Source: Streptomyces sp. NBC_01314 (GTDB lineage: Bacteria; Actinomycetota; Actinomycetes; Streptomycetales; Streptomycetaceae). Taken from it: DNA of 64,000 nucleotides. The notes under the pieces are model-generated. The model searched no databases and was not told where the DNA came from. It saw only the letters and a list, made by a program, of their open reading frames with translations. A program made the position numbers and the translations under genes. Where the stretch lies: assembly GCF_041435215.1 (NCBI RefSeq), contig NZ_CP108394.1, positions 7,378,001-7,442,000 on the forward strand. Reading direction: 5' to 3'. Numbering within the stretch: position 1 is the stretch's first letter; the number at the start of each line of letters is the position of its first letter. Positions 1 to 64,000 of this stretch are shown in pieces.

Positions 1-90
1 CAGCCGGAGCCGAACTGGGAGACACCGCCGCCCGGAAGCCGGCTCGACCCGGTGGCCGAACTCCGGCCGGAGCCAGTGGGGGTGACGTGA
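1..90 (+). CDS. C-terminal tail of probable single-stranded DNA-binding protein (partial)
   Basis: Only the last 29 codons are in the window, read in frame from base 1 to a TGA at 88-90. The peptide is proline-rich and contains PEPNWETPP, with no folded domain. Flexible proline-rich tails like this end the second SSB paralogue (SsbB) of streptomycetes, and from memory ssbB lies beside the thioester-domain surface protein and EttA genes that follow here. The family call therefore rests on tail composition and neighbours rather than on a visible OB fold. It could be another protein with a disordered tail. Confidence 0.45.
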   Translation, partial: QPEPNWETPPPGSRLDPVAELRPEPVGVT

Positions 91-357
91 CCTCAGCCTG
101 CGGTTCCGGTCGTGCCGGCATATCGGCGAATGCGTTGTGAAGAGTCCGTGCGTGAGTCTGATCGATTTGTCGATAAGAACTGTTCATGAGCTGTGCAAGC
201 GATAACGATTCCGATTCGGATCGGTTGTCCGGCGATACGACTGGGAAGAGTGGTGCGCCGCATCCCTAGGATGCCGGGCATAGCTCGCGGGGCTTCTGAT
301 TCTGCTGGCGGGACCACAACCCCCCACGTCAACGGGTCCTGCTCGAAGGGAAATTCT

Positions 358-1791
358 GTGGTTTCTTCGTTCTCGGCGTCGCTCTCCGGGTGGTCCGGGT
401 GGGCCGCGCGCAGGCGAGTGGCGGCCCGCGTCGCCGCACTGTCACTCGCCTCCGGGCTCGCCGTCGCGGGTGCGATCGTCACCGCGGGCCCGGCCGTCGC
501 CGACGAGACGGCGCAGAGCTCGGGCGGAGCGACCGCGACCATAGGCGGCCTCAAGACGTACGGGACGGCCGTGCTCCGGACCGACGACGGCCAGGAACAG
601 CAGCTTCCCGCAGGGCTGTTCGAGATGTTTGTCGACGGCGGCGGCACTCTGCAGACCTACTGCGTCGACATCCAGAACCCGACGCAGAAGGACGCCAAGT
701 ACCAGGAGACCCCCTGGAGCGGCACCTCACTGGGCGCCAACAAGGAAACGGGCAAGATCCGCTGGATCCTGCAGAACTCCTACCCGCAGGTGAACGACCT
801 CGCGGCGCTCGCCGGAAAGGCCGGGGCCAAGGGGCTCACCGAGGAGGACGCCGCGACCGGAACGCAGGTGGCGATCTGGCGGTACTCGGACGGGGCCGAG
901 GTGACGGCCCTGGACCCGGAGGCCGAGAAGCTCGCGGACTACCTGGAGAAGAGCGCGCGGAACCTGGCGGAACCGGCCGCCTCCCTGACGCTCGACCCGC
1001 CGGCGGTCTCCGGCCTGCCGGGCGAGCGGCTCGGCCCGGTCACGGTCCACACCAACGCGGACGGCGTGACCGTGACCCCGCCCTCGGACGGGACGGCGGA
1101 CGGCGTGCGGGTCGTCGACGCGGACGGCGAGGCCGTGACCTCGGCCGGTGACGGCAGCGAGCTGTACTTCGAGGTACCCGAGAAGACCGCGGACGGCTCG
1201 GCCGAGCTGACCGTGCAGGCCTCGACGACCGTGCCGGTCGGCCGTGCCTTCGCCTCCGAGACCCGCAGCCAGACCCAGATCCTCGCGGGCTCCAGCGAGT
1301 CCACGGTCTCCGCGACGGCGACCGCGCACTGGGCCGAGAAGGGTGCGATACCCGCACTGTCCGCCGAGAAGAGCTGCGCCGAGGGCGGCCTGGACATCAC
1401 GGCCGCCAACCAGGGCGACAAGCCCTTCACGTTCGAGCTGATGGGGATCACGTACACCATTGACACGGGTGAGACCCGCACGGTGACGATCCCGCTCCAG
1501 GAGGACCAGGCGTACGACTTCACGATCGAGGGGCCGAACGGCTTCGCGAAGCAGTTCCGGGGCGTACTCGACTGCCGGACGGAGACCGCGGCGAGTGCCG
1601 ACGGGGACTCGGCCCAGACGCTGAGCGAGCCGAGCCCGGCGACGGTGGGCGGTGGAACGGCCACCGACATCGGCACCGACCTCGCCGAGACCGGCAGCTC
1701 CGGCGCCACCCCGGTGATCGGGGGCATCGCCATCGGGCTGGTTGTGATCGGCGGCGCGGTGATGGTCCTCCTCCGCAAGCGGAATTCGTGA
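358..1791 (+). CDS. Thioester-domain (TQXA) surface protein, sortase anchored
   Basis: A 477-residue cell-surface protein. The GTG at 358 is chosen because GAAGGG sits just upstream and a signal peptide starts directly after it (twin arginines, hydrophobic stretch near 25-45, AVADE cleavage region). An earlier in-frame ATG at 193 would only add non-signal sequence. Cys102 in YCVD and Gln170 in TGTQVAIW are the pair that forms an internal thioester in TQXA domains, which can bond covalently to host or environmental amines. Ig-like beta domains follow. The C-terminus has LAETG, a hydrophobic helix and the basic tail RKRNS, matching the LAxTG signal used by class E sortases. No sortase gene is in the window. 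The 267 bases upstream hold no gene; the only structure seen there is an 11-bp palindrome at 210-220. Confidence 0.85.
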   Translation: MVSSFSASLSGWSGWAARRRVAARVAALSLASGLAVAGAIVTAGPAVADETAQSSGGATATIGGLKTYGTAVLRTDDGQEQQLPAGLFEMFVDGGGTLQTYCVDIQNPTQKDAKYQETPWSGTSLGANKETGKIRWILQNSYPQVNDLAALAGKAGAKGLTEEDAATGTQVAIWRYSDGAEVTALDPEAEKLADYLEKSARNLAEPAASLTLDPPAVSGLPGERLGPVTVHTNADGVTVTPPSDGTADGVRVVDADGEAVTSAGDGSELYFEVPEKTADGSAELTVQASTTVPVGRAFASETRSQTQILAGSSESTVSATATAHWAEKGAIPALSAEKSCAEGGLDITAANQGDKPFTFELMGITYTIDTGETRTVTIPLQEDQAYDFTIEGPNGFAKQFRGVLDCRTETAASADGDSAQTLSEPSPATVGGGTATDIGTDLAETGSSGATPVIGGIAIGLVVIGGAVMVLLRKRNS

Positions 1792-1804
1792 AGAGGGATC
1801 CGCT

Positions 1805-1840
1805 GAGAGAGCCGAGAGAACCGAGAGAGCCGAGAGAACC
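1805..1840. repeat. 9-bp tandem repeat (4 units)
   Basis: Four 9-bp units alternate GAGAGAGCC and GAGAGAACC directly after the surface-protein stop codon. They lie between that gene and a hairpin terminator and code for nothing visible. Confidence 0.8.
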
Positions 1841-1933
1841 GCGAAGGTCCGCGGAGGGACCTCGAAGTGGATCCGTGAGAGAAAACGCTCCTTGGTAACT
1901 CAACAGTGAGTGACCGCGTGGTGACACGCGCAT

Positions 1934-1988
1934 GCGACGCGGCCCCGGTACGCCCTCGAGGCGCCGGGGCCGCGTCGCCCGTCCGGGG
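1934..1988. terminator. Rho-independent-type hairpin after the surface-protein gene
   Basis: Arms of 15 bp (GCGACGCGGCCCCGG and its complement) enclose a 25-base loop that can form a small second stem. It lies between the surface-protein gene and ettA and has no U-tract, as is common in streptomycetes. Confidence 0.7.
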
Positions 1989-2081
1989 GGCTTCACCACG
2001 CGGTTTCCGTAGAGGGCTGGCAGTGCGGCAAGATGGGTGGTACTGCCCACTGCCAGATTTCAAGTTGCCGGACGGTTTCTC

Positions 2082-3746
<1,665 letters not shown>

Positions 3747-3752
3747 TCGATC

Positions 3753-4163
3753 TTGCGGCACATCTACCGCTGCCCACTGCGCTGGGCGGACATGGACGCG
3801 TACGGCCACGTCAACAACGTGGTCTTCCTCCGCTACCTGGAGGAAGCCCGTATCGACTTCCTGTTCCGCCCGGAGAAGGACTTCAAGCAGGGGTCCGTGG
3901 TGGCACGCCATGAGATCGACTACAAGCGTCAGCTGGTGCACCGGCACCAGCCGGTGGACATCGAGCTGTGGGTCACGGAGATAAAAGCGGCGTCGTTCAC
4001 GATCGCCTACGAGGTCAAGGACCCGGACCAGGTCTACGTCCGGGCCTCCACGGTGATAGTGCCGTTCGACTTCGCCACCCAACGGCCCCGCCGGCTCACC
4101 TCCGAGGAACGCGAGTTTCTGGAGGAGTACAGGGACGACGAGGCGGAGGCCGTCGCCGCATGA
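3753..4163 (+). CDS. Acyl-CoA thioesterase, 4-hydroxybenzoyl-CoA thioesterase (hotdog) family
   Basis: A 136-residue single hotdog-fold domain of the YbgC/FadM type. The motif RWADMDAYGHVNN near residues 9-21 carries the catalytic Asp and the GHVNN signature, followed by FLRYLEEARIDFL. It would hydrolyse acyl-CoA thioesters in the cytoplasm; the substrate cannot be told from sequence. It starts with TTG only 6 bases after ettA and overlaps the next gene by ATGA, so the three genes look like one operon. A link between EttA and a thioesterase is not explained by known biology and may be simple co-transcription. Confidence 0.85.
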   Translation: MRHIYRCPLRWADMDAYGHVNNVVFLRYLEEARIDFLFRPEKDFKQGSVVARHEIDYKRQLVHRHQPVDIELWVTEIKAASFTIAYEVKDPDQVYVRASTVIVPFDFATQRPRRLTSEEREFLEEYRDDEAEAVAA

Positions 4164-4852
4164 CGGTGCTCCACCTCGCCGACGAGGGGGAGGCGGCGGA
4201 TCTCGCGGCCTTCCTCTCCAGGCTGCTCCACTACGACCGCGGAGCGGCGGTGCGTCTCCAGGCGGCCGGCACCGCACTGGCCGTATTCGGCCGGCCACCG
4301 TCCTTCGAGGTCCTGGCGATCCGGGCCACGCGCCTCGCCAAGCCGTACGAGCACGGGCTCGACGGCACGCTCGACGTGACCGTGTCGGCCGGTGAACTCC
4401 TGGAGTCCATCGACGATTCCGGGGCGACGGCGGTCGTGCCGGCCGCGGTGACCGGGCCGCCGTGGGCCGGGGTGCTTCCTCCGCGCGGCGGCTGGCGGCC
4501 GGAGCCGGGGCTGCCCGCGCCGGATGCCCTGCGGGCGATGGTCTCCGCGGCGGTGCGTGAATTCCGCTCCCGCACCGAGGAGTTGGTGCCCGAGCGCCGT
4601 ACGCGGGCCGAGCTCGACCAAATCGGGCGGGAGATCTGGTCACGGACGGTCGGGAACACGCCTCTGCCGGTGCGGGCCGTGCACGCGGCCCAGTCGCTCG
4701 GTTTCCTCCGCACCCCACGGCCGGCCGGCCCACCAGAGGAGGCGTCACCGGGACTCTTCTCGTCGGGCGCGTGGCTGAGGCTGCGTACCCCGTACGGCTC
4801 GATCGCCGTACGCAGGGCGGGCCTCGGGGCGTTCGGCGTCAGCGTTCGCTGA
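4160..4852 (+). CDS. Conserved hypothetical protein coupled to the thioesterase gene
   Basis: A 230-residue protein. The ATG at 4160 overlaps the thioesterase stop (ATGA), which marks translational coupling and sets the start. No signal peptide or membrane segment is visible. The sequence is mixed alpha/beta with a proline/glycine-rich middle (PPWAGVLPPRGGW) and an arginine-rich helix (EFRSRTEELVPERRTRAELDQI). I recognise no motif. Similar proteins sit after EttA and the thioesterase in other streptomycetes as far as I recall, so it is probably a real lineage-specific gene of unknown role. Confidence 0.7.
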   Translation: MTVLHLADEGEAADLAAFLSRLLHYDRGAAVRLQAAGTALAVFGRPPSFEVLAIRATRLAKPYEHGLDGTLDVTVSAGELLESIDDSGATAVVPAAVTGPPWAGVLPPRGGWRPEPGLPAPDALRAMVSAAVREFRSRTEELVPERRTRAELDQIGREIWSRTVGNTPLPVRAVHAAQSLGFLRTPRPAGPPEEASPGLFSSGAWLRLRTPYGSIAVRRAGLGAFGVSVR

Positions 4853-4955
4853 GCATGCCTGCCGTGTTCCGCAGGGGCAGGGGCAGGGGCAAGGGCCAGT
4901 AGCCAGGGGCCGAGAGTGGTTGCCCGGCGGTGGTCCCGGGCCCCGTGGTCGCTGC

Positions 4956-5369
4956 TCAGCCCGGGGCGTTCACCATCGAGGCTGCGGCGTACGTGAGGTA
5001 CTTCCACAGCGTGTGCTCGTGTTCCTCGGAGAGGCCGAGCTCGTCGACGGCGTCGCGCATGTGCTTCAGCCAGGCGTCGTGGGCGGCGCGGTCGACGGTG
5101 AAGGGGACGTGGCGCATACGGAGCCGGGGGTGACCGCGGTTCTCGCTGTACGTGGTGGGGCCGCCCCAGTACTGGATCAGGAACAGCGTGAGACGGTCCT
5201 CGGCCGGGCCCAGATCCTCCTCGGGATACATGGGCCGCAGGATCGGATCCTCGGCGACACCCGCGTAGAAACGGCGCACGAGGCGCCGGAAGGTCGCCTC
5301 GCCGCCGACCTGCTCGTAGAAGGTCTGCTCCTGAAGCGTGCCGCGCGGAATCTCATTCACGTTCCCCAT
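4956..5369 (-). CDS. Group II truncated haemoglobin (GlbO-like)
   Basis: A 137-residue globin. FYEQVGGEATFRRLVRRFY is the A/B helix start typical of truncated globins, YPEEDL follows, RMRHVPF carries the proximal haem His, and the following helix begins with a Trp (DAWLKHMRDAVDE). Trp at this G8 position is typical of group II (trHbO). Such globins bind oxygen or NO in the cytoplasm and are linked to redox protection in actinobacteria. The start is the ATG of MGNVNEIPRG; a longer frame upstream has no globin content. It is convergent with the preceding operon and divergent from the methyltransferase gene. Confidence 0.88.
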   Translation of the reverse strand: MGNVNEIPRGTLQEQTFYEQVGGEATFRRLVRRFYAGVAEDPILRPMYPEEDLGPAEDRLTLFLIQYWGGPTTYSENRGHPRLRMRHVPFTVDRAAHDAWLKHMRDAVDELGLSEEHEHTLWKYLTYAAASMVNAPG

Positions 5370-5565
5370 GGTCTCAGACGCGGCGGCGGAGGACTTGAGG
5401 CTTAGGACCATCGAAGGGGCAGCCGAAGGGCCCGAGGGGAGGCCGGTGGCCCGGGCAGGGCGCCGGTCGGGAGACGGGCGCCGGGCGAAGGGGGCGGACC
5501 GGTTGATTCCGGACTGGTATGGCGTGGTGCTCGCCTCCGGAGGCGTCCGGCCGCACAGTGGAGGT

Positions 5566-6549
5566 ATGGGCACGCACGCTGTGGATCACGATCTGGAACG
5601 CCTCGCCGCCGAGGCCCGGTCGGCGCTGGTGCGCGAGATCGAGGCGAGCGGGGCGTGGGACGCCGACCCGGAGTGGCGGAAGGCGTTCGAGAGCGTCCCC
5701 CGGCATCTCTTCGTGCCGTACTACTACGTGAGTGCCGTGGGTGGCTTCGAGCGGCTGTGGGGCGAGGAGCGTGACCCGCGGCGGCGTGGCCGCTGGGTGC
5801 GGGGCGCTTACGCCGATGCCCCGCTCGCCACGCGGGTGCGCGACGGGCAGCTGATCTCCTCCAGCAGCCAGCCGTCGCTGATGGCGACGATGCTCGTCGA
5901 GTTGGAGGTGGAGGACGGCGACCGGGTGCTGGAGATCGGCGCCGGCACCGGTTACAACGCCGCCCTGCTCGCGCACCGGCTCGGGGACGACCTGGTCACG
6001 ACCGTCGATCTGGACGCCGACATCACGGAGGCGGCGCGCAGACATCTGGATGCAGCCGGATACCACCCGACCGTCGTCACCGGTGACGGGGCGCGCGGGG
6101 TGCCCGAGCGGGCGCCGTACGACCGGATCATCGCGACCTGCACGTTGCACTCGATCCCGCGCGCCTGGCTCGCCCAGTGCACCCCCGGCGCACGCATCCT
6201 GACGCCGCTGGCCACGGGGTTGGTGCGGCTGCTGGTCGAGGACGCCGAGCATGCCGAGGGGCGCTTCCTGCACACGTCGGCGTACTTCGTGCCGCTGCGC
6301 GGAGGCAGTGAGCCGGAGGCGATGCATCCGCACCTGGGCGGGCTGCCGAGCCGGGCCAGGGACCACGAGCTCTTCCGGTTCCTGCTGGCACTCACGGCGG
6401 GCAGCCTCGACCCGCACGAGGCCCTCGCCCTGTGGCAGCGCGAGGGCATGCCCTCCCGGGAGCGCTACGGCATCACGGTCCGCGGCGACCACGCCTGGGC
6501 ATGGCTGGACGACCCGGAGGGGCCGTACGCCTGGCCTCTCCCGGGCTGA
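5566..6549 (+). CDS. SAM-dependent methyltransferase, protein-isoaspartate methyltransferase (PCMT) family
   Basis: A 327-residue protein. The N-terminal part has the PCMT-type FESVPRHLFVP; SSSQPSLMATMLVELE leads into the SAM-binding glycine loop VLEIGAGTGYNAALLA near residues 125-140, followed by a DLDADI acidic residue and a GDGARG motif. The C-terminal extension of about 120 residues is not in plain L-isoaspartate repair enzymes and resembles actinobacterial PCMT-like enzymes, some of which act in RiPP clusters. No ATP-grasp or precursor gene is nearby, so a RiPP role is not supported. Start: ATG at 5566 after GGAGG, though the spacing is only one base. Confidence 0.75.
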   Translation: MGTHAVDHDLERLAAEARSALVREIEASGAWDADPEWRKAFESVPRHLFVPYYYVSAVGGFERLWGEERDPRRRGRWVRGAYADAPLATRVRDGQLISSSSQPSLMATMLVELEVEDGDRVLEIGAGTGYNAALLAHRLGDDLVTTVDLDADITEAARRHLDAAGYHPTVVTGDGARGVPERAPYDRIIATCTLHSIPRAWLAQCTPGARILTPLATGLVRLLVEDAEHAEGRFLHTSAYFVPLRGGSEPEAMHPHLGGLPSRARDHELFRFLLALTAGSLDPHEALALWQREGMPSRERYGITVRGDHAWAWLDDPEGPYAWPLPG

Positions 6550-6586
6550 GGGCACGAGTTCGCCCGGGAGCGACCGGAGTATCGCA

Positions 6587-6628
6587 ACCGATCACCGATC
6601 ACCGATCACCGGTAACCGGTAACCGATC
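6587..6628. repeat. 7-bp tandem repeat (6 units)
   Basis: Six exact 7-bp units run in the order ACCGATC x3, ACCGGTA x2, ACCGATC, just after the methyltransferase stop and before the terminator. No function is apparent. Confidence 0.85.
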
Positions 6629-6644
6629 GGTGTCTCGGGGTAAT

Positions 6645-6682
6645 GGCCAGGGCCGACTGAAGTCGCTCAGTCGGCCCTGGTC
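6645..6682. terminator. Bidirectional terminator between convergent genes
   Basis: A hairpin of 16 bp with one mismatch (core CCAGGGCCGACTGA) and a 6-base loop separates the plus-strand methyltransferase from the minus-strand FHA gene. Confidence 0.85.
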
Positions 6683-6702
6683 GTTTCGCTGGTGCGGGCC
6701 GG

Positions 6703-8544
6703 TCAGCCCCGGCGGATCGTGATCGTCGTCCACGCGCCCACGTGTACCCGGTCCCCGTCCTGAAGGGGGATCGGGACGAATGGCTGGATGGGGTCCTCGG
6801 AACCGTTGACGGTGGTTCCGTTCGTGGAGTTCTGGTCGACGACCGCCCAGTTGCCGTCGGGCTGCTGCACCAGCACCGCGTGCTGGTGGGAGACGCCCGG
6901 GTCCTCCGGCGGCACCGAGAGATCGATGTCGGGGGTGTCGCCGGTCGAGTGTCGGCGGCGCCCGATGGTGATCTGGTTGCCGGTGAGGGCGCGCCGCTGC
7001 TCCGGGGAGTACGCGGGCAGGTTCAGACCCGTGGCCTCGGGGCCCGAGCGCTGCATCATCGCCATGAAGTAGTCGCGGTCCGGGCCGATGGTCGCGCTCC
7101 AGGTCGTCGGCGCCTGCGGGTACGCGGGGCCGGGCGGGGCCTGGGTGACGCCGGGCTGCGGGTAGTCGTAGCCACCGGGACCGCCAGGGCCGCCGGGTCC
7201 ACCCGGACCACCGGATCCGCCGGGACCGGTCGACGGCGGGGAGATCACCCAGTCGTCGTCGGCACCGAAGGACGGGCCGCCACCGGGACCGCCAGGACCC
7301 CCGGGGCCGGGACCACCCGGTCCACCGGGACCGCCAGGACCCCCGGGATGCGGTCGCCGGGTCTCCTGCGGGAAGGCGGGCGGAGCCGGCTGCCCCGCCT
7401 GCTGGAACGACTGGGGCGCCCCACCGGGACCCTGACCACCATGGGGGCCGCCCTGGCCGCCGCCGGGCCCCTGGCCGCCGTGACCGCCGGGCCCGGGACC
7501 GCCGGGGAAACCAGACCCACCGGGGAAACCGGCCCCACCGGGGCCGCCAGGCCCACCGGGTCCACCCGGCGTGGGGCCGGGCGGCGGAGGAACCGATCGG
7601 GAAGGATCGCCGCCGAAGCCCGAGGGGTCGGGACGGGAAGGATCGCCGCCGAAGGCCGACGGGCCGGGCCTTGAGGGGTCGCCGCCGAAGCCTGAAGGGT
7701 CGGGACGTGAAGGGTCACCGCCGAAGCCCGAGGGCCCAGGTCGCGAAGGGTCACCGCCGAACGCGGACGGACCGGGCCGGCCGGACTGCCCCGGGCCGGG
7801 CCGGCCGGGCTGACCCGAAGGGCCGCCGCCGAACCCGGAGGGACCCCCCGGCCCCGACTGGCCACCGGGACCGCCGGGCCCACCCGGGCGGCCGGGGCCA
7901 CCGGGGCCGCCAGGACCCCCAGGGCCGGCAGGACCGCCGAACCCACCGTTTCCACCCGGACCGCCGGGCCCACCCGGGCCCGACGGCTCTCCGCCGTACG
8001 GCGGTCCCGGCGGGATCGGCTCGGCGGGGCGGTTCACCTGTGAGGGGCGGGAGCCCTGGTAGTCGTACCCGTCACCGCCGCCGCCGTAGGACGGCGGGGG
8101 CGGCGGCTGCTGCTGGAACCGGAGTGCCGGGTTCCCACCGGCACCGGGACCAGGGCCGGGGCCCTGACCGGGGCCGCCGGGGCCGTGACCCGGACCCGCG
8201 CCGGGTCCGGGGGATCCCGGCCGGGGCGCGGCCGGGGTGTACGTCGTCGCGGTGTTGGTCAGGAAGTTCCACCGGCACTCCTCGCAGAACGGCGCGCCGC
8301 CCTCGCGGGGCGTGCGGCACTGCGGGCAGAGTTCCGGCTCGGCGGCGAGGTGCGGGCGTCCACCGGGACCCCCGGGGCCACCCGGACCCGGAGGCGGGGG
8401 AGGTGAACCGGGCGGCGGATATCCGTAACCGGCGCCCGGGGGCGGCGGTGGTGGCGGCGGGGGTACGGCACCGGCCATACGGTGACCGCAGACCTCGCAC
8501 CAGTCGTCGGAACCCGACTGGTGTCCGTTCGGGCAGGTCGGCAT
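6703..8544 (-). CDS. FHA-domain protein with zinc-ribbon motifs and a collagen-like linker
   Basis: A 613-residue protein. The N-terminus has two cysteine clusters, CPNGH...CEVCGHR and CPQC...CEEC, which look like zinc ribbons. A very long Gly/Pro-rich middle (GPGGPGG runs and five 12-residue FGGDPSRP repeats) links to a C-terminal FHA domain with the hallmarks [15 protein letters not shown] and NSTNGT. FHA domains bind phosphothreonine, so this is the likely phospho-reader for the PknG-type kinase 3 kb upstream in the same direction. In mycobacteria, PknG acts on the small FHA protein GarA; this protein could be a functional analogue, but the architecture differs. It is the last gene of the signalling cluster. 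Confidence 0.85.
7601..7780. repeat. 36-bp in-frame tandem repeat within the FHA gene
   Basis: Five consecutive 36-bp units encode 12-residue repeats ([12 protein letters not shown] with D/G and G/A variants; the last is degenerate). Unit length is a multiple of three, so copy number can change without frameshift. Confidence 0.85.
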
Positions 8545-8678
8545 GTCGGCGCTTCCCCCTCTCCTTTCCGACCTCGCGGCCGGTTCCTGTGGCCGCGACG
8601 GGCCGGTGTGGCCGGTTCTGTCCGGATCCCCGGTGGGGAGCCAGGCTGACGTGCAGCGGTGCTACCGGTTGTTTCTAC

Positions 8679-10025
8679 CTACTTCTTTACACGAACAGTC
8701 TTTGTCGACCGCGTTTCGAGAGTCATCTCGTCGGCCTCCGTGACCTTCGCCTTCAGTCGCACAGTACCTGTCGCCGCGTCGACCACGTCCACCACCTTCG
8801 CAAGCAGTTTCGCAGTATCCGCGTTCCCCGACGCGCTGGCGAGTTGAACGGCCCGCCCCAGCTTGGCCGTTGCTCCGTCGAAATCACCGGATTTGCGAGC
8901 ATCCAGACCTTGCTGGATGACTTGCGCCAGTTCGGCCTGGCCCGTGTAGTGCGCGACCTGGGGGTTGATCGACGTGGACGCGACCATGTCGTCGGTCCAC
9001 AGGGCCTTCACCAGGCCCTGGGCGCCGAGGTTCTGCGCGGTGCCGTCGGGCTGGGGGATGACGAGGGAGACGCGGGCGGCCAGCATCTCCTGGCCCAGGG
9101 AGGCGGCCGGTACCTCGACGCACACGTGGTAGTCGCGGGACTCGTCTCCCCACGAGCCGGTCGGGTAGTCCCCGGCGCGCGGTCCGGCCTCGATGCGACG
9201 GTCGGTCAACTGCTCGACCGTGGGCGCCACTTGCTTCACGAACTTGATCTGTGTGCCGACCGGGGTCCACAGCCGCAGGGCGACGTCCGCGACCTCCTTG
9301 CCCATGGCCGCCTCCATCATCTGCGTGAAGTCGGCGGACAGGGCGGCTGGGTCGGCGACGATGTCGGCGGTGCCGAGGAGCGCGGAGGCGATCTGGGTGA
9401 CCTCCTTGACCTCCCAGTCGGTACCCACTCCACGCGCGTCACACGTGAACCGTCCGGCACAGGCGTCCAGCGCGGCCTTCAGATCCTCCGGGGACTCGTG
9501 CTCGTTGCGGCCGTCGGTGAGCAGGATGCCGTGGCGTATGGCGACGTCCGCCGAGGCGAGCAGCCGGTCCGCGAGCTTCAGCCAGGTGCCGATGGCGGTG
9601 CCGCCGCCCGCGCTGAGCCTGCGCAGCGCCTGCTTGGCCTGGTCCCGGGTGGCGGAGTCGGCGACCGCGAGCCGGCCGTTGCCGGGGTAGACCTCCCGGG
9701 CCACATGGGTGCCGTCGATCACCGCGAAGTGGACGCCGTCCCGCAGGGTGTCGATCGCGGCGGCCGTGGCGTCCCGGGCGTTGCGCATCTTGGTCGGCGG
9801 GTAGTCCATCGACCCCGAGCAGTCGACCATGAGCGCCACGGCGGCGGACGGTCCCTGGCCGGGCGAGTAGAGGTGCGGCGCGGCGACCGCGGTGCCGATG
9901 GTGCCGCCGCCGGTCGCGCTGACCGTCACGATGGCGTTGACCTCGCGGCCGCCTTCCGGCAGGTACTCGTTCTGGTACACCTCGACCGAGAACTGCGGCA
10001 CGTTCGACTTCGAGAAATTGGCCAT
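8679..10025 (-). CDS. von Willebrand factor A (VWA) domain protein
   Basis: A 448-residue cytoplasmic protein. The VWA metal-site motif is DCSGSMDYP near residues 69-77, followed by GGGTAIGTWL (the MIDAS threonine) and LLTDGRNEH. A beta-sandwich region and a helical C-terminal part (ELAQVIQQGLDARKSGDFDGATAKLGRAVQLA), which looks like a TPR-type repeat, follow. No signal peptide. It lies between the PP2C and FHA genes, all on the same strand. VWA, PP2C and kinase genes also occur together in the TerY-P triads of tellurite-type stress systems, but no Ter proteins are present here. A scaffold or metal-dependent binding role in the kinase pathway is inferred. Confidence 0.85.
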   Translation of the reverse strand: MANFSKSNVPQFSVEVYQNEYLPEGGREVNAIVTVSATGGGTIGTAVAAPHLYSPGQGPSAAVALMVDCSGSMDYPPTKMRNARDATAAAIDTLRDGVHFAVIDGTHVAREVYPGNGRLAVADSATRDQAKQALRRLSAGGGTAIGTWLKLADRLLASADVAIRHGILLTDGRNEHESPEDLKAALDACAGRFTCDARGVGTDWEVKEVTQIASALLGTADIVADPAALSADFTQMMEAAMGKEVADVALRLWTPVGTQIKFVKQVAPTVEQLTDRRIEAGPRAGDYPTGSWGDESRDYHVCVEVPAASLGQEMLAARVSLVIPQPDGTAQNLGAQGLVKALWTDDMVASTSINPQVAHYTGQAELAQVIQQGLDARKSGDFDGATAKLGRAVQLASASGNADTAKLLAKVVDVVDAATGTVRLKAKVTEADEMTLETRSTKTVRVKK

Positions 10026-10182
10026 GCCTACTCAGATCCCCCTAGCAGCCCCACTGTTGGCCCCACAGCCTGTGGGGTGATGACTGTGCCTGCCCGCCTG
10101 AACCGGACCGGTCCCCTCCGGCCCGTCGGCCCTTCCCGTCCGGCCGCCGGGACGCTCGCGGACACCCCGCCCGCGAGCAGTC

Positions 10183-11499
10183 TCAGGCCGATCCTGCCCC
10201 CTGAGGAGGGGCCGGGAACGGCAGGACGGCCACTGTTACGTTGTCGTGGCCACCGCCGTCGAGGGCCCGGCCGACCAGAACCTGCGCGCAGTGCAGCGGT
10301 CGCTCGGCCGCGTCGAGGGGCACGGCCTCGGCCATCTCCTCGGCGGCCTCCGCGTAGTTCCACAGTCCGTCGGTGCACACCACCACCACACCCGGCCGGT
10401 CCGGTTTGAAGGAAGCGGTGTGCGGCTCCAGTTCGTACGCGTCCGCGCCGAGCCAGCCGGTGATCGCGTGGGCGCGCTCGTCGGCGTACGCCTCGGCCTC
10501 GCTCATCAGTCCCGCGGACACCATCTGTGCCGCCCACGAGTCGTCCTCGGTGAGCCGGGCCGGGGGTGCGCTCCGGTCCACCGGGACCCAGTAGGCGCGG
10601 CTGTCGCCGACCCAGCCGACGACCAGCAGGCTCGGTGTGACGACGGAGCCGACGATGGTGCACGCCGGCGCGTTCTGGTGCGGGGCGTGCTCCTGGGCCG
10701 TCTCCGGCTCCTCCGCCAGGGCGTTGACGGCGGCTGCGGCGGCGACGATCGCGTCGTGCAACGCCTGCTGCGGATGGGTGCCGCGCGGCAGCGAGTCCAG
10801 CACGGTCTCGTTGGCGACGCGGGCCGCGGCGAGCGAGGCGTCGTCGGGGCGGGTCGCGGAGGACACGCCGTCGCAGACGATCGCGACGACCGCGGGGGAG
10901 CCGTCCGGCAGCGCGGTCGAGGAGATCGCGAACGAGTCCTCGTTGCGGTGGTGGCGCAGGCCTCGGTCGCTGACCGCGGCCACCGCGCCCAACTCCAGTT
11001 CCATGTGGTCACGTTCGCGTGGCTGGGCGTGCCCGCAGTTCTCGCAGTAGCCGTCCCGGTCGACATGGCCCGCGCGGCAGGCCACGCACACCTTCGTGCC
11101 GGCCGGCGGGGTGGCGAGGTCGGCGGTGCGCGGATCCGGCGGCTGGGGCGCGGCCAGCGGGTACTCGTCGGGCTCGCGGGGCCGGTCGAACCGTACGCCC
11201 CGCCCCGGACCGGGCAGTTCGCCGCCGCCGGAGTCGGTGCCCGGGATGTCGGTGGGGCGGACCACCGGCGGGGGCGTGTCGGTGCTGGGCTGGGAGGCGA
11301 GGGGCCAGTCCACGGGCGTGGCCTCGTCGGGCGCGTCACCCGTCGTCCCGTTCAGGGTGACGGTCGGCTGGTCCTCCGGCGGTGCGGGCACCGCCGAGAG
11401 GTCATGGCCGCACGCACCGCAGAAGCGGTCGTCCGAGGCGAGGGGCCACTCGCAGATCGGGCACTTCGTCAGCGCGGTCGGCTGGGGCATCTGCGACAT
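10183..11499 (-). CDS. PP2C-family Ser/Thr protein phosphatase with two zinc-ribbon motifs
   Basis: A 438-residue protein. CPICEWPL...CGACGHD (residues about 10-30) and CVACRAGHVDRDGYCENCG (near 135) are zinc-ribbon-like. The PP2C domain follows with the metal-binding motifs RHHRNEDSF, VCDGVSSA, GWVGDSRAYW, VCTDGLWNYAE and GGHDNVTV. It would remove phosphates placed by the kinase encoded directly upstream. The kinase stop (TAG, 11505-11503) is followed at once by TTG ATG; the ATG at 11499 is preferred, and TTG at 11502 is possible. No transmembrane segment. Confidence 0.9.
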   Translation of the reverse strand: MSQMPQPTALTKCPICEWPLASDDRFCGACGHDLSAVPAPPEDQPTVTLNGTTGDAPDEATPVDWPLASQPSTDTPPPVVRPTDIPGTDSGGGELPGPGRGVRFDRPREPDEYPLAAPQPPDPRTADLATPPAGTKVCVACRAGHVDRDGYCENCGHAQPRERDHMELELGAVAAVSDRGLRHHRNEDSFAISSTALPDGSPAVVAIVCDGVSSATRPDDASLAAARVANETVLDSLPRGTHPQQALHDAIVAAAAAVNALAEEPETAQEHAPHQNAPACTIVGSVVTPSLLVVGWVGDSRAYWVPVDRSAPPARLTEDDSWAAQMVSAGLMSEAEAYADERAHAITGWLGADAYELEPHTASFKPDRPGVVVVCTDGLWNYAEAAEEMAEAVPLDAAERPLHCAQVLVGRALDGGGHDNVTVAVLPFPAPPQGAGSA

Positions 11500-11502
11500 C
11501 AA

Positions 11503-14247
11503 CTACACCCACGTCCGGGGGCGGTAACGGTTGGCACGTTCCACCAGGTCGATCCTCTCCTCGCCGCCTTGGGCGAGCCGGGCCAGTGTGCGGTACGACC
11601 GCTCCAGTCCGAAGCGGAGGCCGCGCTCGTCCAGCGCGCTGCCGAGCAGCACCCGACCGCCGGCCGGGGGCGCGGCACCCTGGCCCCCGGAGAGTACCCA
11701 GTCCAGGGCGCAGCCAAGGACCTCTGTGGACAACTGCTCGCGGCGCACCGCGTCAAGACCGTACCCGCCGAGCGCCTCGACCTGCCCGGCGGCCGCCGTC
11801 AGGTCGTCCAGGAACGGCGTGTCCGGCACGCTCCCGGACGGAGCGGCTCCGGGCGACACGGCCCCGGGAAGCACGGCCCCGGACCCGAGCGTCGCCTCCG
11901 TACGGTGTCTGAGCCGCGCCCGTACGGCGGCGACCCGGGCGGCGGTGTAGTGGATGGACGCCTCCGGTACGGACTCCAGGGTGTGCACGGCGTTCTGCCG
12001 GTCCCCGGCGGTCAGCCGGACCCGGGCGAGCCCGAACGCGGTGCTGACGAAGCTGGGGTCGGTCGTCCACACCAGGCGGTAGTACTCGGCGGCGTTGTCC
12101 AGCTGCCCGAGCACCTCGGCGCACAGACCGAGGGCCAGCTTGGGGGCGGGCTCGCCCGGGAAGGCGTCGTAGATCGCGTCGAAGGACAGCGCGGCGTTCT
12201 CGTGGTCGCCTGTGGCGAGCGCGGTCACGCCCCGGTACCAGACCACCCGCCAGTCGTCGGGGTGGTCCCGCTCCAGGGCGTCCAGGGTGGCCAGGGCGAT
12301 GGTGAACTCGCCCATCTCCAGCCGGGCCCGCAGCTCGCGCAGCCGCAGCTCCAGTGAGCCGCTGGGGGCCGAGTGCAGCGCCGTGATCAGCTCGGTGGGC
12401 GCGGAGGTCATGAGCCCCGCCAGGAACCCGGCGTTCGGGTCTCCCGGGTCCACGCGCGGCACGGGCAGCGCGAGGGCCGCGGCGGCGGTGTCGAGCTCCC
12501 TGGTGAGCCGGACGGGAACGGCCGCGCCGCCGGTCAGCGGAGCGGGCGTACCGGAAGGCGATCCTCCGCTTCCGACGAGCGAAGCGGAAGGTGAACCTCC
12601 GTTCGTGGCAGGTGGAGCGGAAGCCGAACCACCGTTCCGGGCGGTCGCCACCGTGCCTCGCCGGAGGCCCTTCGCCACCGGAATCACCCGCGTCCCCAGC
12701 CGGGACACATCCCTGTCCAGCTTCGCGAACAGTTCCGTGTCCGTGACCTTCACCTCGGGGCCGAAGATCGTGGACAGGGCGGGTCGCGCCCGGCCCGTCT
12801 GGAGGGAGACGACCTCCCGCAGCACACCGGTCAGCTGCTCCGACATCTCCTGCGCGGAGGCGAACCGGCGGGCCGGGTCGGGGTCGGTGGCACGGACCAG
12901 CAGGCGGTAGAAGGACTCGTACTGGCGGAAGACCTCGATGTTGTCGGGGTCGGGCAGGGAGTCCACGAAGACGTTCGTGTAGCCCTGGAAGTCGAAGGTG
13001 AGGACCGCGAGCGTCCGGGCGACCGTGTACAGGTCGGAGGCCACCGACGGGCCCACGTCGGCGACTTCGGGTGCCTGGTAGCCGACCGTGCCGTAGATGG
13101 CCGACTCGTCGTCGTCCATCCTGCGCACCGCGCCCATGTCGATCAGCTTGAGCTGGTCCTCGGTCTGGATCGCGTTGTCGACCTTGAAGTCGCAGTACAG
13201 CAGGTTGCGGCTGTGGAGGTGACCGAGCGCCTCCAGCGCCTCGATGCCGTACGCGCACGCCTGCTCGACCGGGAGCGGGTCCCGGCGGCCGTCCGGCGTG
13301 CGGCGGTCGTTGGCGATCTCCTTGAGGGACTTGCCGCCGACGTACTCCATGACGATGTACCCGTCCAGCGAGCCGGTGTGCTGGTCGAGGTGCTCGACGA
13401 AGTTGTAGATGCGGACGATGTTGGAGTGCTCGATCTCGGCGAGGAAGCGGCGCTCGGAGATCGCTGCGGCCATCGCGTCCTGGTCGCCGGTGTCGAGCAG
13501 GCCCTTCAGTACGACCCACCGGTCCGACACCGCCCGGTCGATGGCCAGGTAGACCCAGCCCAGGCCGCCGTGCGCGAGACAGCCCACGACCTCGTACTGG
13601 CCGCGCACTATGTCGCCCGAGTGCAGCTTCGGCACGAACGAGTACGGGTGGCCGCACTTGGTGCAGAAGCCCTCCGTGCGCCCCGGCCGCTCACCGCGCG
13701 CCCGCCCGACCGGCGCCCCGCAGTCGGAGCGCGAGCAGAACCGCTTGCGCTCGGGCACCTCGGCGGTCTCCAGGACCATCGCGCGGGGGTCCGGACGAGG
13801 CACATCCGGGACCTGCACGAGACCGACACCGAGGCGGGCCCGCCCCGAGGAGCCGGCGGTCTTGCCGGAGCTGCGCACCGACACCGAACGGCCCGTCGTC
13901 CTGCCCGACAGGGCGCGCGAGAGCCGCCCGGACACCGAGCGCCGGGACTGCGAGGAGCGCGCGGACGAGCGCGAGGCGCGCGAACTGCTGGAACCGGAGC
14001 CGCGTGAGCCCCTGCCGCCTCCGGTGATGCCGGTGGGCGGGGAGTTGACCATGCCGCTCGCCGAGACGACCGGCGCGAGACCGCAGGTGTCGCAGTACAG
14101 CTCGCCGCCGCCCATGTCCTCGTACGATCCCGAGCAACCGGGCCGCTGGCACGACTGCTGCGGAGCCTCTTCGCCTGTCTGACCTTCGCCTGCCTGGCTT
14201 TCGCTCGTCAGGCCTTCGTTCGTCAGGCCTTCGTTCGTCCCACTCAC
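11503..14247 (-). CDS. pknG: PknG-type serine/threonine protein kinase
   Basis: A 914-residue soluble kinase with the PknG layout. It has a first zinc ribbon (CQRPGC...CDTCG, residues 33-56), a Ser/Arg-rich disordered stretch (75-135), a rubredoxin-like ribbon (CSRSDCGAP...CTKCGH, 171-200), the kinase domain and a C-terminal TPR solenoid. The glycine loop is AHGGLGWVY, the catalytic Lys is 248 (VVLKG), the catalytic loop is YCDFKVDN (Asp353) and the metal loop is IDMG (Asp370) instead of DFG. YIVMEYVGGKSL and YQAPEV closely match mycobacterial PknG. The GTG start overlaps the previous stop (GTGA) and follows AGGAGG. The N-terminus carries a short repeat, NEGLTNEGLT. Its neighbours encode GlnX- and GlnH-like proteins, as in mycobacteria. 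Confidence 0.9.
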   Translation of the reverse strand: MSGTNEGLTNEGLTSESQAGEGQTGEEAPQQSCQRPGCSGSYEDMGGGELYCDTCGLAPVVSASGMVNSPPTGITGGGRGSRGSGSSSSRASRSSARSSQSRRSVSGRLSRALSGRTTGRSVSVRSSGKTAGSSGRARLGVGLVQVPDVPRPDPRAMVLETAEVPERKRFCSRSDCGAPVGRARGERPGRTEGFCTKCGHPYSFVPKLHSGDIVRGQYEVVGCLAHGGLGWVYLAIDRAVSDRWVVLKGLLDTGDQDAMAAAISERRFLAEIEHSNIVRIYNFVEHLDQHTGSLDGYIVMEYVGGKSLKEIANDRRTPDGRRDPLPVEQACAYGIEALEALGHLHSRNLLYCDFKVDNAIQTEDQLKLIDMGAVRRMDDDESAIYGTVGYQAPEVADVGPSVASDLYTVARTLAVLTFDFQGYTNVFVDSLPDPDNIEVFRQYESFYRLLVRATDPDPARRFASAQEMSEQLTGVLREVVSLQTGRARPALSTIFGPEVKVTDTELFAKLDRDVSRLGTRVIPVAKGLRRGTVATARNGGSASAPPATNGGSPSASLVGSGGSPSGTPAPLTGGAAVPVRLTRELDTAAAALALPVPRVDPGDPNAGFLAGLMTSAPTELITALHSAPSGSLELRLRELRARLEMGEFTIALATLDALERDHPDDWRVVWYRGVTALATGDHENAALSFDAIYDAFPGEPAPKLALGLCAEVLGQLDNAAEYYRLVWTTDPSFVSTAFGLARVRLTAGDRQNAVHTLESVPEASIHYTAARVAAVRARLRHRTEATLGSGAVLPGAVSPGAAPSGSVPDTPFLDDLTAAAGQVEALGGYGLDAVRREQLSTEVLGCALDWVLSGGQGAAPPAGGRVLLGSALDERGLRFGLERSYRTLARLAQGGEERIDLVERANRYRPRTWV

Positions 14248-15569
14248 GATTCCTCCTCCCTCCGGTCCTGGGGCGCGGGCCGGGCCGGCACCGACTGGCC
14301 CAGCAACTCGGCGGCCGCCTGCTGGTAGCGCAGCACCGTCATCTCGGCCACGCGCAGGTCACAGGGGGCACTCCACAGCATGCGCCGCGCCGCGTCGTAC
14401 CGCTCGATCAGCAGCGAGTCCTCCGCGAAGCCGTGCCGGGCGACCTTCGCCTTGTACGCGTCGAGTCGGCCGCGCAGCTCCGCGCGGACCGCCAGCGGCG
14501 CGGTGACCGCCGTCAACGACTCCCGGGCGCGCAGCAGTTCGTCGTCCGCCTTCTGCTCCAACGACTCCAGCAGCGGGGACAGCCGGTGCCACTGCGCGTG
14601 TCTGCGGTACTCCGCAGCCATCGCCAACTGCTCCTGCAGCACGGTCGGCGGGCCGCTCACCACGGGCACCTCGGTCGCGGCGATCTTCGCCAGCACCTCA
14701 CCGCGCGCGCTGCGCGCCTCGGCGAGCGTTCGGTCCGCGCGGCTGAGCACGTCCCGCAGCTTCAGCAGCCGCGACTCCGCGTCCTGCCGGACCGTCAGCA
14801 CGGCGTCGATCTCCCGCCGTACGTCCTCCAGGGCACGCGCCTCACGGTCGTACGTCGTGGTGTCCGGTCGGCCGCCGCCGGGCGCCGAACTGCCCGGCGT
14901 GGGGACCCAGAAGGCGAGCGGGTCGGAGATGACCTGCTCGCGGAGCCGGGTCAGGGTGCGGGTGATCCGCTCCAGGTCGTCGCCTGCCGGGTGCTCGCCG
15001 GGACGTACACCGACGGAGTGCGCGAGCTGGCGGGTGCGCTGGAGCTCGGCGGCCAGCAGATCGATCCGGGCGGGCAGCGCGGACCACACCGCGTCGGCGG
15101 CCACGACCATGTCCAGCGAGGACGCGTACAGGTCGTTCATCCGGTCCACGAGGGTGACCAGCGAGAACTGCTCGCTGAGCCGGCTCGCGCCCTGCAGCGT
15201 CGGCGCGTTCGCCATCGCCGTGGCACTGCCCGCGACCGTCACCGCCTCACCGCGCAGCAGTTCGGTCAGGTCCACCAGGTCCTCGCGGCTGGACCAGCGG
15301 CGCCGCGAACGGATCTCCCGGGCGGAGCGCAGCGCGTCCGCGTATGCGTCGAAGTACGCCCACAGCAGCGTGATCGACGCGTCCGCCGACGTCCAGCGTT
15401 CCTTGGTGATGCCGGTCAGCGCGGCGCCTTCGAGAAGTCTGCGACCCGCGTGGTCCTGCAGGGCGAGCAGCGAGGTCTCGATGGCCTCGTGCTCCGCCCC
15501 GAGCCGCGCGAGCGCACGGTCCACCTCGTCCCGGTCCATCACCGGCCCGGTGGATCCCGCGACGCCCAT
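14244..15569 (-). CDS. Predicted coiled-coil protein in the PknG cluster
   Basis: A 441-residue protein that is almost entirely helical, with long heptad-like stretches (ALEDVRREIDAVLTVRQDAESRLLKLRDVLSRADRTLAEAR), no signal peptide and no membrane helix. The start ATG follows GAGAGGTGA. It is translationally coupled to the kinase (GTGA overlap), which suggests stoichiometric synthesis. I recognise no family, and the mycobacterial PknG operon as I know it has no such member. It may be a scaffold or adaptor between the membrane sensor and the kinase, but that is inference from position only. Confidence 0.75.
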   Translation of the reverse strand: MGVAGSTGPVMDRDEVDRALARLGAEHEAIETSLLALQDHAGRRLLEGAALTGITKERWTSADASITLLWAYFDAYADALRSAREIRSRRRWSSREDLVDLTELLRGEAVTVAGSATAMANAPTLQGASRLSEQFSLVTLVDRMNDLYASSLDMVVAADAVWSALPARIDLLAAELQRTRQLAHSVGVRPGEHPAGDDLERITRTLTRLREQVISDPLAFWVPTPGSSAPGGGRPDTTTYDREARALEDVRREIDAVLTVRQDAESRLLKLRDVLSRADRTLAEARSARGEVLAKIAATEVPVVSGPPTVLQEQLAMAAEYRRHAQWHRLSPLLESLEQKADDELLRARESLTAVTAPLAVRAELRGRLDAYKAKVARHGFAEDSLLIERYDAARRMLWSAPCDLRVAEMTVLRYQQAAAELLGQSVPARPAPQDRREEES

Positions 15570-15636
15570 CGATCACCTCTCGCTGCTGTCGGTGTACGTC
15601 AGTTGAACGCGGTCCTCGTACGTCGGTCCTGCCGCG

Positions 15637-16671
15637 TCAGTCGCGGTACTGCTGGGGGGAGGGCGGCCGGGACTTCTCCGCGTTCCCCACCATCGTGGCG
15701 GACAGCCAGGTGGTGTACGAGTCCTGCCAGCCGTCCTTGAGATAGTCCACCAGTACCTGGTTGACCCGGCGTACCAGATCATCCGCCTCCAGGTTCATCG
15801 CCACGCCGTAGTACTCGGTGGTGAACGGCTCACCCTTCAGATCGACCGTCGGGTCCTGCGCCGCCTGGCTCGCGGCGAGGGCGCCGTCGGTGACCACGGC
15901 GTCGACCTCGCCGAGCTGGAGCCTTACCAGGCAGTCGAGTTGGTTGGGGACCTGCAGGGATATGTCGGTGGAGGCGGGTACCTGGCCCGAGTCCTTGCCG
16001 GCTGTAAGGGCGGACAGGGCCGTGGACGTGGCCGCCGTGCAGATCCTCTTGTCCGCCAGTGTCTTGCCGTAGCCCTTGATCGTCGAGGACCTGGGGGCCA
16101 GGACCTGCTGCCCGGTTTTGAAGTACGGCTGGGAGAAGGCGACTTCCGCCATGCGATCGCAGCTGATCGTCATGGTGCGGACCACCATGTCGACGGTCCC
16201 CTTCTGGAGGGCGGTGATGCGCTGGTTCGTGGGAATCGCTTTGAGGCGCACCTTGTCCGGGTTGCCGAGTATCTCTTTGGCGATGCGGTGCACGATGTCG
16301 ATGTCGAAGCCCTCCAGTTGGGCGTCGTCGTTCGTGCTGTTCGGGTCGCGGTAGCCCCAGCGGAAGCTGTTCTGGTCGACGCCGACCGTGATGTAGTCCT
16401 TGTCCCTGATCCGCTGAATCGTCTTGCCGGACTGGTCCGAGGAGGGGCTGAGGCTCCGGTTCTGCGGGTCGCCCTTCTTCTTGCAGTCGTCCGCCCGCGC
16501 CTGCGTTCCCCGGGTGACCCCCTGGCCCCCGTTGCCCGTGACGCCGTCGCCGCGTGTCCCGCTCACCGGCAGCACCAGGGCGAAGACCACGGCCAGGGCG
16601 CAGAGGACCGCCATCGCGCCCACGCCGCCCCAGCCCCTGAGACCGGCCCGCAGGCGTCGTACCGCATTCAT
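15637..16671 (-). CDS. GlnH-like extracellular solute-binding protein (family 3)
   Basis: A 344-residue polar amino-acid-type binding protein (SBP_bac_3 fold): GVDQNSFRWGYRD, LEGFDIDIVHRIAKEI, QKGTVDMVVRTMTIS, FSQPYFKTGQQVL and the late VNQVLVDYLKDGW. The N-terminus has a basic patch and one hydrophobic helix (residues about 17-38) with no lipobox cysteine, so it is probably membrane-anchored rather than a lipoprotein like mycobacterial GlnH. No ABC permease or ATPase for amino acids is nearby, which supports a sensing role rather than transport. The ATG at 16671 is chosen for the GAAGGGG six bases upstream; a longer frame continues back into the preceding gene. The gap to that gene is 35 bases. 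Confidence 0.85.
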   Translation of the reverse strand: MNAVRRLRAGLRGWGGVGAMAVLCALAVVFALVLPVSGTRGDGVTGNGGQGVTRGTQARADDCKKKGDPQNRSLSPSSDQSGKTIQRIRDKDYITVGVDQNSFRWGYRDPNSTNDDAQLEGFDIDIVHRIAKEILGNPDKVRLKAIPTNQRITALQKGTVDMVVRTMTISCDRMAEVAFSQPYFKTGQQVLAPRSSTIKGYGKTLADKRICTAATSTALSALTAGKDSGQVPASTDISLQVPNQLDCLVRLQLGEVDAVVTDGALAASQAAQDPTVDLKGEPFTTEYYGVAMNLEADDLVRRVNQVLVDYLKDGWQDSYTTWLSATMVGNAEKSRPPSPQQYRD

Positions 16672-16706
16672 CGCGACCCCTTCCACCGCGCCTCCTCCCG
16701 CCGCCG

Positions 16707-18179
16707 TCACCGGTACTCCGAAAGCCTGCGCCCGATGCCGAGCACCGCGCCCGCCGCGCCGATCACGGCCAGCACCGCGGCGCCCACGGGGAGGCCGAGC
16801 ATCGCGTCGCGGCCGTCCTGGGCTGCTCGCTCGAACTCCTTCGCCTCGTACACGCTCGCGATGCCCAGGTTCTTGTCGACCTGGTCGAAGCACTCGCCGG
16901 TCGGCTTGTCGCCGTTCTCGCAGGCGGCTGTGGACTTGCCACCGATCACCTGGGCGAGAGCGCACTGGTAGTCGCCCTTGTTGTCGGCCGCGCGGGCGTT
17001 CTTGTGCCGAGCCTGCCACTCCTCCATGCCGGCGCCGGCGGCCTGAAGGGGCTTCTCGCCACCGGCGTCGTCGGCGACCCGCTCGGCGGCGGCCAGCTGT
17101 TTCTTGAGCTTCGCCATACTGGCCTCGAACGCGTAGTCGAACTTGTCCACGCTGTCGCCCTTGGCGTTCTCGGTGGTCTCCGCGCCCCGGCTGATCAGGG
17201 TCAGGTTCTCGTTGCCGCGTGCGGTGAGGGAGGCGATGCGCGCGTCGTTCAGCACGGTCAGGGACCGCACACCGTTGTCGTAGGAGTCGTTGAGTCCCGA
17301 GCGGGCGAGGGTGTGACCGCCGGCCAGCCACAGCAGGACGACGGCCGACGCGGCCGTCGCCGCGACGAGACCGTGGTTCAACACCCGGTTCGTTCGCTGG
17401 TAGTTACGGCGCTGGGCCCAGACGAGGCCGCCGATGGCGAGGACGCCGAGAGCGATCGCGGCCCACGGATACGACGTGGCGTCCGCGTAGTCGTCGCGGA
17501 GCTGCTCGTTCTCGTTGTCGTAGATGCTCTGCGCCTCTTCGAGCATCTTCTGCATCTTGTCGTTCGCGTAGCGCAGATAGGCGCCGCCCAGCGGGTAGCC
17601 CAGCCGGTTGTTGGCGCGGGCCCGCTCGACCAGGCCCTTGTACTCGGGCAGCAGGGCGTTCAGCTTGGCGATGCGTTCCTCGGATTCGGAGCCGGCCTCC
17701 GACGCGGTCGCGGCGAGGGCCAGCTGCTTCGCGGCCTCCCGCATCTCCCGCTCGTACTCCTCGCGCGACTCCTCGGTCTCCTGCCCGCCCGCCAGGAATC
17801 CGCTGGAGGCCGCGGTGTTGGCGGCGGCCAGGGAACTGTAGATCTCCGCCGCCGCCGAACTCAGCGGCTGGCTGCCGTGCAGTACGTCGTCGGCGGCGGC
17901 CGAGCGGTCGTTCATCTGCCAGGCGGTGACGGAGCCGAACACGACGACCAGGAGGGCGAGGACGGCGCCGATGATGCGCAGCCGGCCGGGCTCGGTCGTC
18001 GCGGCGGCGCGCAGCTGGTCGACGCCCTCCGCGAACGCCGTCCGGCGGGGCGGGCCGCCGTGCGGGTCCGGGGACGGCACGGGGGGCCTCGGCGGGTGCG
18101 AGGCCTGTGGCGGCACGGCCGGGCCCGGGCCCGCGGGTGGTGCCGTCGGTGCCGTGCTGCCCTCCGGCGTGAATGTCAC
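16707..18179 (-). CDS. GlnX-like four-helix membrane protein of the PknG pathway
   Basis: A 490-residue membrane protein. A proline-rich cytoplasmic N-terminus of about 60 residues precedes TM1 (68-88). A helical extracytoplasmic domain (about 90-235) rich in Ala/Glu follows, then TM2 (238-255), TM3 (270-288), a second helical extracytoplasmic domain and TM4 (461-483). The paired TM-coiled coil-TM layout resembles chemoreceptor and histidine-kinase sensor modules and matches the four-pass GlnX that relays amino-acid binding by GlnH to PknG in mycobacteria. It is the first gene of the cluster and probably sets its promoter. Four cysteines in the second loop may form disulfides. Homology to GlnX is inferred from topology and context rather than clear sequence motifs. 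Confidence 0.75.
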   Translation of the reverse strand: MTFTPEGSTAPTAPPAGPGPAVPPQASHPPRPPVPSPDPHGGPPRRTAFAEGVDQLRAAATTEPGRLRIIGAVLALLVVVFGSVTAWQMNDRSAAADDVLHGSQPLSSAAAEIYSSLAAANTAASSGFLAGGQETEESREEYEREMREAAKQLALAATASEAGSESEERIAKLNALLPEYKGLVERARANNRLGYPLGGAYLRYANDKMQKMLEEAQSIYDNENEQLRDDYADATSYPWAAIALGVLAIGGLVWAQRRNYQRTNRVLNHGLVAATAASAVVLLWLAGGHTLARSGLNDSYDNGVRSLTVLNDARIASLTARGNENLTLISRGAETTENAKGDSVDKFDYAFEASMAKLKKQLAAAERVADDAGGEKPLQAAGAGMEEWQARHKNARAADNKGDYQCALAQVIGGKSTAACENGDKPTGECFDQVDKNLGIASVYEAKEFERAAQDGRDAMLGLPVGAAVLAVIGAAGAVLGIGRRLSEYR

Positions 18180-18454
18180 CTGACCTCCCCCTGGTCATCC
18201 GTCCGTCACGTCCGCCCGCTCGCACGGACAGAGGTGCACGGCCGCAAGTATCGCCGTCGGGACTGACAACGCACAGACCTTGACTCGATCTTGTTCCCCG
18301 ATCGTGTCCGTACGTGCTGCGCTTGTCGAATTCCGGCGCAGCACAAGGCCCTCCGCACCACCCCCTGCCCATGAATACGCACTTCGGTCGGGTTCGGTTC
18401 CCTGGGGTTCGAACGCGTTCGAGGGGGAGATCGGGGGTGGCACGGGCCGTCGGC
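18180..18454. other. Intergenic region with a 14-bp perfect palindrome
   Basis: This 275-base gap lies between the sugar-kinase stop and the start of the PknG cluster, so it should hold the cluster promoter and the sugar-operon terminator. The palindrome TCGAACGCGTTCGA at 18409-18422 is the only strong symmetry I see; it could be an operator. No clear terminator hairpin was found. Confidence 0.4.
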
Positions 18455-19537
18455 TCACCCTCCTTCGTAATACGCCCGCACGCGCGCGTGCACGGTTTTC
18501 GGCGCCCCCAAGTGGTCGAGCCCGAGCAGCGCCGCGCCCAGCACCGGAGCGGCCGTGACCACCCGGGGGACGGCCTTGGGCGCGGCGGCCGCCAGCGCCT
18601 CGCGGACCCGGGCGTCCAGGAGGGGATGCCGGGCGGCGAGGACACCGCCGCCGAGGAGGACGGGGGTCTCCTCCCCGAGGAGGTCGAGGCGGGTCAGGGC
18701 GACCGTCGCCATGGCCACCACCTCCTCGGCCATGCGGTCCACCAGGGAACGGGCCACGGGGTCGCCGGCGGTCGCCGTGGCGAAGAGGACCGGGGTGAGT
18801 TCGTGGCGGCGGATCGCCGGGATGTGCTCCAGGTGCAGGGCCTCGACCAGGGCGTACACGGAGTCCAGGCCGAAGTGCGCGGGCAGCGCGGTGGCGAGGG
18901 CCGTGGGGCCGCCCCGGCCGTCCTCCGCGCGCGACGCGTGCCACATCGCCTCCTCGGCGAGGCCCCAGCCGCCGCCCCAGTCCCCGGAGATGCGGCCGAG
19001 CGCCGGGAAACGGGCGGTACGGCCGTCGGGGCGCATCCCGACGCAGTTCACGCCGGCTCCGCACACCACGGCCACGCCCCGCGGTTCGGCCACGCCGGCC
19101 CGCAGAATGGCGAAGGTGTCGTTGCGGACCTCGACGGTCGTGCCCCACGCGCGCGTGCGCAGCGCCGCCGCCAGCCGCTCCTCCTCCACGGGGAAGTCGG
19201 CGTTGGCGAGACAGGCCGAGACATGGTCGACCGAGCCGACCCCGGCTTCGGCGAAAGCCTGCCGTACGACCTCCGCGAGGCCGTCGACCGCCGGCGTCAC
19301 GCCCACGGCCGGCGGCTGGAACCCGCCGCCGCGCGCCGCGCCGAGTACCTCCCCGTCCGGCGCGATCACGGCGACGTCGGTCTTGCTGTTGCCCGCGTCG
19401 ACGGCGAGCACACTCCCGCGCCCGCCGTCGCGCCGGCGCACGCCGATGTCCGAACCCGTACGCCCGCCCGCGTCCCAACCCGCGCGCACGTTGTCGTTCG
19501 CGCCGTCGCTCACCTCGTCGCTCACCTCGTCGCTCAC
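18455..19537 (-). CDS. BadF/BadG/BcrA/BcrD-family ATPase, N-acetylglucosamine-kinase-like
   Basis: A 360-residue sugar kinase of the actin/Hsp70 ATPase fold. The phosphate-1 motif is LAVDAGNSKTDVAVI; GAGVNCVGM, GDWGGGWGLAEEAMW and VLLGGGVLAARHPLL are the conserved substrate and adenosine motifs of GlcNAc-kinase-like members. It would phosphorylate the imported sugar at C6, preparing the substrate of the GH4 enzyme encoded just upstream. The GTG at 19537 overlaps the GH4 stop (GTGA) and is part of three tandem copies of GTGAGCGACG, so three in-frame GTG starts compete. The N-terminal 30-40 residues before the kinase fold are disordered. Confidence 0.83.
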   Translation of the reverse strand: MSDEVSDEVSDGANDNVRAGWDAGGRTGSDIGVRRRDGGRGSVLAVDAGNSKTDVAVIAPDGEVLGAARGGGFQPPAVGVTPAVDGLAEVVRQAFAEAGVGSVDHVSACLANADFPVEEERLAAALRTRAWGTTVEVRNDTFAILRAGVAEPRGVAVVCGAGVNCVGMRPDGRTARFPALGRISGDWGGGWGLAEEAMWHASRAEDGRGGPTALATALPAHFGLDSVYALVEALHLEHIPAIRRHELTPVLFATATAGDPVARSLVDRMAEEVVAMATVALTRLDLLGEETPVLLGGGVLAARHPLLDARVREALAAAAPKAVPRVVTAAPVLGAALLGLDHLGAPKTVHARVRAYYEGG

Positions 19538-20799
19538 GCCCACGCGAGGTGCTCCCGGTTGTGTGCGAGCAGCCGGTCGGTGAGGGCCTCGGCGTACTCG
19601 TACTGCCCGATCAGGGGATGGGAGAGCAGCGCCCGGAAGACCCGGTCCCGGCCGCCGCGCAGGGCCGCGTCCAGGGCCAGGTCCTCGTACGCGGTCACGT
19701 TCGCCATCAGGCCCGCGTACAGCGGGTCCACGGCCGGCACCGGCAGCGGTGCCGCCCCCTGCCTGCCCACGGCGGCCTGCACCTCGATCACCGCGTCGGC
19801 GGGCAGGAAGGGCAGCGTGCCGTGGTTGAGGGTGTTCACCACCTGGTACGGGCTGCCCCCGTCGCCCAGGAGCGACGCGGCCAGGTCCACGGCCGCCTCC
19901 GAGTAGAAGGCCCCGCCCCGCCTGGCGAGCAGCGCGGGCTTCTCGTCGAGCGCCGGGTCGGCGTACATCTCCAGCAACTGCCGTTCCATCGCGGCCACTT
20001 CGGCGGCCCGCGAGGGCTTGGTCGCCAGCTCCCGTACGACCTCGTCGTGGGCGTAGTAGTAGCGCAGGTAGTAGGAGGGGACCACGCCCAGACGGTCCAG
20101 GACAGGGCGGGGCAGACGCAGGTCCGCGGCGATGGTGCCGCCGTGGCCGGCCAGCAGCGTCGGCAGGACGTCCTCGCCCGAGGGGCCGCCGAGGCGGACG
20201 CCGGTCTCCCAGGTGAGGTGGTTGAGGCCCACGTGGTCGAGGTGGACCTCGGCCGGGGTCACCCCCAGGTGCGCGGCGAACTTCCGTTGCAGGCCGATCG
20301 CCACGTTGCACAGGCCGACCGCCTTGTGGCCGGCCCGGAGCAGGGCGCGGGTCACGATCCCCACCGGGTTGGTGAAGTCGATGATCCAGGCGTCGGGGTT
20401 GGTACGGCGGACCCGTTCGGCGATGTCCAGGACGACCGGGACCGTGCGCAGCGCCTTCGCCAGGCCGCCCGCGCCGGTGGTCTCCTGGCCCACGCAGCCG
20501 CACTCCAGCGGCCAGGTCTCGTCCTGCTCACGAGCGGCCTGGCCGCCGATGCGGAGCTGGAGGAGGACGGCGTCGGCGTCCTCGACGCCCCGGTCCAGAT
20601 CGCCGGTGGTGACGATCCGCCCGGGGTGCCCCTGGCGGGCGAAGATCCGCCGGGCCAGGCCGCCGACCAGCTCCAGCCGGTCGGCGGCCGGGTCGACGAG
20701 CACCAGCTCCTCGATCGGCAGCGTGTCCCTGAGCCGGGCGAACCCGTCGACGAGTTCGGGTGTGTAGGTCGACCCTCCGCCGACCACGGTGAGCTTCAC
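19534..20799 (-). CDS. 6-phospho-glycosidase, glycoside hydrolase family 4
   Basis: A 421-residue NAD- and metal-dependent GH4 enzyme. VVGGGSTYTPELVDG at the N-terminus is the dinucleotide loop, GLCNVAIG carries the metal-binding Cys, and LDHVGLNHLTW carries the metal His. FTNPVGIVTRA and AFYSEAAVDL are family motifs of the 6-phospho-beta-glucosidase branch. It would split a phosphorylated disaccharide in the cytoplasm by redox-assisted elimination. The GTG at 20799 is chosen because the GGGSTYTPE fold begins six residues later and GGGAG lies upstream. Unlike classical GH4 systems, no PTS is encoded; the adjacent kinase could supply the phosphate. Confidence 0.88.
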   Translation of the reverse strand: MKLTVVGGGSTYTPELVDGFARLRDTLPIEELVLVDPAADRLELVGGLARRIFARQGHPGRIVTTGDLDRGVEDADAVLLQLRIGGQAAREQDETWPLECGCVGQETTGAGGLAKALRTVPVVLDIAERVRRTNPDAWIIDFTNPVGIVTRALLRAGHKAVGLCNVAIGLQRKFAAHLGVTPAEVHLDHVGLNHLTWETGVRLGGPSGEDVLPTLLAGHGGTIAADLRLPRPVLDRLGVVPSYYLRYYYAHDEVVRELATKPSRAAEVAAMERQLLEMYADPALDEKPALLARRGGAFYSEAAVDLAASLLGDGGSPYQVVNTLNHGTLPFLPADAVIEVQAAVGRQGAAPLPVPAVDPLYAGLMANVTAYEDLALDAALRGGRDRVFRALLSHPLIGQYEYAEALTDRLLAHNREHLAWA

Positions 20800-20892
20800 T
20801 GACGACTCCCTGACTTCAGGACACGGGTTACGCCGAGAGACGGCGGCCGGGGGATCGGGGGGTGTCCCCCGGGAAAGCACTGCATACGTGGA

Positions 20893-21783
20893 TCAACCCT
20901 TTACGCCGGTCAGGGTGACGCCCTCGACGAACGCCTTCTGCGCGAAGAAGAACACGAGGATCACGGGGGCCATGACCAGGACGGTCGCGGCCATGGTCAG
21001 ATTCCAGTCGGTGTGGTGCGCGCCCTTGAAGGACTCCAGGCCGTAACTGAGCGTCCAGGCGGCCGAGTTCTCGGAGGCGTAGATCTGCGGGCCGAAGTAG
21101 TCGTTCCAGGCGTAGAAGAACTGGAAGAGCGCGACGGCGGCGATGCCCGGCTTGGCCATCGGCAGGACGACCCGCAGCAGGGTGCGCAGTTCGCCGCAGC
21201 CGTCCACCCTCGCCGCGTCCAGGTACTCGTTCGGGATGGTCGTCAGGAACTGCCGGAGGAGGAAGATCGAGAACGCGTCGCCGAACGCCATCGGGATGAT
21301 CAGCGGCCACAGTGAGCCGGACAGGTCCATCTGCTTGGCCCAGAACAGGTACATCGGGATCACGACGACCTGCGGCGGCAGCATCATCATCGAGATGACC
21401 AGCATCAACGCCAGATTGCGGCCCCGGAAGCGGAACTTGGCGAGCGCGTACGCCACCGGGATCGACGACACGACGGTCAGGACGGTGCCGAGTCCCGCGT
21501 AGATCAGGGTGTTCTTCCACCAGGTCAGGAAGCCGGGAGTGTCGAGGACCTGGCGGTAGTTGCCCCACTCCCAGGTGTCCGGGACCAGATCGCGGGTGAG
21601 GGCCTGCTGGTCGCTCATCAGCGAGGTCAGCACGACGAAGACGAAGGGCAGGGTGAAGAAGAGCGCGACGGCCACGCCCAGGGAGTGGACGGCTATCCAC
21701 TCCAGCAGCGCCCGGCGGCGGGCGGTGCGTTCACTCGCCGACGGCGCGCCCACGAGTACGGGTTTGTCGAGTACCTGGGTCAT
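20893..21783 (-). CDS. Sugar ABC transporter permease (MalG/CUT1 family)
   Basis: A 296-residue inner-membrane protein with six predicted helices. The EAA loop near residue 190 (EYLDAARVDGCGELRTLLRVVLPMAKPG) contacts the ATPase, and the ending EGVTLTGVKG is typical of CUT1 permeases. It overlaps the preceding permease gene by one base (TGATG). With the partner permease it would form the channel for an oligosaccharide or disaccharide. No ATPase gene is present; streptomycetes usually energise such importers with the shared ATPase MsiK. Confidence 0.92.
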   Translation of the reverse strand: MTQVLDKPVLVGAPSASERTARRRALLEWIAVHSLGVAVALFFTLPFVFVVLTSLMSDQQALTRDLVPDTWEWGNYRQVLDTPGFLTWWKNTLIYAGLGTVLTVVSSIPVAYALAKFRFRGRNLALMLVISMMMLPPQVVVIPMYLFWAKQMDLSGSLWPLIIPMAFGDAFSIFLLRQFLTTIPNEYLDAARVDGCGELRTLLRVVLPMAKPGIAAVALFQFFYAWNDYFGPQIYASENSAAWTLSYGLESFKGAHHTDWNLTMAATVLVMAPVILVFFFAQKAFVEGVTLTGVKG

Positions 21784-22754
21784 CAGTCACCCGCTCCGAT
21801 CAGTCCGCCTCGGCGCCGCATCAGCAGCGCCGTGAACACCATCGACAGGGCGAACAGCACAAGGGCGACCACGCACGCGGAGCCGTAGTCGAAGCGCTGG
21901 AAGCCGAGGTTGTAGACGAGCTGGGGCAGTGTCAGCGTCGACTTGTCCGGGTAGCCCGGCTCGAACTGCTGACCGGAGCCGCCGATGATGCCGGAGGCGA
22001 CCTTCCCGGCCACCAGGGGCTGCGTGTAGTACTGCATGGTCTGGATCACGCCCGTGACCACGGCGAACATCACGATCGGCGAGATGGTCGGCAGCGTCAC
22101 GTACCGGAACCGCTGCCAGGCCGAGGCCCCGTCCAGTTCGGCGGCCTCGTACTGCTCCTTCGGCACGTCGAGCAGCGCGGCCATGAAGATGACCATCAGG
22201 TCGCCCACGCCCCACAGTGCGAGCGCGGTGAGCGCCGGCTTGGACCAGGCGGGGTCCGTGAACCAGCCGGGCGTCGGCAGGCCCAGCCCTTCGAGGAGGG
22301 AGTTGACCGGCCCGGTCCCGGGGTTGAGGAGGAAGACGAAGGCCAGCGTCGCGGCGACCGGCGGCGCCAGGTAGGGCAGGTAGAAGAGGGTGCGGAAGAC
22401 GCCCGCGCCGGTCTTGATCTTCGTGATCAGCAGGCCGACGCCGAGTCCGAACGCCACCCGGCAGGTCACCATCACGAGGACCAGCCAGAGCGTGTTGCGC
22501 AGGGCCGGCCAGAACAGCGGGTAGTCGTTGAAGACGTAGGACCAGTTGCCCAGGCCGCGGAAGACCGGAGTACCGAAGCCGTCGTACTTCATCAGGGAGA
22601 AGTACACGGTGGACACCAGCGGATAGGCGAAGAAGACGCCGAACCCGATCAGCCAGGGTGACAGGAAGGCCACCGTACGAAGCGCCGACCGGCGGCGCTT
22701 CGAACGGAGCGTGTGCGTGGACGCGAGGGTCACGCGCGGGGAGTGCGTGGACAT
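21783..22754 (-). CDS. Sugar ABC transporter permease (MalF/CUT1 family)
   Basis: A 323-residue membrane protein. A basic N-terminal tail precedes six helices; the EAA loop is EQYEAAELDGASAWQRFRYVTLPTISP. It is the partner of the permease encoded immediately downstream and follows the binding-protein gene after 39 bases. The phrase LSPWLIGFGVFFAYPLVSTVYFS at the first helix is characteristic of this family. Confidence 0.92.
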   Translation of the reverse strand: MSTHSPRVTLASTHTLRSKRRRSALRTVAFLSPWLIGFGVFFAYPLVSTVYFSLMKYDGFGTPVFRGLGNWSYVFNDYPLFWPALRNTLWLVLVMVTCRVAFGLGVGLLITKIKTGAGVFRTLFYLPYLAPPVAATLAFVFLLNPGTGPVNSLLEGLGLPTPGWFTDPAWSKPALTALALWGVGDLMVIFMAALLDVPKEQYEAAELDGASAWQRFRYVTLPTISPIVMFAVVTGVIQTMQYYTQPLVAGKVASGIIGGSGQQFEPGYPDKSTLTLPQLVYNLGFQRFDYGSACVVALVLFALSMVFTALLMRRRGGLIGAGD

Positions 22755-22793
22755 AGGACGGATCCCGTTTTCCGTTTCCGGTATTCCGTACCG

Positions 22794-24131
22794 CTACTTC
22801 GCCTGCGCGATGTCGGTGTCGATCTGCGCCGCGGTCTTCTCCAGACCCTTGTGCAGATCCGTCACCTTGCCGGACTCGTACTGGTAGCCGAAGTCCTGGA
22901 GCGTGGTCTGGTACGTGGAGCCGTTGATGGAGGCCGGCGGGGTGTTCGAGTGCGTGTTCTGGGTGATGTCCAGGAACGTCTGGAAGCCCTCGTCCACCGT
23001 CAGGTCGGGCGACTTCAGGGCCGCGAACGTGGACGGCACGTTGTGGATGGCGTTGGCGAAGGAGACGACGGCCTCGGTGTCGGTCGTCAGGTACTTCACC
23101 AGCTCCCAGGCCGCGTTCTGCTTCTGGCTCTGCGGGGCGATGCCGATGATCGTGCCGGAGAGGAAGCCCTTGCCGTACTCGTCGACCTCGTCGTCGGCCA
23201 CGGGCATCGGCGCGGTGCCGATCTCGAAGTCGGTCCCGGCGTCCTTCGCCATCCCGAGCCGCCACTCGCCGTCCAGCTGCATGGCCACCTGGCCGGTCTG
23301 GAACGGGTGCTTGGCGCCCCACTCGTCGCCGAAGGTGTTGCGGTACTTCTCCAGCTTCGCGAAGCCGCCGAGCGAGTCCACCAGGTTCTTCTGGTACGTG
23401 AACATCTCCGCGAACGCCGGGTCCTCGGAGATGTTCGACCTGCCCTCCGCGTTGAAGTACGCGTGGTCCCACTGCGACATGTAGTGGTCCACGACCGTCT
23501 CGTAGCCGTGGTAGTTCGGCATGAACCCGAGCTGCGAGTAGCTGTCGCCCTTGGCCTTGGTCAGCTTCTTCGCGACCTTCGCGAACTCCGTCCACGTCTT
23601 CGGCGGCGACTTGATGCCCGCCTCCTCGAACGCGTCCTTGTTGTAGTACAGCCCGTACGCGTCACCCAGCAGCGGCAGTGCGCACCGGGTGCCCTCGAAC
23701 TGGGTGTAGTCCAGCATCGGCTTCGGGATGATCTTGTCGAGATCGAGCTTCGACTTGTCGATGAAGGGCTTCAGATCGAGGAACGCCCCCGACGAACAGA
23801 ACTTGCCGATGTTCGACGTCGTGAACGACGACACCACGTCGGGCCCGTTCGAACCACCCGCCCGCAGCGCCTGGTTGAGCTTGTCGTCGTTGATGTTCCC
23901 GACGACCTTCACCGTGATGTTCGGGTGTGCCTTCTCGAACCGGTCCACGTTCGCCTGGATCGCCTTCACCTCACCGGGCGCACTCCACCCGTGCCAGAAG
24001 GTGATCGTCGTCCTGGCGCTCGGGTCGTCGGAGGCGGCGGTGCCGGCCTCACCGGTACAGGCGGTGGCGAGGAGGGAGAGGGAGGCGGCGGTGGCGAGCG
24101 CGATCGCCGCTTTCTTGGATATTCCGGACAT
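22794..24131 (-). CDS. Sugar-binding lipoprotein of the ABC importer (family 1)
   Basis: A 445-residue extracellular solute-binding protein. The signal peptide ends in LATAC, a lipobox-like site giving lipidation on Cys25. The mature protein has the family-1 marks ITFWHGWSAPGEVKAIQANVDRFE and DVVSSF near the N-terminus, then LPLLGDAYGLYYNKDAFEEAG and QLDGEWRLG. It captures the sugar outside the membrane for the two permeases encoded downstream. The start ATG is set by AGGAGG seven bases upstream. The substrate is unknown; the GH4 enzyme suggests a beta- or alpha-linked disaccharide. Confidence 0.92.
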   Translation of the reverse strand: MSGISKKAAIALATAASLSLLATACTGEAGTAASDDPSARTTITFWHGWSAPGEVKAIQANVDRFEKAHPNITVKVVGNINDDKLNQALRAGGSNGPDVVSSFTTSNIGKFCSSGAFLDLKPFIDKSKLDLDKIIPKPMLDYTQFEGTRCALPLLGDAYGLYYNKDAFEEAGIKSPPKTWTEFAKVAKKLTKAKGDSYSQLGFMPNYHGYETVVDHYMSQWDHAYFNAEGRSNISEDPAFAEMFTYQKNLVDSLGGFAKLEKYRNTFGDEWGAKHPFQTGQVAMQLDGEWRLGMAKDAGTDFEIGTAPMPVADDEVDEYGKGFLSGTIIGIAPQSQKQNAAWELVKYLTTDTEAVVSFANAIHNVPSTFAALKSPDLTVDEGFQTFLDITQNTHSNTPPASINGSTYQTTLQDFGYQYESGKVTDLHKGLEKTAAQIDTDIAQAK

Positions 24132-24165
24132 GGCGAGGCCTCCTGAGGAGAGGGATGAGGTGAAG

Positions 24166-24246
24166 TGCCCCGAAGGGGCGCGGGGCTGTATCGATGTGCG
24201 GCTCCGCCGCGTGGGCGCGACGCGACCAGCCACGAACGGCCCGCAG
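24166..24246. repeat. Streptomyces-type dispersed intergenic repeat
   Basis: The 144-base gap before the binding-protein gene holds GCCCC GAA GGGGC (24167-24179) followed by GCGCGGGGCTGTATCGATGTG and, later, GCGACCAGCCACGAACGGCC. This hairpin plus GCGACCAGCCAC core is familiar from many streptomycete intergenic regions. It lies in the likely promoter or leader region of the importer genes. Confidence 0.6.
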
Positions 24247-24274
24247 TTTTCGGACGGTCTGTGACGCGGTCGAT

Positions 24275-25522
24275 TCAGCGGAGCGTCAACGTGTCGAAGA
24301 CTTCGTCCCGGGTCGCGGCGAGCGCACTCTCCAACGCCCCCCGCAGCACGGGGTGTTCACGCACGTCACCGAGAACGAGCCGCGGCCTGGACGCGGCCAG
24401 CTCCGCCAGCTCGGCCTCGACAAGGGCCCGCAGCGGCTCGCCGCCGGCGGTCAGCGCCGTACCGCTGAGGACGACGAGTTCGGGGTCGAGTACGGCTACG
24501 AGCGATGCGATACCCGTGGCGAGCCCGGTGGCGTAGGTGGCCAGAAGTTGTCGGTGGGACCCGGAGTCGATGTCGGCGGCGGCCCGGGCGACGAGCGCCG
24601 CCGCGACCTCGGCGTACGCCCCCTCCGGTACGGGAGAGATTCCCAGCTCACGGGCGAGCCGGGGAATGATCTGCGAACCGGCGAGCTCCTGGTAGCCGCC
24701 GCTGTTGGCCTTGGTGACGTGGCGGACCAGCGGCACACCGGGGACCGGCAGGAACCCGACCTCGCCGGCGCCCCCGGTGAATCCCCGGTGCAGGCGTCCG
24801 CCCAGGACCACGGCGGCGCCGAGACCGCCCTCGTTCCACAGCAGGACGAAGTCCTCGTGGCCCCTGGCCGCGCCCAGCCGTTGTTCGGCGAGGGCGGCGA
24901 GGTTGACGTCGTTCTCGTACTCCACCGGCATCGGCAGCGCGGCGGCGAGTTCGTCGAGGAGGGCGGGGGAGTGCCAGCCGGGCAGGTGCGAGGCGTACCG
25001 CAGCCGCCCGGTGTTGGGGTCGAAGGCGCCGGGCGTGCCGATGACCAGCCGGCGCACGTCGGACCGGACGAGTCCGGCGGCCTTGACCGCCCCGTCGAGG
25101 GCGGTGGTGACCTGCCGTACGACGGGTTCGGCGGGGCGTCGTCCGGGGGTGGGGACGGCGTGCTCGCCGACCGTACGGCCGGTGATGTCGGCGACGGCGG
25201 CCAGGACGCGTTCGGGGGTGACGTCCAGGCCCGCGGCGTACGCGGCGGTCGGGTCGACCGCGTAGAGCTGGGCGTTGGGGCCGGGCCGGCCCGCCCCGGA
25301 TCCGCTCTCGCCGGGCCCGTCCGTGCCGGGTCCGTCCGTGTCGGTGCCCGTGGCGATCACGAGCCCGGCGGCTTCGAGGCGGGCCAAAAGCTGCGAGGCG
25401 GTCGGCTTGGACAGCCCCGTCAGCCTGCCGAGCCGGGTCCGGGAGAGCGGCCCGTGCTCCAGCAGCAGGTCGAGCGCGGCGCGGTCGTTCATGGCGCGCA
25501 GTACACGGGGGGTTCCTGCCAT
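24275..25522 (-). CDS. ROK-family transcriptional repressor of the sugar operon
   Basis: A 415-residue regulator. A winged helix-turn-helix occupies residues about 10-60 (HGPLSRTRLGRLTGLSKPTASQLLARLEAAGLV). A glycine-rich linker and a ROK sugar-binding domain follow (VIGTPGAFDP, EYENDVNLAALAEQRLG, GLGAAVVLGGRLHRGFTGGAGEVGFL). The zinc motif CxCGxxGCxE found in many ROK proteins is missing. It heads the importer/GH4/kinase gene set on the same strand and probably represses it until the sugar or its phosphate binds. A 13-bp palindrome sits 22 bases before its start, which points to autoregulation. Confidence 0.88.
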   Translation of the reverse strand: MAGTPRVLRAMNDRAALDLLLEHGPLSRTRLGRLTGLSKPTASQLLARLEAAGLVIATGTDTDGPGTDGPGESGSGAGRPGPNAQLYAVDPTAAYAAGLDVTPERVLAAVADITGRTVGEHAVPTPGRRPAEPVVRQVTTALDGAVKAAGLVRSDVRRLVIGTPGAFDPNTGRLRYASHLPGWHSPALLDELAAALPMPVEYENDVNLAALAEQRLGAARGHEDFVLLWNEGGLGAAVVLGGRLHRGFTGGAGEVGFLPVPGVPLVRHVTKANSGGYQELAGSQIIPRLARELGISPVPEGAYAEVAAALVARAAADIDSGSHRQLLATYATGLATGIASLVAVLDPELVVLSGTALTAGGEPLRALVEAELAELAASRPRLVLGDVREHPVLRGALESALAATRDEVFDTLTLR

Positions 25523-25544
25523 GGTCCGCCACCTGTCAACTGTT

Positions 25545-25557
25545 AGGAAAGTTTCCT
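25545..25557. promoter_or_regulatory. Probable ROK operator
   Basis: The perfect palindrome AGGAAA G TTTCCT lies 22 bases upstream of the ROK repressor ATG. AGGAAAnTTTCCT-type sites are typical for actinobacterial ROK repressors. I found no second copy before the importer or GH4 genes. Confidence 0.65.
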
Positions 25558-25617
25558 GTCGGATACCAGGACGATAGGACTAGACCAGATGAGCGTCAAT
25601 ATCCGGCCAACAAAAAA

Positions 25618-25652
25618 CCGCCCCCGGCAACGGAGTCGTTACCCGGGGGCGG
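25618..25652 (-). terminator. Terminator of the secreted-protein gene
   Basis: A 10-bp stem CCGCCCCCGG/CCGGGGGCGG, plus a short inner AACG/CGTT stem, is followed on the minus strand by a run of six T. It ends the gene at 25701 and separates it from the ROK gene. Confidence 0.85.
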
Positions 25653-25700
25653 TGTCGGCACCGCGGAAGGCGGTGCCGTTTCATCTCACTTCACTTCACG

Positions 25701-26537
25701 TCACTTCACGTCGACGTAGTCCGACGCGGACGTCACGGCCGCGGTGGTGGACGTGCCCGAGAACGTGTAGCGGTACGAGCCGTCCTTCGACGCCTTCACC
25801 GTGGTGGACAGGGCGCCGGCCGTGCCGGAGGTCACCGTCTTCACGTCCGTGAAGGCGGGGGCGCCCTTGGCCTTGAACTGGAGGGTCGCCTTCTGGCCCT
25901 TGTAGCCCGCGTAGCTGCGGGTGTTCCAGTCCGCGCGGGTGAGCTTGCCCTTGACGGTCAGGGTCTTGCCCTTGGTGACCGGCTCCGGGGTGGCGTTGAC
26001 GGTGGCCTTCGCGAGCCGCTGGAGCTTGGCGGTGCCGAGGTTGCCCCAGATGTCGGACCCCACGTGGAAGCCGATGTGGTCGTCGGAGTCGTCCTCGTCG
26101 ATCGCCACGTCGGTGTAGAACGCGGCCGCCTTCCAGGTGGTCGCGTCCGCGCCCTCGTAGAGGTACGACCGAGGAGCGATGGTGAGCGTCGTCGCGCAGG
26201 ACTCGGTCACCGTGGTGTCGGTCGTCGCCGTCGTCGTGCAGGTGGGCTTCTTGGAGGAGCTTTCGATGGAGTTGTCGGGCTCCGCGAGCCTGCCCCGGTA
26301 GAGGGCGACGCCCAGGAAGTTGTTCTTGTAGTCGATGGCGAGATCCGACGGCCGGGTGAAGCTGTACGTGACCGGCACGGTCACCTTGGCCTTGGTACCG
26401 ACCACGATCGGCTTGCCGCTGTTGACCGTGATGGCGCCGAAGGTCAGGTCCGGCGAGTCGGCCAGCGCGGTCGGCGCGGCCAGGCCGGTGAGAGCCAGGG
26501 CGCCGGACACGGCGGCACCTATGGCGAGCTTGCGCAT
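25701..26537 (-). CDS. Secreted protein of unknown function with Ig-like repeats
   Basis: A 278-residue exported protein. Signal peptide: MRKLAIGAAVSGALALTGLAAPTALA then DSPD. The mature part is beta-rich with two cysteines (CTTTATTD...ESC, near 100-115), an acidic DEDDSDDH segment that could bind calcium, and a C-terminal Ig-like domain (GKTLTVKGKLTRADWNT...YRYTFSGTSTTA). It has no catalytic motif that I recognise. ATG at 26537 is preferred; an in-frame ATG at 26549 would add four residues. It is monocistronic with its own terminator. Confidence 0.75.
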   Translation of the reverse strand: MRKLAIGAAVSGALALTGLAAPTALADSPDLTFGAITVNSGKPIVVGTKAKVTVPVTYSFTRPSDLAIDYKNNFLGVALYRGRLAEPDNSIESSSKKPTCTTTATTDTTVTESCATTLTIAPRSYLYEGADATTWKAAAFYTDVAIDEDDSDDHIGFHVGSDIWGNLGTAKLQRLAKATVNATPEPVTKGKTLTVKGKLTRADWNTRSYAGYKGQKATLQFKAKGAPAFTDVKTVTSGTAGALSTTVKASKDGSYRYTFSGTSTTAAVTSASDYVDVK

Positions 26538-26691
26538 GAGTCCCCACATTCGAAGCGGGCCCCTGGGCGTTTCGCTCCAGAACAAGGGCCCCGCCCCCTG
26601 TAGGAGTGACACTAGGCGATCACGCTTGTGTGGGGAACGCGGGGTACCTGTGAAGACGGTAATGAATGCGCAGGTCAAGCGGATGCAAGCG

Positions 26692-26722
26692 CTCCGGGTG
26701 CCCCCGTGAGGGGCACCCGGAG
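26692..26722. terminator. Hairpin terminator after the HNH gene
   Basis: A perfect 13-bp stem CTCCGGGTGCCCC/GGGGCACCCGGAG with a 5-base loop. Just before it (26721-26752) a 16-17-bp unit containing ATGCAAAACCCGG is duplicated in tandem. Confidence 0.8.
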
Positions 26723-26755
26723 ATGCAAAACCCGGACATGCAAAAACCCGGACCG

Positions 26756-27292
26756 TCAGGCGGAGATGCCGTCGATCCGGGCCAACGCGTCGTCCGCGCC
26801 GAACGGCTGCAGGTAGGGCAGCCAACGCGGGTCCCTATGGCCGGTGCCGATGATGCGCCAGGCCAGACCCGAGGGCGGAGCGGGTTTGTGACGGAGCCGC
26901 CAGCCGATCTCGACGAGATGGCGGTCGGCCTTGACATGGTTGCAACGGCGGCACGACGCGACGACGTTGTCCCAGACGTGTTTGCCCCCGCGGCTGCGCG
27001 GGATGACGTGGTCGACGCTGGTTGCGACGCCACCGCAGTACATGCACCGGCCCCCGTCGCGGGCGAACAGTGCCCGACGGGTCAGAGGAACGGGCCCCCG
27101 ATAGGGAACCCGGACGAATCGCTTGAGCCGGACCACGCTGGGTGCGGGGACTGTGACGGTCGCGCTGTGCAGATAGGCGCCCGATTCTTCCAGGGCGACC
27201 GCCTTGTTCTCCAGGACGAGGACGAGCGCGCGGCGGAGCGGTACGACACCGAGCGGCTCGTACGACGCGTTGAGGACCAGGACGTGCGGCAC
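26756..27292 (-). CDS. HNH endonuclease-domain protein
   Basis: A 178-residue protein. The ParB-like N-terminal strand pair (VLVLNASYEPLGVVPLRRALVLVLENKAV) precedes a zinc-bound HNH site: CMYC, VDHVIPRSRGGKHVWDNVVASCRRCNHVKADR near residues 84-122. This is the widespread actinobacterial single-gene HNH family and is not evidently part of a restriction or toxin module. The GTG start follows AAGGAGG at ideal spacing. It is divergent from the mscS gene. Confidence 0.88.
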   Translation of the reverse strand: MPHVLVLNASYEPLGVVPLRRALVLVLENKAVALEESGAYLHSATVTVPAPSVVRLKRFVRVPYRGPVPLTRRALFARDGGRCMYCGGVATSVDHVIPRSRGGKHVWDNVVASCRRCNHVKADRHLVEIGWRLRHKPAPPSGLAWRIIGTGHRDPRWLPYLQPFGADDALARIDGISA

Positions 27293-27607
27293 GGATGCCT
27301 CCTTGTACGCCGGCGGCGCGTGGCTCGCGCCGTGGACGATCCGTAGTCAGTCTCCCCTCATGCCTGGTGGAAGCGCCACCATGTCCCGGTAACGGGCTGG
27401 GAGTGTTTTCGACCACACCCTGATACATCCCCCGCCGCGTGCTCCCTTCACTCCCTGGTGAGCGCCCTGTCTCCCTCGAACATGGCGACGACCTCCACAC
27501 AATGCCCCGTTAGTGTGGTGGGCATGCCCGTCCGGTGACCCATCCGTGACCCGACGGATCTTGACCGCCGCACCGGAGGGCAGATAACGCACCTGGAGGT
27601 ACCCGCC
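27293..27607. promoter_or_regulatory. Divergent intergenic region with a candidate mscS promoter
   Basis: A 315-base gap between divergent HNH and mscS genes. On the plus strand TTGACC (27561-27566) and GATAAC (27583-27588), spaced by 16 bases, form a plausible promoter 20 bases before the mscS start. A small inverted repeat TGGTGG...CCACCA lies near 27365-27382. No ORF with coding character was seen. Confidence 0.35.
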
Positions 27608-28711
27608 GTGTCGTCCGTTTCTTCCCTGTCCCTCCTACTGGCCGCCGCCACGCCGTCGCCGTCCCCCTCGGAGACGTCGACGACCCCCGCGGTGCCGTCG
27701 CTGGAGGACGCCCAGGAGAGCGCGACCAACGCCGCCAGCTGGGTGGAGGAGAACTGGTCCACATGGCTGGCCATCGGTCTGCGCGTCCTGCTGATCGTGG
27801 TGATAGCGGTGGTGCTGAGAGTGTTCGTCCGGCGGGCGATCACCAAGCTCATAGACCGGATGAACCGCTCCGTGCCGGGCGTGGAGGGCGGCACCCTCGG
27901 CGGTCTGCTGGTCAACGTCGAGCGCCGCCGCCAGCGCTCCCAGGCCATCGGCTCGGTACTGCGCTCGGTCGCGTCCTTCCTCATCCTGGGCACCGCCGCC
28001 CTGATGGTCCTCGCCACCTTCGAGATCAACCTCGCACCGCTGCTGGCCTCAGCCGGTGTCGCGGGCGTCGCCATCGGTTTCGGCGCCCGGAACCTGGTCA
28101 CGGACTTCCTCTCCGGCGTCTTCATGATCCTGGAGGACCAGTACGGCGTCGGCGACACCGTCGACGCGGGTGTCGCCTCCGGCGAGGTCATCGAGGTCGG
28201 CCTGCGCGTCACCAAGCTGCGCGGTGACAACGGCGAGATCTGGTACGTCCGCAACGGCGAGGTCAAGCGCATCGGCAATCTCTCCCAGGGCTGGGCCACG
28301 GCCGGCGTCGACGTCACCGTCCGTTACGACGAGGACCTCGACAAGGTCCGCCGCACCCTCCTGGAGGTCGGCGAGGCCATGAGCAAGGAGGACCCCTGGA
28401 ACGAGCTTCTCTGGGGCCCCATCGAGGTCCTCGGCCTCGACGACGTGCTCCTGGACTCGATGGTCGTCCGCGTCTCCGCCAAGACCATGCCCGGCAAGGC
28501 CCTCACCGTCGAGCGCGAACTGCGCTGGCGCATCAAGAAGGCCTTCGACGCCGCCGACATCCCCATCGTCGGCGGCGCTCCGGCCCAGGCGGCCGACAAC
28601 CCGGACGCCGACCCGTCGGCCGGCGTCTCACCCCCGTCGGCCTACGCCTCCAGCACGTCCCCGCAGTCGGAGCGGGCTACGCCGATCGCGCCTTCGGGGG
28701 CGCCGAAGTAG
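27608..28711 (+). CDS. MscS-family mechanosensitive ion channel
   Basis: A 367-residue membrane protein. A periplasmic-side N-terminus precedes three helices (about 52-72, 108-128 and 133-155). The pore helix and beta domain show GVAGVAIGFGARNLVTDFLSGVFMILEDQYGVGDTV, the core MscS motif, followed by IWYVRNGEVKRIGNLSQGW. It releases solutes on hypo-osmotic shock. The C-terminal tail (about 330-367) is disordered and Ser/Pro-rich. The GTG start is supported by GGAGG eight bases upstream. Confidence 0.92.
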   Translation: MSSVSSLSLLLAAATPSPSPSETSTTPAVPSLEDAQESATNAASWVEENWSTWLAIGLRVLLIVVIAVVLRVFVRRAITKLIDRMNRSVPGVEGGTLGGLLVNVERRRQRSQAIGSVLRSVASFLILGTAALMVLATFEINLAPLLASAGVAGVAIGFGARNLVTDFLSGVFMILEDQYGVGDTVDAGVASGEVIEVGLRVTKLRGDNGEIWYVRNGEVKRIGNLSQGWATAGVDVTVRYDEDLDKVRRTLLEVGEAMSKEDPWNELLWGPIEVLGLDDVLLDSMVVRVSAKTMPGKALTVERELRWRIKKAFDAADIPIVGGAPAQAADNPDADPSAGVSPPSAYASSTSPQSERATPIAPSGAPK

Positions 28712-28739
28712 CGCGACGCGCGTTAGCGGTTGTGCATGA

Positions 28740-28777
28740 CAGTGGGGGCGCCCGGAATTCTCCGGGCGCCCCCACTG
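28740..28777. terminator. Bidirectional terminator
   Basis: A perfect 17-bp stem (CAGTGGGGGCGCCCGGA and its complement) with loop ATTC lies between mscS and the convergent exporter permease gene. Confidence 0.92.
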
Positions 28778-28843
28778 CTCCCCCGCACCTACCGGCGGCC
28801 CAGGAACACCCCCGTGCCTCCTGGGACGCCCGGTCTTGAGGCC

Positions 28844-30202
28844 CTACGCGTACCGCAGCTCCGTCGGACGCACCGACCGGCGCAGCAGCGGCAGCGATGT
28901 GGCCGCCGCCAGCAGACAGGCCCCGTACACCACGAGGGGGACGAGCAGTGCCCCGAGCGGCAGGATCGAGACGCCGCCCACGACCAGGGCGTACCAGATG
29001 GCGATCGCCGTGCCCCCGACCCCGGCCACCAGCATCGACGGCACCAGCGGCAGGGCGGTCTCCAGGAGCAGGGCCCGGCCCAGCACCTCGTAGGGCACCC
29101 CCGCGGCGACCTGCGCGGCCAGGCCCCGGCGGCGGGTGGCGAGCGACTCGGCGGTGCCGACGGCCAGCCCGAAAAGGGTGATGGCGAAACCGACGAGGAT
29201 CGCGGCGGCCGCCAGGTTCAGCCCGGTGACGTAGAACGCCCTCTCGGCGAGGTAGTCGGTGCCGTTCACCACCGCGAGCAGTCCTTGCCGTATGCCGATG
29301 AACCCGCTGCCCACGACGGTCCCCATGAGGACGGCCGCGTGGGTGCGGGCCGAGGTCCACGGGTCGTCGCGCAGCCGCTCGGCGGCGATCAGCACCGCCG
29401 GGGTCTCGGCGCGCGCGGCGAGCAGTCGGCCGGTGAGCTTCGAGACCGTGCCCGAGAGCCACACCGCGCCCGCGCCCACCGCGAGCAGTGCGCCGGAGAT
29501 GGTCAGCGGGGCGTAGCTGGGTGAACGGTCAGGCATGTCGCGGTTGGTGTTGGCGACGAAGAGCAGTGCCCCGAGCACCACCAGCGCCACCGCGCCCAGG
29601 AACACCCACCCGGGCCCACGGCCCGTGCTCGGCCGCACCCGGCGCACCCAGCCCAGCGGAGAGGCCACCACGCGGCGCAGCGCCAGCGCACTCGCGACCG
29701 CGCCCAGCGCCGGAACCCCCAGCGCCACCAGGGCGATGCCGACCCAGGCCAGGGCGGGCGGGCTGGACCACACGCCCAGCAGAAGCAGCACGAAGAAGAC
29801 CGTGACGACCAGGGAGCCGACCAGACAGGCCGCTGCCGTCTCCAGCGCCGCGATCCGGCGCACCTGGGCCGCCGATGCCCCGGCCAGCCGCAGCCCGGCC
29901 AGTCGCCGGTCACGGTGCATGGCGCCGACACGGGTGCACTGGCCGAGGAACCCGAGCACCGGGACCAGCAGGAGCAGCAGGGTGACGATCACCCCGGAGC
30001 GCTCGCCGGGGTGGTTCAGCAGCCCGCTGGCGAACTGCACGCTGTACTGGCCCTCCAGCGAGGCCAGTGCGGCCGCCGCCATGCCGAAGCCGGTGGCCAG
30101 GGCCGCCCCGAGGGCGGTCAGCGTCACCCGCCACCACTCCCGCCGGTCGGAGCCCCGCGTCAGCAGGACGGCCAGCCGGAGATCGTTCGCCAGCGTGCTC
30201 AC
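28844..30202 (-). CDS. FtsX-like ABC transporter permease
   Basis: A 452-residue membrane protein with about eight to ten predicted helices and MacB/FtsX-type permease regions in the first and last thirds (for example LFGLAVGTAESLATRRRGLAAQVAAGVPY and the matching MHRDRRLAGLRLAGASAAQVRRIAALE). The repeated RRLAxLRxAGA element is the cytoplasmic coupling loop. It begins with GTG overlapping the ATPase gene stop (GTGA), so permease and ATPase are made together. Export of a peptide, lipid or drug is likely; the substrate is unknown. Confidence 0.85.
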   Translation of the reverse strand: MSTLANDLRLAVLLTRGSDRREWWRVTLTALGAALATGFGMAAAALASLEGQYSVQFASGLLNHPGERSGVIVTLLLLLVPVLGFLGQCTRVGAMHRDRRLAGLRLAGASAAQVRRIAALETAAACLVGSLVVTVFFVLLLLGVWSSPPALAWVGIALVALGVPALGAVASALALRRVVASPLGWVRRVRPSTGRGPGWVFLGAVALVVLGALLFVANTNRDMPDRSPSYAPLTISGALLAVGAGAVWLSGTVSKLTGRLLAARAETPAVLIAAERLRDDPWTSARTHAAVLMGTVVGSGFIGIRQGLLAVVNGTDYLAERAFYVTGLNLAAAAILVGFAITLFGLAVGTAESLATRRRGLAAQVAAGVPYEVLGRALLLETALPLVPSMLVAGVGGTAIAIWYALVVGGVSILPLGALLVPLVVYGACLLAAATSLPLLRRSVRPTELRYA

Positions 30203-30912
30203 CGGGTCACCTCCAGCGCGGCGTCGGCCTCGGACGCCACGACCCCGTCCTTCAGCGTGACCTCCCGGTCCGCGTACGCCGCGGTCTGCGCGTCGTGCGT
30301 GATCAGCAGCATCGCCGTACCGGACTCCCGGGCCGCGTGCGTCAGCGCCGCCATCACCTGCTCGCTCGCCAGCGAGTCCAGTGCCCCGGTCGGCTCGTCC
30401 GCGAACACCACCTTCGGCGCGGTCACCAGCGCCCGCGCCAGCGACACCCGCTGCGCCTGCCCGCCGCTCATCTCACCGGGCCGCTGCTCCTCCTGCCCAC
30501 GCACGCCGAACCGCTCCAGCCACTCACCGGCGCGCTCCCGCGCCTCCTTGCGGGCCGTGCCGGCCAGCAGCAGCGGCAGCGCGACATTGTCGACGGCCGT
30601 CAGCTCCGGTATCAGCTGCCCGAACTGGAAGACGACCCCGAAGTCCGTCCGGCGCAGCTCGCTCAACTCCTTCTCGGGAAGCTGGTCGAGCCGCTTCCCG
30701 GCGTACGCCACCGAGCCCTCGTCGGGGCGGACGATGCCCGCGAGACAGTGCAGCAACGTGGACTTCCCGCTGCCGCTGGCCCCGGTGACGGCGAGGATCT
30801 CGCCCTCGCCCAGCTCCACCGAGGTGCCGCGCAGCGCCCGCGTCCTGCCGTGCTCCTTCACGAGGCCGCGGGCCGCGAGCAGCGGCACAGGGCTGGGGTT
30901 CTTCTCGTTCAT
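30199..30912 (-). CDS. ABC transporter ATPase (LolD/MacB-type)
   Basis: A 237-residue ATPase. It has Walker A TGASGSGKST, Q-loop VVFQFGQLIPELTAVDN, signature MSGGQAQRVSLARALV, Walker B VVFADEPTGALD and the switch His in LLITHD. PTGALD is typical of the FtsE/LolD/MacB exporter subgroup. It starts by an ATGA overlap with the PadR regulator gene and ends by a GTGA overlap with the permease, giving a tight three-gene operon. Confidence 0.92.
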   Translation of the reverse strand: MNEKNPSPVPLLAARGLVKEHGRTRALRGTSVELGEGEILAVTGASGSGKSTLLHCLAGIVRPDEGSVAYAGKRLDQLPEKELSELRRTDFGVVFQFGQLIPELTAVDNVALPLLLAGTARKEARERAGEWLERFGVRGQEEQRPGEMSGGQAQRVSLARALVTAPKVVFADEPTGALDSLASEQVMAALTHAARESGTAMLLITHDAQTAAYADREVTLKDGVVASEADAALEVTR

Positions 30913-31442
30913 GCTGCGTCGACCTCCGCGGTCAGGGTGGTCAGCCGGGCCGCGGTGGTGTTCATCCAGCGGAGATCGGCGTCGAGATGGTTGAGGGCGT
31001 AGTCCGCCGCGAGCACGGTCGCGAGATCGGCACCCGGCGCGGTCTTCACGGCGGTCAGCTCCCGCATGCGTGCCATGTGCGCGGTGCGCTGCGCCCGCAG
31101 GTAGGCGGCCGGGTCGCCGTCGGCGAGGATCGAGACGACGAGCTTGGCGAAGATCTCGTTCGTGACGAACGGCGCGGGCGGCGTGATCTCCCCGGCCCAC
31201 TCGGCCAGTTCGCGGGCCCCCTTGTCCGTGGAGCGGTACGACGTCCGCTCCGGGCCGCTGTCCGCCGCGGTGCCGTCGATCTCCGCGAGCCCGTCGCGGA
31301 CCAGCCGTTGCAGGGTCGTGTAGACCTGCCCGTAGGCCAGCGGGCGGGCCTGCGGAAAGCGTTCGTCGTGCCGTCGCTTGAGGTCGTAGCCATGGCTCGG
31401 CCCACTGGCGAGCAGGCCCAACAGGATGTGACGGGTGCTCAT
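30909..31442 (-). CDS. PadR-family transcriptional regulator of the exporter operon
   Basis: A 177-residue regulator. The PadR winged helix spans residues 1-80 (STRHILLGLLASGPSHGYDLKRRHDERFPQARPLAYGQVYTTLQRLVRDGLAEI), followed by the helical dimerisation domain ending in LDADLRWMNTTAARL. The ATG at 31442 is set by the universal HILLGLL start. It is first in the operon with the ABC exporter and would repress it until its ligand, often the exported compound, binds. A long palindrome overlaps its promoter region. Confidence 0.9.
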   Translation of the reverse strand: MSTRHILLGLLASGPSHGYDLKRRHDERFPQARPLAYGQVYTTLQRLVRDGLAEIDGTAADSGPERTSYRSTDKGARELAEWAGEITPPAPFVTNEIFAKLVVSILADGDPAAYLRAQRTAHMARMRELTAVKTAPGADLATVLAADYALNHLDADLRWMNTTAARLTTLTAEVDAA

Positions 31443-31451
31443 GGAGATCAG

Positions 31452-31481
31452 TATGCACTGAGTACATGTACTGAGTGAATA
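31452..31481. promoter_or_regulatory. Candidate PadR operator (30-bp imperfect palindrome)
   Basis: The core AGTACATGTACT (31461-31472) is a perfect 12-bp palindrome. It extends on each side with CACT and TAT elements to a 30-bp palindrome with two mismatched pairs. It lies 10-39 bases upstream of the padR start codon, where it would block transcription of the whole operon. Confidence 0.7.
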
Positions 31482-31653
31482 GTGATCGGAGGAACGGTCC
31501 GGCCATGCCGATGCCGGAGGAGCCGGGGCCCCTCCGTACAAGTGACCAAAACCACGATGTACGGTCACCCACGTCTGCGGCGGCGCCCGCTGGGTAGGGC
31601 TGGAGTACCCCGGACCCGCACCCCATCGCCGTACGACGACAAGGAGGCCCCCC

Positions 31654-31890
31654 ATGGCCGCACCGGCTCACCTTCCGACCCCGGCCCGCTCCAAACGCAC
31701 GGCGGAGCCCTACGAGCTCCACGAGCCCCATGTCTGCGTCTTCAGCGCCGAGGGCCCCTGTGCCGACGTTCCGCTGACCAGCGAGCCTCCGCTCCCCGAC
31801 GCCGAACCCCTCACCAGCGAGCCGCCCCTCACCGAGGCGGCCCCCCTCACCAGTGAACCCACGTCCCACGGCGCCGCATCGGGGGTCTAG
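31654..31890 (+). CDS. Small protein of unknown function with PLTSEPP repeats
   Basis: A 78-residue protein. AAGGAGG (31641-31647) six bases before the ATG makes translation very likely. It has HEPHVCVFSAEGPC in the middle and then three repeats of about 12 residues beginning PLTSEPP, ending the protein in a disordered acidic/proline tail. No signal peptide or membrane helix. Its stop is followed immediately by the malQ ATG, so malQ is translationally coupled to it. It has only two cysteines and no leader-like protease site, so a RiPP precursor is possible but weakly supported. Confidence 0.65.
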   Translation: MAAPAHLPTPARSKRTAEPYELHEPHVCVFSAEGPCADVPLTSEPPLPDAEPLTSEPPLTEAAPLTSEPTSHGAASGV

Positions 31891-34002
31891 ATGCACGAAG
31901 ACCCAGGGGGTTCGAGCCCGATGCCCGAGACCCCGCTGGCCCGGCTCGCCGCCCTGCACGGCGTCGCCACCTCCTACAGCCCCTCCCCGGACCGTACGGT
32001 CGCGGCCTCGGGCGGCGCGGTCGTGGCCGCTCTCGCCGCACTGGACGTCGACGCGAGCACCCCCGAGGCCGTGACCGCCGCCCTCGCGGCACGCGAACGG
32101 CAGCTGGGCGCACGGCTGCTGCCGCCGACCGTGGTCTGCTGGGCCGACGGCGGGCCCCCCGCCGCGCTGACCGCCCTCCCGGACGGCACCCGGCTGCGCA
32201 TCGAGACCGAGCAGGGCGAACTCCGCTCCGGCGTCGAGAAGCTGCCCCCGGGCGTCCACGCCCTGCGTGCCGCCGCCCCCGACGGCCGCACCGCCGAGGC
32301 CAACCTCGTCGTGGCCCCGGCCCGGCTGCCCGCCCCGCCCGGCCGCACGTACGGTCTCCTCGTCCAGCTCTACTCCCTCCTCTCGCAGCGCAGCTGGGGC
32401 ATGGGCGACCTCGGAGACCTCGCCGAACTCACCGCCTGGGCCGGCCGCGCCCTCGGCGCCGGATTCGTCCAGGTCAACCCGCTGCACGCGGCCGTCCCCG
32501 GCACCCCCACCGACCCCTCCCCGTACCGCCCCTCGTCCCGCCGCTACCCCGACCCCGTCCACCTGCGCGTCGAGGACGTACCGGAGTACCCGTACGCCCT
32601 CTCCTCCGCCTCCTCGTCCCCCGAGGAGCGCGACCGCGTCGGCGCGCTGCTGGAACGGGCCGTGCGCCTGCGGGAGTCCGTCCTGTCCAAGGGCGAGCTG
32701 ATCGACCGGGACGCGGTGTGGGACCTCAAACGCGAGGCCCTGGAACTGGTGCGCGCCGTGCCGCTCGGTCCCGGGCGGCGGGCCGCCTACTGGGACTTCC
32801 TCGCCGAGGAGGGCGAGGCGCTGGAGGACCATGCCACCTGGTGCGCGCTCGCCGAGGTCCACGGCTCCGACTGGTCGCGCTGGCCGACGGGCCTGCGCGA
32901 CCCGCGCTCCGCCGAAACGGCCCGCGCCCGGGGCGAGTTGATGGACCGCGTCGACTTCCACACCCGCCTGGCCTGGCTGACCGACGCCCAACTCGGCACC
33001 GCGCAACGCTCCGCGCGCGACGCGGGCATGCCGATCGGCCTGGTGCACGACCTGGCCGTCGGCGTCCATCCCGGCGGCGCCGACGCCTGGGCCCAGCAGG
33101 AGCACTTCGCGGCCGGCATGTCCGTCGGCGCGCCCCCCGACGCCTTCAACTCCCGCGGCCAGGACTGGGGCCTGCCCCCCTGGCGCCCCGACCGCCTCGC
33201 CGAGTCCGGCTACGCCCCCTACCGCCACCTCCTGCGCGCCCTCCTCCGCCACGCGGGCGCCCTCCGCATCGACCACGTCATGGGCCTGTTCCGCCTCTGG
33301 TGGGTCCCGCAGGGCCAGGCACCGACCGAGGGCACGTACGTCCGCTACGACGCCGACGCCATGCTCGCGATCCTGGTCCTGGAGGCGTCACGGGCCGGCG
33401 CCCTGGTGATCGGCGAGGACCTCGGCACGGTCGAGCCGGGCGTCCGTGAGGCCCTCGACGCCCGCGGCGTCCTGGGCACGTCCGTCCTCTGGTTCGAACG
33501 CGACTGGGAGGGGACCGGCCGCCCGCTCCCGCCCGAACGCTGGCGCGCGAACTGTCTCGCCACCGCCACCACCCACGACCTCCCGCCCACCGCCTCCCGG
33601 CTGACCTGCGACCACGTCGACCTCCGCCACGGCCTGGGCCTGCTCACCCGTTCCCTGGACGAGGAGCGGGCGGAGGCCGCCGCCGACGCGGGCGAATGGC
33701 TGGCCCTCCTCGCCCGGCTGGGTCTGCTGGACGGCGCAGGCGGCGGCATCTCCACCACCTCCGAGGAGGACCGGATCCAGGCCCTCCACCGCTTCCTCCT
33801 CCGGACCCCCGCCCGCATGATCGGTCTCTGGCTCCCCGACACTCTCGGCGACCGCCGCCCCCAGAACCTCCCCGGCACGTGGGACCAGTACCCGAACTGG
33901 CGCCTGCCGATCGCCGACGCGTCCGGCCGCCCGGTGACCCTGGAGGACCTGGCGGCGTCACCTCGGCTGTACGCCCTGGTGGATGTGCTGAGGGGCGCGT
34001 GA
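31891..34002 (+). CDS. malQ: 4-alpha-glucanotransferase (amylomaltase)
   Basis: A 703-residue GH77 enzyme that moves alpha-1,4-glucan segments between maltodextrins. An N-terminal beta domain of about 150 residues, usual in actinobacterial MalQ, precedes the barrel. Barrel motifs are SQRSWGMGDLGDL, QVNPLHA, PYRPSSRRYPDP, NSRGQDWGLPPW, LRIDHVMGLFRLWW (catalytic nucleophile Asp), VIGEDLGTVEPGV (acid/base Glu) and ATTHDLPPTA (transition-state Asp). The ATG at 31891 directly follows the upstream stop; ATG at 31921 is an alternative that fits the usual MPETPLARLAALHG start. The nearest neighbours are not maltose genes. Confidence 0.92.
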   Translation: MHEDPGGSSPMPETPLARLAALHGVATSYSPSPDRTVAASGGAVVAALAALDVDASTPEAVTAALAARERQLGARLLPPTVVCWADGGPPAALTALPDGTRLRIETEQGELRSGVEKLPPGVHALRAAAPDGRTAEANLVVAPARLPAPPGRTYGLLVQLYSLLSQRSWGMGDLGDLAELTAWAGRALGAGFVQVNPLHAAVPGTPTDPSPYRPSSRRYPDPVHLRVEDVPEYPYALSSASSSPEERDRVGALLERAVRLRESVLSKGELIDRDAVWDLKREALELVRAVPLGPGRRAAYWDFLAEEGEALEDHATWCALAEVHGSDWSRWPTGLRDPRSAETARARGELMDRVDFHTRLAWLTDAQLGTAQRSARDAGMPIGLVHDLAVGVHPGGADAWAQQEHFAAGMSVGAPPDAFNSRGQDWGLPPWRPDRLAESGYAPYRHLLRALLRHAGALRIDHVMGLFRLWWVPQGQAPTEGTYVRYDADAMLAILVLEASRAGALVIGEDLGTVEPGVREALDARGVLGTSVLWFERDWEGTGRPLPPERWRANCLATATTHDLPPTASRLTCDHVDLRHGLGLLTRSLDEERAEAAADAGEWLALLARLGLLDGAGGGISTTSEEDRIQALHRFLLRTPARMIGLWLPDTLGDRRPQNLPGTWDQYPNWRLPIADASGRPVTLEDLAASPRLYALVDVLRGA

Positions 34003-34068
34003 GAGTGGCCCCTTCGCTATCGCACCCCCGGCCGAGCGAAGCTCACCCACGTTCGTTACCTTTAGCGC

Positions 34069-34332
34069 GTGGACAAGAAGGTGGACAAGAAGAACGCCCT
34101 GCGCGCCGGCGCCCTGGCTGCCGGTACGACGCTGATGATGCTGCTCATGTCGTCCCCCGCGCTCGCGGTGACGCCCGACGACGGCGACGACCCGGGTCTG
34201 GGCCTCAGCGTGTTCGAGACGCTCGGCCTCTACGTCGTGGCGCCGCTCGCGCTGTTCGCGGTGATCGCCGGTCTGGTGATGGTCCTGGACGGGTCGACGG
34301 ACCGTCGGCCGAAGGCCAGGGCGAAGGCCTGA
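34069..34332 (+). CDS. Small membrane protein of unknown function
   Basis: An 87-residue protein. A basic start (DKKVDKKNALR) and hydrophobic stretch ending ALAV resemble a signal peptide; a second hydrophobic helix (TLGLYVVAPLALFAVIAGLVMVL) and a basic tail RRPKARAKA follow, giving either two helices or one after cleavage. The first 12 bases GTGGACAAGAAG are duplicated, so GTG at 34069 or at 34081 may start translation. No family is recognised. Confidence 0.65.
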   Translation: MDKKVDKKNALRAGALAAGTTLMMLLMSSPALAVTPDDGDDPGLGLSVFETLGLYVVAPLALFAVIAGLVMVLDGSTDRRPKARAKA

Positions 34333-34367
34333 CCCGCCTCCGCTCCGCCTTTCCCGACGCTTTGCAT

Positions 34368-34409
34368 CGAGGGCACCCTCCGCACACCTGTGCGCCGTGG
34401 GTGCCCTCG
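34368..34409. terminator. Terminator between the small membrane protein gene and marR
   Basis: An 11-bp stem CGAGGGCACCC/GGGTGCCCTCG encloses an inner GCACA CC TGTGC stem, giving a two-tier hairpin between convergent genes. Confidence 0.8.
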
Positions 34410-34443
34410 TCGTGTTCCTGGGGGTACGGCTCCTCGGCCGCGG

Positions 34444-34962
34444 TTACGCCCCCATCCCCACCACCAGCGTCCTCAACAGGTCGGCCAGTTGGCCGGCCTG
34501 TTCGTCGCTCAGGTGGGAGAGCGCCTCGGTCTGGACGGCGAGGCCCGCGACGAGGGCCTCGTCGATCAGGCGCAGCCCTTCGTCGGTGAGGGTGACCTGG
34601 AGGGCGCGGCGGTCGTGCGGGTCGGGGGAGCGGCGGAGAAGGCCGGCGCGTTCGAGTTTGTCGAGGCGTCCGGTCATGCCGCCGGTGGTGAGCATGAGGG
34701 TGGCGGAGAGTTCGCGGGGCGAGAGCGTGTACGGCTCGCCGGACCGCCGCAGGGTCGCTAGCACGTCGAACTCACCGCGTGAGATCCCGAACCGCGTGTA
34801 CGCCTTCTCCGTTCGGTCGCCGAGGGCTCGCGAGAGCCGGTAGACGCGGCCGAACACCGCCATCGCGGTGGTGTCGAGGTCGGGCCGCGCGACCGCCCAC
34901 TGGTCGACGATCGCGTCGACGGGGTCGCGGAGGGGCTGGTCGGGCTCAGGGCGCGCGTTCAT
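34444..34962 (-). CDS. MarR-family transcriptional regulator
   Basis: A 172-residue regulator. The winged helix includes RGEFDVLATLRRSGEPYTLSPRELSATLMLTTGGMTGRLDKLERAGLLRRSPDPHDRRALQVTLTDEG, with the DPHDRR wing typical of MarR. It dimerises through its N- and C-terminal helices. It is divergent from an EamA-type transporter gene 138 bases away and probably represses that gene and itself from the shared region. No strong ribosome-binding site precedes its ATG. Confidence 0.92.
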   Translation of the reverse strand: MNARPEPDQPLRDPVDAIVDQWAVARPDLDTTAMAVFGRVYRLSRALGDRTEKAYTRFGISRGEFDVLATLRRSGEPYTLSPRELSATLMLTTGGMTGRLDKLERAGLLRRSPDPHDRRALQVTLTDEGLRLIDEALVAGLAVQTEALSHLSDEQAGQLADLLRTLVVGMGA

Positions 34963-35002
34963 GGGGTGAGTATCGGATGCCTATGGGTCGGCCGCAAGAA
35001 AG

Positions 35003-35050
35003 TAGCTTGACGGAAAGTGGCTTAACGCTAAGCTAATAGCGAGCAAGCTA
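35003..35050. promoter_or_regulatory. Divergent promoter and candidate MarR operator
   Basis: GCTTA ACGC TAAGC (35020-35033) is a short palindrome, flanked by further AGCTT/AAGCT half-sites at 35003-35008 and 35045-35050. On the plus strand TTGACG (35007-35012) and TAAGCT (35029-35034), 16 bases apart, form a promoter that the palindrome overlaps. This fits repression of the EamA gene by MarR. Confidence 0.55.
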
Positions 35051-35100
35051 AATCGAACACGTCGATCGAGCAGACCCTCCCGCCGAGAAGGACGCGCCCC

Positions 35101-36048
35101 ATGACCGCGCACACCGCGCAGACCGCGAGTCGTCTCCCCCTCATCGCCCTGACCGCACTCGCCCCCCTCTCCTGGGGCACCACCTACGCCGTGACCACGG
35201 AGTTCCTGCCGGCCGACCGCCCCCTGTTCACGGGCCTGGTGCGGGCGCTCCCGGCGGGGCTGCTGCTCCTGGCGATCTCACGTAGGCTGCCGAGCGGGGT
35301 CTGGTGGTGGAAGGCCTCGGTGCTGGGCGCGCTGAACATCGGCGCCTTCTTCCCGCTGCTCTTCCTCTCCGCGTACCGGCTGCCGGGCGGTATGGCGGCG
35401 GTCGTCGGCTCGGTCGGTCCGCTGTTCGTCGCGGGCCTGGCGACCGTGCTGCTGGGGGAGCGGCCGACCGTACGCACGCTGCTCACCGGGATCGCCGCGG
35501 CCCTCGGCGTGAGCCTGATCGTGCTGAAGGCGGCGGGCGCGCTGGACCCGGTCGGGTTGCTCGCGGCGCTCGCCTCCACCGCCTCCATGTCCACCGGCAC
35601 GGTCCTCACCAAACGGTGGGGGCGCCCGGCCGGCGTAGGCCCGCTCGCCCTCAGCGGGTGGCAACTGACCGCGGGCGGCCTCCTGATCGCGCCGGTGGCC
35701 TTCCTCGTCGAGGGCGCGCCCCCGGCCCTGGACACCCGGGCGGTCGGCGGCTACCTCTATCTGGCCCTCGCCAACACCGCCGTCTCCTACTGGCTCTGGT
35801 TCCGGGGCATCGGCCGGCTCTCCGCCACCCAGGTCACCTTCCTCGGCCCCCTCTCCCCCCTCACCGCGGCCGTCGTCGGCTGGGCGGCCCTCGGCCAGTC
35901 CCTCACCCCCCTCCAACTCCTCGGCATGACCATCGCCTTCGGCGCGACGATCCTGGGCCAGCTCCAGCCGCGTTCCCCGATGCCGACCGGCCGCCCGCGA
36001 AGAGCGCCACGCGGTGGAGCGCGACGCCGGGCGTCAACCACCGTCTAG
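35101..36048 (+). CDS. EamA/DMT-family transporter
   Basis: A 315-residue membrane protein with ten predicted helices in two EamA repeats (LTALAPLSWGTTYAVTTEFLP near the N-terminus; VGLLAALASTASMSTGTVLTKRW near the middle). The family exports metabolites or drugs. The AAGGA site precedes the ATG. The C-terminal 20 residues are basic and disordered. Divergent from MarR, which is the likely repressor. Confidence 0.9.
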   Translation: MTAHTAQTASRLPLIALTALAPLSWGTTYAVTTEFLPADRPLFTGLVRALPAGLLLLAISRRLPSGVWWWKASVLGALNIGAFFPLLFLSAYRLPGGMAAVVGSVGPLFVAGLATVLLGERPTVRTLLTGIAAALGVSLIVLKAAGALDPVGLLAALASTASMSTGTVLTKRWGRPAGVGPLALSGWQLTAGGLLIAPVAFLVEGAPPALDTRAVGGYLYLALANTAVSYWLWFRGIGRLSATQVTFLGPLSPLTAAVVGWAALGQSLTPLQLLGMTIAFGATILGQLQPRSPMPTGRPRRAPRGGARRRASTTV

Positions 36049-36107
36049 GGACACCGGTCCGGCACGGGCCCGAGACGAAGTCCGGCACGGGAAGTCCGGC
36101 ACAGAAA

Positions 36108-36139
36108 AGGGGCGCCCGGTGAGATCACCGGGCGCCCCT
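36108..36139. terminator. Bidirectional terminator
   Basis: A perfect 15-bp inverted repeat (AGGGGCGCCCGGTGA and its complement, two central bases) separates the convergent eamA-like and pepN genes. Three copies of GTCCGGCACGG lie just before it. Confidence 0.88.
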
Positions 36140-36187
36140 CGTCGTACGTCTGTCCGGGCCGCCCCGGGGTCGTACGAACGGCCTTCG

Positions 36188-38767
36188 CTATTCCGTGGTC
36201 GCCGCCGCGTCCGCGGCCTGGGCCTTGAGGGCCCGCTCCACGCCCGAGCGGGACTCCGAGACCAGTCGGCGGAGGGCCGCGTTGGGCTCGGCGGTGGTCA
36301 GCCAGGTGTCCGTCCTGTGCAGGGTGTCGGCCGAGACCTGGACGGTCGGGTAGAGGCCGATCGCGATCTGCTGGGCGATCTCGTGGGAGCGGGAGTCCCA
36401 GATCTCCTTCACCACCTCGAAGTACCTGTCGGTGTACTCGGCGAGGAGGTCACGCTGGTCGGTCTGGACGAAGCCGCCGATGACCGCTTCCTGGAGCGCG
36501 TTGGGGAGCTTGTCCGACTCGACCACCTGCGACCAGGCCTCGGCCTTGGCCTCGGAGGTCGGGCGGGAGGCGCGGGCGGTGGCGGCGTGGCGTTCGCCGG
36601 CGGCCGTCCTGTCGCGCTCGTACTCGCCGGCGATCTCCGCCTCGTCGTAGCGGCCCACCGCCGCGAGCCGCTGGACGAAGGACCAGCGCAGCTCGGTGTC
36701 GACGGCCAGGCCCTCGATCGTCTGCGTGCCCTCCAACAGGCCCTCCAGGAGGTCCAGTTGCTCGGGGGTGCGGGCGGTCGCCGCGAACGCGCGGGCCCAG
36801 GCCAGCTGGTGGTCGGAGGCGGCCACCGAGGCGCGCAGATGCGCGAGCGTGGCGTCCGTCCAACGGGTCAGCAGCGCCTCGCGGGCCGTCGGGTCGGCAT
36901 ACAGCTCGATCGCCAGCTTCACCTGCCGGTGCAGGGACTGGACGACACCGATGTCGGACTCCTTGCCGATGCCCGACAGGACGAGGGAGAGGTAGTCGCG
37001 GGTCGCCAGCTCCGCGTCACGTGTCATGTCCCAGGCCGAGGCCCAGCACAGCGCGCGGGGGAGGGAGGCCTCGAAGTCGCCGAGGTGCTCGGTGACGAAG
37101 GCGAGCGACTGCTCGTCCAGGCGGACCTTCGCGTACGACAGGTCGTCGTCGTTGAGGAGGACCACGGCCGGGCGGCGCCTGCCCACCAGCTGCGGTACGG
37201 CGGTCAGTTCGCCGTCGACGTCCAGCTCGATGCGCTCGTCGCGGACCAGTTTGCCGCTGGTGTCGTCCAGTTCGTACAGGCCGACCGCGATGCGGTGCGG
37301 GCGGAGCGTCGGCTCGCCCTTCGCGCCCGCGGGCAGCGCCGGGGCCTCCTGGCGGATCGCGAAGGAGGTGACGACACCGTGCTCGTCCGTCGCGATCTCG
37401 GGGCGCAGGACGTTGATGCCCGCCGTCTCCAGCCACGACTTCGACCAGGACTTCAGATCACGGCCGGAGGTCTCCTCCAGGGCGCCCAGCAGATCGGACA
37501 GGCGCGTGTTGCCGTAGGCGTGCGCCTTGAAGTACGCCTGCACGCCCCGGAAGAACTCGTCCTGGCCGACGTACGCGACGAGCTGCTTCAGGACGGAGGC
37601 GCCCTTCGCGTACGTGATGCCGTCGAAGTTGACGAGCACGTCGTCCAGGTCGCGGATCTCCGCCATGATCGGGTGCGTGGACGGCAGCTGGTCCTGCCGG
37701 TACGCCCAGGTCTTCATGGAGTTGGCGAACGTGGTCCAGGAGTGCGGCCACCGGGAACCGGGCGCGTCGGCCTGGCAGGCGATCGACGTGTACGTGGCGA
37801 ACGACTCGTTCAGCCACAGGTCGTTCCACCACTCCATGGTGACCAGGTCGCCGAACCACATGTGGGCCAGCTCGTGCAGGATGGTCTCGGCGCGGACCTC
37901 GTACGCGGCGTCCGTCACCTTCGAGCGGAAGACGTACTGGTCACGGATGGTCACCGCGCCCGCGTTCTCCATCGCGCCCGCGTTGAACTCCGGCACGAAC
38001 AGCTGGTCGTACTTCTTGAACGGGTACGCGTAGTCGAACTTCTCCTGGAACCAGTCGAAGCCCTGCCGGGTGACCGCGAAGATCGCGTCGGAGTCCAGGT
38101 GTTCGGCGAGGGACGGGCGGCAGTAGATGCCGAGCGGCACCGACTGCCCGTCCTTCTCGTACACGCTGTGCACGGAGTGGTACGGGCCGACGATGAGTGC
38201 CGTGATGTACGTCGAGATACGGGGCGTCGGCTCGAAGACCCAGATGTCGTCCTTGGGCTCCGGCGTCGGCGAGTTGGAGATGACGGTCCAGCCCGTCGGG
38301 GCCTTCACGGTGAACTGGAAGGTGGCCTTCAGATCCGGCTGCTCGAAGCTCGCGAAGACGCGGCGGGCGTCGGGGACCTCGAACTGGGTGTACAAGTACG
38401 TCTGGTTGTCGACCGGGTCGACGAACCGGTGCAGGCCTTCACCGGTGTTGGTGTACGCGGCGTCGGCCACGACCCGCAGGATGTTGCGGCCCTCCAGCAG
38501 GTCCGGCAGCGCGATCCGGGAGTCCGCGAAGACCTCCGCCGGGTCCAGCGCGTCGCCGTTGAGGGTCACCTCGTGGACGGTCGGGGCCACCAGGTCGATG
38601 AAGGACGCCGCGCCGTTCTCGACGACGTCGAAGCGCACCGTGGTCACGGACCGGTAGGTGCCACCCTCCTCCGCGCCGGAGAGGTCGAGATCGATCTCGT
38701 ACGAGTCGACGCTGAGCAGCGCCGCCCGCTGCTGAGCCTCGTCGCGGGTCAGGTTTGTGCCAGGCAC
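36188..38767 (-). CDS. pepN: Aminopeptidase N (M1 family), copy 1
   Basis: An 859-residue zinc aminopeptidase. GAMEN (substrate N-terminus binding) and HELAHMWFGDLVTMEWWNDLWLNESFA (HExxH plus distal Glu) are intact. The N-terminal beta saddle and the C-terminal ERAP1-like helical domain are present and of normal length. No signal peptide, so it acts in the cytoplasm. The GTG of VPGTNLTRDEAQ is chosen; the second copy at 51248-53854 starts with nearly the same sequence, VPGENLSRDEAQ, and GAGGAG lies eight bases before. Confidence 0.95.
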   Translation of the reverse strand: MPGTNLTRDEAQQRAALLSVDSYEIDLDLSGAEEGGTYRSVTTVRFDVVENGAASFIDLVAPTVHEVTLNGDALDPAEVFADSRIALPDLLEGRNILRVVADAAYTNTGEGLHRFVDPVDNQTYLYTQFEVPDARRVFASFEQPDLKATFQFTVKAPTGWTVISNSPTPEPKDDIWVFEPTPRISTYITALIVGPYHSVHSVYEKDGQSVPLGIYCRPSLAEHLDSDAIFAVTRQGFDWFQEKFDYAYPFKKYDQLFVPEFNAGAMENAGAVTIRDQYVFRSKVTDAAYEVRAETILHELAHMWFGDLVTMEWWNDLWLNESFATYTSIACQADAPGSRWPHSWTTFANSMKTWAYRQDQLPSTHPIMAEIRDLDDVLVNFDGITYAKGASVLKQLVAYVGQDEFFRGVQAYFKAHAYGNTRLSDLLGALEETSGRDLKSWSKSWLETAGINVLRPEIATDEHGVVTSFAIRQEAPALPAGAKGEPTLRPHRIAVGLYELDDTSGKLVRDERIELDVDGELTAVPQLVGRRRPAVVLLNDDDLSYAKVRLDEQSLAFVTEHLGDFEASLPRALCWASAWDMTRDAELATRDYLSLVLSGIGKESDIGVVQSLHRQVKLAIELYADPTAREALLTRWTDATLAHLRASVAASDHQLAWARAFAATARTPEQLDLLEGLLEGTQTIEGLAVDTELRWSFVQRLAAVGRYDEAEIAGEYERDRTAAGERHAATARASRPTSEAKAEAWSQVVESDKLPNALQEAVIGGFVQTDQRDLLAEYTDRYFEVVKEIWDSRSHEIAQQIAIGLYPTVQVSADTLHRTDTWLTTAEPNAALRRLVSESRSGVERALKAQAADAAATTE

Positions 38768-38828
38768 GCGGTCATCTCCTCGGTATGTGTGGTTGCGCCA
38801 TCCTTCCATGGGGGCGTGGTGTGCGGCC

Positions 38829-39008
38829 AAGTACGCCGAGCGAACAGAGGCCGAGTCCCGTTCAGCCGTGATACACGCAGCTATCGAACTCCTGCGGCGA
38901 GCACAGCTGGAGCAGGAATACACGGCGGCTTTCGCCGAGTCGGAGAGGAGCGAAGACGCTGCCCTCCGGGACCGGACGCGTCATCACCCGGCGCTCCGAA
39001 CACGCTGA
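38829..39008 (+). pseudogene. Remnant of a ribbon-helix-helix (CopG-type) antitoxin gene
   Basis: The frame reads KYAERTEAESRSAVIHAAIELL followed by RRAQLEQEYTAAFAESERSEDAALRDRT. This matches my memory of the helical part and C-tail of streptomycete RHH antitoxins (…RTEADSRSAVIHAAIELLR…EYTEAFAEWDASEDAALWDRT…). The N-terminal DNA-binding strand (of the KISVSLP type) is missing upstream, where the frame reads unrelated sequence, and the C-terminus runs into an unrelated tail. No toxin gene is adjacent. It is best read as a decayed antitoxin left after loss of a toxin-antitoxin pair. Confidence 0.5.
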
Positions 39009-39039
39009 GGGGGCCCACCGGCACCTGGTAGGCCCCCTC
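39007..39039 (-). terminator. Terminator of asd
   Basis: Stem GAGGGGGCC/GGCCCCCTC with a 15-base loop, 17 bases beyond the asd stop. Confidence 0.75.
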
Positions 39040-39055
39040 TGTGCGTACTGCCTGC

Positions 39056-40430
<1,375 letters not shown>

Positions 40431-40964
40431 GTGCTGCGCAGAAAGGCGCGCCACGTCGAGAGCGTCCAGGAGGCGGACGATCCACTGGACGAGGCCCAGG
40501 AGCGGCGGGTGCGGGCGGTGCTCGCGCTCGGCGGTGTGCCGCAGTCGGACCTGCTGGACGGGGTACAGCAGGTACGGCTGCGGCTGCTGGAGCGGGCCGC
40601 GAGCGGCCGTGAGGCACCGCGGGACGTGTCCGCGTGGGCGGCGGTGGTCGCGTCCAACCTGGCGATGGACTGGCACCGCGCCAAGCGGCGCCAGGAGCGC
40701 CTGGGAGAGCGCCTGGCCTCGCTGCGGCAGCCGGCGGCGCACCCCTCCGGCGAGGACTCCAGCGTGCTCTCGCTCGCCGTCGCCCGAGGCCTGGACGAGT
40801 TGCCCGACGCCTTGCGCCAGGTCCTCGTCCTGCGCTTCTACGCCGACCTGCCGGTGCGTGGGATCGCCGATGAACTCGGCATCCCCGAGGGCACGGTCAA
40901 GAGCAGGCTCCACTCGGCGGTCCGCGCACTGCGCTCCCGCCTGCACGAGGACGAGGTGGTGTGA
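40431..40964 (+). CDS. ECF-type RNA polymerase sigma factor
   Basis: A 177-residue sigma-70 family protein with regions 2 and 4 only. Region 4 is LPDALRQVLVLRFYADLPVRGIADELGIPEGTVKSRLHSAVRALRSRL; region 2 includes WAAVVASNLAMDWHRAKRR. The GTG at 40431 is preceded by GGAAGGGGGG. The usual region 2 DDL...RL motif is weak (LLDGVQQVRLRLLERA). The next gene begins one base after the stop, so it probably encodes the membrane partner controlling this sigma factor. Confidence 0.88.
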   Translation: MLRRKARHVESVQEADDPLDEAQERRVRAVLALGGVPQSDLLDGVQQVRLRLLERAASGREAPRDVSAWAAVVASNLAMDWHRAKRRQERLGERLASLRQPAAHPSGEDSSVLSLAVARGLDELPDALRQVLVLRFYADLPVRGIADELGIPEGTVKSRLHSAVRALRSRLHEDEVV

Positions 40965-40965
40965 C

Positions 40966-42024
40966 GTGGCCGCCCGGGACGACAGCAGGCGCGACGCCGA
41001 GTACGACGACATCGCGCACGGGCACGGCGAGCACGACGACCTCGCCTTGGGTGACGGCGCCGAGCGAGCCGGGCAGCCCGAACACGACGGCGCTCGGCAG
41101 GACGATCACGACGGCGTTCGGCAGGGCGAGGACGGCGCTCGGGATTACGGCGACATCGTTCACGACGGCCCCGCCTACGCCGGCATGGACGCGCTGATGG
41201 CCGCCCTTCTCGACGAGCCGCTGCCCGAAGAAGCCCTGAGGGACGCCGAGTTCGTGGCGTCGCGTGACGCGGCCGCCACCGACGTGGCGCTGCTGAGGGA
41301 GCAGCTGGGGCTGATCGGTGAGGCGCTGGCGGTGACGGGTGAGGACGCCGTGGCCGGGGTCCCGCCGGGGCGACCCGTGGCCGCGCGGCCGGGGGACGCG
41401 GCCGGTGCCGAGACGGACCCCGGGCGGGTGCCCCGGCCCGCGCAGGCCCCCACCGCGTCGGTGACGCCCCTGCTGCCGCGGCCGTCCCGCGCCCGGCACG
41501 CCCTGAAGATCACCTTCGGCACCCTCGCCGCCGCGGCGGCCGCGTCCGTGGTCCTCGGCGTGGGCTGGGTCGCCGTACAGGCCGGCGGCGGGGCGAACAG
41601 CTCGAAGTCGTCGGCCGACTCGGGTGTCTCCGAAGAGTCGGCAGGCAAGAGTGACAACAGCCTGGAGGACAGCGACGGGGGGGACGACTCGGCCTCGCGC
41701 AACCCTGAGGGATACGTCGCCTGTGCCCGCGTCATCGTCGAGGGCACCGTCACGGAGGTCGAACCCGTGACCGGTGCCGCGCAGGACCGGATCACGGTCG
41801 AGGTGGACCGCTGGATCAAGCCCGGCAAGGGCGAGGACCACATCACCTTCCCCATGGACCACGATGTCGACCCCCGGCTGCGGCAGGGCGACCACGTCCT
41901 GGTCGGCATCCCGGGCGACAGCGCCCAGCCGGACATCTGGACCACGAAGGAGGCGGAGATCGCCCGCGACCGGGCCTGGATCGAGGCGGCGCTGCCGGAC
42001 TCGGAGGAGCTGCCGTGCGAGTGA
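40966..42024 (+). CDS. Membrane protein, probable regulator (anti-sigma-like) of the ECF sigma factor
   Basis: A 352-residue protein starting with GTG just after the sigma gene. The first 70 residues are a low-complexity Asp/His/Gly-rich tail (HGHGEHDD and similar). A helical segment follows (MDALMAALLDEPLPEEALRDAEFVASRDAAATDVALLREQL) that could bind the sigma factor, then one membrane helix (about 180-205), a Ser/Asp-rich linker and an extracytoplasmic domain with DPRLRQGDHVLVGIPG and two cysteines. The layout fits a transmembrane anti-sigma factor, but no ZAS zinc motif is seen. ATG at 41185 is an alternative start that would drop the His-rich tail. Confidence 0.65.
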   Translation: MAARDDSRRDAEYDDIAHGHGEHDDLALGDGAERAGQPEHDGARQDDHDGVRQGEDGARDYGDIVHDGPAYAGMDALMAALLDEPLPEEALRDAEFVASRDAAATDVALLREQLGLIGEALAVTGEDAVAGVPPGRPVAARPGDAAGAETDPGRVPRPAQAPTASVTPLLPRPSRARHALKITFGTLAAAAAASVVLGVGWVAVQAGGGANSSKSSADSGVSEESAGKSDNSLEDSDGGDDSASRNPEGYVACARVIVEGTVTEVEPVTGAAQDRITVEVDRWIKPGKGEDHITFPMDHDVDPRLRQGDHVLVGIPGDSAQPDIWTTKEAEIARDRAWIEAALPDSEELPCE

Positions 42025-42039
42025 TCCGCTGAACGCCGA

Positions 42040-42071
42040 AGGGGCGGGTGTCCTTCCGGACACCCGCCCCT
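42040..42071. terminator. Bidirectional terminator
   Basis: A perfect 14-bp stem (AGGGGCGGGTGTCC and its complement) with loop TTCC lies between the anti-sigma-like gene and the convergent protease gene. Confidence 0.92.
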
Positions 42072-42096
42072 CCTTCACTCACGTACTACCGGCGCA

Positions 42097-45000
42097 CTAC
42101 GGCGTGACCTTCTCGATCCGTACGCTGCCGATGCCCGCGGCGGTGCCGCGCGCGTTCACCAGCTGGACCTGGCCGAAGAACTCCCGGCCGGCCGGGGCCG
42201 CGGCGGCCGCGACGACGTCACCGGAGACGGTCGTCGAGCCACCCGTGGCGAGCTTGACGGCGGTGTCGGCGACCTTCACCTCGCCCAGGGCGGAGGAGAA
42301 GAACACGTCGCGGTAGTCGTACGCGGTGGACCCGGCGGGAACCGCGTAGCCGACGACCTCGACGGTGTACGTACCGGCGGCCGGCGAGGGGATGGAGACG
42401 GACTCCTCGGAGTCGCCGTCCGCAGAGCTCCCGACCTCGACGCCTGCGGCGTTGTAGACGTACAGGTCCAGGTCGGCGCCCGTGTCCGCCGTGTTGCCGA
42501 TGGTGACGTCCAGGGACTCGGCGCCCGCGGGCACCTCGACCGTGGAGGTCTGGGTGACACCGGTCGCGATGGTCGGCCGGTCGGACTTGGCCGAGCCGAG
42601 CGGGCCGCCCGTCAGCTTGCCGTCGATGGGGGCAAGCTTGTTGGTCACCTTCCAGGAGGCGGCGGTCGGCGTGCCGACCTTGGCCTCGGGCACGGTGACG
42701 ACCTCGGGGTCGAAGTTCGCCCCGTACACCGCGAAGTTCAGCTTGAAGGTGTTGTCGAGCACCGGTGACGTCCGGCGCGACTCGACCTCGAACTCCCAGA
42801 CACCGGGCTGCGGGTTGGCGTACGACCGCACGTCCGGCTTGCAGCCGTTGCCGTCCAGGTAGTTGTTGTAGCAGGTCAGGGAGCTGGTGCTCTCGACCGC
42901 GACGCCGTACGGGTGGTTGGCGATGAAGCGGGTCTGGCTCTTGTCCTTCAGCCCGCTGATCGCGACCTCAAGGCTCTTCGCACCCTCGGGGACGGTGACG
43001 AAGTACGACTTGAAGGCGTTGCGCTGGACCGTGCTGGACACCGAGTGGGTGTACTTCAGCGGCGTGGAGACGACCACCGTGTTGAGAATCTGCTTGTCGA
43101 CGCCCACGGTCTTCGGGTCGTCGACCTCCAGGATCACGCTGCTGATGCCGGCGTTCTCCGGCTTGGCGGCGATCTTCACGGTGACCGGCTTGTTCAGCGG
43201 CAGGGAGACCTCGTCGTCGCCGACGATCGAGAACGTGTCGTTCTCGTCGTTCTCCAGGCGCAGGTCGTGGCGGATCGCCTTGTCGGCTCCGGAGGTGCGG
43301 GTGACGGTGACGTCGTACGTCTTCGTCTGCCCGGCCTTCAGGCCGCCCTCGCGGTCGTAGACGCCGGTGCCGAAGCCCGGGGTCTTCAGCGCGAAGTCGA
43401 TAGCCGTGTCGACGGGAGCCTTGACCGCGTAGTCGTGCGCCGTGGCGCCCGCCTTGATCGACTTCCACGCGGCGACGATGTCCATCAGGCCCGCGCCCTC
43501 GGCGTACGCCTGCACGCGCCGGATGTGGTCGGCGGTCGAGGTCAGCGCGGTGCGCAGCTTCGCGGGCGTCAGTTCGATGCCCTTCTGCTTCGCGGCGCTG
43601 AGCAGCAGCGCGGAGGCGCCGGCCGCCTGCGGGGAGGCCATCGACGTGCCGTTCAGCATCTGGTAGCCGGCCGGCAGTTGGTAGCCGGCCTCGGGGGCGA
43701 TGACGCCCGGCAGCCAGGTCTGCGTGGTGTTGATGGAGGCGCCGGGCGCCACCAGGGTCGGGGTGAAGCCGCCGTCCTCACGCGGTCCGCGCGAGGAGAA
43801 GTTGAACAGCTGGTACCCCTTGGTGACCTCCGAGCCGTAGTTCGAGGCCCAGGTCGCCTTGGAGACGGACGCGCCGACCGAGATCACCTTGTCGGCAAGA
43901 CCGGGGTCGCCGATGGTGTTGGCGCCGGGGCCGGAGTTGCCGGCCGAGATGACCAGCTGGACGCCGTAGGTGTCGATGAGACGCGTGTACAGCTCGGCGC
44001 GGGCGTTGTTGCCGTCGTTCAGCGCCGGGAGGCCGCCGATGGACATGTTGATGATGTCGACGCCGCGGTTGACGACGAGGTCGATCATGCCCTCGGTGAG
44101 CGCCACGTTGGTGCAGCCGGGGCCGAACTCGCAGGCGCGGGAGGAGACGATCTTCGCGCCGGGGGCGGCGCCGTTCATCTTGCCGCCGAACAGGCCGTTG
44201 GCGGCGGTGATGCCGGCGACGTGGGTGCCGTGCTCGCTGGAGATCAGACCGATGTTGACGAAGTCGGCCTTCTTGCCGACCCAGTCGCCCCCGAAGGGGT
44301 CCATCGGGACGTCCTTGCGGTACTCCACGACGAACGGCTGACGCTCGGCGACGTCGGTCGCCGGGTTGTCGGTGCCGAAGTAGCCGATCTGGTAGCCGTC
44401 CTTGTACGGCTTCATCGGCTTGTCGTCGGTGAAGTTGAAGTTCTGGTTCACGTCGACGGTGACCGTGCCGGCCGCCGCGTTGTAGAGCACACCCCACGCG
44501 TCGGTGGTGTCGCCGTCGCGGTTCACGTCGCCCGCCGCGTCTCCGGCCGCCGTGGCGGACTCGCGGAAGGTGTTGACGGAGTACGAGCCCGCGGGCGCGG
44601 TCCAGGTCCGGCCGCCGAAGGTGAAGGTCGGCCCGGAGACCGAGTTCGTCATCGGGCGCCAGCTGCCGTCGCCGTCGACGATCGGGTCGGTCGACGTCAC
44701 CCAGTCGACGATCTTGCGCTCGCCGGTGGTCGTCTTCTGCAGCGCCGGGTGCGCGAGGTCGACACCGGAGTCCAGGATGCCGATGGTGATGCCCCGGCCG
44801 TCCGCCGTCGGGTTCTTCCGCACGAAGTCGACGGCGCCCGTCTCGAAGGACGGGTTGTACGGGTTCTCGGCGGGGGTGTTCTTGTCCGGCCCCGGGTACG
44901 TCTCGGCGACCGTGGCCTGCGGCTTCGCGTCCTTCGCGGTGTCCGCGAGCGGCGACGGGTCGTCGAGGACGATCTCCTGGCGCAGGTCGATGCCCTGCAC

Positions 45001-45411
45001 GGAGGAGAGCTTCGCGGCGGCCGAGATGGCCGAGTCGGCGCTCTTGGTCGGGACCGTGGCGCGGACGTAGCCGAGCTTGTCGTAGGTGCGGCCCACGGAG
45101 CCGCCCTTGACCGCGTCCAGCTGCTCGGCGACCTGTTCGGTCTTGCCGGGCTTGGTGGCGATCATCATCGTGACGTTCTTGTCGCCGTCGGCCTTGGCCT
45201 CGGCGAGCAGGTCGGCGTCGGCCGAGCCGAGCTTGTCGTGCGCGGACTTGACGCCGCCGTCCGCCGGGACGGCGGTGGACGGGTCGTCCGCGGAGAAGGC
45301 CATGGGTATCGGCCCGGCCGCGGAGAGCGCGGCGACCAGACCCGCGGCCACGGCTATGCGGGCCACGCGTCTCGTACCCGGTCGGGGGCCGGGCTGGGGG
45401 GTGAGGGTCAT
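42097..45411 (-). CDS. Secreted subtilisin-like serine protease (S8 family)
   Basis: A 1104-residue exported protease. The signal peptide is PGTRRVARIAVAAGLVAALSAAG...AFS. An inhibitor-I9-like propeptide follows (KNVTMMIATKPGKTEQVAEQLDAVKGGSV). The catalytic triad is intact: Asp in GILDSGVD, His in SSEHGTHVAGI and Ser in LNGTSMASPQAAG, with oxyanion Asn in ISAGNSGPG. The large C-terminus has Ig-like and pre-peptidase C-terminal (PPC)-type beta domains that aid secretion or substrate binding. The ATG at 45411 is preferred to that at 45417, since AAGGG is six bases before the former and touches the latter. Confidence 0.92.
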   Translation of the reverse strand: MTLTPQPGPRPGTRRVARIAVAAGLVAALSAAGPIPMAFSADDPSTAVPADGGVKSAHDKLGSADADLLAEAKADGDKNVTMMIATKPGKTEQVAEQLDAVKGGSVGRTYDKLGYVRATVPTKSADSAISAAAKLSSVQGIDLRQEIVLDDPSPLADTAKDAKPQATVAETYPGPDKNTPAENPYNPSFETGAVDFVRKNPTADGRGITIGILDSGVDLAHPALQKTTTGERKIVDWVTSTDPIVDGDGSWRPMTNSVSGPTFTFGGRTWTAPAGSYSVNTFRESATAAGDAAGDVNRDGDTTDAWGVLYNAAAGTVTVDVNQNFNFTDDKPMKPYKDGYQIGYFGTDNPATDVAERQPFVVEYRKDVPMDPFGGDWVGKKADFVNIGLISSEHGTHVAGITAANGLFGGKMNGAAPGAKIVSSRACEFGPGCTNVALTEGMIDLVVNRGVDIINMSIGGLPALNDGNNARAELYTRLIDTYGVQLVISAGNSGPGANTIGDPGLADKVISVGASVSKATWASNYGSEVTKGYQLFNFSSRGPREDGGFTPTLVAPGASINTTQTWLPGVIAPEAGYQLPAGYQMLNGTSMASPQAAGASALLLSAAKQKGIELTPAKLRTALTSTADHIRRVQAYAEGAGLMDIVAAWKSIKAGATAHDYAVKAPVDTAIDFALKTPGFGTGVYDREGGLKAGQTKTYDVTVTRTSGADKAIRHDLRLENDENDTFSIVGDDEVSLPLNKPVTVKIAAKPENAGISSVILEVDDPKTVGVDKQILNTVVVSTPLKYTHSVSSTVQRNAFKSYFVTVPEGAKSLEVAISGLKDKSQTRFIANHPYGVAVESTSSLTCYNNYLDGNGCKPDVRSYANPQPGVWEFEVESRRTSPVLDNTFKLNFAVYGANFDPEVVTVPEAKVGTPTAASWKVTNKLAPIDGKLTGGPLGSAKSDRPTIATGVTQTSTVEVPAGAESLDVTIGNTADTGADLDLYVYNAAGVEVGSSADGDSEESVSIPSPAAGTYTVEVVGYAVPAGSTAYDYRDVFFSSALGEVKVADTAVKLATGGSTTVSGDVVAAAAAPAGREFFGQVQLVNARGTAAGIGSVRIEKVTP

Positions 45412-45640
45412 CGACATCCCTTGTAGGTAAGGAATCCAGAGCACGAGCATGGATGATCCGAGCGGCGGGTTCGGATCGGTCCGGTCCGATATGCGGTCCC
45501 GGATGATCGCCCAGTCTTACCAAAGTGATAGATGTTTGGGGAGAGTTGACCGAGACGGGAACCATTTCATGGGGTAAACCCTCAACCCGTCATGGACGCA
45601 ATGGCCGCGAATGAGCGGACATTGTGGGTAACGTCTGTGC

Positions 45641-46102
45641 ATGCGCGAAGAGTTGAGGGTGGCGGCCTACGCCGTGTGCGTACGCGACGGACACCTGTTG
45701 CTGGCCCGCTGGGTCTCCCGGGACGGGCTGAAGAAGTGGACCCTGCCCGGCGGCGGTATGGAGCACGGCGAGAACCCGTACGACACGGTCGTCCGGGAAG
45801 CGGCCGAGGAGACCGGCTACTCCGTCGAACCCACCACCCTCCTCGGCATCGACACCAACAGAGGCGAGAACCCCCGCCGCCTCGGCACCCGCGTCGACTT
45901 CCAGGCCCTCCGCATCGTCTACGAAGCCCGCGTCACCGGCGGCGACCTCCGCCACGAGACGAACGGCTCCACGGACATGGCCGCCTGGCACCCGCTGGAG
46001 GAGGTCCCGGAGCTGGAGAGGGTGGGCCTGGTGGACGTAGGCCTGCGCCTGTGGAGGGAACGCCCGCAGAACGGCCACCTGGAACGGCCGGTCACCTCTT
46101 AG
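45641..46102 (+). CDS. NUDIX hydrolase
   Basis: A 153-residue enzyme with a full NUDIX box GGGMEHGENPYDTVVREAAEETGY (residues 37-60: G, E at +6, REAAEETG). It hydrolyses nucleoside diphosphates linked to another group; the substrate is not predictable. It is divergent from the protease gene. No ribosome-binding site precedes the ATG, and translation might be leaderless. Confidence 0.9.
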   Translation: MREELRVAAYAVCVRDGHLLLARWVSRDGLKKWTLPGGGMEHGENPYDTVVREAAEETGYSVEPTTLLGIDTNRGENPRRLGTRVDFQALRIVYEARVTGGDLRHETNGSTDMAAWHPLEEVPELERVGLVDVGLRLWRERPQNGHLERPVTS

Positions 46103-46423
46103 GGCGCGGGCACACACGGCCAACCCGCACCCGCACCCCACCATCACCGCAAGCCCCACGGCGAATCGGTGCCCTACCCCACCAGGTGAACAAGGAGTGA
46201 CCGCTTCCCTTCACTTCCGCTCACATTCGGAAACGCCCGGTGGGCGCGCACCGTACCCGTAGATCCACGTACGGTGATCGGCGCCACCCGTTGCCGCCTC
46301 GTTAACGTCCAGGCCATCCCGGCTGCCAAGCATCAAGTACGAGCGGGAAACATCATCGGCCGCACCCCGGCCGGAGGCCCCCGCGACCACTTCCGACGCG
46401 TTCGCACTCGGGGAGACCGCGCC
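46103..46423. promoter_or_regulatory. Intergenic region with a PHO-box-like direct repeat (46181-46202)
   Basis: The gap between the NUDIX and phosphoesterase genes holds no ORF with a ribosome-binding site. On the minus strand GGTCACTCCTT and GTTCACCTGGT are two adjacent 11-bp units matching the PhoP consensus G(G/T)TCAYYYR. They are about 220 bases upstream of the phosphoesterase start and in reverse orientation, so the assignment is weak but fits the phosphatase role. Confidence 0.35.
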
Positions 46424-48202
46424 ATGTCGCGCATACGCTCAGTCGCTGCCGCCGCCACCAACCCTGACCGCAGGGCCTTCCTCGCCGCCACCGGCGCGGT
46501 CGGCCTCGCCGCGGGGGTCGGCTTCGCCCTGCGGCCGGAGACCGACGCCCACGCCGCCACCGTCGCCGACCGGGCCGCGGCCACCGAGGTCCCCCTGGCG
46601 ATCCTCTCGAACAGAGAGGCCCCGGCCGCGCCCCTCGCCCCGTACACAAGAGGCACGACCCTCGCCTCGGTCGCCGCCCCGCGCAACTCCTCCGGCTACC
46701 GCCGCCTCGGCGCCGGCCCCGCCTGGGCCCGGGTCGTACGCGGCGACCTGGCGACCCCCAAGTCCGGCCGCGAGAAACGCCGTACGGCGCTGGCGTCCTT
46801 CGTGCAGTTCACCGACCTGCATGTGGTGGACGTCCAGCACCCACTGCGCTACGAGTACCTGCGCGCCCGGACCGCCAGCGCCTGGCGCCCGCAGGAGGCA
46901 CTGTCCGTGGCCGGCGCGGTCTCGCTCGTCGAGCGGGTGAACGCGCTGCGCGGAGCCCCGGTGACCGGCTCGCCCCTGCACTTCGTCATGACGACCGGCG
47001 ACAACACCGACAACAACTCGAAGACGGAACTGGACTGGTTCCTGAAGGTGATGAGCGGCGGCCGTGTCACCCCCAACTCCGGTGACCCGCGCCGCTACGA
47101 GGGCGTCCAGAACAGCGGCCTCAAGCTGTACTGGCAGCCGGACGCGGCCCTCCGCGACGCCGACAAGCAGCTCGGCTTCCCGCGCCTGAACGGCTTCCTC
47201 GCCGCCGCGATCCGCCAGGTCAACAGCCCCGGCCTGAACGTCCCCTGGTACTCCACGGTCGGCAACCACGACTCCCTCCCCGGCGGCTGCTACGCCCCCG
47301 GCGACTCCTTCTTCGCCGACTTCGCCGTCGGCGGCAAGAAGCTGATGACCCTGGACGAGCAGGTCGGCAAGGCCCTCTGGGACAACGTCAAGAGCGGCGG
47401 CGACCCCCGGGGCACCGAGTGGAAGGCCATCCTCAAGGCCCAGGCGAAGAAGATGCGGTCGGTCACCCCGGACGAGGGCCGCGCCCCCTTCACCCCGCTG
47501 GACTACCTGAAGGCCCACCTGGACCCGGCCCACACGGGCCCCGGCCCGGTCGGCCACGGCTACTCGCAGGCCAACCTGGACGCCCGCACCCAGTACTACG
47601 CCTTCCGCGTCGCCGACGACGTCATCGGCATCAGCCTCGACTCCACCGACCCCGGCGGCCACTACGAGGGCTCGATCGGCACGGCCCAACTCAAGTGGCT
47701 GGACCGTACGTTGAAGGAGGCGGCGAAGGGCGGTTCGTACGCCGTCGTCTTCAGTCACCACACCAGCGCGTCGATGCGCAACCTCCGAAAGGACCCCTCC
47801 CGCCCCGGCGAGGCACGCCACGGCGGTGACGAGGTGCTGTCCCTGCTCGGCAGCCACCGCAACGTTCTGGCCTGGGTGAACGGACACAGCCACCGCAACC
47901 GCGTCACCCCCCACGGGTCGGCGAGCGGCGGTTCCTTCTGGGAGATCTCGACGGCCTCCCACATCGACTTCCCCCAACTCGCCCGCGTCATCGAACTGGT
48001 GGACAACAAGGACGGCACGATCTCCGTCTTCACCACCCTGATCGAATCGGCCGCCCCGCAGGCAACCGACTTCACGGACCTCTCGCAGACCGGTCTCGCC
48101 GCCCTCTACCGTGAGCTGTCCTACAACGCCCCCGGCCGCCGCGACACGCTCACCGGCACGCCCGGCGACCGCAACACGGAGCTGGTGCTCCGAAAGGGCT
48201 GA
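46424..48202 (+). CDS. Tat-exported metallophosphoesterase
   Basis: A 592-residue protein. Twin-arginine signal NPDRRAFLAATGAVGLAAG... lies near residues 13-35. Calcineurin-like phosphoesterase motifs are VQFTDLHVVD, TTGDNTDNN, STVGNHDSLPGG, FSHHTS and VNGHSHRN, giving the two-metal site; length and order fit the TIGR03767-type actinobacterial family. It would act at the cell surface on an unknown phosphoester. The ATG at 46424 has GGGAGA upstream and gives the Tat signal directly; a longer frame upstream has no signal. A PHO-box-like repeat upstream suggests phosphate control. Confidence 0.88.
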   Translation: MSRIRSVAAAATNPDRRAFLAATGAVGLAAGVGFALRPETDAHAATVADRAAATEVPLAILSNREAPAAPLAPYTRGTTLASVAAPRNSSGYRRLGAGPAWARVVRGDLATPKSGREKRRTALASFVQFTDLHVVDVQHPLRYEYLRARTASAWRPQEALSVAGAVSLVERVNALRGAPVTGSPLHFVMTTGDNTDNNSKTELDWFLKVMSGGRVTPNSGDPRRYEGVQNSGLKLYWQPDAALRDADKQLGFPRLNGFLAAAIRQVNSPGLNVPWYSTVGNHDSLPGGCYAPGDSFFADFAVGGKKLMTLDEQVGKALWDNVKSGGDPRGTEWKAILKAQAKKMRSVTPDEGRAPFTPLDYLKAHLDPAHTGPGPVGHGYSQANLDARTQYYAFRVADDVIGISLDSTDPGGHYEGSIGTAQLKWLDRTLKEAAKGGSYAVVFSHHTSASMRNLRKDPSRPGEARHGGDEVLSLLGSHRNVLAWVNGHSHRNRVTPHGSASGGSFWEISTASHIDFPQLARVIELVDNKDGTISVFTTLIESAAPQATDFTDLSQTGLAALYRELSYNAPGRRDTLTGTPGDRNTELVLRKG

Positions 48203-48315
48203 AAACCACTCAACCGGCGCGCACCTGATCAACCTGCCCGCCCGTCCCCGTGTCCCCCCTCGCGACCGGACGTTGTCGGAACCGCCGAGAACGTCGGTGC
48301 GAAGGGAGAGACCGC

Positions 48316-49485
48316 ATGCAGGCTCGCGCAGCTGGCACGGCACGTAAGGCACGTACGGTTCTGGTGGCGGCGACCGCGGTGGCTGCGGCGGTGGCGCTGG
48401 CCGCACCCGCCGTGGCGGCACCGGCACCCGCCAGAACCGACCACACCGCGACCAGGGAGGCCATGGACGCGGCGGTGAAGGACGGCGTTCCCGGCGTGGC
48501 CCTCCAGGCCAAGGACAAGCACGGCGTCTGGAAGGCCACCTCCGGCGTCGGCGACATCAGGACGGACAAGCCGCGCTCCGCCCACGACCGCTACCGCGTC
48601 GGCAGTATCACGAAGACCTTCGTGTCGACGGTCCTGCTCCAGCTGGAGGCCGAGGGCAGGCTGTCGCTGGACGACAAGGTCGACAAGTGGCTGCCGGGCC
48701 TGGTGCGCGGCAACGGCCACGACGGCCGCGAGGTGACTCTCCGTCAACTCCTCAACCACACCAGCGGAATCTCCAACTACACGAACGACGAGGAGTTCGG
48801 CCGTACGTACTTCCTGAAGGACGGCTTCTTCCAGCACCGCTACGACACGGCTCCCCCGGAACGACTGGTGGCGGTCGCCATGAAGCACGAGCCGGACTTC
48901 GCCCCCGGCACCGACTGGAACTACTCGAACACCAACTACGTCCTGGCCGGCATGGTGATCGAGAAGGCCACGGGCAACCCGTACGGCGACGAGGTCCGCG
49001 CCCGCGTCATCGAGCCCCTCGGCCTGCGCTCCACCCTTGTCCCGGGCACTTATCCGAAGGTCCCCAGGCCGAGCAGCCGCGCGTACGGCAAGCTGGCCCG
49101 GACGGCGACGGGCCCGACCTACGACGTCACGGAGCTGAACCCGTCCCTGGCCTACTCGGCCGGCGAGATGATCTCCGACTCCGGCGACCTCAACCGCTTC
49201 TATACGGCACTGCTCAAGGGCAAGCTCCTGCCGCCGAAGCAGCTCGCCGAGATGAAGACCACGATCAAGGTGGACGGCATCCCGAACGCCGGCTACGGAC
49301 TGGGCCTCATGGAACGCGAACTCAGCTGCGGCATCACCGTCTGGGGCCACGGCGGCGGCATCCACGGCTCCACCTCGGAAGCCGTCACCACCTCCGACGG
49401 CCGCCATTCCCTCGCCTTCAACTTCAACAGCGACTGGACGGGCGACACCGAGGCGATCGTGGAGGCGGAGTTCTGCGACAAGTAG
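48316..49485 (+). CDS. Secreted serine hydrolase, D-Ala-D-Ala carboxypeptidase/beta-lactamase class C fold
   Basis: A 389-residue exported enzyme. Signal peptide is residues 1-35 (ending AVAAPAPA). Active-site motifs are SITK (Ser97, Lys100), YSN (in DWNYSNTNY) and HGG (GHGGGIHG) replacing KTG. HGG is common in R61-type DD-peptidases and related esterases, so true beta-lactamase activity is uncertain. Start: ATG after GAAGGGAGAG. It lies 113 bases after the phosphoesterase and has its own terminator. Confidence 0.9.
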   Translation: MQARAAGTARKARTVLVAATAVAAAVALAAPAVAAPAPARTDHTATREAMDAAVKDGVPGVALQAKDKHGVWKATSGVGDIRTDKPRSAHDRYRVGSITKTFVSTVLLQLEAEGRLSLDDKVDKWLPGLVRGNGHDGREVTLRQLLNHTSGISNYTNDEEFGRTYFLKDGFFQHRYDTAPPERLVAVAMKHEPDFAPGTDWNYSNTNYVLAGMVIEKATGNPYGDEVRARVIEPLGLRSTLVPGTYPKVPRPSSRAYGKLARTATGPTYDVTELNPSLAYSAGEMISDSGDLNRFYTALLKGKLLPPKQLAEMKTTIKVDGIPNAGYGLGLMERELSCGITVWGHGGGIHGSTSEAVTTSDGRHSLAFNFNSDWTGDTEAIVEAEFCDK

Positions 49486-49498
49486 TCGCCCCGGCGTG

Positions 49499-49540
49499 AG
49501 GAAGGGCCGCCGCCCGCCGAGGCGGGCGGCGGCCCTTCCT
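49499..49540. terminator. Strong bidirectional terminator
   Basis: A perfect 20-bp inverted repeat beginning AGGAAGGGCCGCCGCCC with two central bases lies between the hydrolase gene and the convergent DUF559-like gene. Confidence 0.95.
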
Positions 49541-49570
49541 CTCCCCTCCTGATGCCCCGGGTTACCCGAA

Positions 49571-50641
49571 TTACCGGGGAAGCACCACGACATACGCGGC
49601 CGGATCGCGGTCGCACGACGCCATCAGGGCGGTGCGGACGACAGTCGCCTGCTGCTCCAGGGAGTCGCGCAGCTTCCTGGGGGTGATGTGGACGACGGTG
49701 ATACCGAGCCGCTCCAACATCTCGCGCTTACGGGCGTATTCGGACCACAGTGCGTCGTCCTCCTGACGCGGCGCGCGGGTGTCGAGCTCGACCGCGACGG
49801 CCTGCTCCGGCCAGTACGCGTCGAGACCGCCGAGGTGGGGGCCGCCGGGCAGGCGGAGGTCGACGTTCCAGACCGGGTCGGGCAGGGCGTACTCACGGAC
49901 CATCCGGTACAGGTGGTCCTCCGCGATCGCCCGCCCCTCGGCGAGCAGCGAGTCCACCGCGTCGGCGACATACGGACGGTTCAGCAGCCGCGCCTCGGTC
50001 AACTCCCTCACGACCGCGGTCGGTTCGGTGTGGCCGCCGCGCACCGCCTCCGTCAGCAGCCGGCGTACCGTGCCCGCCTCGGAGAGTTCCGCGACCGCGT
50101 CGGCGAGTGCGCGCGGCACCGGGGCGACGGGCAGGCCGGTCACGTAGGACGGGGTCGGCATGGCCGGGGTGCGGACGATCCGGGCGCAGCCCGCGGTCCG
50201 CAGCCGGCGCATGCGCGGGACCAGGACGTCGATCGCGTCGAGGGAGGGGAGCGGGGGAGCGGACGAGAACCCGTGCAGTGTCAGGGCGGCCAGGCCCGTG
50301 ATCACCGCGTTCGAGTAACGGGGCGCCGGGCGGGGCTCGTCGGCGTTCGGCTGCGCGGGTACGCCGGCGACTTCCGCGGCCCCGGTGGCCGTTTCGCGGA
50401 AGGGCGAGCGGGCCGCGTAGGACAGCACCGCGTGCAGTCGCTCCTCCGAGGTGGGCGGGCCCGGGTGCAGCAGGAACACGCCCGGCAGGATCTGCTGCCA
50501 GGAGCCACCGGGCCGGCACTGCTCGTTCGTCTCGGCCGCGGTGACACCCTGCGCGCGCAGCTGCGCGGCCGTCAGCACCCGGCGCGTGACGTCCGAGAGG
50601 CGACGGAGGGGGCGGGGGGAGAGCGGGGTGTTGTGGGTCAT
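49571..50641 (-). CDS. AbiEi/DUF559-like protein: N-terminal winged helix, C-terminal nuclease-like fold
   Basis: A 356-residue protein. The N-terminal part (VLTAAQLRAQGVTAAETNEQCRPGGSWQQILPGVFLLHPG) matches the AbiEi-antitoxin-type winged helix. The middle lacks motifs I recognise. The C-terminus (WNVDLRLPGGPHLGGLDAYWPEQAVAVELDTRAPRQEDDALWSEYARKREMLERLGITVVHITPRKLRD) has the D...ExD pattern of Vsr/DUF559 endonucleases of the PD-(D/E)XK group. Such two-domain proteins are common in actinobacteria, with unproven function. No partner toxin or methylase is adjacent. ATG at 50641 lacks a strong ribosome-binding site. Confidence 0.75.
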   Translation of the reverse strand: MTHNTPLSPRPLRRLSDVTRRVLTAAQLRAQGVTAAETNEQCRPGGSWQQILPGVFLLHPGPPTSEERLHAVLSYAARSPFRETATGAAEVAGVPAQPNADEPRPAPRYSNAVITGLAALTLHGFSSAPPLPSLDAIDVLVPRMRRLRTAGCARIVRTPAMPTPSYVTGLPVAPVPRALADAVAELSEAGTVRRLLTEAVRGGHTEPTAVVRELTEARLLNRPYVADAVDSLLAEGRAIAEDHLYRMVREYALPDPVWNVDLRLPGGPHLGGLDAYWPEQAVAVELDTRAPRQEDDALWSEYARKREMLERLGITVVHITPRKLRDSLEQQATVVRTALMASCDRDPAAYVVVLPR

Positions 50642-50790
50642 GACCCGGAGGTTCCCGCTCCGGGGCCGCCCATGAACCGCTGTTACACGCTCGTCGACAA
50701 ATCCGGACAAGACCACACTAAAGTACGTGCGTTCGACTGCCGATACCCGCTGGTCCGGACGGCGATCAAAAAAGGTTACGGCTCCAATTA

Positions 50791-50865
50791 CCCGAATTCG
50801 GTAACCCCGAACCCGGCAGCCCTGCACCCGGCAACCCCGAACCCGGCAGCCCCGCATCCGGTATG
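50791..50865. repeat. 15-bp tandem repeat (5 units)
   Basis: Five 15-bp units with the pattern CCCGAACCCGGCAGC (variants CCCGAATTCGGTAAC, CCTGCACCCGGCAAC, CCCGCATCCGGTATG) run without gap. They sit beside a transposase remnant. Confidence 0.85.
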
Positions 50866-50869
50866 CCTG

Positions 50870-51060
50870 CACCGGTGGCCCACCCGGCTCGCTGTCCGAG
50901 CTGCGGGCCCCGGCGGCGTGCTGATGAGCGCGCACGATCGTGGAGTCCACCGAGACAGCCCGGCTCAGGCCCTCGTCGGCCATCGGCCCTGGGCCGTCAG
51001 CGACGCGGTGAACACCCGCTCCCAGGCGCCGTGGACGGCCCACATCCGCGGCCGGTCATG
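50870..51060 (-). pseudogene. Fragment of an IS5-family transposase, frameshifted
   Basis: One minus-strand frame reads GLSRAVSVDSTIVRAHQHAAGAR, the DDE-region signature (VSVDST.. RAHQHAAGAR) of IS5-type actinobacterial transposases. The sequence just before, read in another frame, gives RMWAVHGAWERVFTASLTAQG, the segment normally found upstream in the same protein. The two are in different frames and the rest of the gene is missing. No terminal inverted repeats were found. Confidence 0.7.
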
Positions 51061-51247
51061 GACGCCTCGCCGACTCCCGCACTTCAGTCAACAACCCACC
51101 TGGACCGACGTCCCCCTGATGCGAACGCAACCGCCCAGGGGCGGCAAGGGTGGGCGCGGCGGCACCCGGCAACCGCCGGTGAGCGCACCCGCCCCCTGCC
51201 CCAGTGGCAGCCAGCAAGGTGCGCAACACGCGCAGAAGCGGCGGCAG

Positions 51248-53854
51248 TTACCCCACAGTCGTCGCTTCCGACCCGGCCGCCGCGTCGCACGCCTGCCCCC
51301 GCAGGCCCCGGGCCAGGTCGTCCCGAGCCTCGACCACCAGCCTCCGCAACGCCGGTGCCGCCTCCTCGTGCGCGGCCAGCCACGCGTCCGTCGCGTCCAA
51401 CGTCCCCTGGGAGTCCTGCAGCGACGGGAACAGCCCCCGCACCACATCCATCCCGATCTGGATGGACCGCTCGGCCCACACCCGCTCGATCACCTCGAAG
51501 TACCTGGCGGCGTACGGCGCCACCAACTCCCGCTGGGACGGCCGGGTGAACCCCGTGATCGTCGCCTCGACCAACGCGTTGGACAGGGTGTCCGACTCCA
51601 CGACCGACGCCCACGCCTGCGCCTTGACCGCCGCGGACGGCCGCGCCGCCAGGCAGCGCACCTGATGCCGCTTCCCGGAAGCCGTGTCGTCGCGCGCCAG
51701 CTCCGCCGCCAGCACCCTCTCGTCGGCGACCCCGTGCGTGGCCAGCGGCTCCAGGAAGGCCCACCGCAGCTCCTGGTCGATGTCCAGCCCGTCGACCGTC
51801 GCGGTCCCCGCCAACAGCTCCTGCAGCACCGCCAGATCGCCCTCGCCCGACGCCACCGAGGCGTAGAAACGGGCCCACGTCAGCTGGTGCTGACTGCCCG
51901 CTTCGGCCGCCCGCAGCTCACGCGACGCGCCCTCCGCCAGCAGCCGGCCCCCGGCCTCCCGCCACTCCGGCGCCGCGTAGTGCGTGAGCGCCGAGCCGGC
52001 CCACGCGTGCAGCATCTGGAGCACCCCGATGTCGGACTCCCGTCCCGCGAACCGCAGCACGAGGTCGACGAAGTCCCGCGCCGGCAGCAGCGCGTCCCGG
52101 GTCAGGTTCCACAGCGCCGACCAGCACAGCGCCCGGGCCAGCGGGTCGGAGAGGTCCCCGAGCCCGGCCCGCAGCGTGTCCAGCGACCCCGCGTCGAAAC
52201 GGATCTTGCAGTACGTCAGGTCGTCGTCGTTGACCAGCACCAGCTCGGGCGCCCCGGCCCCGGCCAGCTCACCCACGACCGTACGCGGCCCGTCGACGTC
52301 CACCTCGGCCCGCGCGTACCGCTCCAGCGGGCCCCCTTCGCCATTGCGCCGGTACAGGCCGATCGCCACCCGGTGCGGCCGCAGCTCGGGGTGCGACTCG
52401 GCCGCCTCCTGCACCACGGCCAGCTCGTCGATCCGGCCCTCGGGGTCGAGCAGCACCTGCGGAGTGAGGGAGTTGACCCCCGCCGTCTGGAGCCAGGCCC
52501 GCGACCAGGACACCATGTCCCGCCCGCTGGTGTCCTCCAGGACCGACAGCAGGTCACCCAGCTTCGTGTTGCCGTACGCGTTCCGCTTGAAGTAGCGCCG
52601 GGCGCCCTCCAGGAAGGCCTCCCGCCCCACGTACGCCACCAACTGCTTGAGCACGGACGCGCCCTTGGCGTACGTGATGCCGTCGAAGTTGAGCTTCGCG
52701 TCCTCCAGGTCACGGATGTCGGCCGTGACGGGGTGGGTGGAGGGCAGCTGGTCGGCGCGGTACGCCCAGGACTTGCGGTTGTTGGCGAAGGTGACCCAGC
52801 CGTTGGTGAAGCGGGTCGCCTCGACCATCGAGAAGGAGCCCATGAAGTCGGCGAAGGACTCCTTCAGCCACAGGTCGTCCCACCACACCATGGTCACGAG
52901 GTCGCCGAACCACATGTGCGCCATCTCGTGCAGGACGACGTTCGCCCGCCGCTCGTACGACGCCCGCGTGACCTTGCCCCGGAAGATGAACTCCTCGCGG
53001 AACGTGACGAGTCCCGGGTTCTCCATCGCGCCGAGGTTGTACTCGGGCACGAACGCCTGGTCGTACTTCCCGAACGGGTACGGGTAGTCGAAGTGGTCGT
53101 GGAAGAAGTCCAGGCCCTGCTTGGTGATCAGGAAGACGTCGTCGGAGTCGAAGTAGGGGGCGAGCCCCTTGCGGCACATCGCGCCGAGGGGGATCTCCAG
53201 CCGCGTACCGTCCTCGAAGACCCGCTCGTAGGAGTCCGTCACGTAGTGGTACGGGCCCGCGACGACCGCCGTGATGTACGTCGAGATCGGCTTCGTCTCC
53301 GCGAACCGCCACACCCCGTCCGTCTGCTCGCCGACCCCGTTGCTCCACACGACCCACCCCTGAGGCGCGCGCACCTCGAAGCGGAAGGGGGCCTTGAGGT
53401 CCGGCTGCTCGAAGTTGGCGAAGACCCGGCGGGAGTCGGCCGGCTCGTACTGGGTGTAGAGGTAGATCTCGCCGTCCTCGGGGTCGACGAAGCGGTGCAG
53501 GCCCTCGCCGGTGCGGGAGTAGGCGCACTGGGCGTCGACCACCAGCTCGTTCTCGGCGGCCAGGTCGTCCAGGGCGATCCGGGTGCCGTCGAAGACCTCG
53601 CTCGGGTCGAGATCCTTGCCGTTGAGGGAGACGGCCGTCACACTCGGCGCGATCAGATCGGCGAAGCTGCCGGCGCCCGGGTCGGCGCAGCGGAAGCGGA
53701 TCGTGGTCACCGAGCGGAAGGTGCGCGGCTCGCCGCCGGGGCCACCCGAGTCGCCGACGGCCGACCGCAGGTCGAGGGAGACCTCGTAACCGTCGACGGA
53801 CAGCAGTGCGGCCCGCTCCTGGGCCTCGTCGCGGGACAGATTCTCACCGGGCAC
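51248..53854 (-). CDS. pepN: Aminopeptidase N (M1 family), copy 2
   Basis: An 868-residue M1 zinc aminopeptidase, cytoplasmic. LGAMENPG and HEMAHMWFGDLVTMVWWDDLWLKESFA are intact, and the ERAP1-like C-terminal domain is complete. It is paralogous along its full length to the copy at 36188-38767. GTG at 53854 (VPGENLSRDEAQ) is chosen over a GTG three codons upstream by comparison with copy 1 and by spacing from AGGGAG. It is divergent from the nitroreductase-like gene. Confidence 0.95.
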   Translation of the reverse strand: MPGENLSRDEAQERAALLSVDGYEVSLDLRSAVGDSGGPGGEPRTFRSVTTIRFRCADPGAGSFADLIAPSVTAVSLNGKDLDPSEVFDGTRIALDDLAAENELVVDAQCAYSRTGEGLHRFVDPEDGEIYLYTQYEPADSRRVFANFEQPDLKAPFRFEVRAPQGWVVWSNGVGEQTDGVWRFAETKPISTYITAVVAGPYHYVTDSYERVFEDGTRLEIPLGAMCRKGLAPYFDSDDVFLITKQGLDFFHDHFDYPYPFGKYDQAFVPEYNLGAMENPGLVTFREEFIFRGKVTRASYERRANVVLHEMAHMWFGDLVTMVWWDDLWLKESFADFMGSFSMVEATRFTNGWVTFANNRKSWAYRADQLPSTHPVTADIRDLEDAKLNFDGITYAKGASVLKQLVAYVGREAFLEGARRYFKRNAYGNTKLGDLLSVLEDTSGRDMVSWSRAWLQTAGVNSLTPQVLLDPEGRIDELAVVQEAAESHPELRPHRVAIGLYRRNGEGGPLERYARAEVDVDGPRTVVGELAGAGAPELVLVNDDDLTYCKIRFDAGSLDTLRAGLGDLSDPLARALCWSALWNLTRDALLPARDFVDLVLRFAGRESDIGVLQMLHAWAGSALTHYAAPEWREAGGRLLAEGASRELRAAEAGSQHQLTWARFYASVASGEGDLAVLQELLAGTATVDGLDIDQELRWAFLEPLATHGVADERVLAAELARDDTASGKRHQVRCLAARPSAAVKAQAWASVVESDTLSNALVEATITGFTRPSQRELVAPYAARYFEVIERVWAERSIQIGMDVVRGLFPSLQDSQGTLDATDAWLAAHEEAAPALRRLVVEARDDLARGLRGQACDAAAGSEATTVG

Positions 53855-54026
53855 GGGCGGCACTCCCTAGGGGTGGTGTTCAGGCGGTGTTCAGTATGCG
53901 GACAGACCGATCCTGTCATGCGCACCTGACGACGGGCAGGTGGGAATGCGACGTGCGGCCGTCGGTGTTGTGAGCTGAAGCGACTTTCTTCCGAACTGCC
54001 TTCCCAGCTCTCTTACGAGGAGAACC

Positions 54027-54680
54027 ATGTCCGAGCAGATCTCCGGCAAGACCCCCGTCGACTTCTGGTTCGACCCGCTGTGCCCGTGGGCCTGGATGAC
54101 CTCGCGGTGGGTCCTGGAGGTCGAGAAGGTCCGGGACATCGAGGTCCGCTGGCATGTGATGAGCCTCGCGGTGCTGAACGAGCCCAAGATCGACGAGCTG
54201 CCCGAGGAGTACCGCGAGCTGCTGCAGACCAAGGCTTGGGGGCCGGTACGGATCGTCATAGCCGCCCAGCAGGAGCACGGCGCCGAGGTCCTCGGTGACC
54301 TCTACACCGCGATCGGCACGCGCGCGCACAACCTGGGCCAGGGCATAGAGAAGGACGTCGTCGCCGCCGCGGTGGCCGAGGTCGGGCTGCCCGAGTCCCT
54401 CATGGACCACTGGGACTCCACCCCGTACGACGCCGAGCTGCGCGCCTCCCACAAGGAGGGCATCGACAAGGTCGGCCAGGACGTCGGCACCCCCGTCATC
54501 GCCGTCCCCGGCGCCGACGGCGAGCAGATCGCCTTCTTCGGCCCGGTCGTCACCCCCGCCCCCAAGGGCGAGGAAGCCGCCAAGCTCTGGGACGGCACCC
54601 TCCTCGTGGCCTCGGTCCCCGGCTTCTACGAACTCAAGCGCACCCGCAGCAAGGGCCCGGACTTCAGCAACCTGGTCTGA
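54027..54680 (+). CDS. Mycothiol-dependent nitroreductase-like protein (Rv2466c family, DsbA fold)
   Basis: A 217-residue DsbA-family oxidoreductase. VDFWFDPLCPWAWMTSRWVLEVEKVRDIEVRWHVMSLAVLNE, GPVRIVIAAQQEHG and the ending GPVVTPAPKGEEAAKLWDGTLLVASVPGFYELKRTR match the mycobacterial protein closely. The active site here is CPWA, while I recall CPWC in Rv2466c. Only the first Cys remains, so catalysis would depend on a mixed disulfide with mycothiol. A clear GAGGAG precedes the ATG. Confidence 0.88.
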   Translation: MSEQISGKTPVDFWFDPLCPWAWMTSRWVLEVEKVRDIEVRWHVMSLAVLNEPKIDELPEEYRELLQTKAWGPVRIVIAAQQEHGAEVLGDLYTAIGTRAHNLGQGIEKDVVAAAVAEVGLPESLMDHWDSTPYDAELRASHKEGIDKVGQDVGTPVIAVPGADGEQIAFFGPVVTPAPKGEEAAKLWDGTLLVASVPGFYELKRTRSKGPDFSNLV

Positions 54681-54689
54681 CCGGCCGGG

Positions 54690-54908
54690 TCACCTGAACG
54701 ACTCGGGGAGGGTCAGACCCTCGCTCTGGTTGCCCCACGGCTGGACGAACAGGCAGCGACCCTTCTCACCGTGGTTGCCGCAGCGCCACCAGCCGGCCGG
54801 GTTCTTCCCCAGGGACTCGAGGTGCTGCCGCACTTCCTTGTCGGCCGCGTGGAACGGCAGGGGCTTGCTTCCTCCACACGGCGGGCAGTGCTTGTAGCTC
54901 GTCGACAT
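54690..54908 (-). CDS. Small cysteine-rich (zinc-binding) protein
   Basis: A 72-residue protein with CPPCGGSKP near the start and WWRCGNHGEKGRCLFVQPWGN later, a likely zinc-binding fold. No other domain. The ATG follows GGGAGGT at good spacing. Its stop is only 9 bases from that of the convergent nitroreductase-like gene, leaving no room for a terminator. The family is unknown to me. Confidence 0.7.
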   Translation of the reverse strand: MSTSYKHCPPCGGSKPLPFHAADKEVRQHLESLGKNPAGWWRCGNHGEKGRCLFVQPWGNQSEGLTLPESFR

Positions 54909-54926
54909 GCGACCTCCCGGTCCGGT

Positions 54927-54949
54927 CGGCCGGATCGGAAATCCGGCCG
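54927..54949. promoter_or_regulatory. Inverted repeat in the leader of the small cysteine-rich gene
   Basis: CGGCCGGAT CGGAA ATCCGGCCG is a perfect 9-bp stem with a 5-base loop, 19 bases upstream of the small gene's ATG. It may be an operator or an mRNA hairpin. Confidence 0.45.
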
Positions 54950-55035
54950 GAAAACGGGATCATAGGGCGAAAGTTCAGGAAACCGTCAGACCGGAACGCG
55001 TCCCGCCGGTGGCGATTTCAGTTACCCCGGACGGC

Positions 55036-55072
55036 GAGAACCCCCGCGAGTCACGTCCTCGCGGGGGTTCTC
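55036..55072 (-). terminator. Terminator of sodF
   Basis: A perfect 15-bp stem GAGAACCCCCGCGAG and its complement with a 7-base loop, about 70 bases beyond the sodF stop. Confidence 0.85.
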
Positions 55073-55141
55073 CCTCTTTCTGCCTGCCCGGCGAAGGTTG
55101 AGAAGACGATCACGAGCAGGACATCTCGGTGCGGGCCCGGC

Positions 55142-55783
55142 TCAGGGGGCGAGCAGCAGCGCATCCGCGCGGGACTTGGCGGCGGCGTGGCGCTTGGCCA
55201 CGTCCTGCCAGTCGACGACGGCCCACATGGCGTCGATGAAGTCGACCTTCTGGTTCTTGTACTGCAGGTAGAAGGCGTGCTCCCAGGCGTCGAAGACGAG
55301 GATCGGGGTGGCGCCCTGGCCGACGTTGCCCTGGTGGTCGTAGACCTGCTCGACGATGAGGCGCCCGCTGAGCGGCTCGTACGCCAGTACGCCCCAGCCG
55401 GAGCCCTGGGTGGTGGCGGCGGCCTTGGTCAGCTGTCCCTTGAAGCCCGCGAACGAACCGAAGGACTCGGCGACGGCCTCCGCCAGGTCGCCCACGCCGT
55501 CCGCGGCCAGTGGTTCTCCGCCGCCGTCACCGGTCATGTTCTGCCAGTAGATGGAGTGCAGGATGTGGCCGGAGAGATGGAAGGCCAGGCTCTTCTCCAG
55601 GCCGTTGATCGCGCCCCACGACTCCTTGTCGCGCGCTTCCGCGAGCTGGTCGAGCGTGTCGTTGGCTCCCTTGACGTACGCCGCGTGGTGCTTGTCGTGG
55701 TGCAGCTCGATGATCTCGGGGCTGATCACGGGCGCGAGCGCCGAGTAGTCGTACGGCAGTTCCGGGAGCGTGTAGACGGGCAT
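55142..55783 (-). CDS. sodF: Superoxide dismutase, iron type
   Basis: A 213-residue Fe/Mn-type superoxide dismutase. The metal ligands are His in [12 protein letters not shown], His in [12 protein letters not shown], and Asp and His in [13 protein letters not shown] perfect Nur-type box upstream and the streptomycete context indicate the nickel-repressed iron enzyme SodF rather than a manganese form. The ATG at 55783 ([21 protein letters not shown]) has GGAGGGG upstream; the frame continues 15 residues further through the operator and is not coding. Confidence 0.93.
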
Positions 55784-55805
55784 GGGGGTCCCCTCCGACC
55801 TCTTA

Positions 55806-55822
55806 TTGCAAAGTACTTGCAA
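55806..55822. promoter_or_regulatory. Nur box in the sodF promoter
   Basis: TTGCAA AGTAC TTGCAA is an exact copy of the TTGCAA-N5-TTGCAA site bound by the nickel-responsive Fur-family regulator Nur. It is 22 bases upstream of the sodF start, where nickel-bound Nur would block transcription. Confidence 0.8.
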
Positions 55823-55870
55823 GTGCACGCTAGCAGCAAGAGGATGGAGGGGCGTGCCCGGACACGCGAA

Positions 55871-55916
55871 AGGGCCCTCGCGCGAACCGACCGTCCGTCC
55901 TCCGCGCGAGGGCCCT
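55871..55916 (-). terminator. Terminator of the sulfur-acquisition operon
   Basis: A perfect 14-bp stem AGGGCCCTCGCGCG and its complement with an 18-base loop lies 60 bases after the dioxygenase stop. Confidence 0.85.
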
Positions 55917-55976
55917 GAAGTCTTCGAGGCGTGTCGGCGGCCGTCCGCCGTCCGGACGTGCCTGCGCCGGTCGCGC

Positions 55977-56894
55977 CTAGGCGGCCACGGAGACGGCCTC
56001 CTGCCGTGCGGCCACGGACGTGTAGTGCGAGGCGTCCCCCTCGATCGAGTGGCTCTCCCTGCCCTCGATGCCCGCCGGCACGTCCCCGGCGACGGTCACC
56101 CGGTGCAGTCGGCGCGGCAGGCCGTCGTAGTTGTCGATGGCGTAGTGCTGGGTGACGCGGTTGTCGAAGACGACGAGCTGGTTCTCCGACCAGCGGTGGC
56201 GCAACACGTTCTCCGGCCGGGTCACGTACGACTGGAGCAGGTCGAGGAGCTTGCGGGACTCGCCGAGGGACAGGCCCACGATCCGCTGCGCGAACCCGCC
56301 GATGAACAGGCCGCGTTCACCGGTCAACGGGTGGACGCGGACGACCGGGTGGGCCGTGCGGTACTTGATCGAGGTGAACCGGGCGCGCTGCTCGGCCCGC
56401 TCCGCGTCGATCTCCTCGTCGGGTACCGCGTAGTCGTAGTCGTTGGTGTGCTCGGCCCACAGGCCGTCGGCCAGCCGCCGCAGCGGCTCGGGCAGGTCCC
56501 GGTAGGCCGCCGCCGAGTTCGCGATCAGGGTCTCGCCGCCGTAGGGCGGGATCGTGATGCTGCGCAGGGTGGTGGCCTGCGGCGGGTTGAGGACGAACGT
56601 GACATCGGTGTGCCAGTGGTTGGCGCGCCCCCGCTCGCTGTCCACGGGCAGGACGTTCGCGGCACCGTCCACGGCGGCCACCGTCGGGTGGGCGGTGGTG
56701 ATGTCGCCGAAGTGGCGGACGAAGGCCTGGTGGGTCTCGTCGTCGAGGTCCACGTCGTCGAAGACGAGCGCCTTGTGGACGTTGAGGGCCTCGCGCAGGG
56801 CCGCGACCGTCTCCTCGTCGAGGGGCTTGGAGATGTCGACGCCGGAGACACGGGCACCGATGTTGGCGGTGACCTTCTGGATGTCGAGGGACAT
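55977..56894 (-). CDS. TauD/TfdA-family alpha-ketoglutarate-dependent dioxygenase
   Basis: A 305-residue enzyme. The iron triad is HWHTDVTF (His, Asp) and the late His in [10 protein letters not shown], with the alpha-ketoglutarate-binding Arg in the same segment. TauD-type enzymes oxidise taurine and other sulfonates or alkyl sulfates to release sulfite or sulfate. It is last in the ssu locus, so it probably acts on an imported organosulfur compound. The ATG follows AAGGAAG. It follows the flavin monooxygenase by 77 bases containing three short direct repeats. Confidence 0.9.
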
Positions 56895-56904
56895 GGCGTG
56901 CTTC

Positions 56905-56947
56905 CTTTCGGGGGCCGGACTTTCGGGGCCGGACTTCGGGGCCCGGG
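56905..56947. repeat. Short direct repeats between the dioxygenase and monooxygenase genes
   Basis: Three imperfect units of about 14 bp built on ACTTTCGGGGCCGG follow one another in the gap between the two oxygenase genes. Confidence 0.6.
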
Positions 56948-56971
56948 CCTCTGGACCCCGGGCTTCGGTGA

Positions 56972-58318
56972 TCAGACGAGGGCGGGTGCGGACGCACTGA
57001 CGTGCTGGTTGGCGGGGCGCGGCAGGCCGTAGCGGTCCCGCAGGGTCCGGCGCGGCCCGTACTCGGTGCGGAGCAGACCGCGGGTGCGCAGTATCGGGAC
57101 GACGTGGTCGACGAAGGCGTCGAGGCCGGACGGCAGGACCGCGGGCATGATGTTGAAGCCGTCGGCGGCACCCCGCGTGAACCAGGTCTCGATCTTGTCG
57201 GCGACCTGCTCGGGCGTCCCGGCGAAGGTGAGGTGCCCGCGCCCGCCGCCCAGCCGACCGATCAGCTCCCGCACGGTGAGCCGGTCGCGCCGGGCCAGCT
57301 CGACGACGAGCGTGTAGCGGCTCTTGGCGCCCTCGATCGTGCTCTCCGGCGGCAGACCGTCGGGCAGTGGGGCGTCCAACTCCAGGGTGCCCGGCTCCAG
57401 TTGCAGCAGCCGCTCCAGACCGCCCACCCCGTGCGTGTACACGATGTGGTCCTCCAGGACCCGCTCGGCCGCCCGCGCCTCGGCCTCCGTCGACCCCAGT
57501 ACGGGGACGATCCCGGGCAGCACCTTGATGTGCTCGGGGTCCCGGCCGACCGCCGCCGTACGAGACTTGAGGTCGGCGTAGAAGGCCTGCGCGTCCTCGA
57601 TGGTCTGCTGCGCGGTGAACACGGCCTCCGCGTACCGGGCCGCGAACGTCTTGCCGTCCTCGCTCGACCCCGCCTGCACGAGCAGCGGGTAACCCTGGGG
57701 CGAGCGGGGGACGTTGAGCGGACCCTCGACACTGAAGTACGTCCCCTTGTGCCGGGGCGGATGGATCTTCGTGTCGTCGCCCCAGACACCGGACGCCTTG
57801 TCGGCGACGATCGCGTCGTCCTCCCAGCTGTCCCAGAGCTTCAGGGCCACGTCGAGGAACTCGGAGGCCCGCGCGTACCGCTGGGCGTGCGCGGGCTCGG
57901 CGTCGAGACCGAAGTTCCGGGCGGCCTCCGCGCCGGCGGTGGTGACGATGTTCCAGCCGGCCCGGCCGCCGCTGAGGATGTCGAGCGAGGCGAACTTGCG
58001 GGCCAGGTTGTAGGGGGAGTTGTAGGACGTGGAGGCGGTGGCGATCAGACCGATGTGCTCGGTGGCCGTCGCCAGCGCGGTCAGCAGGGTGAGCGGTTCC
58101 AGGGCGCCCGCCGGACGCTGGCCCACGCTGCCCCACAGCTGCGGCCCGTCGGCCAGGAAGAGCGAGTCGAACGTGCCGCGCTCCGCGATCCGGGCCAGCC
58201 GCACATAGTGGTCCAGCTCGACGTGCGCGTACGGGTCGGACTCCGGCAGCCGCCACGACGCCTCGTGGTGGCCGGTGTTCATCAGGAAGGCGTTGAGATG
58301 GAGCTGTCTCGATGTCAC
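56972..58318 (-). CDS. LLM-class flavin-dependent monooxygenase (NtaA/SnaA/DszA type)
   Basis: A 448-residue FMN-dependent monooxygenase. LHLNAFLMNTGHHEASWR at the start, ASTSYNSPYNLARKFASLDILSGGRAGWNIVTT and LLVQAGSSEDGKTFAARYAEAVF are the hallmarks of the NtaA/DszA branch. These use reduced flavin from a separate reductase to cleave C-S or C-N bonds, for example in sulfones. In this operon it would free sulfur from an imported compound. No flavin reductase gene is in the operon. Start: GTG after GAGGA. Confidence 0.9.
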   Translation of the reverse strand: MTSRQLHLNAFLMNTGHHEASWRLPESDPYAHVELDHYVRLARIAERGTFDSLFLADGPQLWGSVGQRPAGALEPLTLLTALATATEHIGLIATASTSYNSPYNLARKFASLDILSGGRAGWNIVTTAGAEAARNFGLDAEPAHAQRYARASEFLDVALKLWDSWEDDAIVADKASGVWGDDTKIHPPRHKGTYFSVEGPLNVPRSPQGYPLLVQAGSSEDGKTFAARYAEAVFTAQQTIEDAQAFYADLKSRTAAVGRDPEHIKVLPGIVPVLGSTEAEARAAERVLEDHIVYTHGVGGLERLLQLEPGTLELDAPLPDGLPPESTIEGAKSRYTLVVELARRDRLTVRELIGRLGGGRGHLTFAGTPEQVADKIETWFTRGAADGFNIMPAVLPSGLDAFVDHVVPILRTRGLLRTEYGPRRTLRDRYGLPRPANQHVSASAPALV

Positions 58319-58428
58319 TGGTGGTCCTCGGGGCTCAGGGGCGGTTCTGCGGCGGTCGTCCGGGCATGCCGGCGGGGCTCCCCGGCGGCTTGCCGGAGGC
58401 GGTGCACGGTCCTGCGGGATGCATCGGC

Positions 58429-58656
58429 GGTGTGTCGGGGGTCATGGGCCGGTTCGGTGGGGCTTGTGGGCGGTGTGTCGGGGGTCATGGGCCGGTTCGG
58501 TGGGGCTTGTGGGTGGTGTGTCGGGGGTCATGGGCCGGCTCTGTTGGGTTTGTCGCTGGTTCGCCGGGGGGCATGGGCCGGTTCCGTGGGGCTTGTCGCT
58601 GGTTCGCCGGGGGCCATGGCGGACTCCGCGGCGCTCGTCGGTGGTTCACCGGAGGT
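58429..58656. repeat. 43-bp tandem repeat (about 5 copies) inside the ssu operon
   Basis: Five consecutive 43-bp units (starts 58429, 58472, 58515, 58558, 58601) plus a partial sixth share the core TCATGGGCCGG. The first two differ by one base; later ones diverge. The unit is not a multiple of three, so no protein is encoded through it. It fills the 337-base gap between the monooxygenase start and the ssuB stop. Confidence 0.9.
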
Positions 58657-59444
58657 CACCGGTGGTCCTCCGTCACGCCGAGTGCGGCCAGCAGTCGCTC
58701 GCGGTACTCGCCCAGCAGGGGGTCCCGGTACGAGCGCGGGTGCGGACGGTCGATGGTCAGGTCGAGGCCGATGCGGCCCTGTTCGAGCACCAGGACCCGG
58801 TCGGCGAGCACGATCGCCTCGTCGACGTCGTGGGTGACGAGCAGGACGGAGGGCTTGTGGTGCTCCCACAGCTGCCTGAGCAGGGTGTGCATCCTGATCC
58901 GGGTGAGCGCGTCCAGGGCGCCGAACGGCTCGTCGGCCAGCAGCAGTTCGGGATCGCGGACGAGGGAGCGGGCCAGTGCCGCGCGCTGGGCCTCGCCGCC
59001 GGACAGCTCGTTCGGCCAGGCGCGCTCGCGGCCCTTCAGACCCACCTCGGCGAGCGCCTCGCGGCCCCGGTCGGCGGCCTCCTTGCCCTCCGCGCCGAGC
59101 AGCACGTTGTCGAGGACGCGGCGCCAGGGCAGCAGCCGGGAGTCTTGGAAGACCACGGACACCCGGGCCGGCGCGGTGAGCCGGCCGCTGCCCACCACCT
59201 CGTGGTCGAGCCCGGCGACCGCCCGCAGCAGCGTGCTCTTGCCGGAGCCGCTGTGCCCGAGCAGGGCCACGAACTGCCCGGCGGGGATGTCGAGGTCGAT
59301 GCCGTCGAGGACCTTGCGCCCGTCGAACGACCGTGTGAGTTCCCGGAGTTGCACGGTGGGCCGGGTGCCCGTGGCCGTGGCTGTCCCGGGCTCGGTGGCG
59401 GTCGGCCGCCCGGTGTTCGTCAGCTGCTCAGCGTGCGTCGCCAT
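58656..59444 (-). CDS. ssuB: Sulfonate ABC transporter ATPase
   Basis: A 262-residue ATPase of the nitrate/sulfonate/taurine family. Walker A GHSGSGKST, Q-loop VVFQDSRLLPWRRVLDNV, signature LSGGEAQRAALARSLV, Walker B LLLADEPFGALD and the His switch LLVTHDVDEA are all present. SRLLPW is characteristic of SsuB/TauB. Its ATG follows GGAGGG and lies 25 bases inside the end of the permease gene. The last codons run into the tandem repeat. Confidence 0.92.
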   Translation of the reverse strand: MATHAEQLTNTGRPTATEPGTATATGTRPTVQLRELTRSFDGRKVLDGIDLDIPAGQFVALLGHSGSGKSTLLRAVAGLDHEVVGSGRLTAPARVSVVFQDSRLLPWRRVLDNVLLGAEGKEAADRGREALAEVGLKGRERAWPNELSGGEAQRAALARSLVRDPELLLADEPFGALDALTRIRMHTLLRQLWEHHKPSVLLVTHDVDEAIVLADRVLVLEQGRIGLDLTIDRPHPRSYRDPLLGEYRERLLAALGVTEDHR

Positions 59445-60301
59445 GACAGCACCCTCCGTTCGATGAGACGGACCGCGCTGTCGGAGATCAGGCCGAAGAT
59501 CCCGTAGACGACCAGGCCGACGAGGATGACGTCGCTCTGGCCGTAGTTCTGGGCCTGGAACATCATGTAGCCGAGTCCGTTGGTGGCGTTGATCTGCTCC
59601 AGCACGACCAGGCCCAGCCAGGAGCCGGTGACCCCGAGCCGCAGGCCCACGAAGAAGCCGGGCAGCGCGCCGGGGATGACGATCTGCCGGACGAACTGGA
59701 GCCTCGACAGGCCCTGGACCTCGGCGAGTTCGACGAAGCGGCTGTCGATCCCGGCCAGCGCGGCATGTGTGTTGAGGTAGATCGGGATGTAGACGACGAT
59801 GGCGATGATCGCGATCTTGAAGGTCTCGCCGATGCCCAGCCAGAGGATGAACAGCGGGATCAGACCCAGCGTCGGGATCGCCCGGTTGAGCTGCACGGTC
59901 CCGTCGATCAGTGCCTCGCCGACCCGGCTGAGCCCGGCGGCCAGGGCGAGCGCGACACCGGCCGTCAGCCCGATCACGAATCCGGATCCGGCCCGCTGCA
60001 ACGAGGTCGTGATGTCCGTCGTCAGCGTCCCGTCGGTCCACAGACGGACGCCTGTCTCCAGCACCGTCCAGGGCGCCGGGATCGCCGCCGGATCGAGCTG
60101 CCCGGCGGCGGAGGCGGCGGCCCAGAGGGCGAGGAACAGCAGCGGTCCGACGAGCCGGGAGGCGGGCAGCCGCTTACCGGGGGAGAGGCGCCGGCGCCTG
60201 CGGACCTGGGAGGTCTCCTCGACGGCCTCGACCGTACCGAGGGCGGCCGTGCCGACGACGGTCGTGCCGACCGGGGCGGCACTCGTGGTCGCGGCGCTCA
60301 C
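59420..60301 (-). CDS. ssuC: Sulfonate ABC transporter permease
   Basis: A 293-residue membrane protein. A disordered, basic N-terminus of about 45 residues precedes six helices. The EAA loop is ELAEVQGLSRLQFVRQIVIPGALPGFFVGLRLG, and LNRAIPTLGLIPLFILWLGIGE is the family motif. GTG at 60301 overlaps the ssuA stop (GTGA), so the genes are coupled. Confidence 0.92.
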   Translation of the reverse strand: MSAATTSAAPVGTTVVGTAALGTVEAVEETSQVRRRRRLSPGKRLPASRLVGPLLFLALWAAASAAGQLDPAAIPAPWTVLETGVRLWTDGTLTTDITTSLQRAGSGFVIGLTAGVALALAAGLSRVGEALIDGTVQLNRAIPTLGLIPLFILWLGIGETFKIAIIAIVVYIPIYLNTHAALAGIDSRFVELAEVQGLSRLQFVRQIVIPGALPGFFVGLRLGVTGSWLGLVVLEQINATNGLGYMMFQAQNYGQSDVILVGLVVYGIFGLISDSAVRLIERRVLSWRRTLSS

Positions 60302-61362
60302 TTCCGGTACTCCGCGGGCACGGCCTTCGCCGCGATCCCCTCGAACCGCCGGTCGAAGAGCGAGTCGACGTCGAACTTCTTCACGAAGCCGCCCTCCGCC
60401 AGCAGATCCGCGGTCTCCTGCTCCCACTTGATCGACTCGTCCCAGCTCGGCGGGAAGAGCGGCTTGTTGGCGAGTTCGCTGATCGACTCCGCCTGGGCGA
60501 GGTTCAGGTTCTGGGTCTTCACGTAGAACTCCTCGTTCCAGATGTCCGGGTTCTCGTACTGCCAGACCGCGCCCTTCGCCCAGTACGGGATGTACGCGGC
60601 GACGGCGGCCACCTTCTCGGAGTCGCCCAGCACGGAGGCCGGCGCCCACAGCAGGTTGAGCAGGTCCACCACGTCGGTGGGGATCGTGCGGGCGCCCTTG
60701 GCCCTGTACTGCTGCAGATAGGCGGGCGCCTGCTGGTTGGCGAGCGGAGCGACGTCCACCTGGCCCGACTGCAGGGCCGTCAGGAACTGGTTGCTGGTCA
60801 GCGGGACCAGCTCCGCGTCGTCGTAGGCGAGCCCCGCCTCCTTCAACGCCCGCAGCAGTACGACGCCCTGCGCCTGCCCCTGCGAGAAGGCGAGCTTCTT
60901 GCCCCGGAAATCCTTGACCGAGGTGAGGTCGCTGCCGGGCTTGGTGGCGAAGAGATAGTTCGGCTTCCGGGTGACGTCGATCGCGACGATCTTCGCGTCG
61001 TACCCCTGGTAATGCGCCTGGATCGGCGGAATTCCCGCGTTGTTGGCGACATCCAGCGAACCCGCGCGGAAGGCGTTGATGACATCGGGGCCCGCGCCGA
61101 TGTTCGCCCAACTGCTCACCCTGAAAGGCAGATCGTCGAGTTTCGCGAGCTTGAGCTGCAACTCCTGCTGGTTCTGGAAGGAGGCGATCTTCAGGCTCGT
61201 ACCCGCGGGAACCTTGGTGGGCAGCGGCGCGTCCGCGGCTGTCCGGGCGACCGCCGCGCTGCTGTCGGCGCAGCCGCTGAGCCCGGCCGCCGCGGCCGTG
61301 ACGCCGAGGAGGGAGGTGAGGAAGAGCCGCCGGTCGAAACCGGGCGCGGCGGAAGAAGACAT
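60298..61362 (-). CDS. ssuA: Sulfonate-binding lipoprotein
   Basis: A 354-residue substrate-binding protein. The N-terminus FDRRLFLTSLLGVTAAAAGLSGC combines a Tat motif with a lipobox (Cys31), so it is probably a Tat-exported lipoprotein. ITSFQNQ-like KIASFQNQQELQLKLAKLDD, AFRAGSLDVANN and KDFRGKKLAFSQGQAQG match SsuA/TauA-type proteins. It captures aliphatic sulfonates for SsuBC. It is the first structural gene after the leader peptide at 61579-61614. The 5' leader between them carries CGCACGGAAA-type imperfect 12-bp repeats (61417-61462). Confidence 0.9.
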   Translation of the reverse strand: MSSSAAPGFDRRLFLTSLLGVTAAAAGLSGCADSSAAVARTAADAPLPTKVPAGTSLKIASFQNQQELQLKLAKLDDLPFRVSSWANIGAGPDVINAFRAGSLDVANNAGIPPIQAHYQGYDAKIVAIDVTRKPNYLFATKPGSDLTSVKDFRGKKLAFSQGQAQGVVLLRALKEAGLAYDDAELVPLTSNQFLTALQSGQVDVAPLANQQAPAYLQQYRAKGARTIPTDVVDLLNLLWAPASVLGDSEKVAAVAAYIPYWAKGAVWQYENPDIWNEEFYVKTQNLNLAQAESISELANKPLFPPSWDESIKWEQETADLLAEGGFVKKFDVDSLFDRRFEGIAAKAVPAEYRK

Positions 61363-61543
61363 GGGAGGACCCCCAGGGGGACGGTGGGAAGGCGAACGGA
61401 ATCGCGAACGGCCTCACGCACGGAAAGACGCACGGAAACACACACGGAAAAACGCACGACATCGCGAACGGAAGGAATCCGCGGAAGCGGACGGAAAGGA
61501 AGCTGCGGAAGGAGGATTCACGCAGGAGGAAGTGCCGCGTCGG

Positions 61544-61566
61544 CCGGAGTGCGAGGGGCACTCCGG
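61544..61566 (-). promoter_or_regulatory. Candidate attenuator hairpin upstream of ssuA
   Basis: On the RNA sense, CCGGAGTGC CCCTC GCACTCCGG is a perfect 9-bp stem with a 5-base loop. It begins 12 bases after the stop of the cysteine-rich leader ORF, as expected for an attenuator or anti-terminator element. No U-tract follows. Confidence 0.5.
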
Positions 61567-61578
61567 TACGTCAACGTG

Positions 61579-61614
61579 TCAGCAACAGAGGGTGCGACAG
61601 CTCGTGAGCAGCAT
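61579..61614 (-). CDS. Cysteine-rich leader peptide of the ssu operon
   Basis: An 11-residue ORF, MLLTSCRTLCC, with three cysteines, two of them before the stop codon. Its ATG lies seven bases after the -10-like hexamer, so the transcript probably begins at the ATG (leaderless) and needs no ribosome-binding site. Ribosome stalling at the cysteine codons when cysteine is scarce could control the downstream hairpin and ssuA. It is too short to be found by normal gene callers. The evidence is positional and compositional. Confidence 0.55.
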   Translation of the reverse strand: MLLTSCRTLCC

Positions 61615-61621
61615 GAATACG

Positions 61622-61651
61622 ATGTTCCCGGTCTTCGGTATCGCCTGTCAA
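61622..61651 (-). promoter_or_regulatory. Promoter of the ssu operon leader
   Basis: On the minus strand TTGACA (61651-61646), an 18-base spacer and GAACAT (61627-61622) form a promoter whose predicted start falls on the leader-peptide ATG. The -35 is a perfect consensus. It begins 17 bases after the ROK stop. Confidence 0.6.
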
Positions 61652-61668
61652 CATTCGGAGTTTCTGAA

Positions 61669-62928
61669 TTAACCGACCTCGGCGCAGGCGCGGTCGAGAC
61701 GTGCCACGGCCCCCAGCGGGTCCCGGTAGAGCACGTCCAGAGCCACCGCTCCGCCCGCCGTGGCCAGCACGGAGTCAGGGAAGCTCGTCGGCCCCACGGC
61801 CGCCGCCCGGTCCGGCCCTACGGTCTCGTGCAGCGCGGCGAGGCAGTCCGCCCGGCCCATGATCCCGATCTCGGTGACGACCACGGTCTCCGGGTTCAGC
61901 ACGTCGAGCAGCAGCTCCGCCGCCCGCCCCACCATCCGCGCCCGCTCCACCAGCAGCCGCACGGCCACCGCGTCGCCGCCCGCCGCCGCGTCCACCACCC
62001 GCATCGGGTTCACCCCGTCGACGACCCCGGCCGCCCGAGCCCGCCGGCACAGTGTCCGCTCGCTCAACTCGGCCTGGAGGCAGCCGACCCGACCGCAGTC
62101 GCAGGGCTCCGTACCGCCGGGCAGCGGCAGATGGGCGATCGATCCCGCCTGCGAGCGGGGTCCGTGATGCACCTCGTCGTTGGTCGCGAACGCCGCGTCG
62201 ACCATATTGCCGACGAACAGATGCAGCACACTCCTGCTGCCACGGGCCCGCCCGAACAGCTGCTCGGCGCCCACCAAGGCCCGCGCGTGCCCGTCCACAT
62301 GGACCGGCAGCCCGGTCCCGGCACCGAGCATCTCCCGCACCGGCACCTCGCGCCAGCCCAGCAGCGGATGCTCGACGACGGTCCCGGTCTCCCGGTCCAC
62401 CCAGCCGCCGGCCGCGAAGCCGACGGCCAGGGCCCGGCAGCCCGGCGCCGCGTCCAGCAGGGCCCGGAGTTCGTCGGCGGCCCGCGCCAGGACCGGGGCG
62501 GGGCCGGTGGAGCCGTGCTTCAACCGCCGCTCCACGACGACCCGTCCCCGCAGATCGAGCAGCGCGACCGTCGTGTACGGGACGGCCACATGCACGCCGC
62601 CCACGACGAACCGCGAGTCGTCCAGGTCGAGGGGCACGTGCGGGCGCCCCGCCCCCTTGGCCCGCCGGGGCGGCTCGGCCTCACGGATGAGACCGAGCCC
62701 CGCGAACCGGGCGCAGTAGTCGGTCACCGAGGCCGGCGACAGCCCGGTCACCCGGGCGATGATGCTGCGCGCCACGGGCCCGTGCTCCAGCACGGACCGC
62801 AGCACCACGCTGGCGCTGGTCCGCCGCCGGTCGCTGTCGGCGACACGCGGTACGGGAGAAAGGGCAGGGCTGGGAGAGGAAGGAGAGGCGGGAGCGTAAA
62901 GGGTGGGTGCCGCCGCGGCATGGGGCAT
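61669..62928 (-). CDS. ROK-family regulator or kinase of the sulfur-acquisition locus
   Basis: A 419-residue protein. A winged helix at residues about 40-100 (VLEHGPVARSIIARVTGLSPASVTDYCARFAGLGLI) precedes the ROK domain with the zinc motif CDCGRVGCLQ and GSIAHLPLPGG. It is therefore likely a DNA-binding regulator rather than a sugar kinase. It lies upstream of ssuA in the same direction and may control the operon. The ATG at 62928 follows GAGG; a GTG at 63000 overlapping the leader-peptide stop is possible and would give translational coupling. The first 30 residues after the ATG are Ala/Pro/Ser-rich. Confidence 0.8.
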   Translation of the reverse strand: MPHAAAAPTLYAPASPSSPSPALSPVPRVADSDRRRTSASVVLRSVLEHGPVARSIIARVTGLSPASVTDYCARFAGLGLIREAEPPRRAKGAGRPHVPLDLDDSRFVVGGVHVAVPYTTVALLDLRGRVVVERRLKHGSTGPAPVLARAADELRALLDAAPGCRALAVGFAAGGWVDRETGTVVEHPLLGWREVPVREMLGAGTGLPVHVDGHARALVGAEQLFGRARGSRSVLHLFVGNMVDAAFATNDEVHHGPRSQAGSIAHLPLPGGTEPCDCGRVGCLQAELSERTLCRRARAAGVVDGVNPMRVVDAAAGGDAVAVRLLVERARMVGRAAELLLDVLNPETVVVTEIGIMGRADCLAALHETVGPDRAAAVGPTSFPDSVLATAGGAVALDVLYRDPLGAVARLDRACAEVG

Positions 62929-62996
62929 GGTGATCATCCTCGGGAACGGGTCCGACACTGCGCCGTCGCGATAGGGCGGGGCGTGCCGGAGCCGCC

Positions 62997-63083
62997 TCAC
63001 CCGGGACGGCGACAGGTGGCCGTGCCCACGCGTCGCAGATCGACGTAGCGACGCGACGAGAAGTACCGGGCTTGAGCAACCAT
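62997..63083 (-). CDS. Cysteine-type leader peptide upstream of the ROK gene
   Basis: A 28-residue ORF (MVAQARYFSS at the start; SRRYVDLRRVGTATCRRPG at the end). RRYVDLRRVGTATC matches the short leader-peptide family with a conserved R-x-VDL-x-R-...-C core that in actinobacteria precedes sulfur-metabolism genes. Its ATG is seven bases after a -10 hexamer, so translation is likely leaderless. A stalled ribosome at the Cys codon could link cysteine supply to expression of the ROK gene and possibly the ssu genes. The TGA overlaps a GTG start candidate for the ROK gene (GTGA). Confidence 0.72.
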   Translation of the reverse strand: MVAQARYFSSRRYVDLRRVGTATCRRPG

Positions 63084-63090
63084 GCGCCCG

Positions 63091-63119
63091 AAGCTAGCAA
63101 AACGGCCCACCGCTGCCCA
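63091..63119 (-). promoter_or_regulatory. Promoter of the ROK/leader-peptide transcript
   Basis: On the minus strand TGGGCA (63119-63114), a 17-base spacer and TAGCTT (63096-63091) form the promoter. The predicted transcript start coincides with the leader-peptide ATG at 63083, the same geometry as at the ssuA leader. Confidence 0.55.
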
Positions 63120-63391
63120 GACGGCGACCGACGGGCGAGACGGCACCTGTCCACGCCGCCGACCCGATTGGTGAAACCCTACAGATCTGATGCGGCGCCC
63201 CCTCAAGACGGAAGCACGCGCCACCTCAGTGACCGGTGTCACGCCCTACCGGGTGTAACCCGCATCCTTTGTGTGAAGCCCACCAAGCTGTCGTTCCCCC
63301 CTTTGTCGATCACTGACGGTGTGGGGTGCGAGGGGCTCGGGATAGCGTCACCGTGTCCCCGCCGACTTCACCCGCCGGAGTGAGCCCGATC
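63120..63391. promoter_or_regulatory. Intergenic region with a GTGAC-CGGT-GTCAC palindrome
   Basis: The gap between divergent leader-peptide and bioY transcripts holds the palindrome GTGAC CGGT GTCAC at 63229-63242. It may be an operator, but no regulator can be assigned. No further ORF with a start signal was seen. Confidence 0.35.
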
Positions 63392-63976
63392 ATGAGCACC
63401 ACCGCCGCCACGTCAGCCCGCCCCGGCGAGGTCCTCGCCGACCTTCTGCCCGTCGCCGGCGTCCGCGCCCGGGACATCGCGCTCGTGGTCGGCGGCGCCG
63501 CGCTCACCGGGCTCGCCGCCCAGATCGCCGTGCCCGTGCCGGGCTCCCCGGTCCCGGTCACCGGCCAGACCTTCGCCGCCCTGCTCGTCGGCACCACCCT
63601 CGGCGCGAGCCGCGGCGTCGCCTCCCTCGCCCTGTACGCGCTGGTCGGCCTGGCCGGCGTGCCGTGGTTCGCGAACGGAACCTCCGGCGTCGGCGTCTCC
63701 TTCGGCTACATCCTCGGCATGATCCTCGCCGCCGCCGCCGTGGGTGCCCTGGCCCGCCGCGGTGGCGACCGCTCCACTCCGCGCATGGCCGGCACGATGC
63801 TCGTCGGCGAAGCGATCATCTACGCCGTCGGCGTCCCGTACCTCGCCGCGACCGCCGACATCAGCCTCTCCACCGCCGTCGCGGTCGGCCTCACCCCGTT
63901 CCTGATCGGCGACGCCATCAAGGTCGTCCTGGCCATGGGTCTGCTGCCGACGGCCTGGAAGCTGCTCAAGAACTGA
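63392..63976 (+). CDS. bioY: Biotin transporter substrate-binding subunit BioY
   Basis: A 194-residue membrane protein with six predicted helices. PVPGSPVPVTGQTFAALLVGTTLGASRGVASLALYALVGLAGVPWFANGTSG is the BioY signature region. It imports biotin as the S component of an ECF transporter; energising subunits are not in the window and may lie downstream or be shared. ATG at 63392 follows GGAGTGAG and a longer frame adds only 22 atypical residues. Confidence 0.93.
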   Translation: MSTTAATSARPGEVLADLLPVAGVRARDIALVVGGAALTGLAAQIAVPVPGSPVPVTGQTFAALLVGTTLGASRGVASLALYALVGLAGVPWFANGTSGVGVSFGYILGMILAAAAVGALARRGGDRSTPRMAGTMLVGEAIIYAVGVPYLAATADISLSTAVAVGLTPFLIGDAIKVVLAMGLLPTAWKLLKN

Positions 63977-64000
63977 CGCGGCGGCTCAGCCCCGCCGACC

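Follow-up and report, generated by a model that had tools for sequence, protein, structure and literature searches.

What does a reading frame of only 12 codons, rich in cysteine and placed in front of a sulfonate import operon of Streptomyces sp. NBC_01314, contribute to the control of that operon? The locus was analyzed within a stretch of 64,000 nucleotides, referred to as the window, and its features are listed in Table 1. On the minus strand, the order is ROK gene, inverted repeat, promoter, leader, ssuA-like gene and genes for a permease, an ATPase, a monooxygenase and a dioxygenase. The leader is located directly upstream of a sulfur acquisition operon, in which the assignments of ssuA, ssuB and ssuC are best matches below the NCBIfam cut-offs, and a Shine-Dalgarno-like GGGGG precedes the ATG of the ssuA-like gene. 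The first-pass annotation had reported two promoter boxes, a short Cys-rich frame and a hairpin at this place, and rereading of the minus strand reproduced boxes, spacing, frame and hairpin base for base. TTGACA and GAACAT are separated by 18 nt, the frame reads ATG CTG CTC ACG AGC TGT CGC ACC CTC TGT TGC TGA (start codon at 61614-61612, stop codon at 61581-61579), and a perfect stem of 9 bp begins 12 nt past the stop. As a -10 box, GAACAT is imperfect, retaining A2 and T6 of TAnnnT, and a consensus promoter scan of the window called no promoter at TTGACA/GAACAT.

Table 1. Positions in the window of the ssu operon, its leader and the upstream regulatory features.
Feature	Position	Strand	Remarks
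TauD-family dioxygenase gene	55977..56876 (5' boundary approximate)	-	PF02668, 5.5e-63
NtaA/DmoA-family FMN-dependent monooxygenase gene	56972..58318	-	TIGR03860, 551 bits, above cut-off
ssuB-like ATPase gene	58656..59471 (5' boundary approximate)	-	best NCBIfam match aliphatic-sulfonate ABC ATPase, below cut-off
ssuC-like permease gene	59420..60325 (5' boundary approximate)	-	PF00528; best NCBIfam match SsuC, below cut-off
ssuA-like sulfonate-binding protein gene	60298..61362	-	PF09084; TIGR01728 96.9 bits, below cut-off 163.5
Pyrimidine-rich leader RNA, candidate Rho-loading stretch	61378..61536	-	70% C+T, C 37%, G 24%
GC-rich 9-bp hairpin, CCGGAGTGC-CCCTC-GCACTCCGG	61544..61566	-	no U-tract, lineage-specific
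Leader peptide ORF MLLTSCRTLCC	61579..61614	-	12 codons including stop, predicted leaderless
-10 box GAACAT	61622..61627	-	7 nt before ATG; S. lividans spacing data (PMC8079986)
-35 box TTGACA	61646..61651	-	sequence reading; kept in 64/64 Streptomycetaceae loci
Candidate operator, inverted repeat ATTCA-N7-CGAAT	61653..61669	-
ROK-family regulator gene	61669..62958 (start taken at GTG 62958)	-	PF00480; directly upstream, same strand
Second leader peptide MVAQARYFSSRRYVDLRRVGTATCRRPG, leaderless-type	62997..63083	-	before ROK gene; NF042934 23.7 bits, cut-off 27
-10 box TAGCTT	63091..63096	-	7 nt before second-leader ATG

A scan of named genomes for relatives of the binding protein yielded 65 loci, 63 of them from Streptomyces and one each from Actinacidiphila and Rhodococcus. 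Throughout the 64 Streptomycetaceae loci, a start codon (ATG in 62, GTG in two) is situated 31 nt (57 loci) or 30 nt (seven loci) past a -35 box conserved as TTGAC(A). This constant spacing between promoter and start codon is compatible with a leaderless start, and the first base of the transcript would probably be that of the AUG of the 11-residue frame. Consecutive Cys codons stand near the stop, the frame ending with CC-stop in 61 loci and with CR-stop in three. The first-pass annotation had made its reading depend on the presence of the frame in related genomes, and the frame was indeed kept in every one of these 64 loci. The -35 expression did not capture the Rhodococcus locus (L065), for which inspection by eye showed a GTG 30 nt after TTGACG that opens a peptide ending in ..FAFRCCCR-stop, in the same layout as in Streptomyces.

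At an unchanged start position, frame lengths range from 8 to 52 codons. Two classes can be told apart: the short one, with 8-13 codons, comprises 52 loci and the window, and the long one, with 27-52 codons, comprises 12 loci. Both share the place of the start as well as a similar ending, which is LTKCRVVDLMRVARTRCC in the long and SCRTLCC in the short form. We infer, without recourse to a tree, that the short class may be a reduced version of the long one. A form reading MSCRSFRTLCC is present in one genome (G032; L112), and L017, a relative in the S. violaceoruber group, has MSCRTLCC. Gene finders are likely to overlook the short form, judging by its length, and relatives of one long form in databases (14 proteins) are, where named, called 'hypothetical protein'. 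In six loci (L019, L033, L036, L039, L042 and L058), the bases around Cys-Cys-stop (TGTTGCTGACACGTTGCC) appear in the alignment to be locally duplicated just past the leader stop.

For the genus at large, a pattern was composed of GAATRTTGACA, 31 nt, ATG, 9-150 nt and TGYTGYTGA, with the reading frame not enforced. It is present in 67 of 295 genomes, the window's own included, while the reversed pattern used as control occurs in none. Among 60 genus genomes searched for the binding protein, 12 encode an ssuA at least 76% identical, and 11 of these carry the pattern, the sole exception being G013 (locus L111); it is absent from the other 48. The operator/-35 pattern of the window was found in eight of 22 genus genomes drawn and in none of 224 others of the class; the variant found in the distant loci (see below) falls outside this pattern. 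The pattern CR-N7-CC-stop was also tried as a genome-wide marker and rejected: with 10 places as compared to six in the reversed control, it is uninformative alone. Promoter, start position, frame, Cys codons and operon context are conserved, and the counts for loci and genomes support the earlier claim of a real, probably leaderless Cys-rich leader before a sulfonate import operon. We regard it as very probable that the frame in the window is a genuine, translated leader.

Five of the 48 genomes without the pattern contain an ssuA homologue with 54-57% identity (L119-L123). An initial inspection of these loci was too narrow, covering no more than the nearest 700 nt and a single -35 expression, and missed the leader; their classification as loci devoid of a leader was dropped since the layout was found further upstream in all five. 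There, TTAATTC-N9-CATTG-TTGACC is followed at 29-30 nt by ATG and a Cys-rich frame of 35-40 residues (e.g., MTSRQRNSGNVSQRAHSCRAAAPTSEYARRTCCRPCPGNR), and the ROK gene is 46-53% identical over the stretch compared. The leader precedes a flavin reductase gene (identified in L121), and ssuA follows; loci of this type make up a second group of ssu-type operons. These frames do not end with CC-stop, as four extend 2-7 residues past the Cys pair and that of L121 is devoid of the pair. The variant promoter of the distant type occurs in six of the 60 genus genomes (reversed control, 0), namely the five just mentioned and G044, in which it is located before the 18-residue MTLRQRNPRYVPCPCCRA (L135). 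Promoter type and Cys-rich frame were found together in 16 of 17 genomes having an ssuA relative at E <= 1e-90.

Codon usage was inspected for signs of translation. For nine of the 12 long forms, pN/pS was 0.64 over the whole frame; it was 0.81 for the N-terminal part and 0.49 for the C-terminal part, the bases of which gave 1.20 and 0.87 in the two shifted frames. The signal is modest because the frames are short. In the alignment, long forms hold the frame over 50 codons with whole-codon gaps. The three Cys codons of the 52 short forms outside the window are, in order, TGT (50/52), TGT (52/52) and TGC (48/52, the rest being two CGC and two TGT), and the leader Arg codon is CGC in all 52. For comparison, six invariant Arg codons of ssuA from the same loci have a mean codon diversity of 0.44, while one in four of the invariant ssuA codons matches the uniformity of the leader codons (diversity 0.05 or less). 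Thr and Leu codons of the short leaders do vary. TGT and TGC stand at 27:274 in the long GC3-rich ORFs of these loci, and two of the three Cys codons of the leader in the window are the rare TGT, the retention of which suggests that decoding speed or RNA shape is under selection. An initial expectation had been that the frame changes at synonymous sites only. This was not borne out, as the Cys and Arg codons are near-invariant even there, which implies that the RNA or the codon itself is constrained.

Near-invariant synonymous positions could also mean a selected DNA or RNA element. The conserved block would then be, e.g., a protein-binding site, and the Cys-rich frame would be incidental. The short forms agree with this alternative in the synonymous positions of TGT CGC ... 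TGT TGC TGA and in the bases past the stop, which are near-invariant as well. Nevertheless, it appears quite improbable in view of the long forms, with their sustained frame, whole-codon gaps and lower in-frame pN/pS, and in view of the different Cys-rich peptides that occupy the same place in Rhodococcus and in the distant ssu loci.

The ROK gene accompanies the leader with high constancy; identity of its best match ranges from 66 to 94% (66-94%) over 63 loci of the Streptomycetaceae, with a partial match in L055, and amounts to 49% in the Rhodococcus locus. The candidate operator starts inside the ROK stop codon, and a single nucleotide separates its end from the -35 box. Of the 65 aligned loci (the window and L001-L064), 64 have ATTC-N9-GAAT without deviation. 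The exception is L040 (site at L040 2500-3000), the only one among L001-L065 without a ROK gene in the stretch examined. In L111 (1080-1500), which was found independently, neither a ROK gene within 1.5 kb nor the repeat is present, and inspection by eye revealed that the -35 box and the leader start codon are gone as well. In two loci, the repeat has thus been lost or degraded along with the regulator gene. Among 65 loci with a close ROK gene, 64 carry the repeat in its exact form, as compared to neither of the two that have no such gene (L040, L111). Rhodococcus has a ROK gene and ATTC-N9-CAAT; the CAAT variant recurs in G503 (L131) with a ROK gene of 79% identity and the leader MSLFVSCRTLCC, and the distant loci L119-L123, whose ROK gene is diverged, retain TTAATTC as the left half but have CATT in place of GAAT. 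L131 and L119-L123, which are outside the count of 64 of 65, therefore combine a ROK gene with the left half only. As written, the site is thus one of the close ROK type, and the drift of the right half elsewhere weakens the case for a strict inverted repeat.

The arrangement of ROK gene and ssuA on one strand also allows for a frame that is not translated at all, with ssuA transcription starting elsewhere, e.g., at the promoter of the ROK gene. L111 is in line with this, as it has lost the ROK gene together with the second promoter, and the leader of the ROK gene, with its own promoter, sits 362 nt before the ssuA match. On the other hand, the retention of the -35 box, the spacing and the start codon in all 64 Streptomycetaceae loci is hard to explain without a promoter at this place, and we consider a start elsewhere very unlikely.

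If the leader is translated, the next question is how its translation might act on ssuA. The hairpin past the stop had been proposed as the switch, which corresponds to classical attenuation with the 9-bp stem as intrinsic terminator and the position of the ribosome on the Cys codons deciding on its folding. The stem of the window folds stably for its composition (-23.7 kcal/mol, z -3.96), with one of 200 shuffles reaching its stability. A shorter GC stem occupies the same place in L006, L011, L013 and L016, and z values below -2 with other stems were obtained for L011, L016, L038, L057 and L062. However, the stem of 8-9 bp is limited to the window and L001-L005 (6/65 loci), and the mean z for the 42 nt after the stop is -0.46 over the 65 loci (18 below -1), not lower than the value of -0.52 for the 50 nt that follow; it is -0.74 for the end of the frame. 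The hairpin in the window has no U-tract and was not called as a terminator, and no upstream segment complementary to its 5' arm was seen by eye. A conserved terminator hairpin with a U-tract, as expected for a classical attenuator, was not found in these loci, and this candidate was discarded. With the stem in six of 65 loci and devoid of a U-tract, a hairpin terminator is not the common mechanism, and its role as the switch, as originally assigned to it, is unlikely.

No other RNA structure common to all loci was found. Folding the proximal part, and each of four clades by itself, to a consensus gave nothing that all of them share, the complementarities GCGTGAATTCC/GGAATTCCGC and AUGAGC/GCUCAU were seen by eye in some lineages only, and Rfam has no family above gathering score in the region (one chance match, E 9.5). 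Therefore, the link between stalling and ssuA lacks an anchor in an alternative RNA structure common to all loci. The Shine-Dalgarno region of ssuA (61362-61375, minus strand) is self-complementary, the form GGRG-N2-CYCC being present in 42 of 65 loci as a raw count; the one terminator-like call within the leader (shuffles, 0.5) is at this site.

What the leaders do share is base composition. The RNA after the leader ORF is C-rich and G-poor, as in Rho-dependent attenuators, with C exceeding G in all 59 of the 65 leaders that are long enough to measure, in 36 of them by 0.15 or more. In the window, the pyrimidine content of 70% over 159 nt is reached by 0.02% of the 170-nt segments on both strands of the 64 kb, while the excess of C over G is not rare (6.6% of such segments). 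The shared pyrimidine-rich leader favors Rho-dependent or translational attenuation, and we give the Rho route precedence over translation control and rank the hairpin last of the three.

Translational attenuation is a route within our preferred explanation. Here, the frame would control access to the ssuA Shine-Dalgarno sequence, in that stalling frees this sequence or coupling delivers ribosomes. Mycobacterial cases have been described as acting at the level of translation (PMC9031893, PMC13236596), and the placement of the Shine-Dalgarno sequence within the palindrome counts in the same direction. Several features fit less well: the distance from the stop of the upstream ORF to the start of the ssuA match varies from 86 to 423 nt, the folds of the clades contain no shared long-range pairing between upstream ORF and Shine-Dalgarno sequence, 23 of 65 loci have no palindrome, and in the distant loci a flavin reductase is the first gene past the leader (checked in L121). 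Control at this level is possible but, on balance, rather doubtful.

Taken together, we consider it probable from the comparative sequence evidence that the ssu operon is subject to cysteine-responsive leader-peptide attenuation by any route except the hairpin, an estimate that overlaps with the one for the translational route. The most likely reading is a cysteine-responsive leaderless attenuator under a ROK activator. The activator would bind the candidate ATTCA-N7-CGAAT site beside the -35 box and drive a transcript that begins with the AUG of the leader. A 70S ribosome would start on the bare AUG and reach CRTLCC near the end of the frame. With plentiful cysteinyl-tRNA it would pass and leave, the pyrimidine-rich RNA would be exposed, and transcription would stop before ssuA, most likely via Rho, or ssuA would be poorly translated. 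When cysteine is short, the ribosome would stall on the tandem Cys codons, where it would cover the stop along with the conserved bases next to it, with expression of the operon as the outcome. Against this reading count the shortness of the Cys run, with two codons in tandem, the off-consensus -10 box, the frames of the distant loci, none of which ends with CC-stop, and the missing right half of the repeat there in spite of a ROK gene; moreover, a single stalled ribosome would cover just the first bases past the stop.

The ROK gene is preceded by a leader of its own (Table 1). Upstream sequence is long enough to judge the presence of this second leader in 61 loci; 58 of them have it, and L040, L062 and L065 do not. 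L030, L032, L042 and L055, with shorter upstream sequence, are left out of the count. A -10 box of the TA type (TAnnn[TC]) precedes it in all 57 loci checked. Further upstream, a BioY-family (biotin transport) gene is oriented divergently (63326-63976, plus strand). A search of the genome with NF042934 gave eight places that exceed the cut-off and, at E <= 10, another 16 that do not, while 14 control genomes gave weak matches in 10 cases and none above the cut-off. Where the next gene was identified (L089 left out), matches above the cut-off precede genes for a PLP enzyme, cysteine dioxygenase, an ABC ATPase, nitrite/sulfite reductase, FMN reductase, a rhodanese, a flavin reductase and a luciferase-like monooxygenase, and matches below it precede genes for a periplasmic binding protein and an ABC permease. 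Several of the NF042934-type leaders collected as L081-L092 stand before sulfur genes (cysteine dioxygenase, nitrite/sulfite reductase, rhodanese). The ABC, flavin reductase and monooxygenase genes are presumably linked to sulfur as well, and the PLP enzyme, the flavin reductases and the monooxygenase are possible sulfur genes. Nine long ssuA leaders align with ten of the twelve NF042934-type peptides (L082 and L092 left out) at an hhalign probability of 74 and a pairwise E of 2.8e-5, and both groups share L..(K/R)xR..DL.R......C; the long leaders nevertheless fall short of both NCBIfam models, NF042933 and NF042934.

As a tentative extension, which we hold to be conceivable rather than probable, the sulfur regulon of Streptomyces might be run by distributed cysteine-sensing leaderless leaders. 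The sulfonate locus would sense at both tiers, i.e., at the ROK activator gene and at the operon, and the operon sensor would have been trimmed from some 50 codons down to eight in the shortest cases, the rare TGT codons being retained for sensing and Rho, instead of a hairpin, being the likely effector. Such a sensor would, if this is true, rank with the smallest ribosome-based metabolite sensors on record. The natural series of lengths from 8 to 52 codons and the two loci that have lost the regulator provide material for testing the minimal sensing unit.

Among known systems, the closest are found in mycobacteria, for which Canestrari (2020) is cited as describing polycysteine leaderless short ORFs. 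Such ORFs have been reported by Shell (2015; PMC4633059), cysteine-responsive leaderless ORFs have been reported for M. smegmatis (PMC9031893), and mycobacterial ORFs of this kind are treated also in PMC9094748 and PMC13236596. They resemble the Streptomyces leader in the leaderless-type start, in the clustering of Cys codons at the end, in their position before sulfur or cysteine genes and in their occurrence in an actinobacterium. In contrast, the short form in Streptomyces has only 8-13 codons with two tandem Cys codons and belongs to an ssu operon, a candidate ROK site adjoins its promoter, and its response to cysteine is predicted. Seliverstov et al. (2005) suggested Rho for mycobacterial cys leaders, and their candidates likewise combine runs of Cys codons near the stop with the absence of a conserved terminator hairpin; they precede cys operons of Mycobacterium and P. 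acnes and cbs of B. longum and not, as here, an ssu operon of Streptomyces (PMC1262725).

Family models capture the leader hardly or not at all. The NCBIfam scan has a limit of 20 residues, below which the 11-residue form falls. NF042933 (Ms5788A Cys-rich leader) matched the 27-residue form of L021 weakly (residues 7-27, 15.8 bits as compared to a cut-off of 45) and none of seven other peptides (six from Streptomycetaceae, two of these from internal starts, and that of Rhodococcus). NF042934 (cis_reg_atten), in spite of its eight matches above the cut-off in this genome, matched neither the eight peptides scanned nor 61579-61614 in the genome search; the ssuA leader, which ends with CC-stop, is itself no match. 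The main text of the S. lividans reannotation reports eight leader peptides, none of them named for cysteine or ssu, and contains no word beginning with 'ssu' (PMC8079986). Among the matches listed for the open-licence literature, none deals with a Cys leader in front of ssu in Streptomyces. A feature under 12 codons was thus recoverable by promoter-anchored comparison where protein models fail.

The candidate regulatory site has a possible counterpart in the CysR/SsuR system of C. glutamicum. CysR and SsuR are ROK-type regulators of sulfur genes, and CysR half-sites of the TGAAtnnAAt type (ATTCA/TGAAT-type halves) lie 6-8 bp apart and 3 bp upstream of -35 boxes, while the repeat described here ends 1 nt from the -35 box (PMC2580772). 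Cysteine-type leaderless leaders, known from mycobacteria, are hereby extended to ssu operons of Streptomyces, where they are unnamed in the family models and literature compared, and the ssu leader of Streptomyces is a new, hitherto unannotated member of this group.
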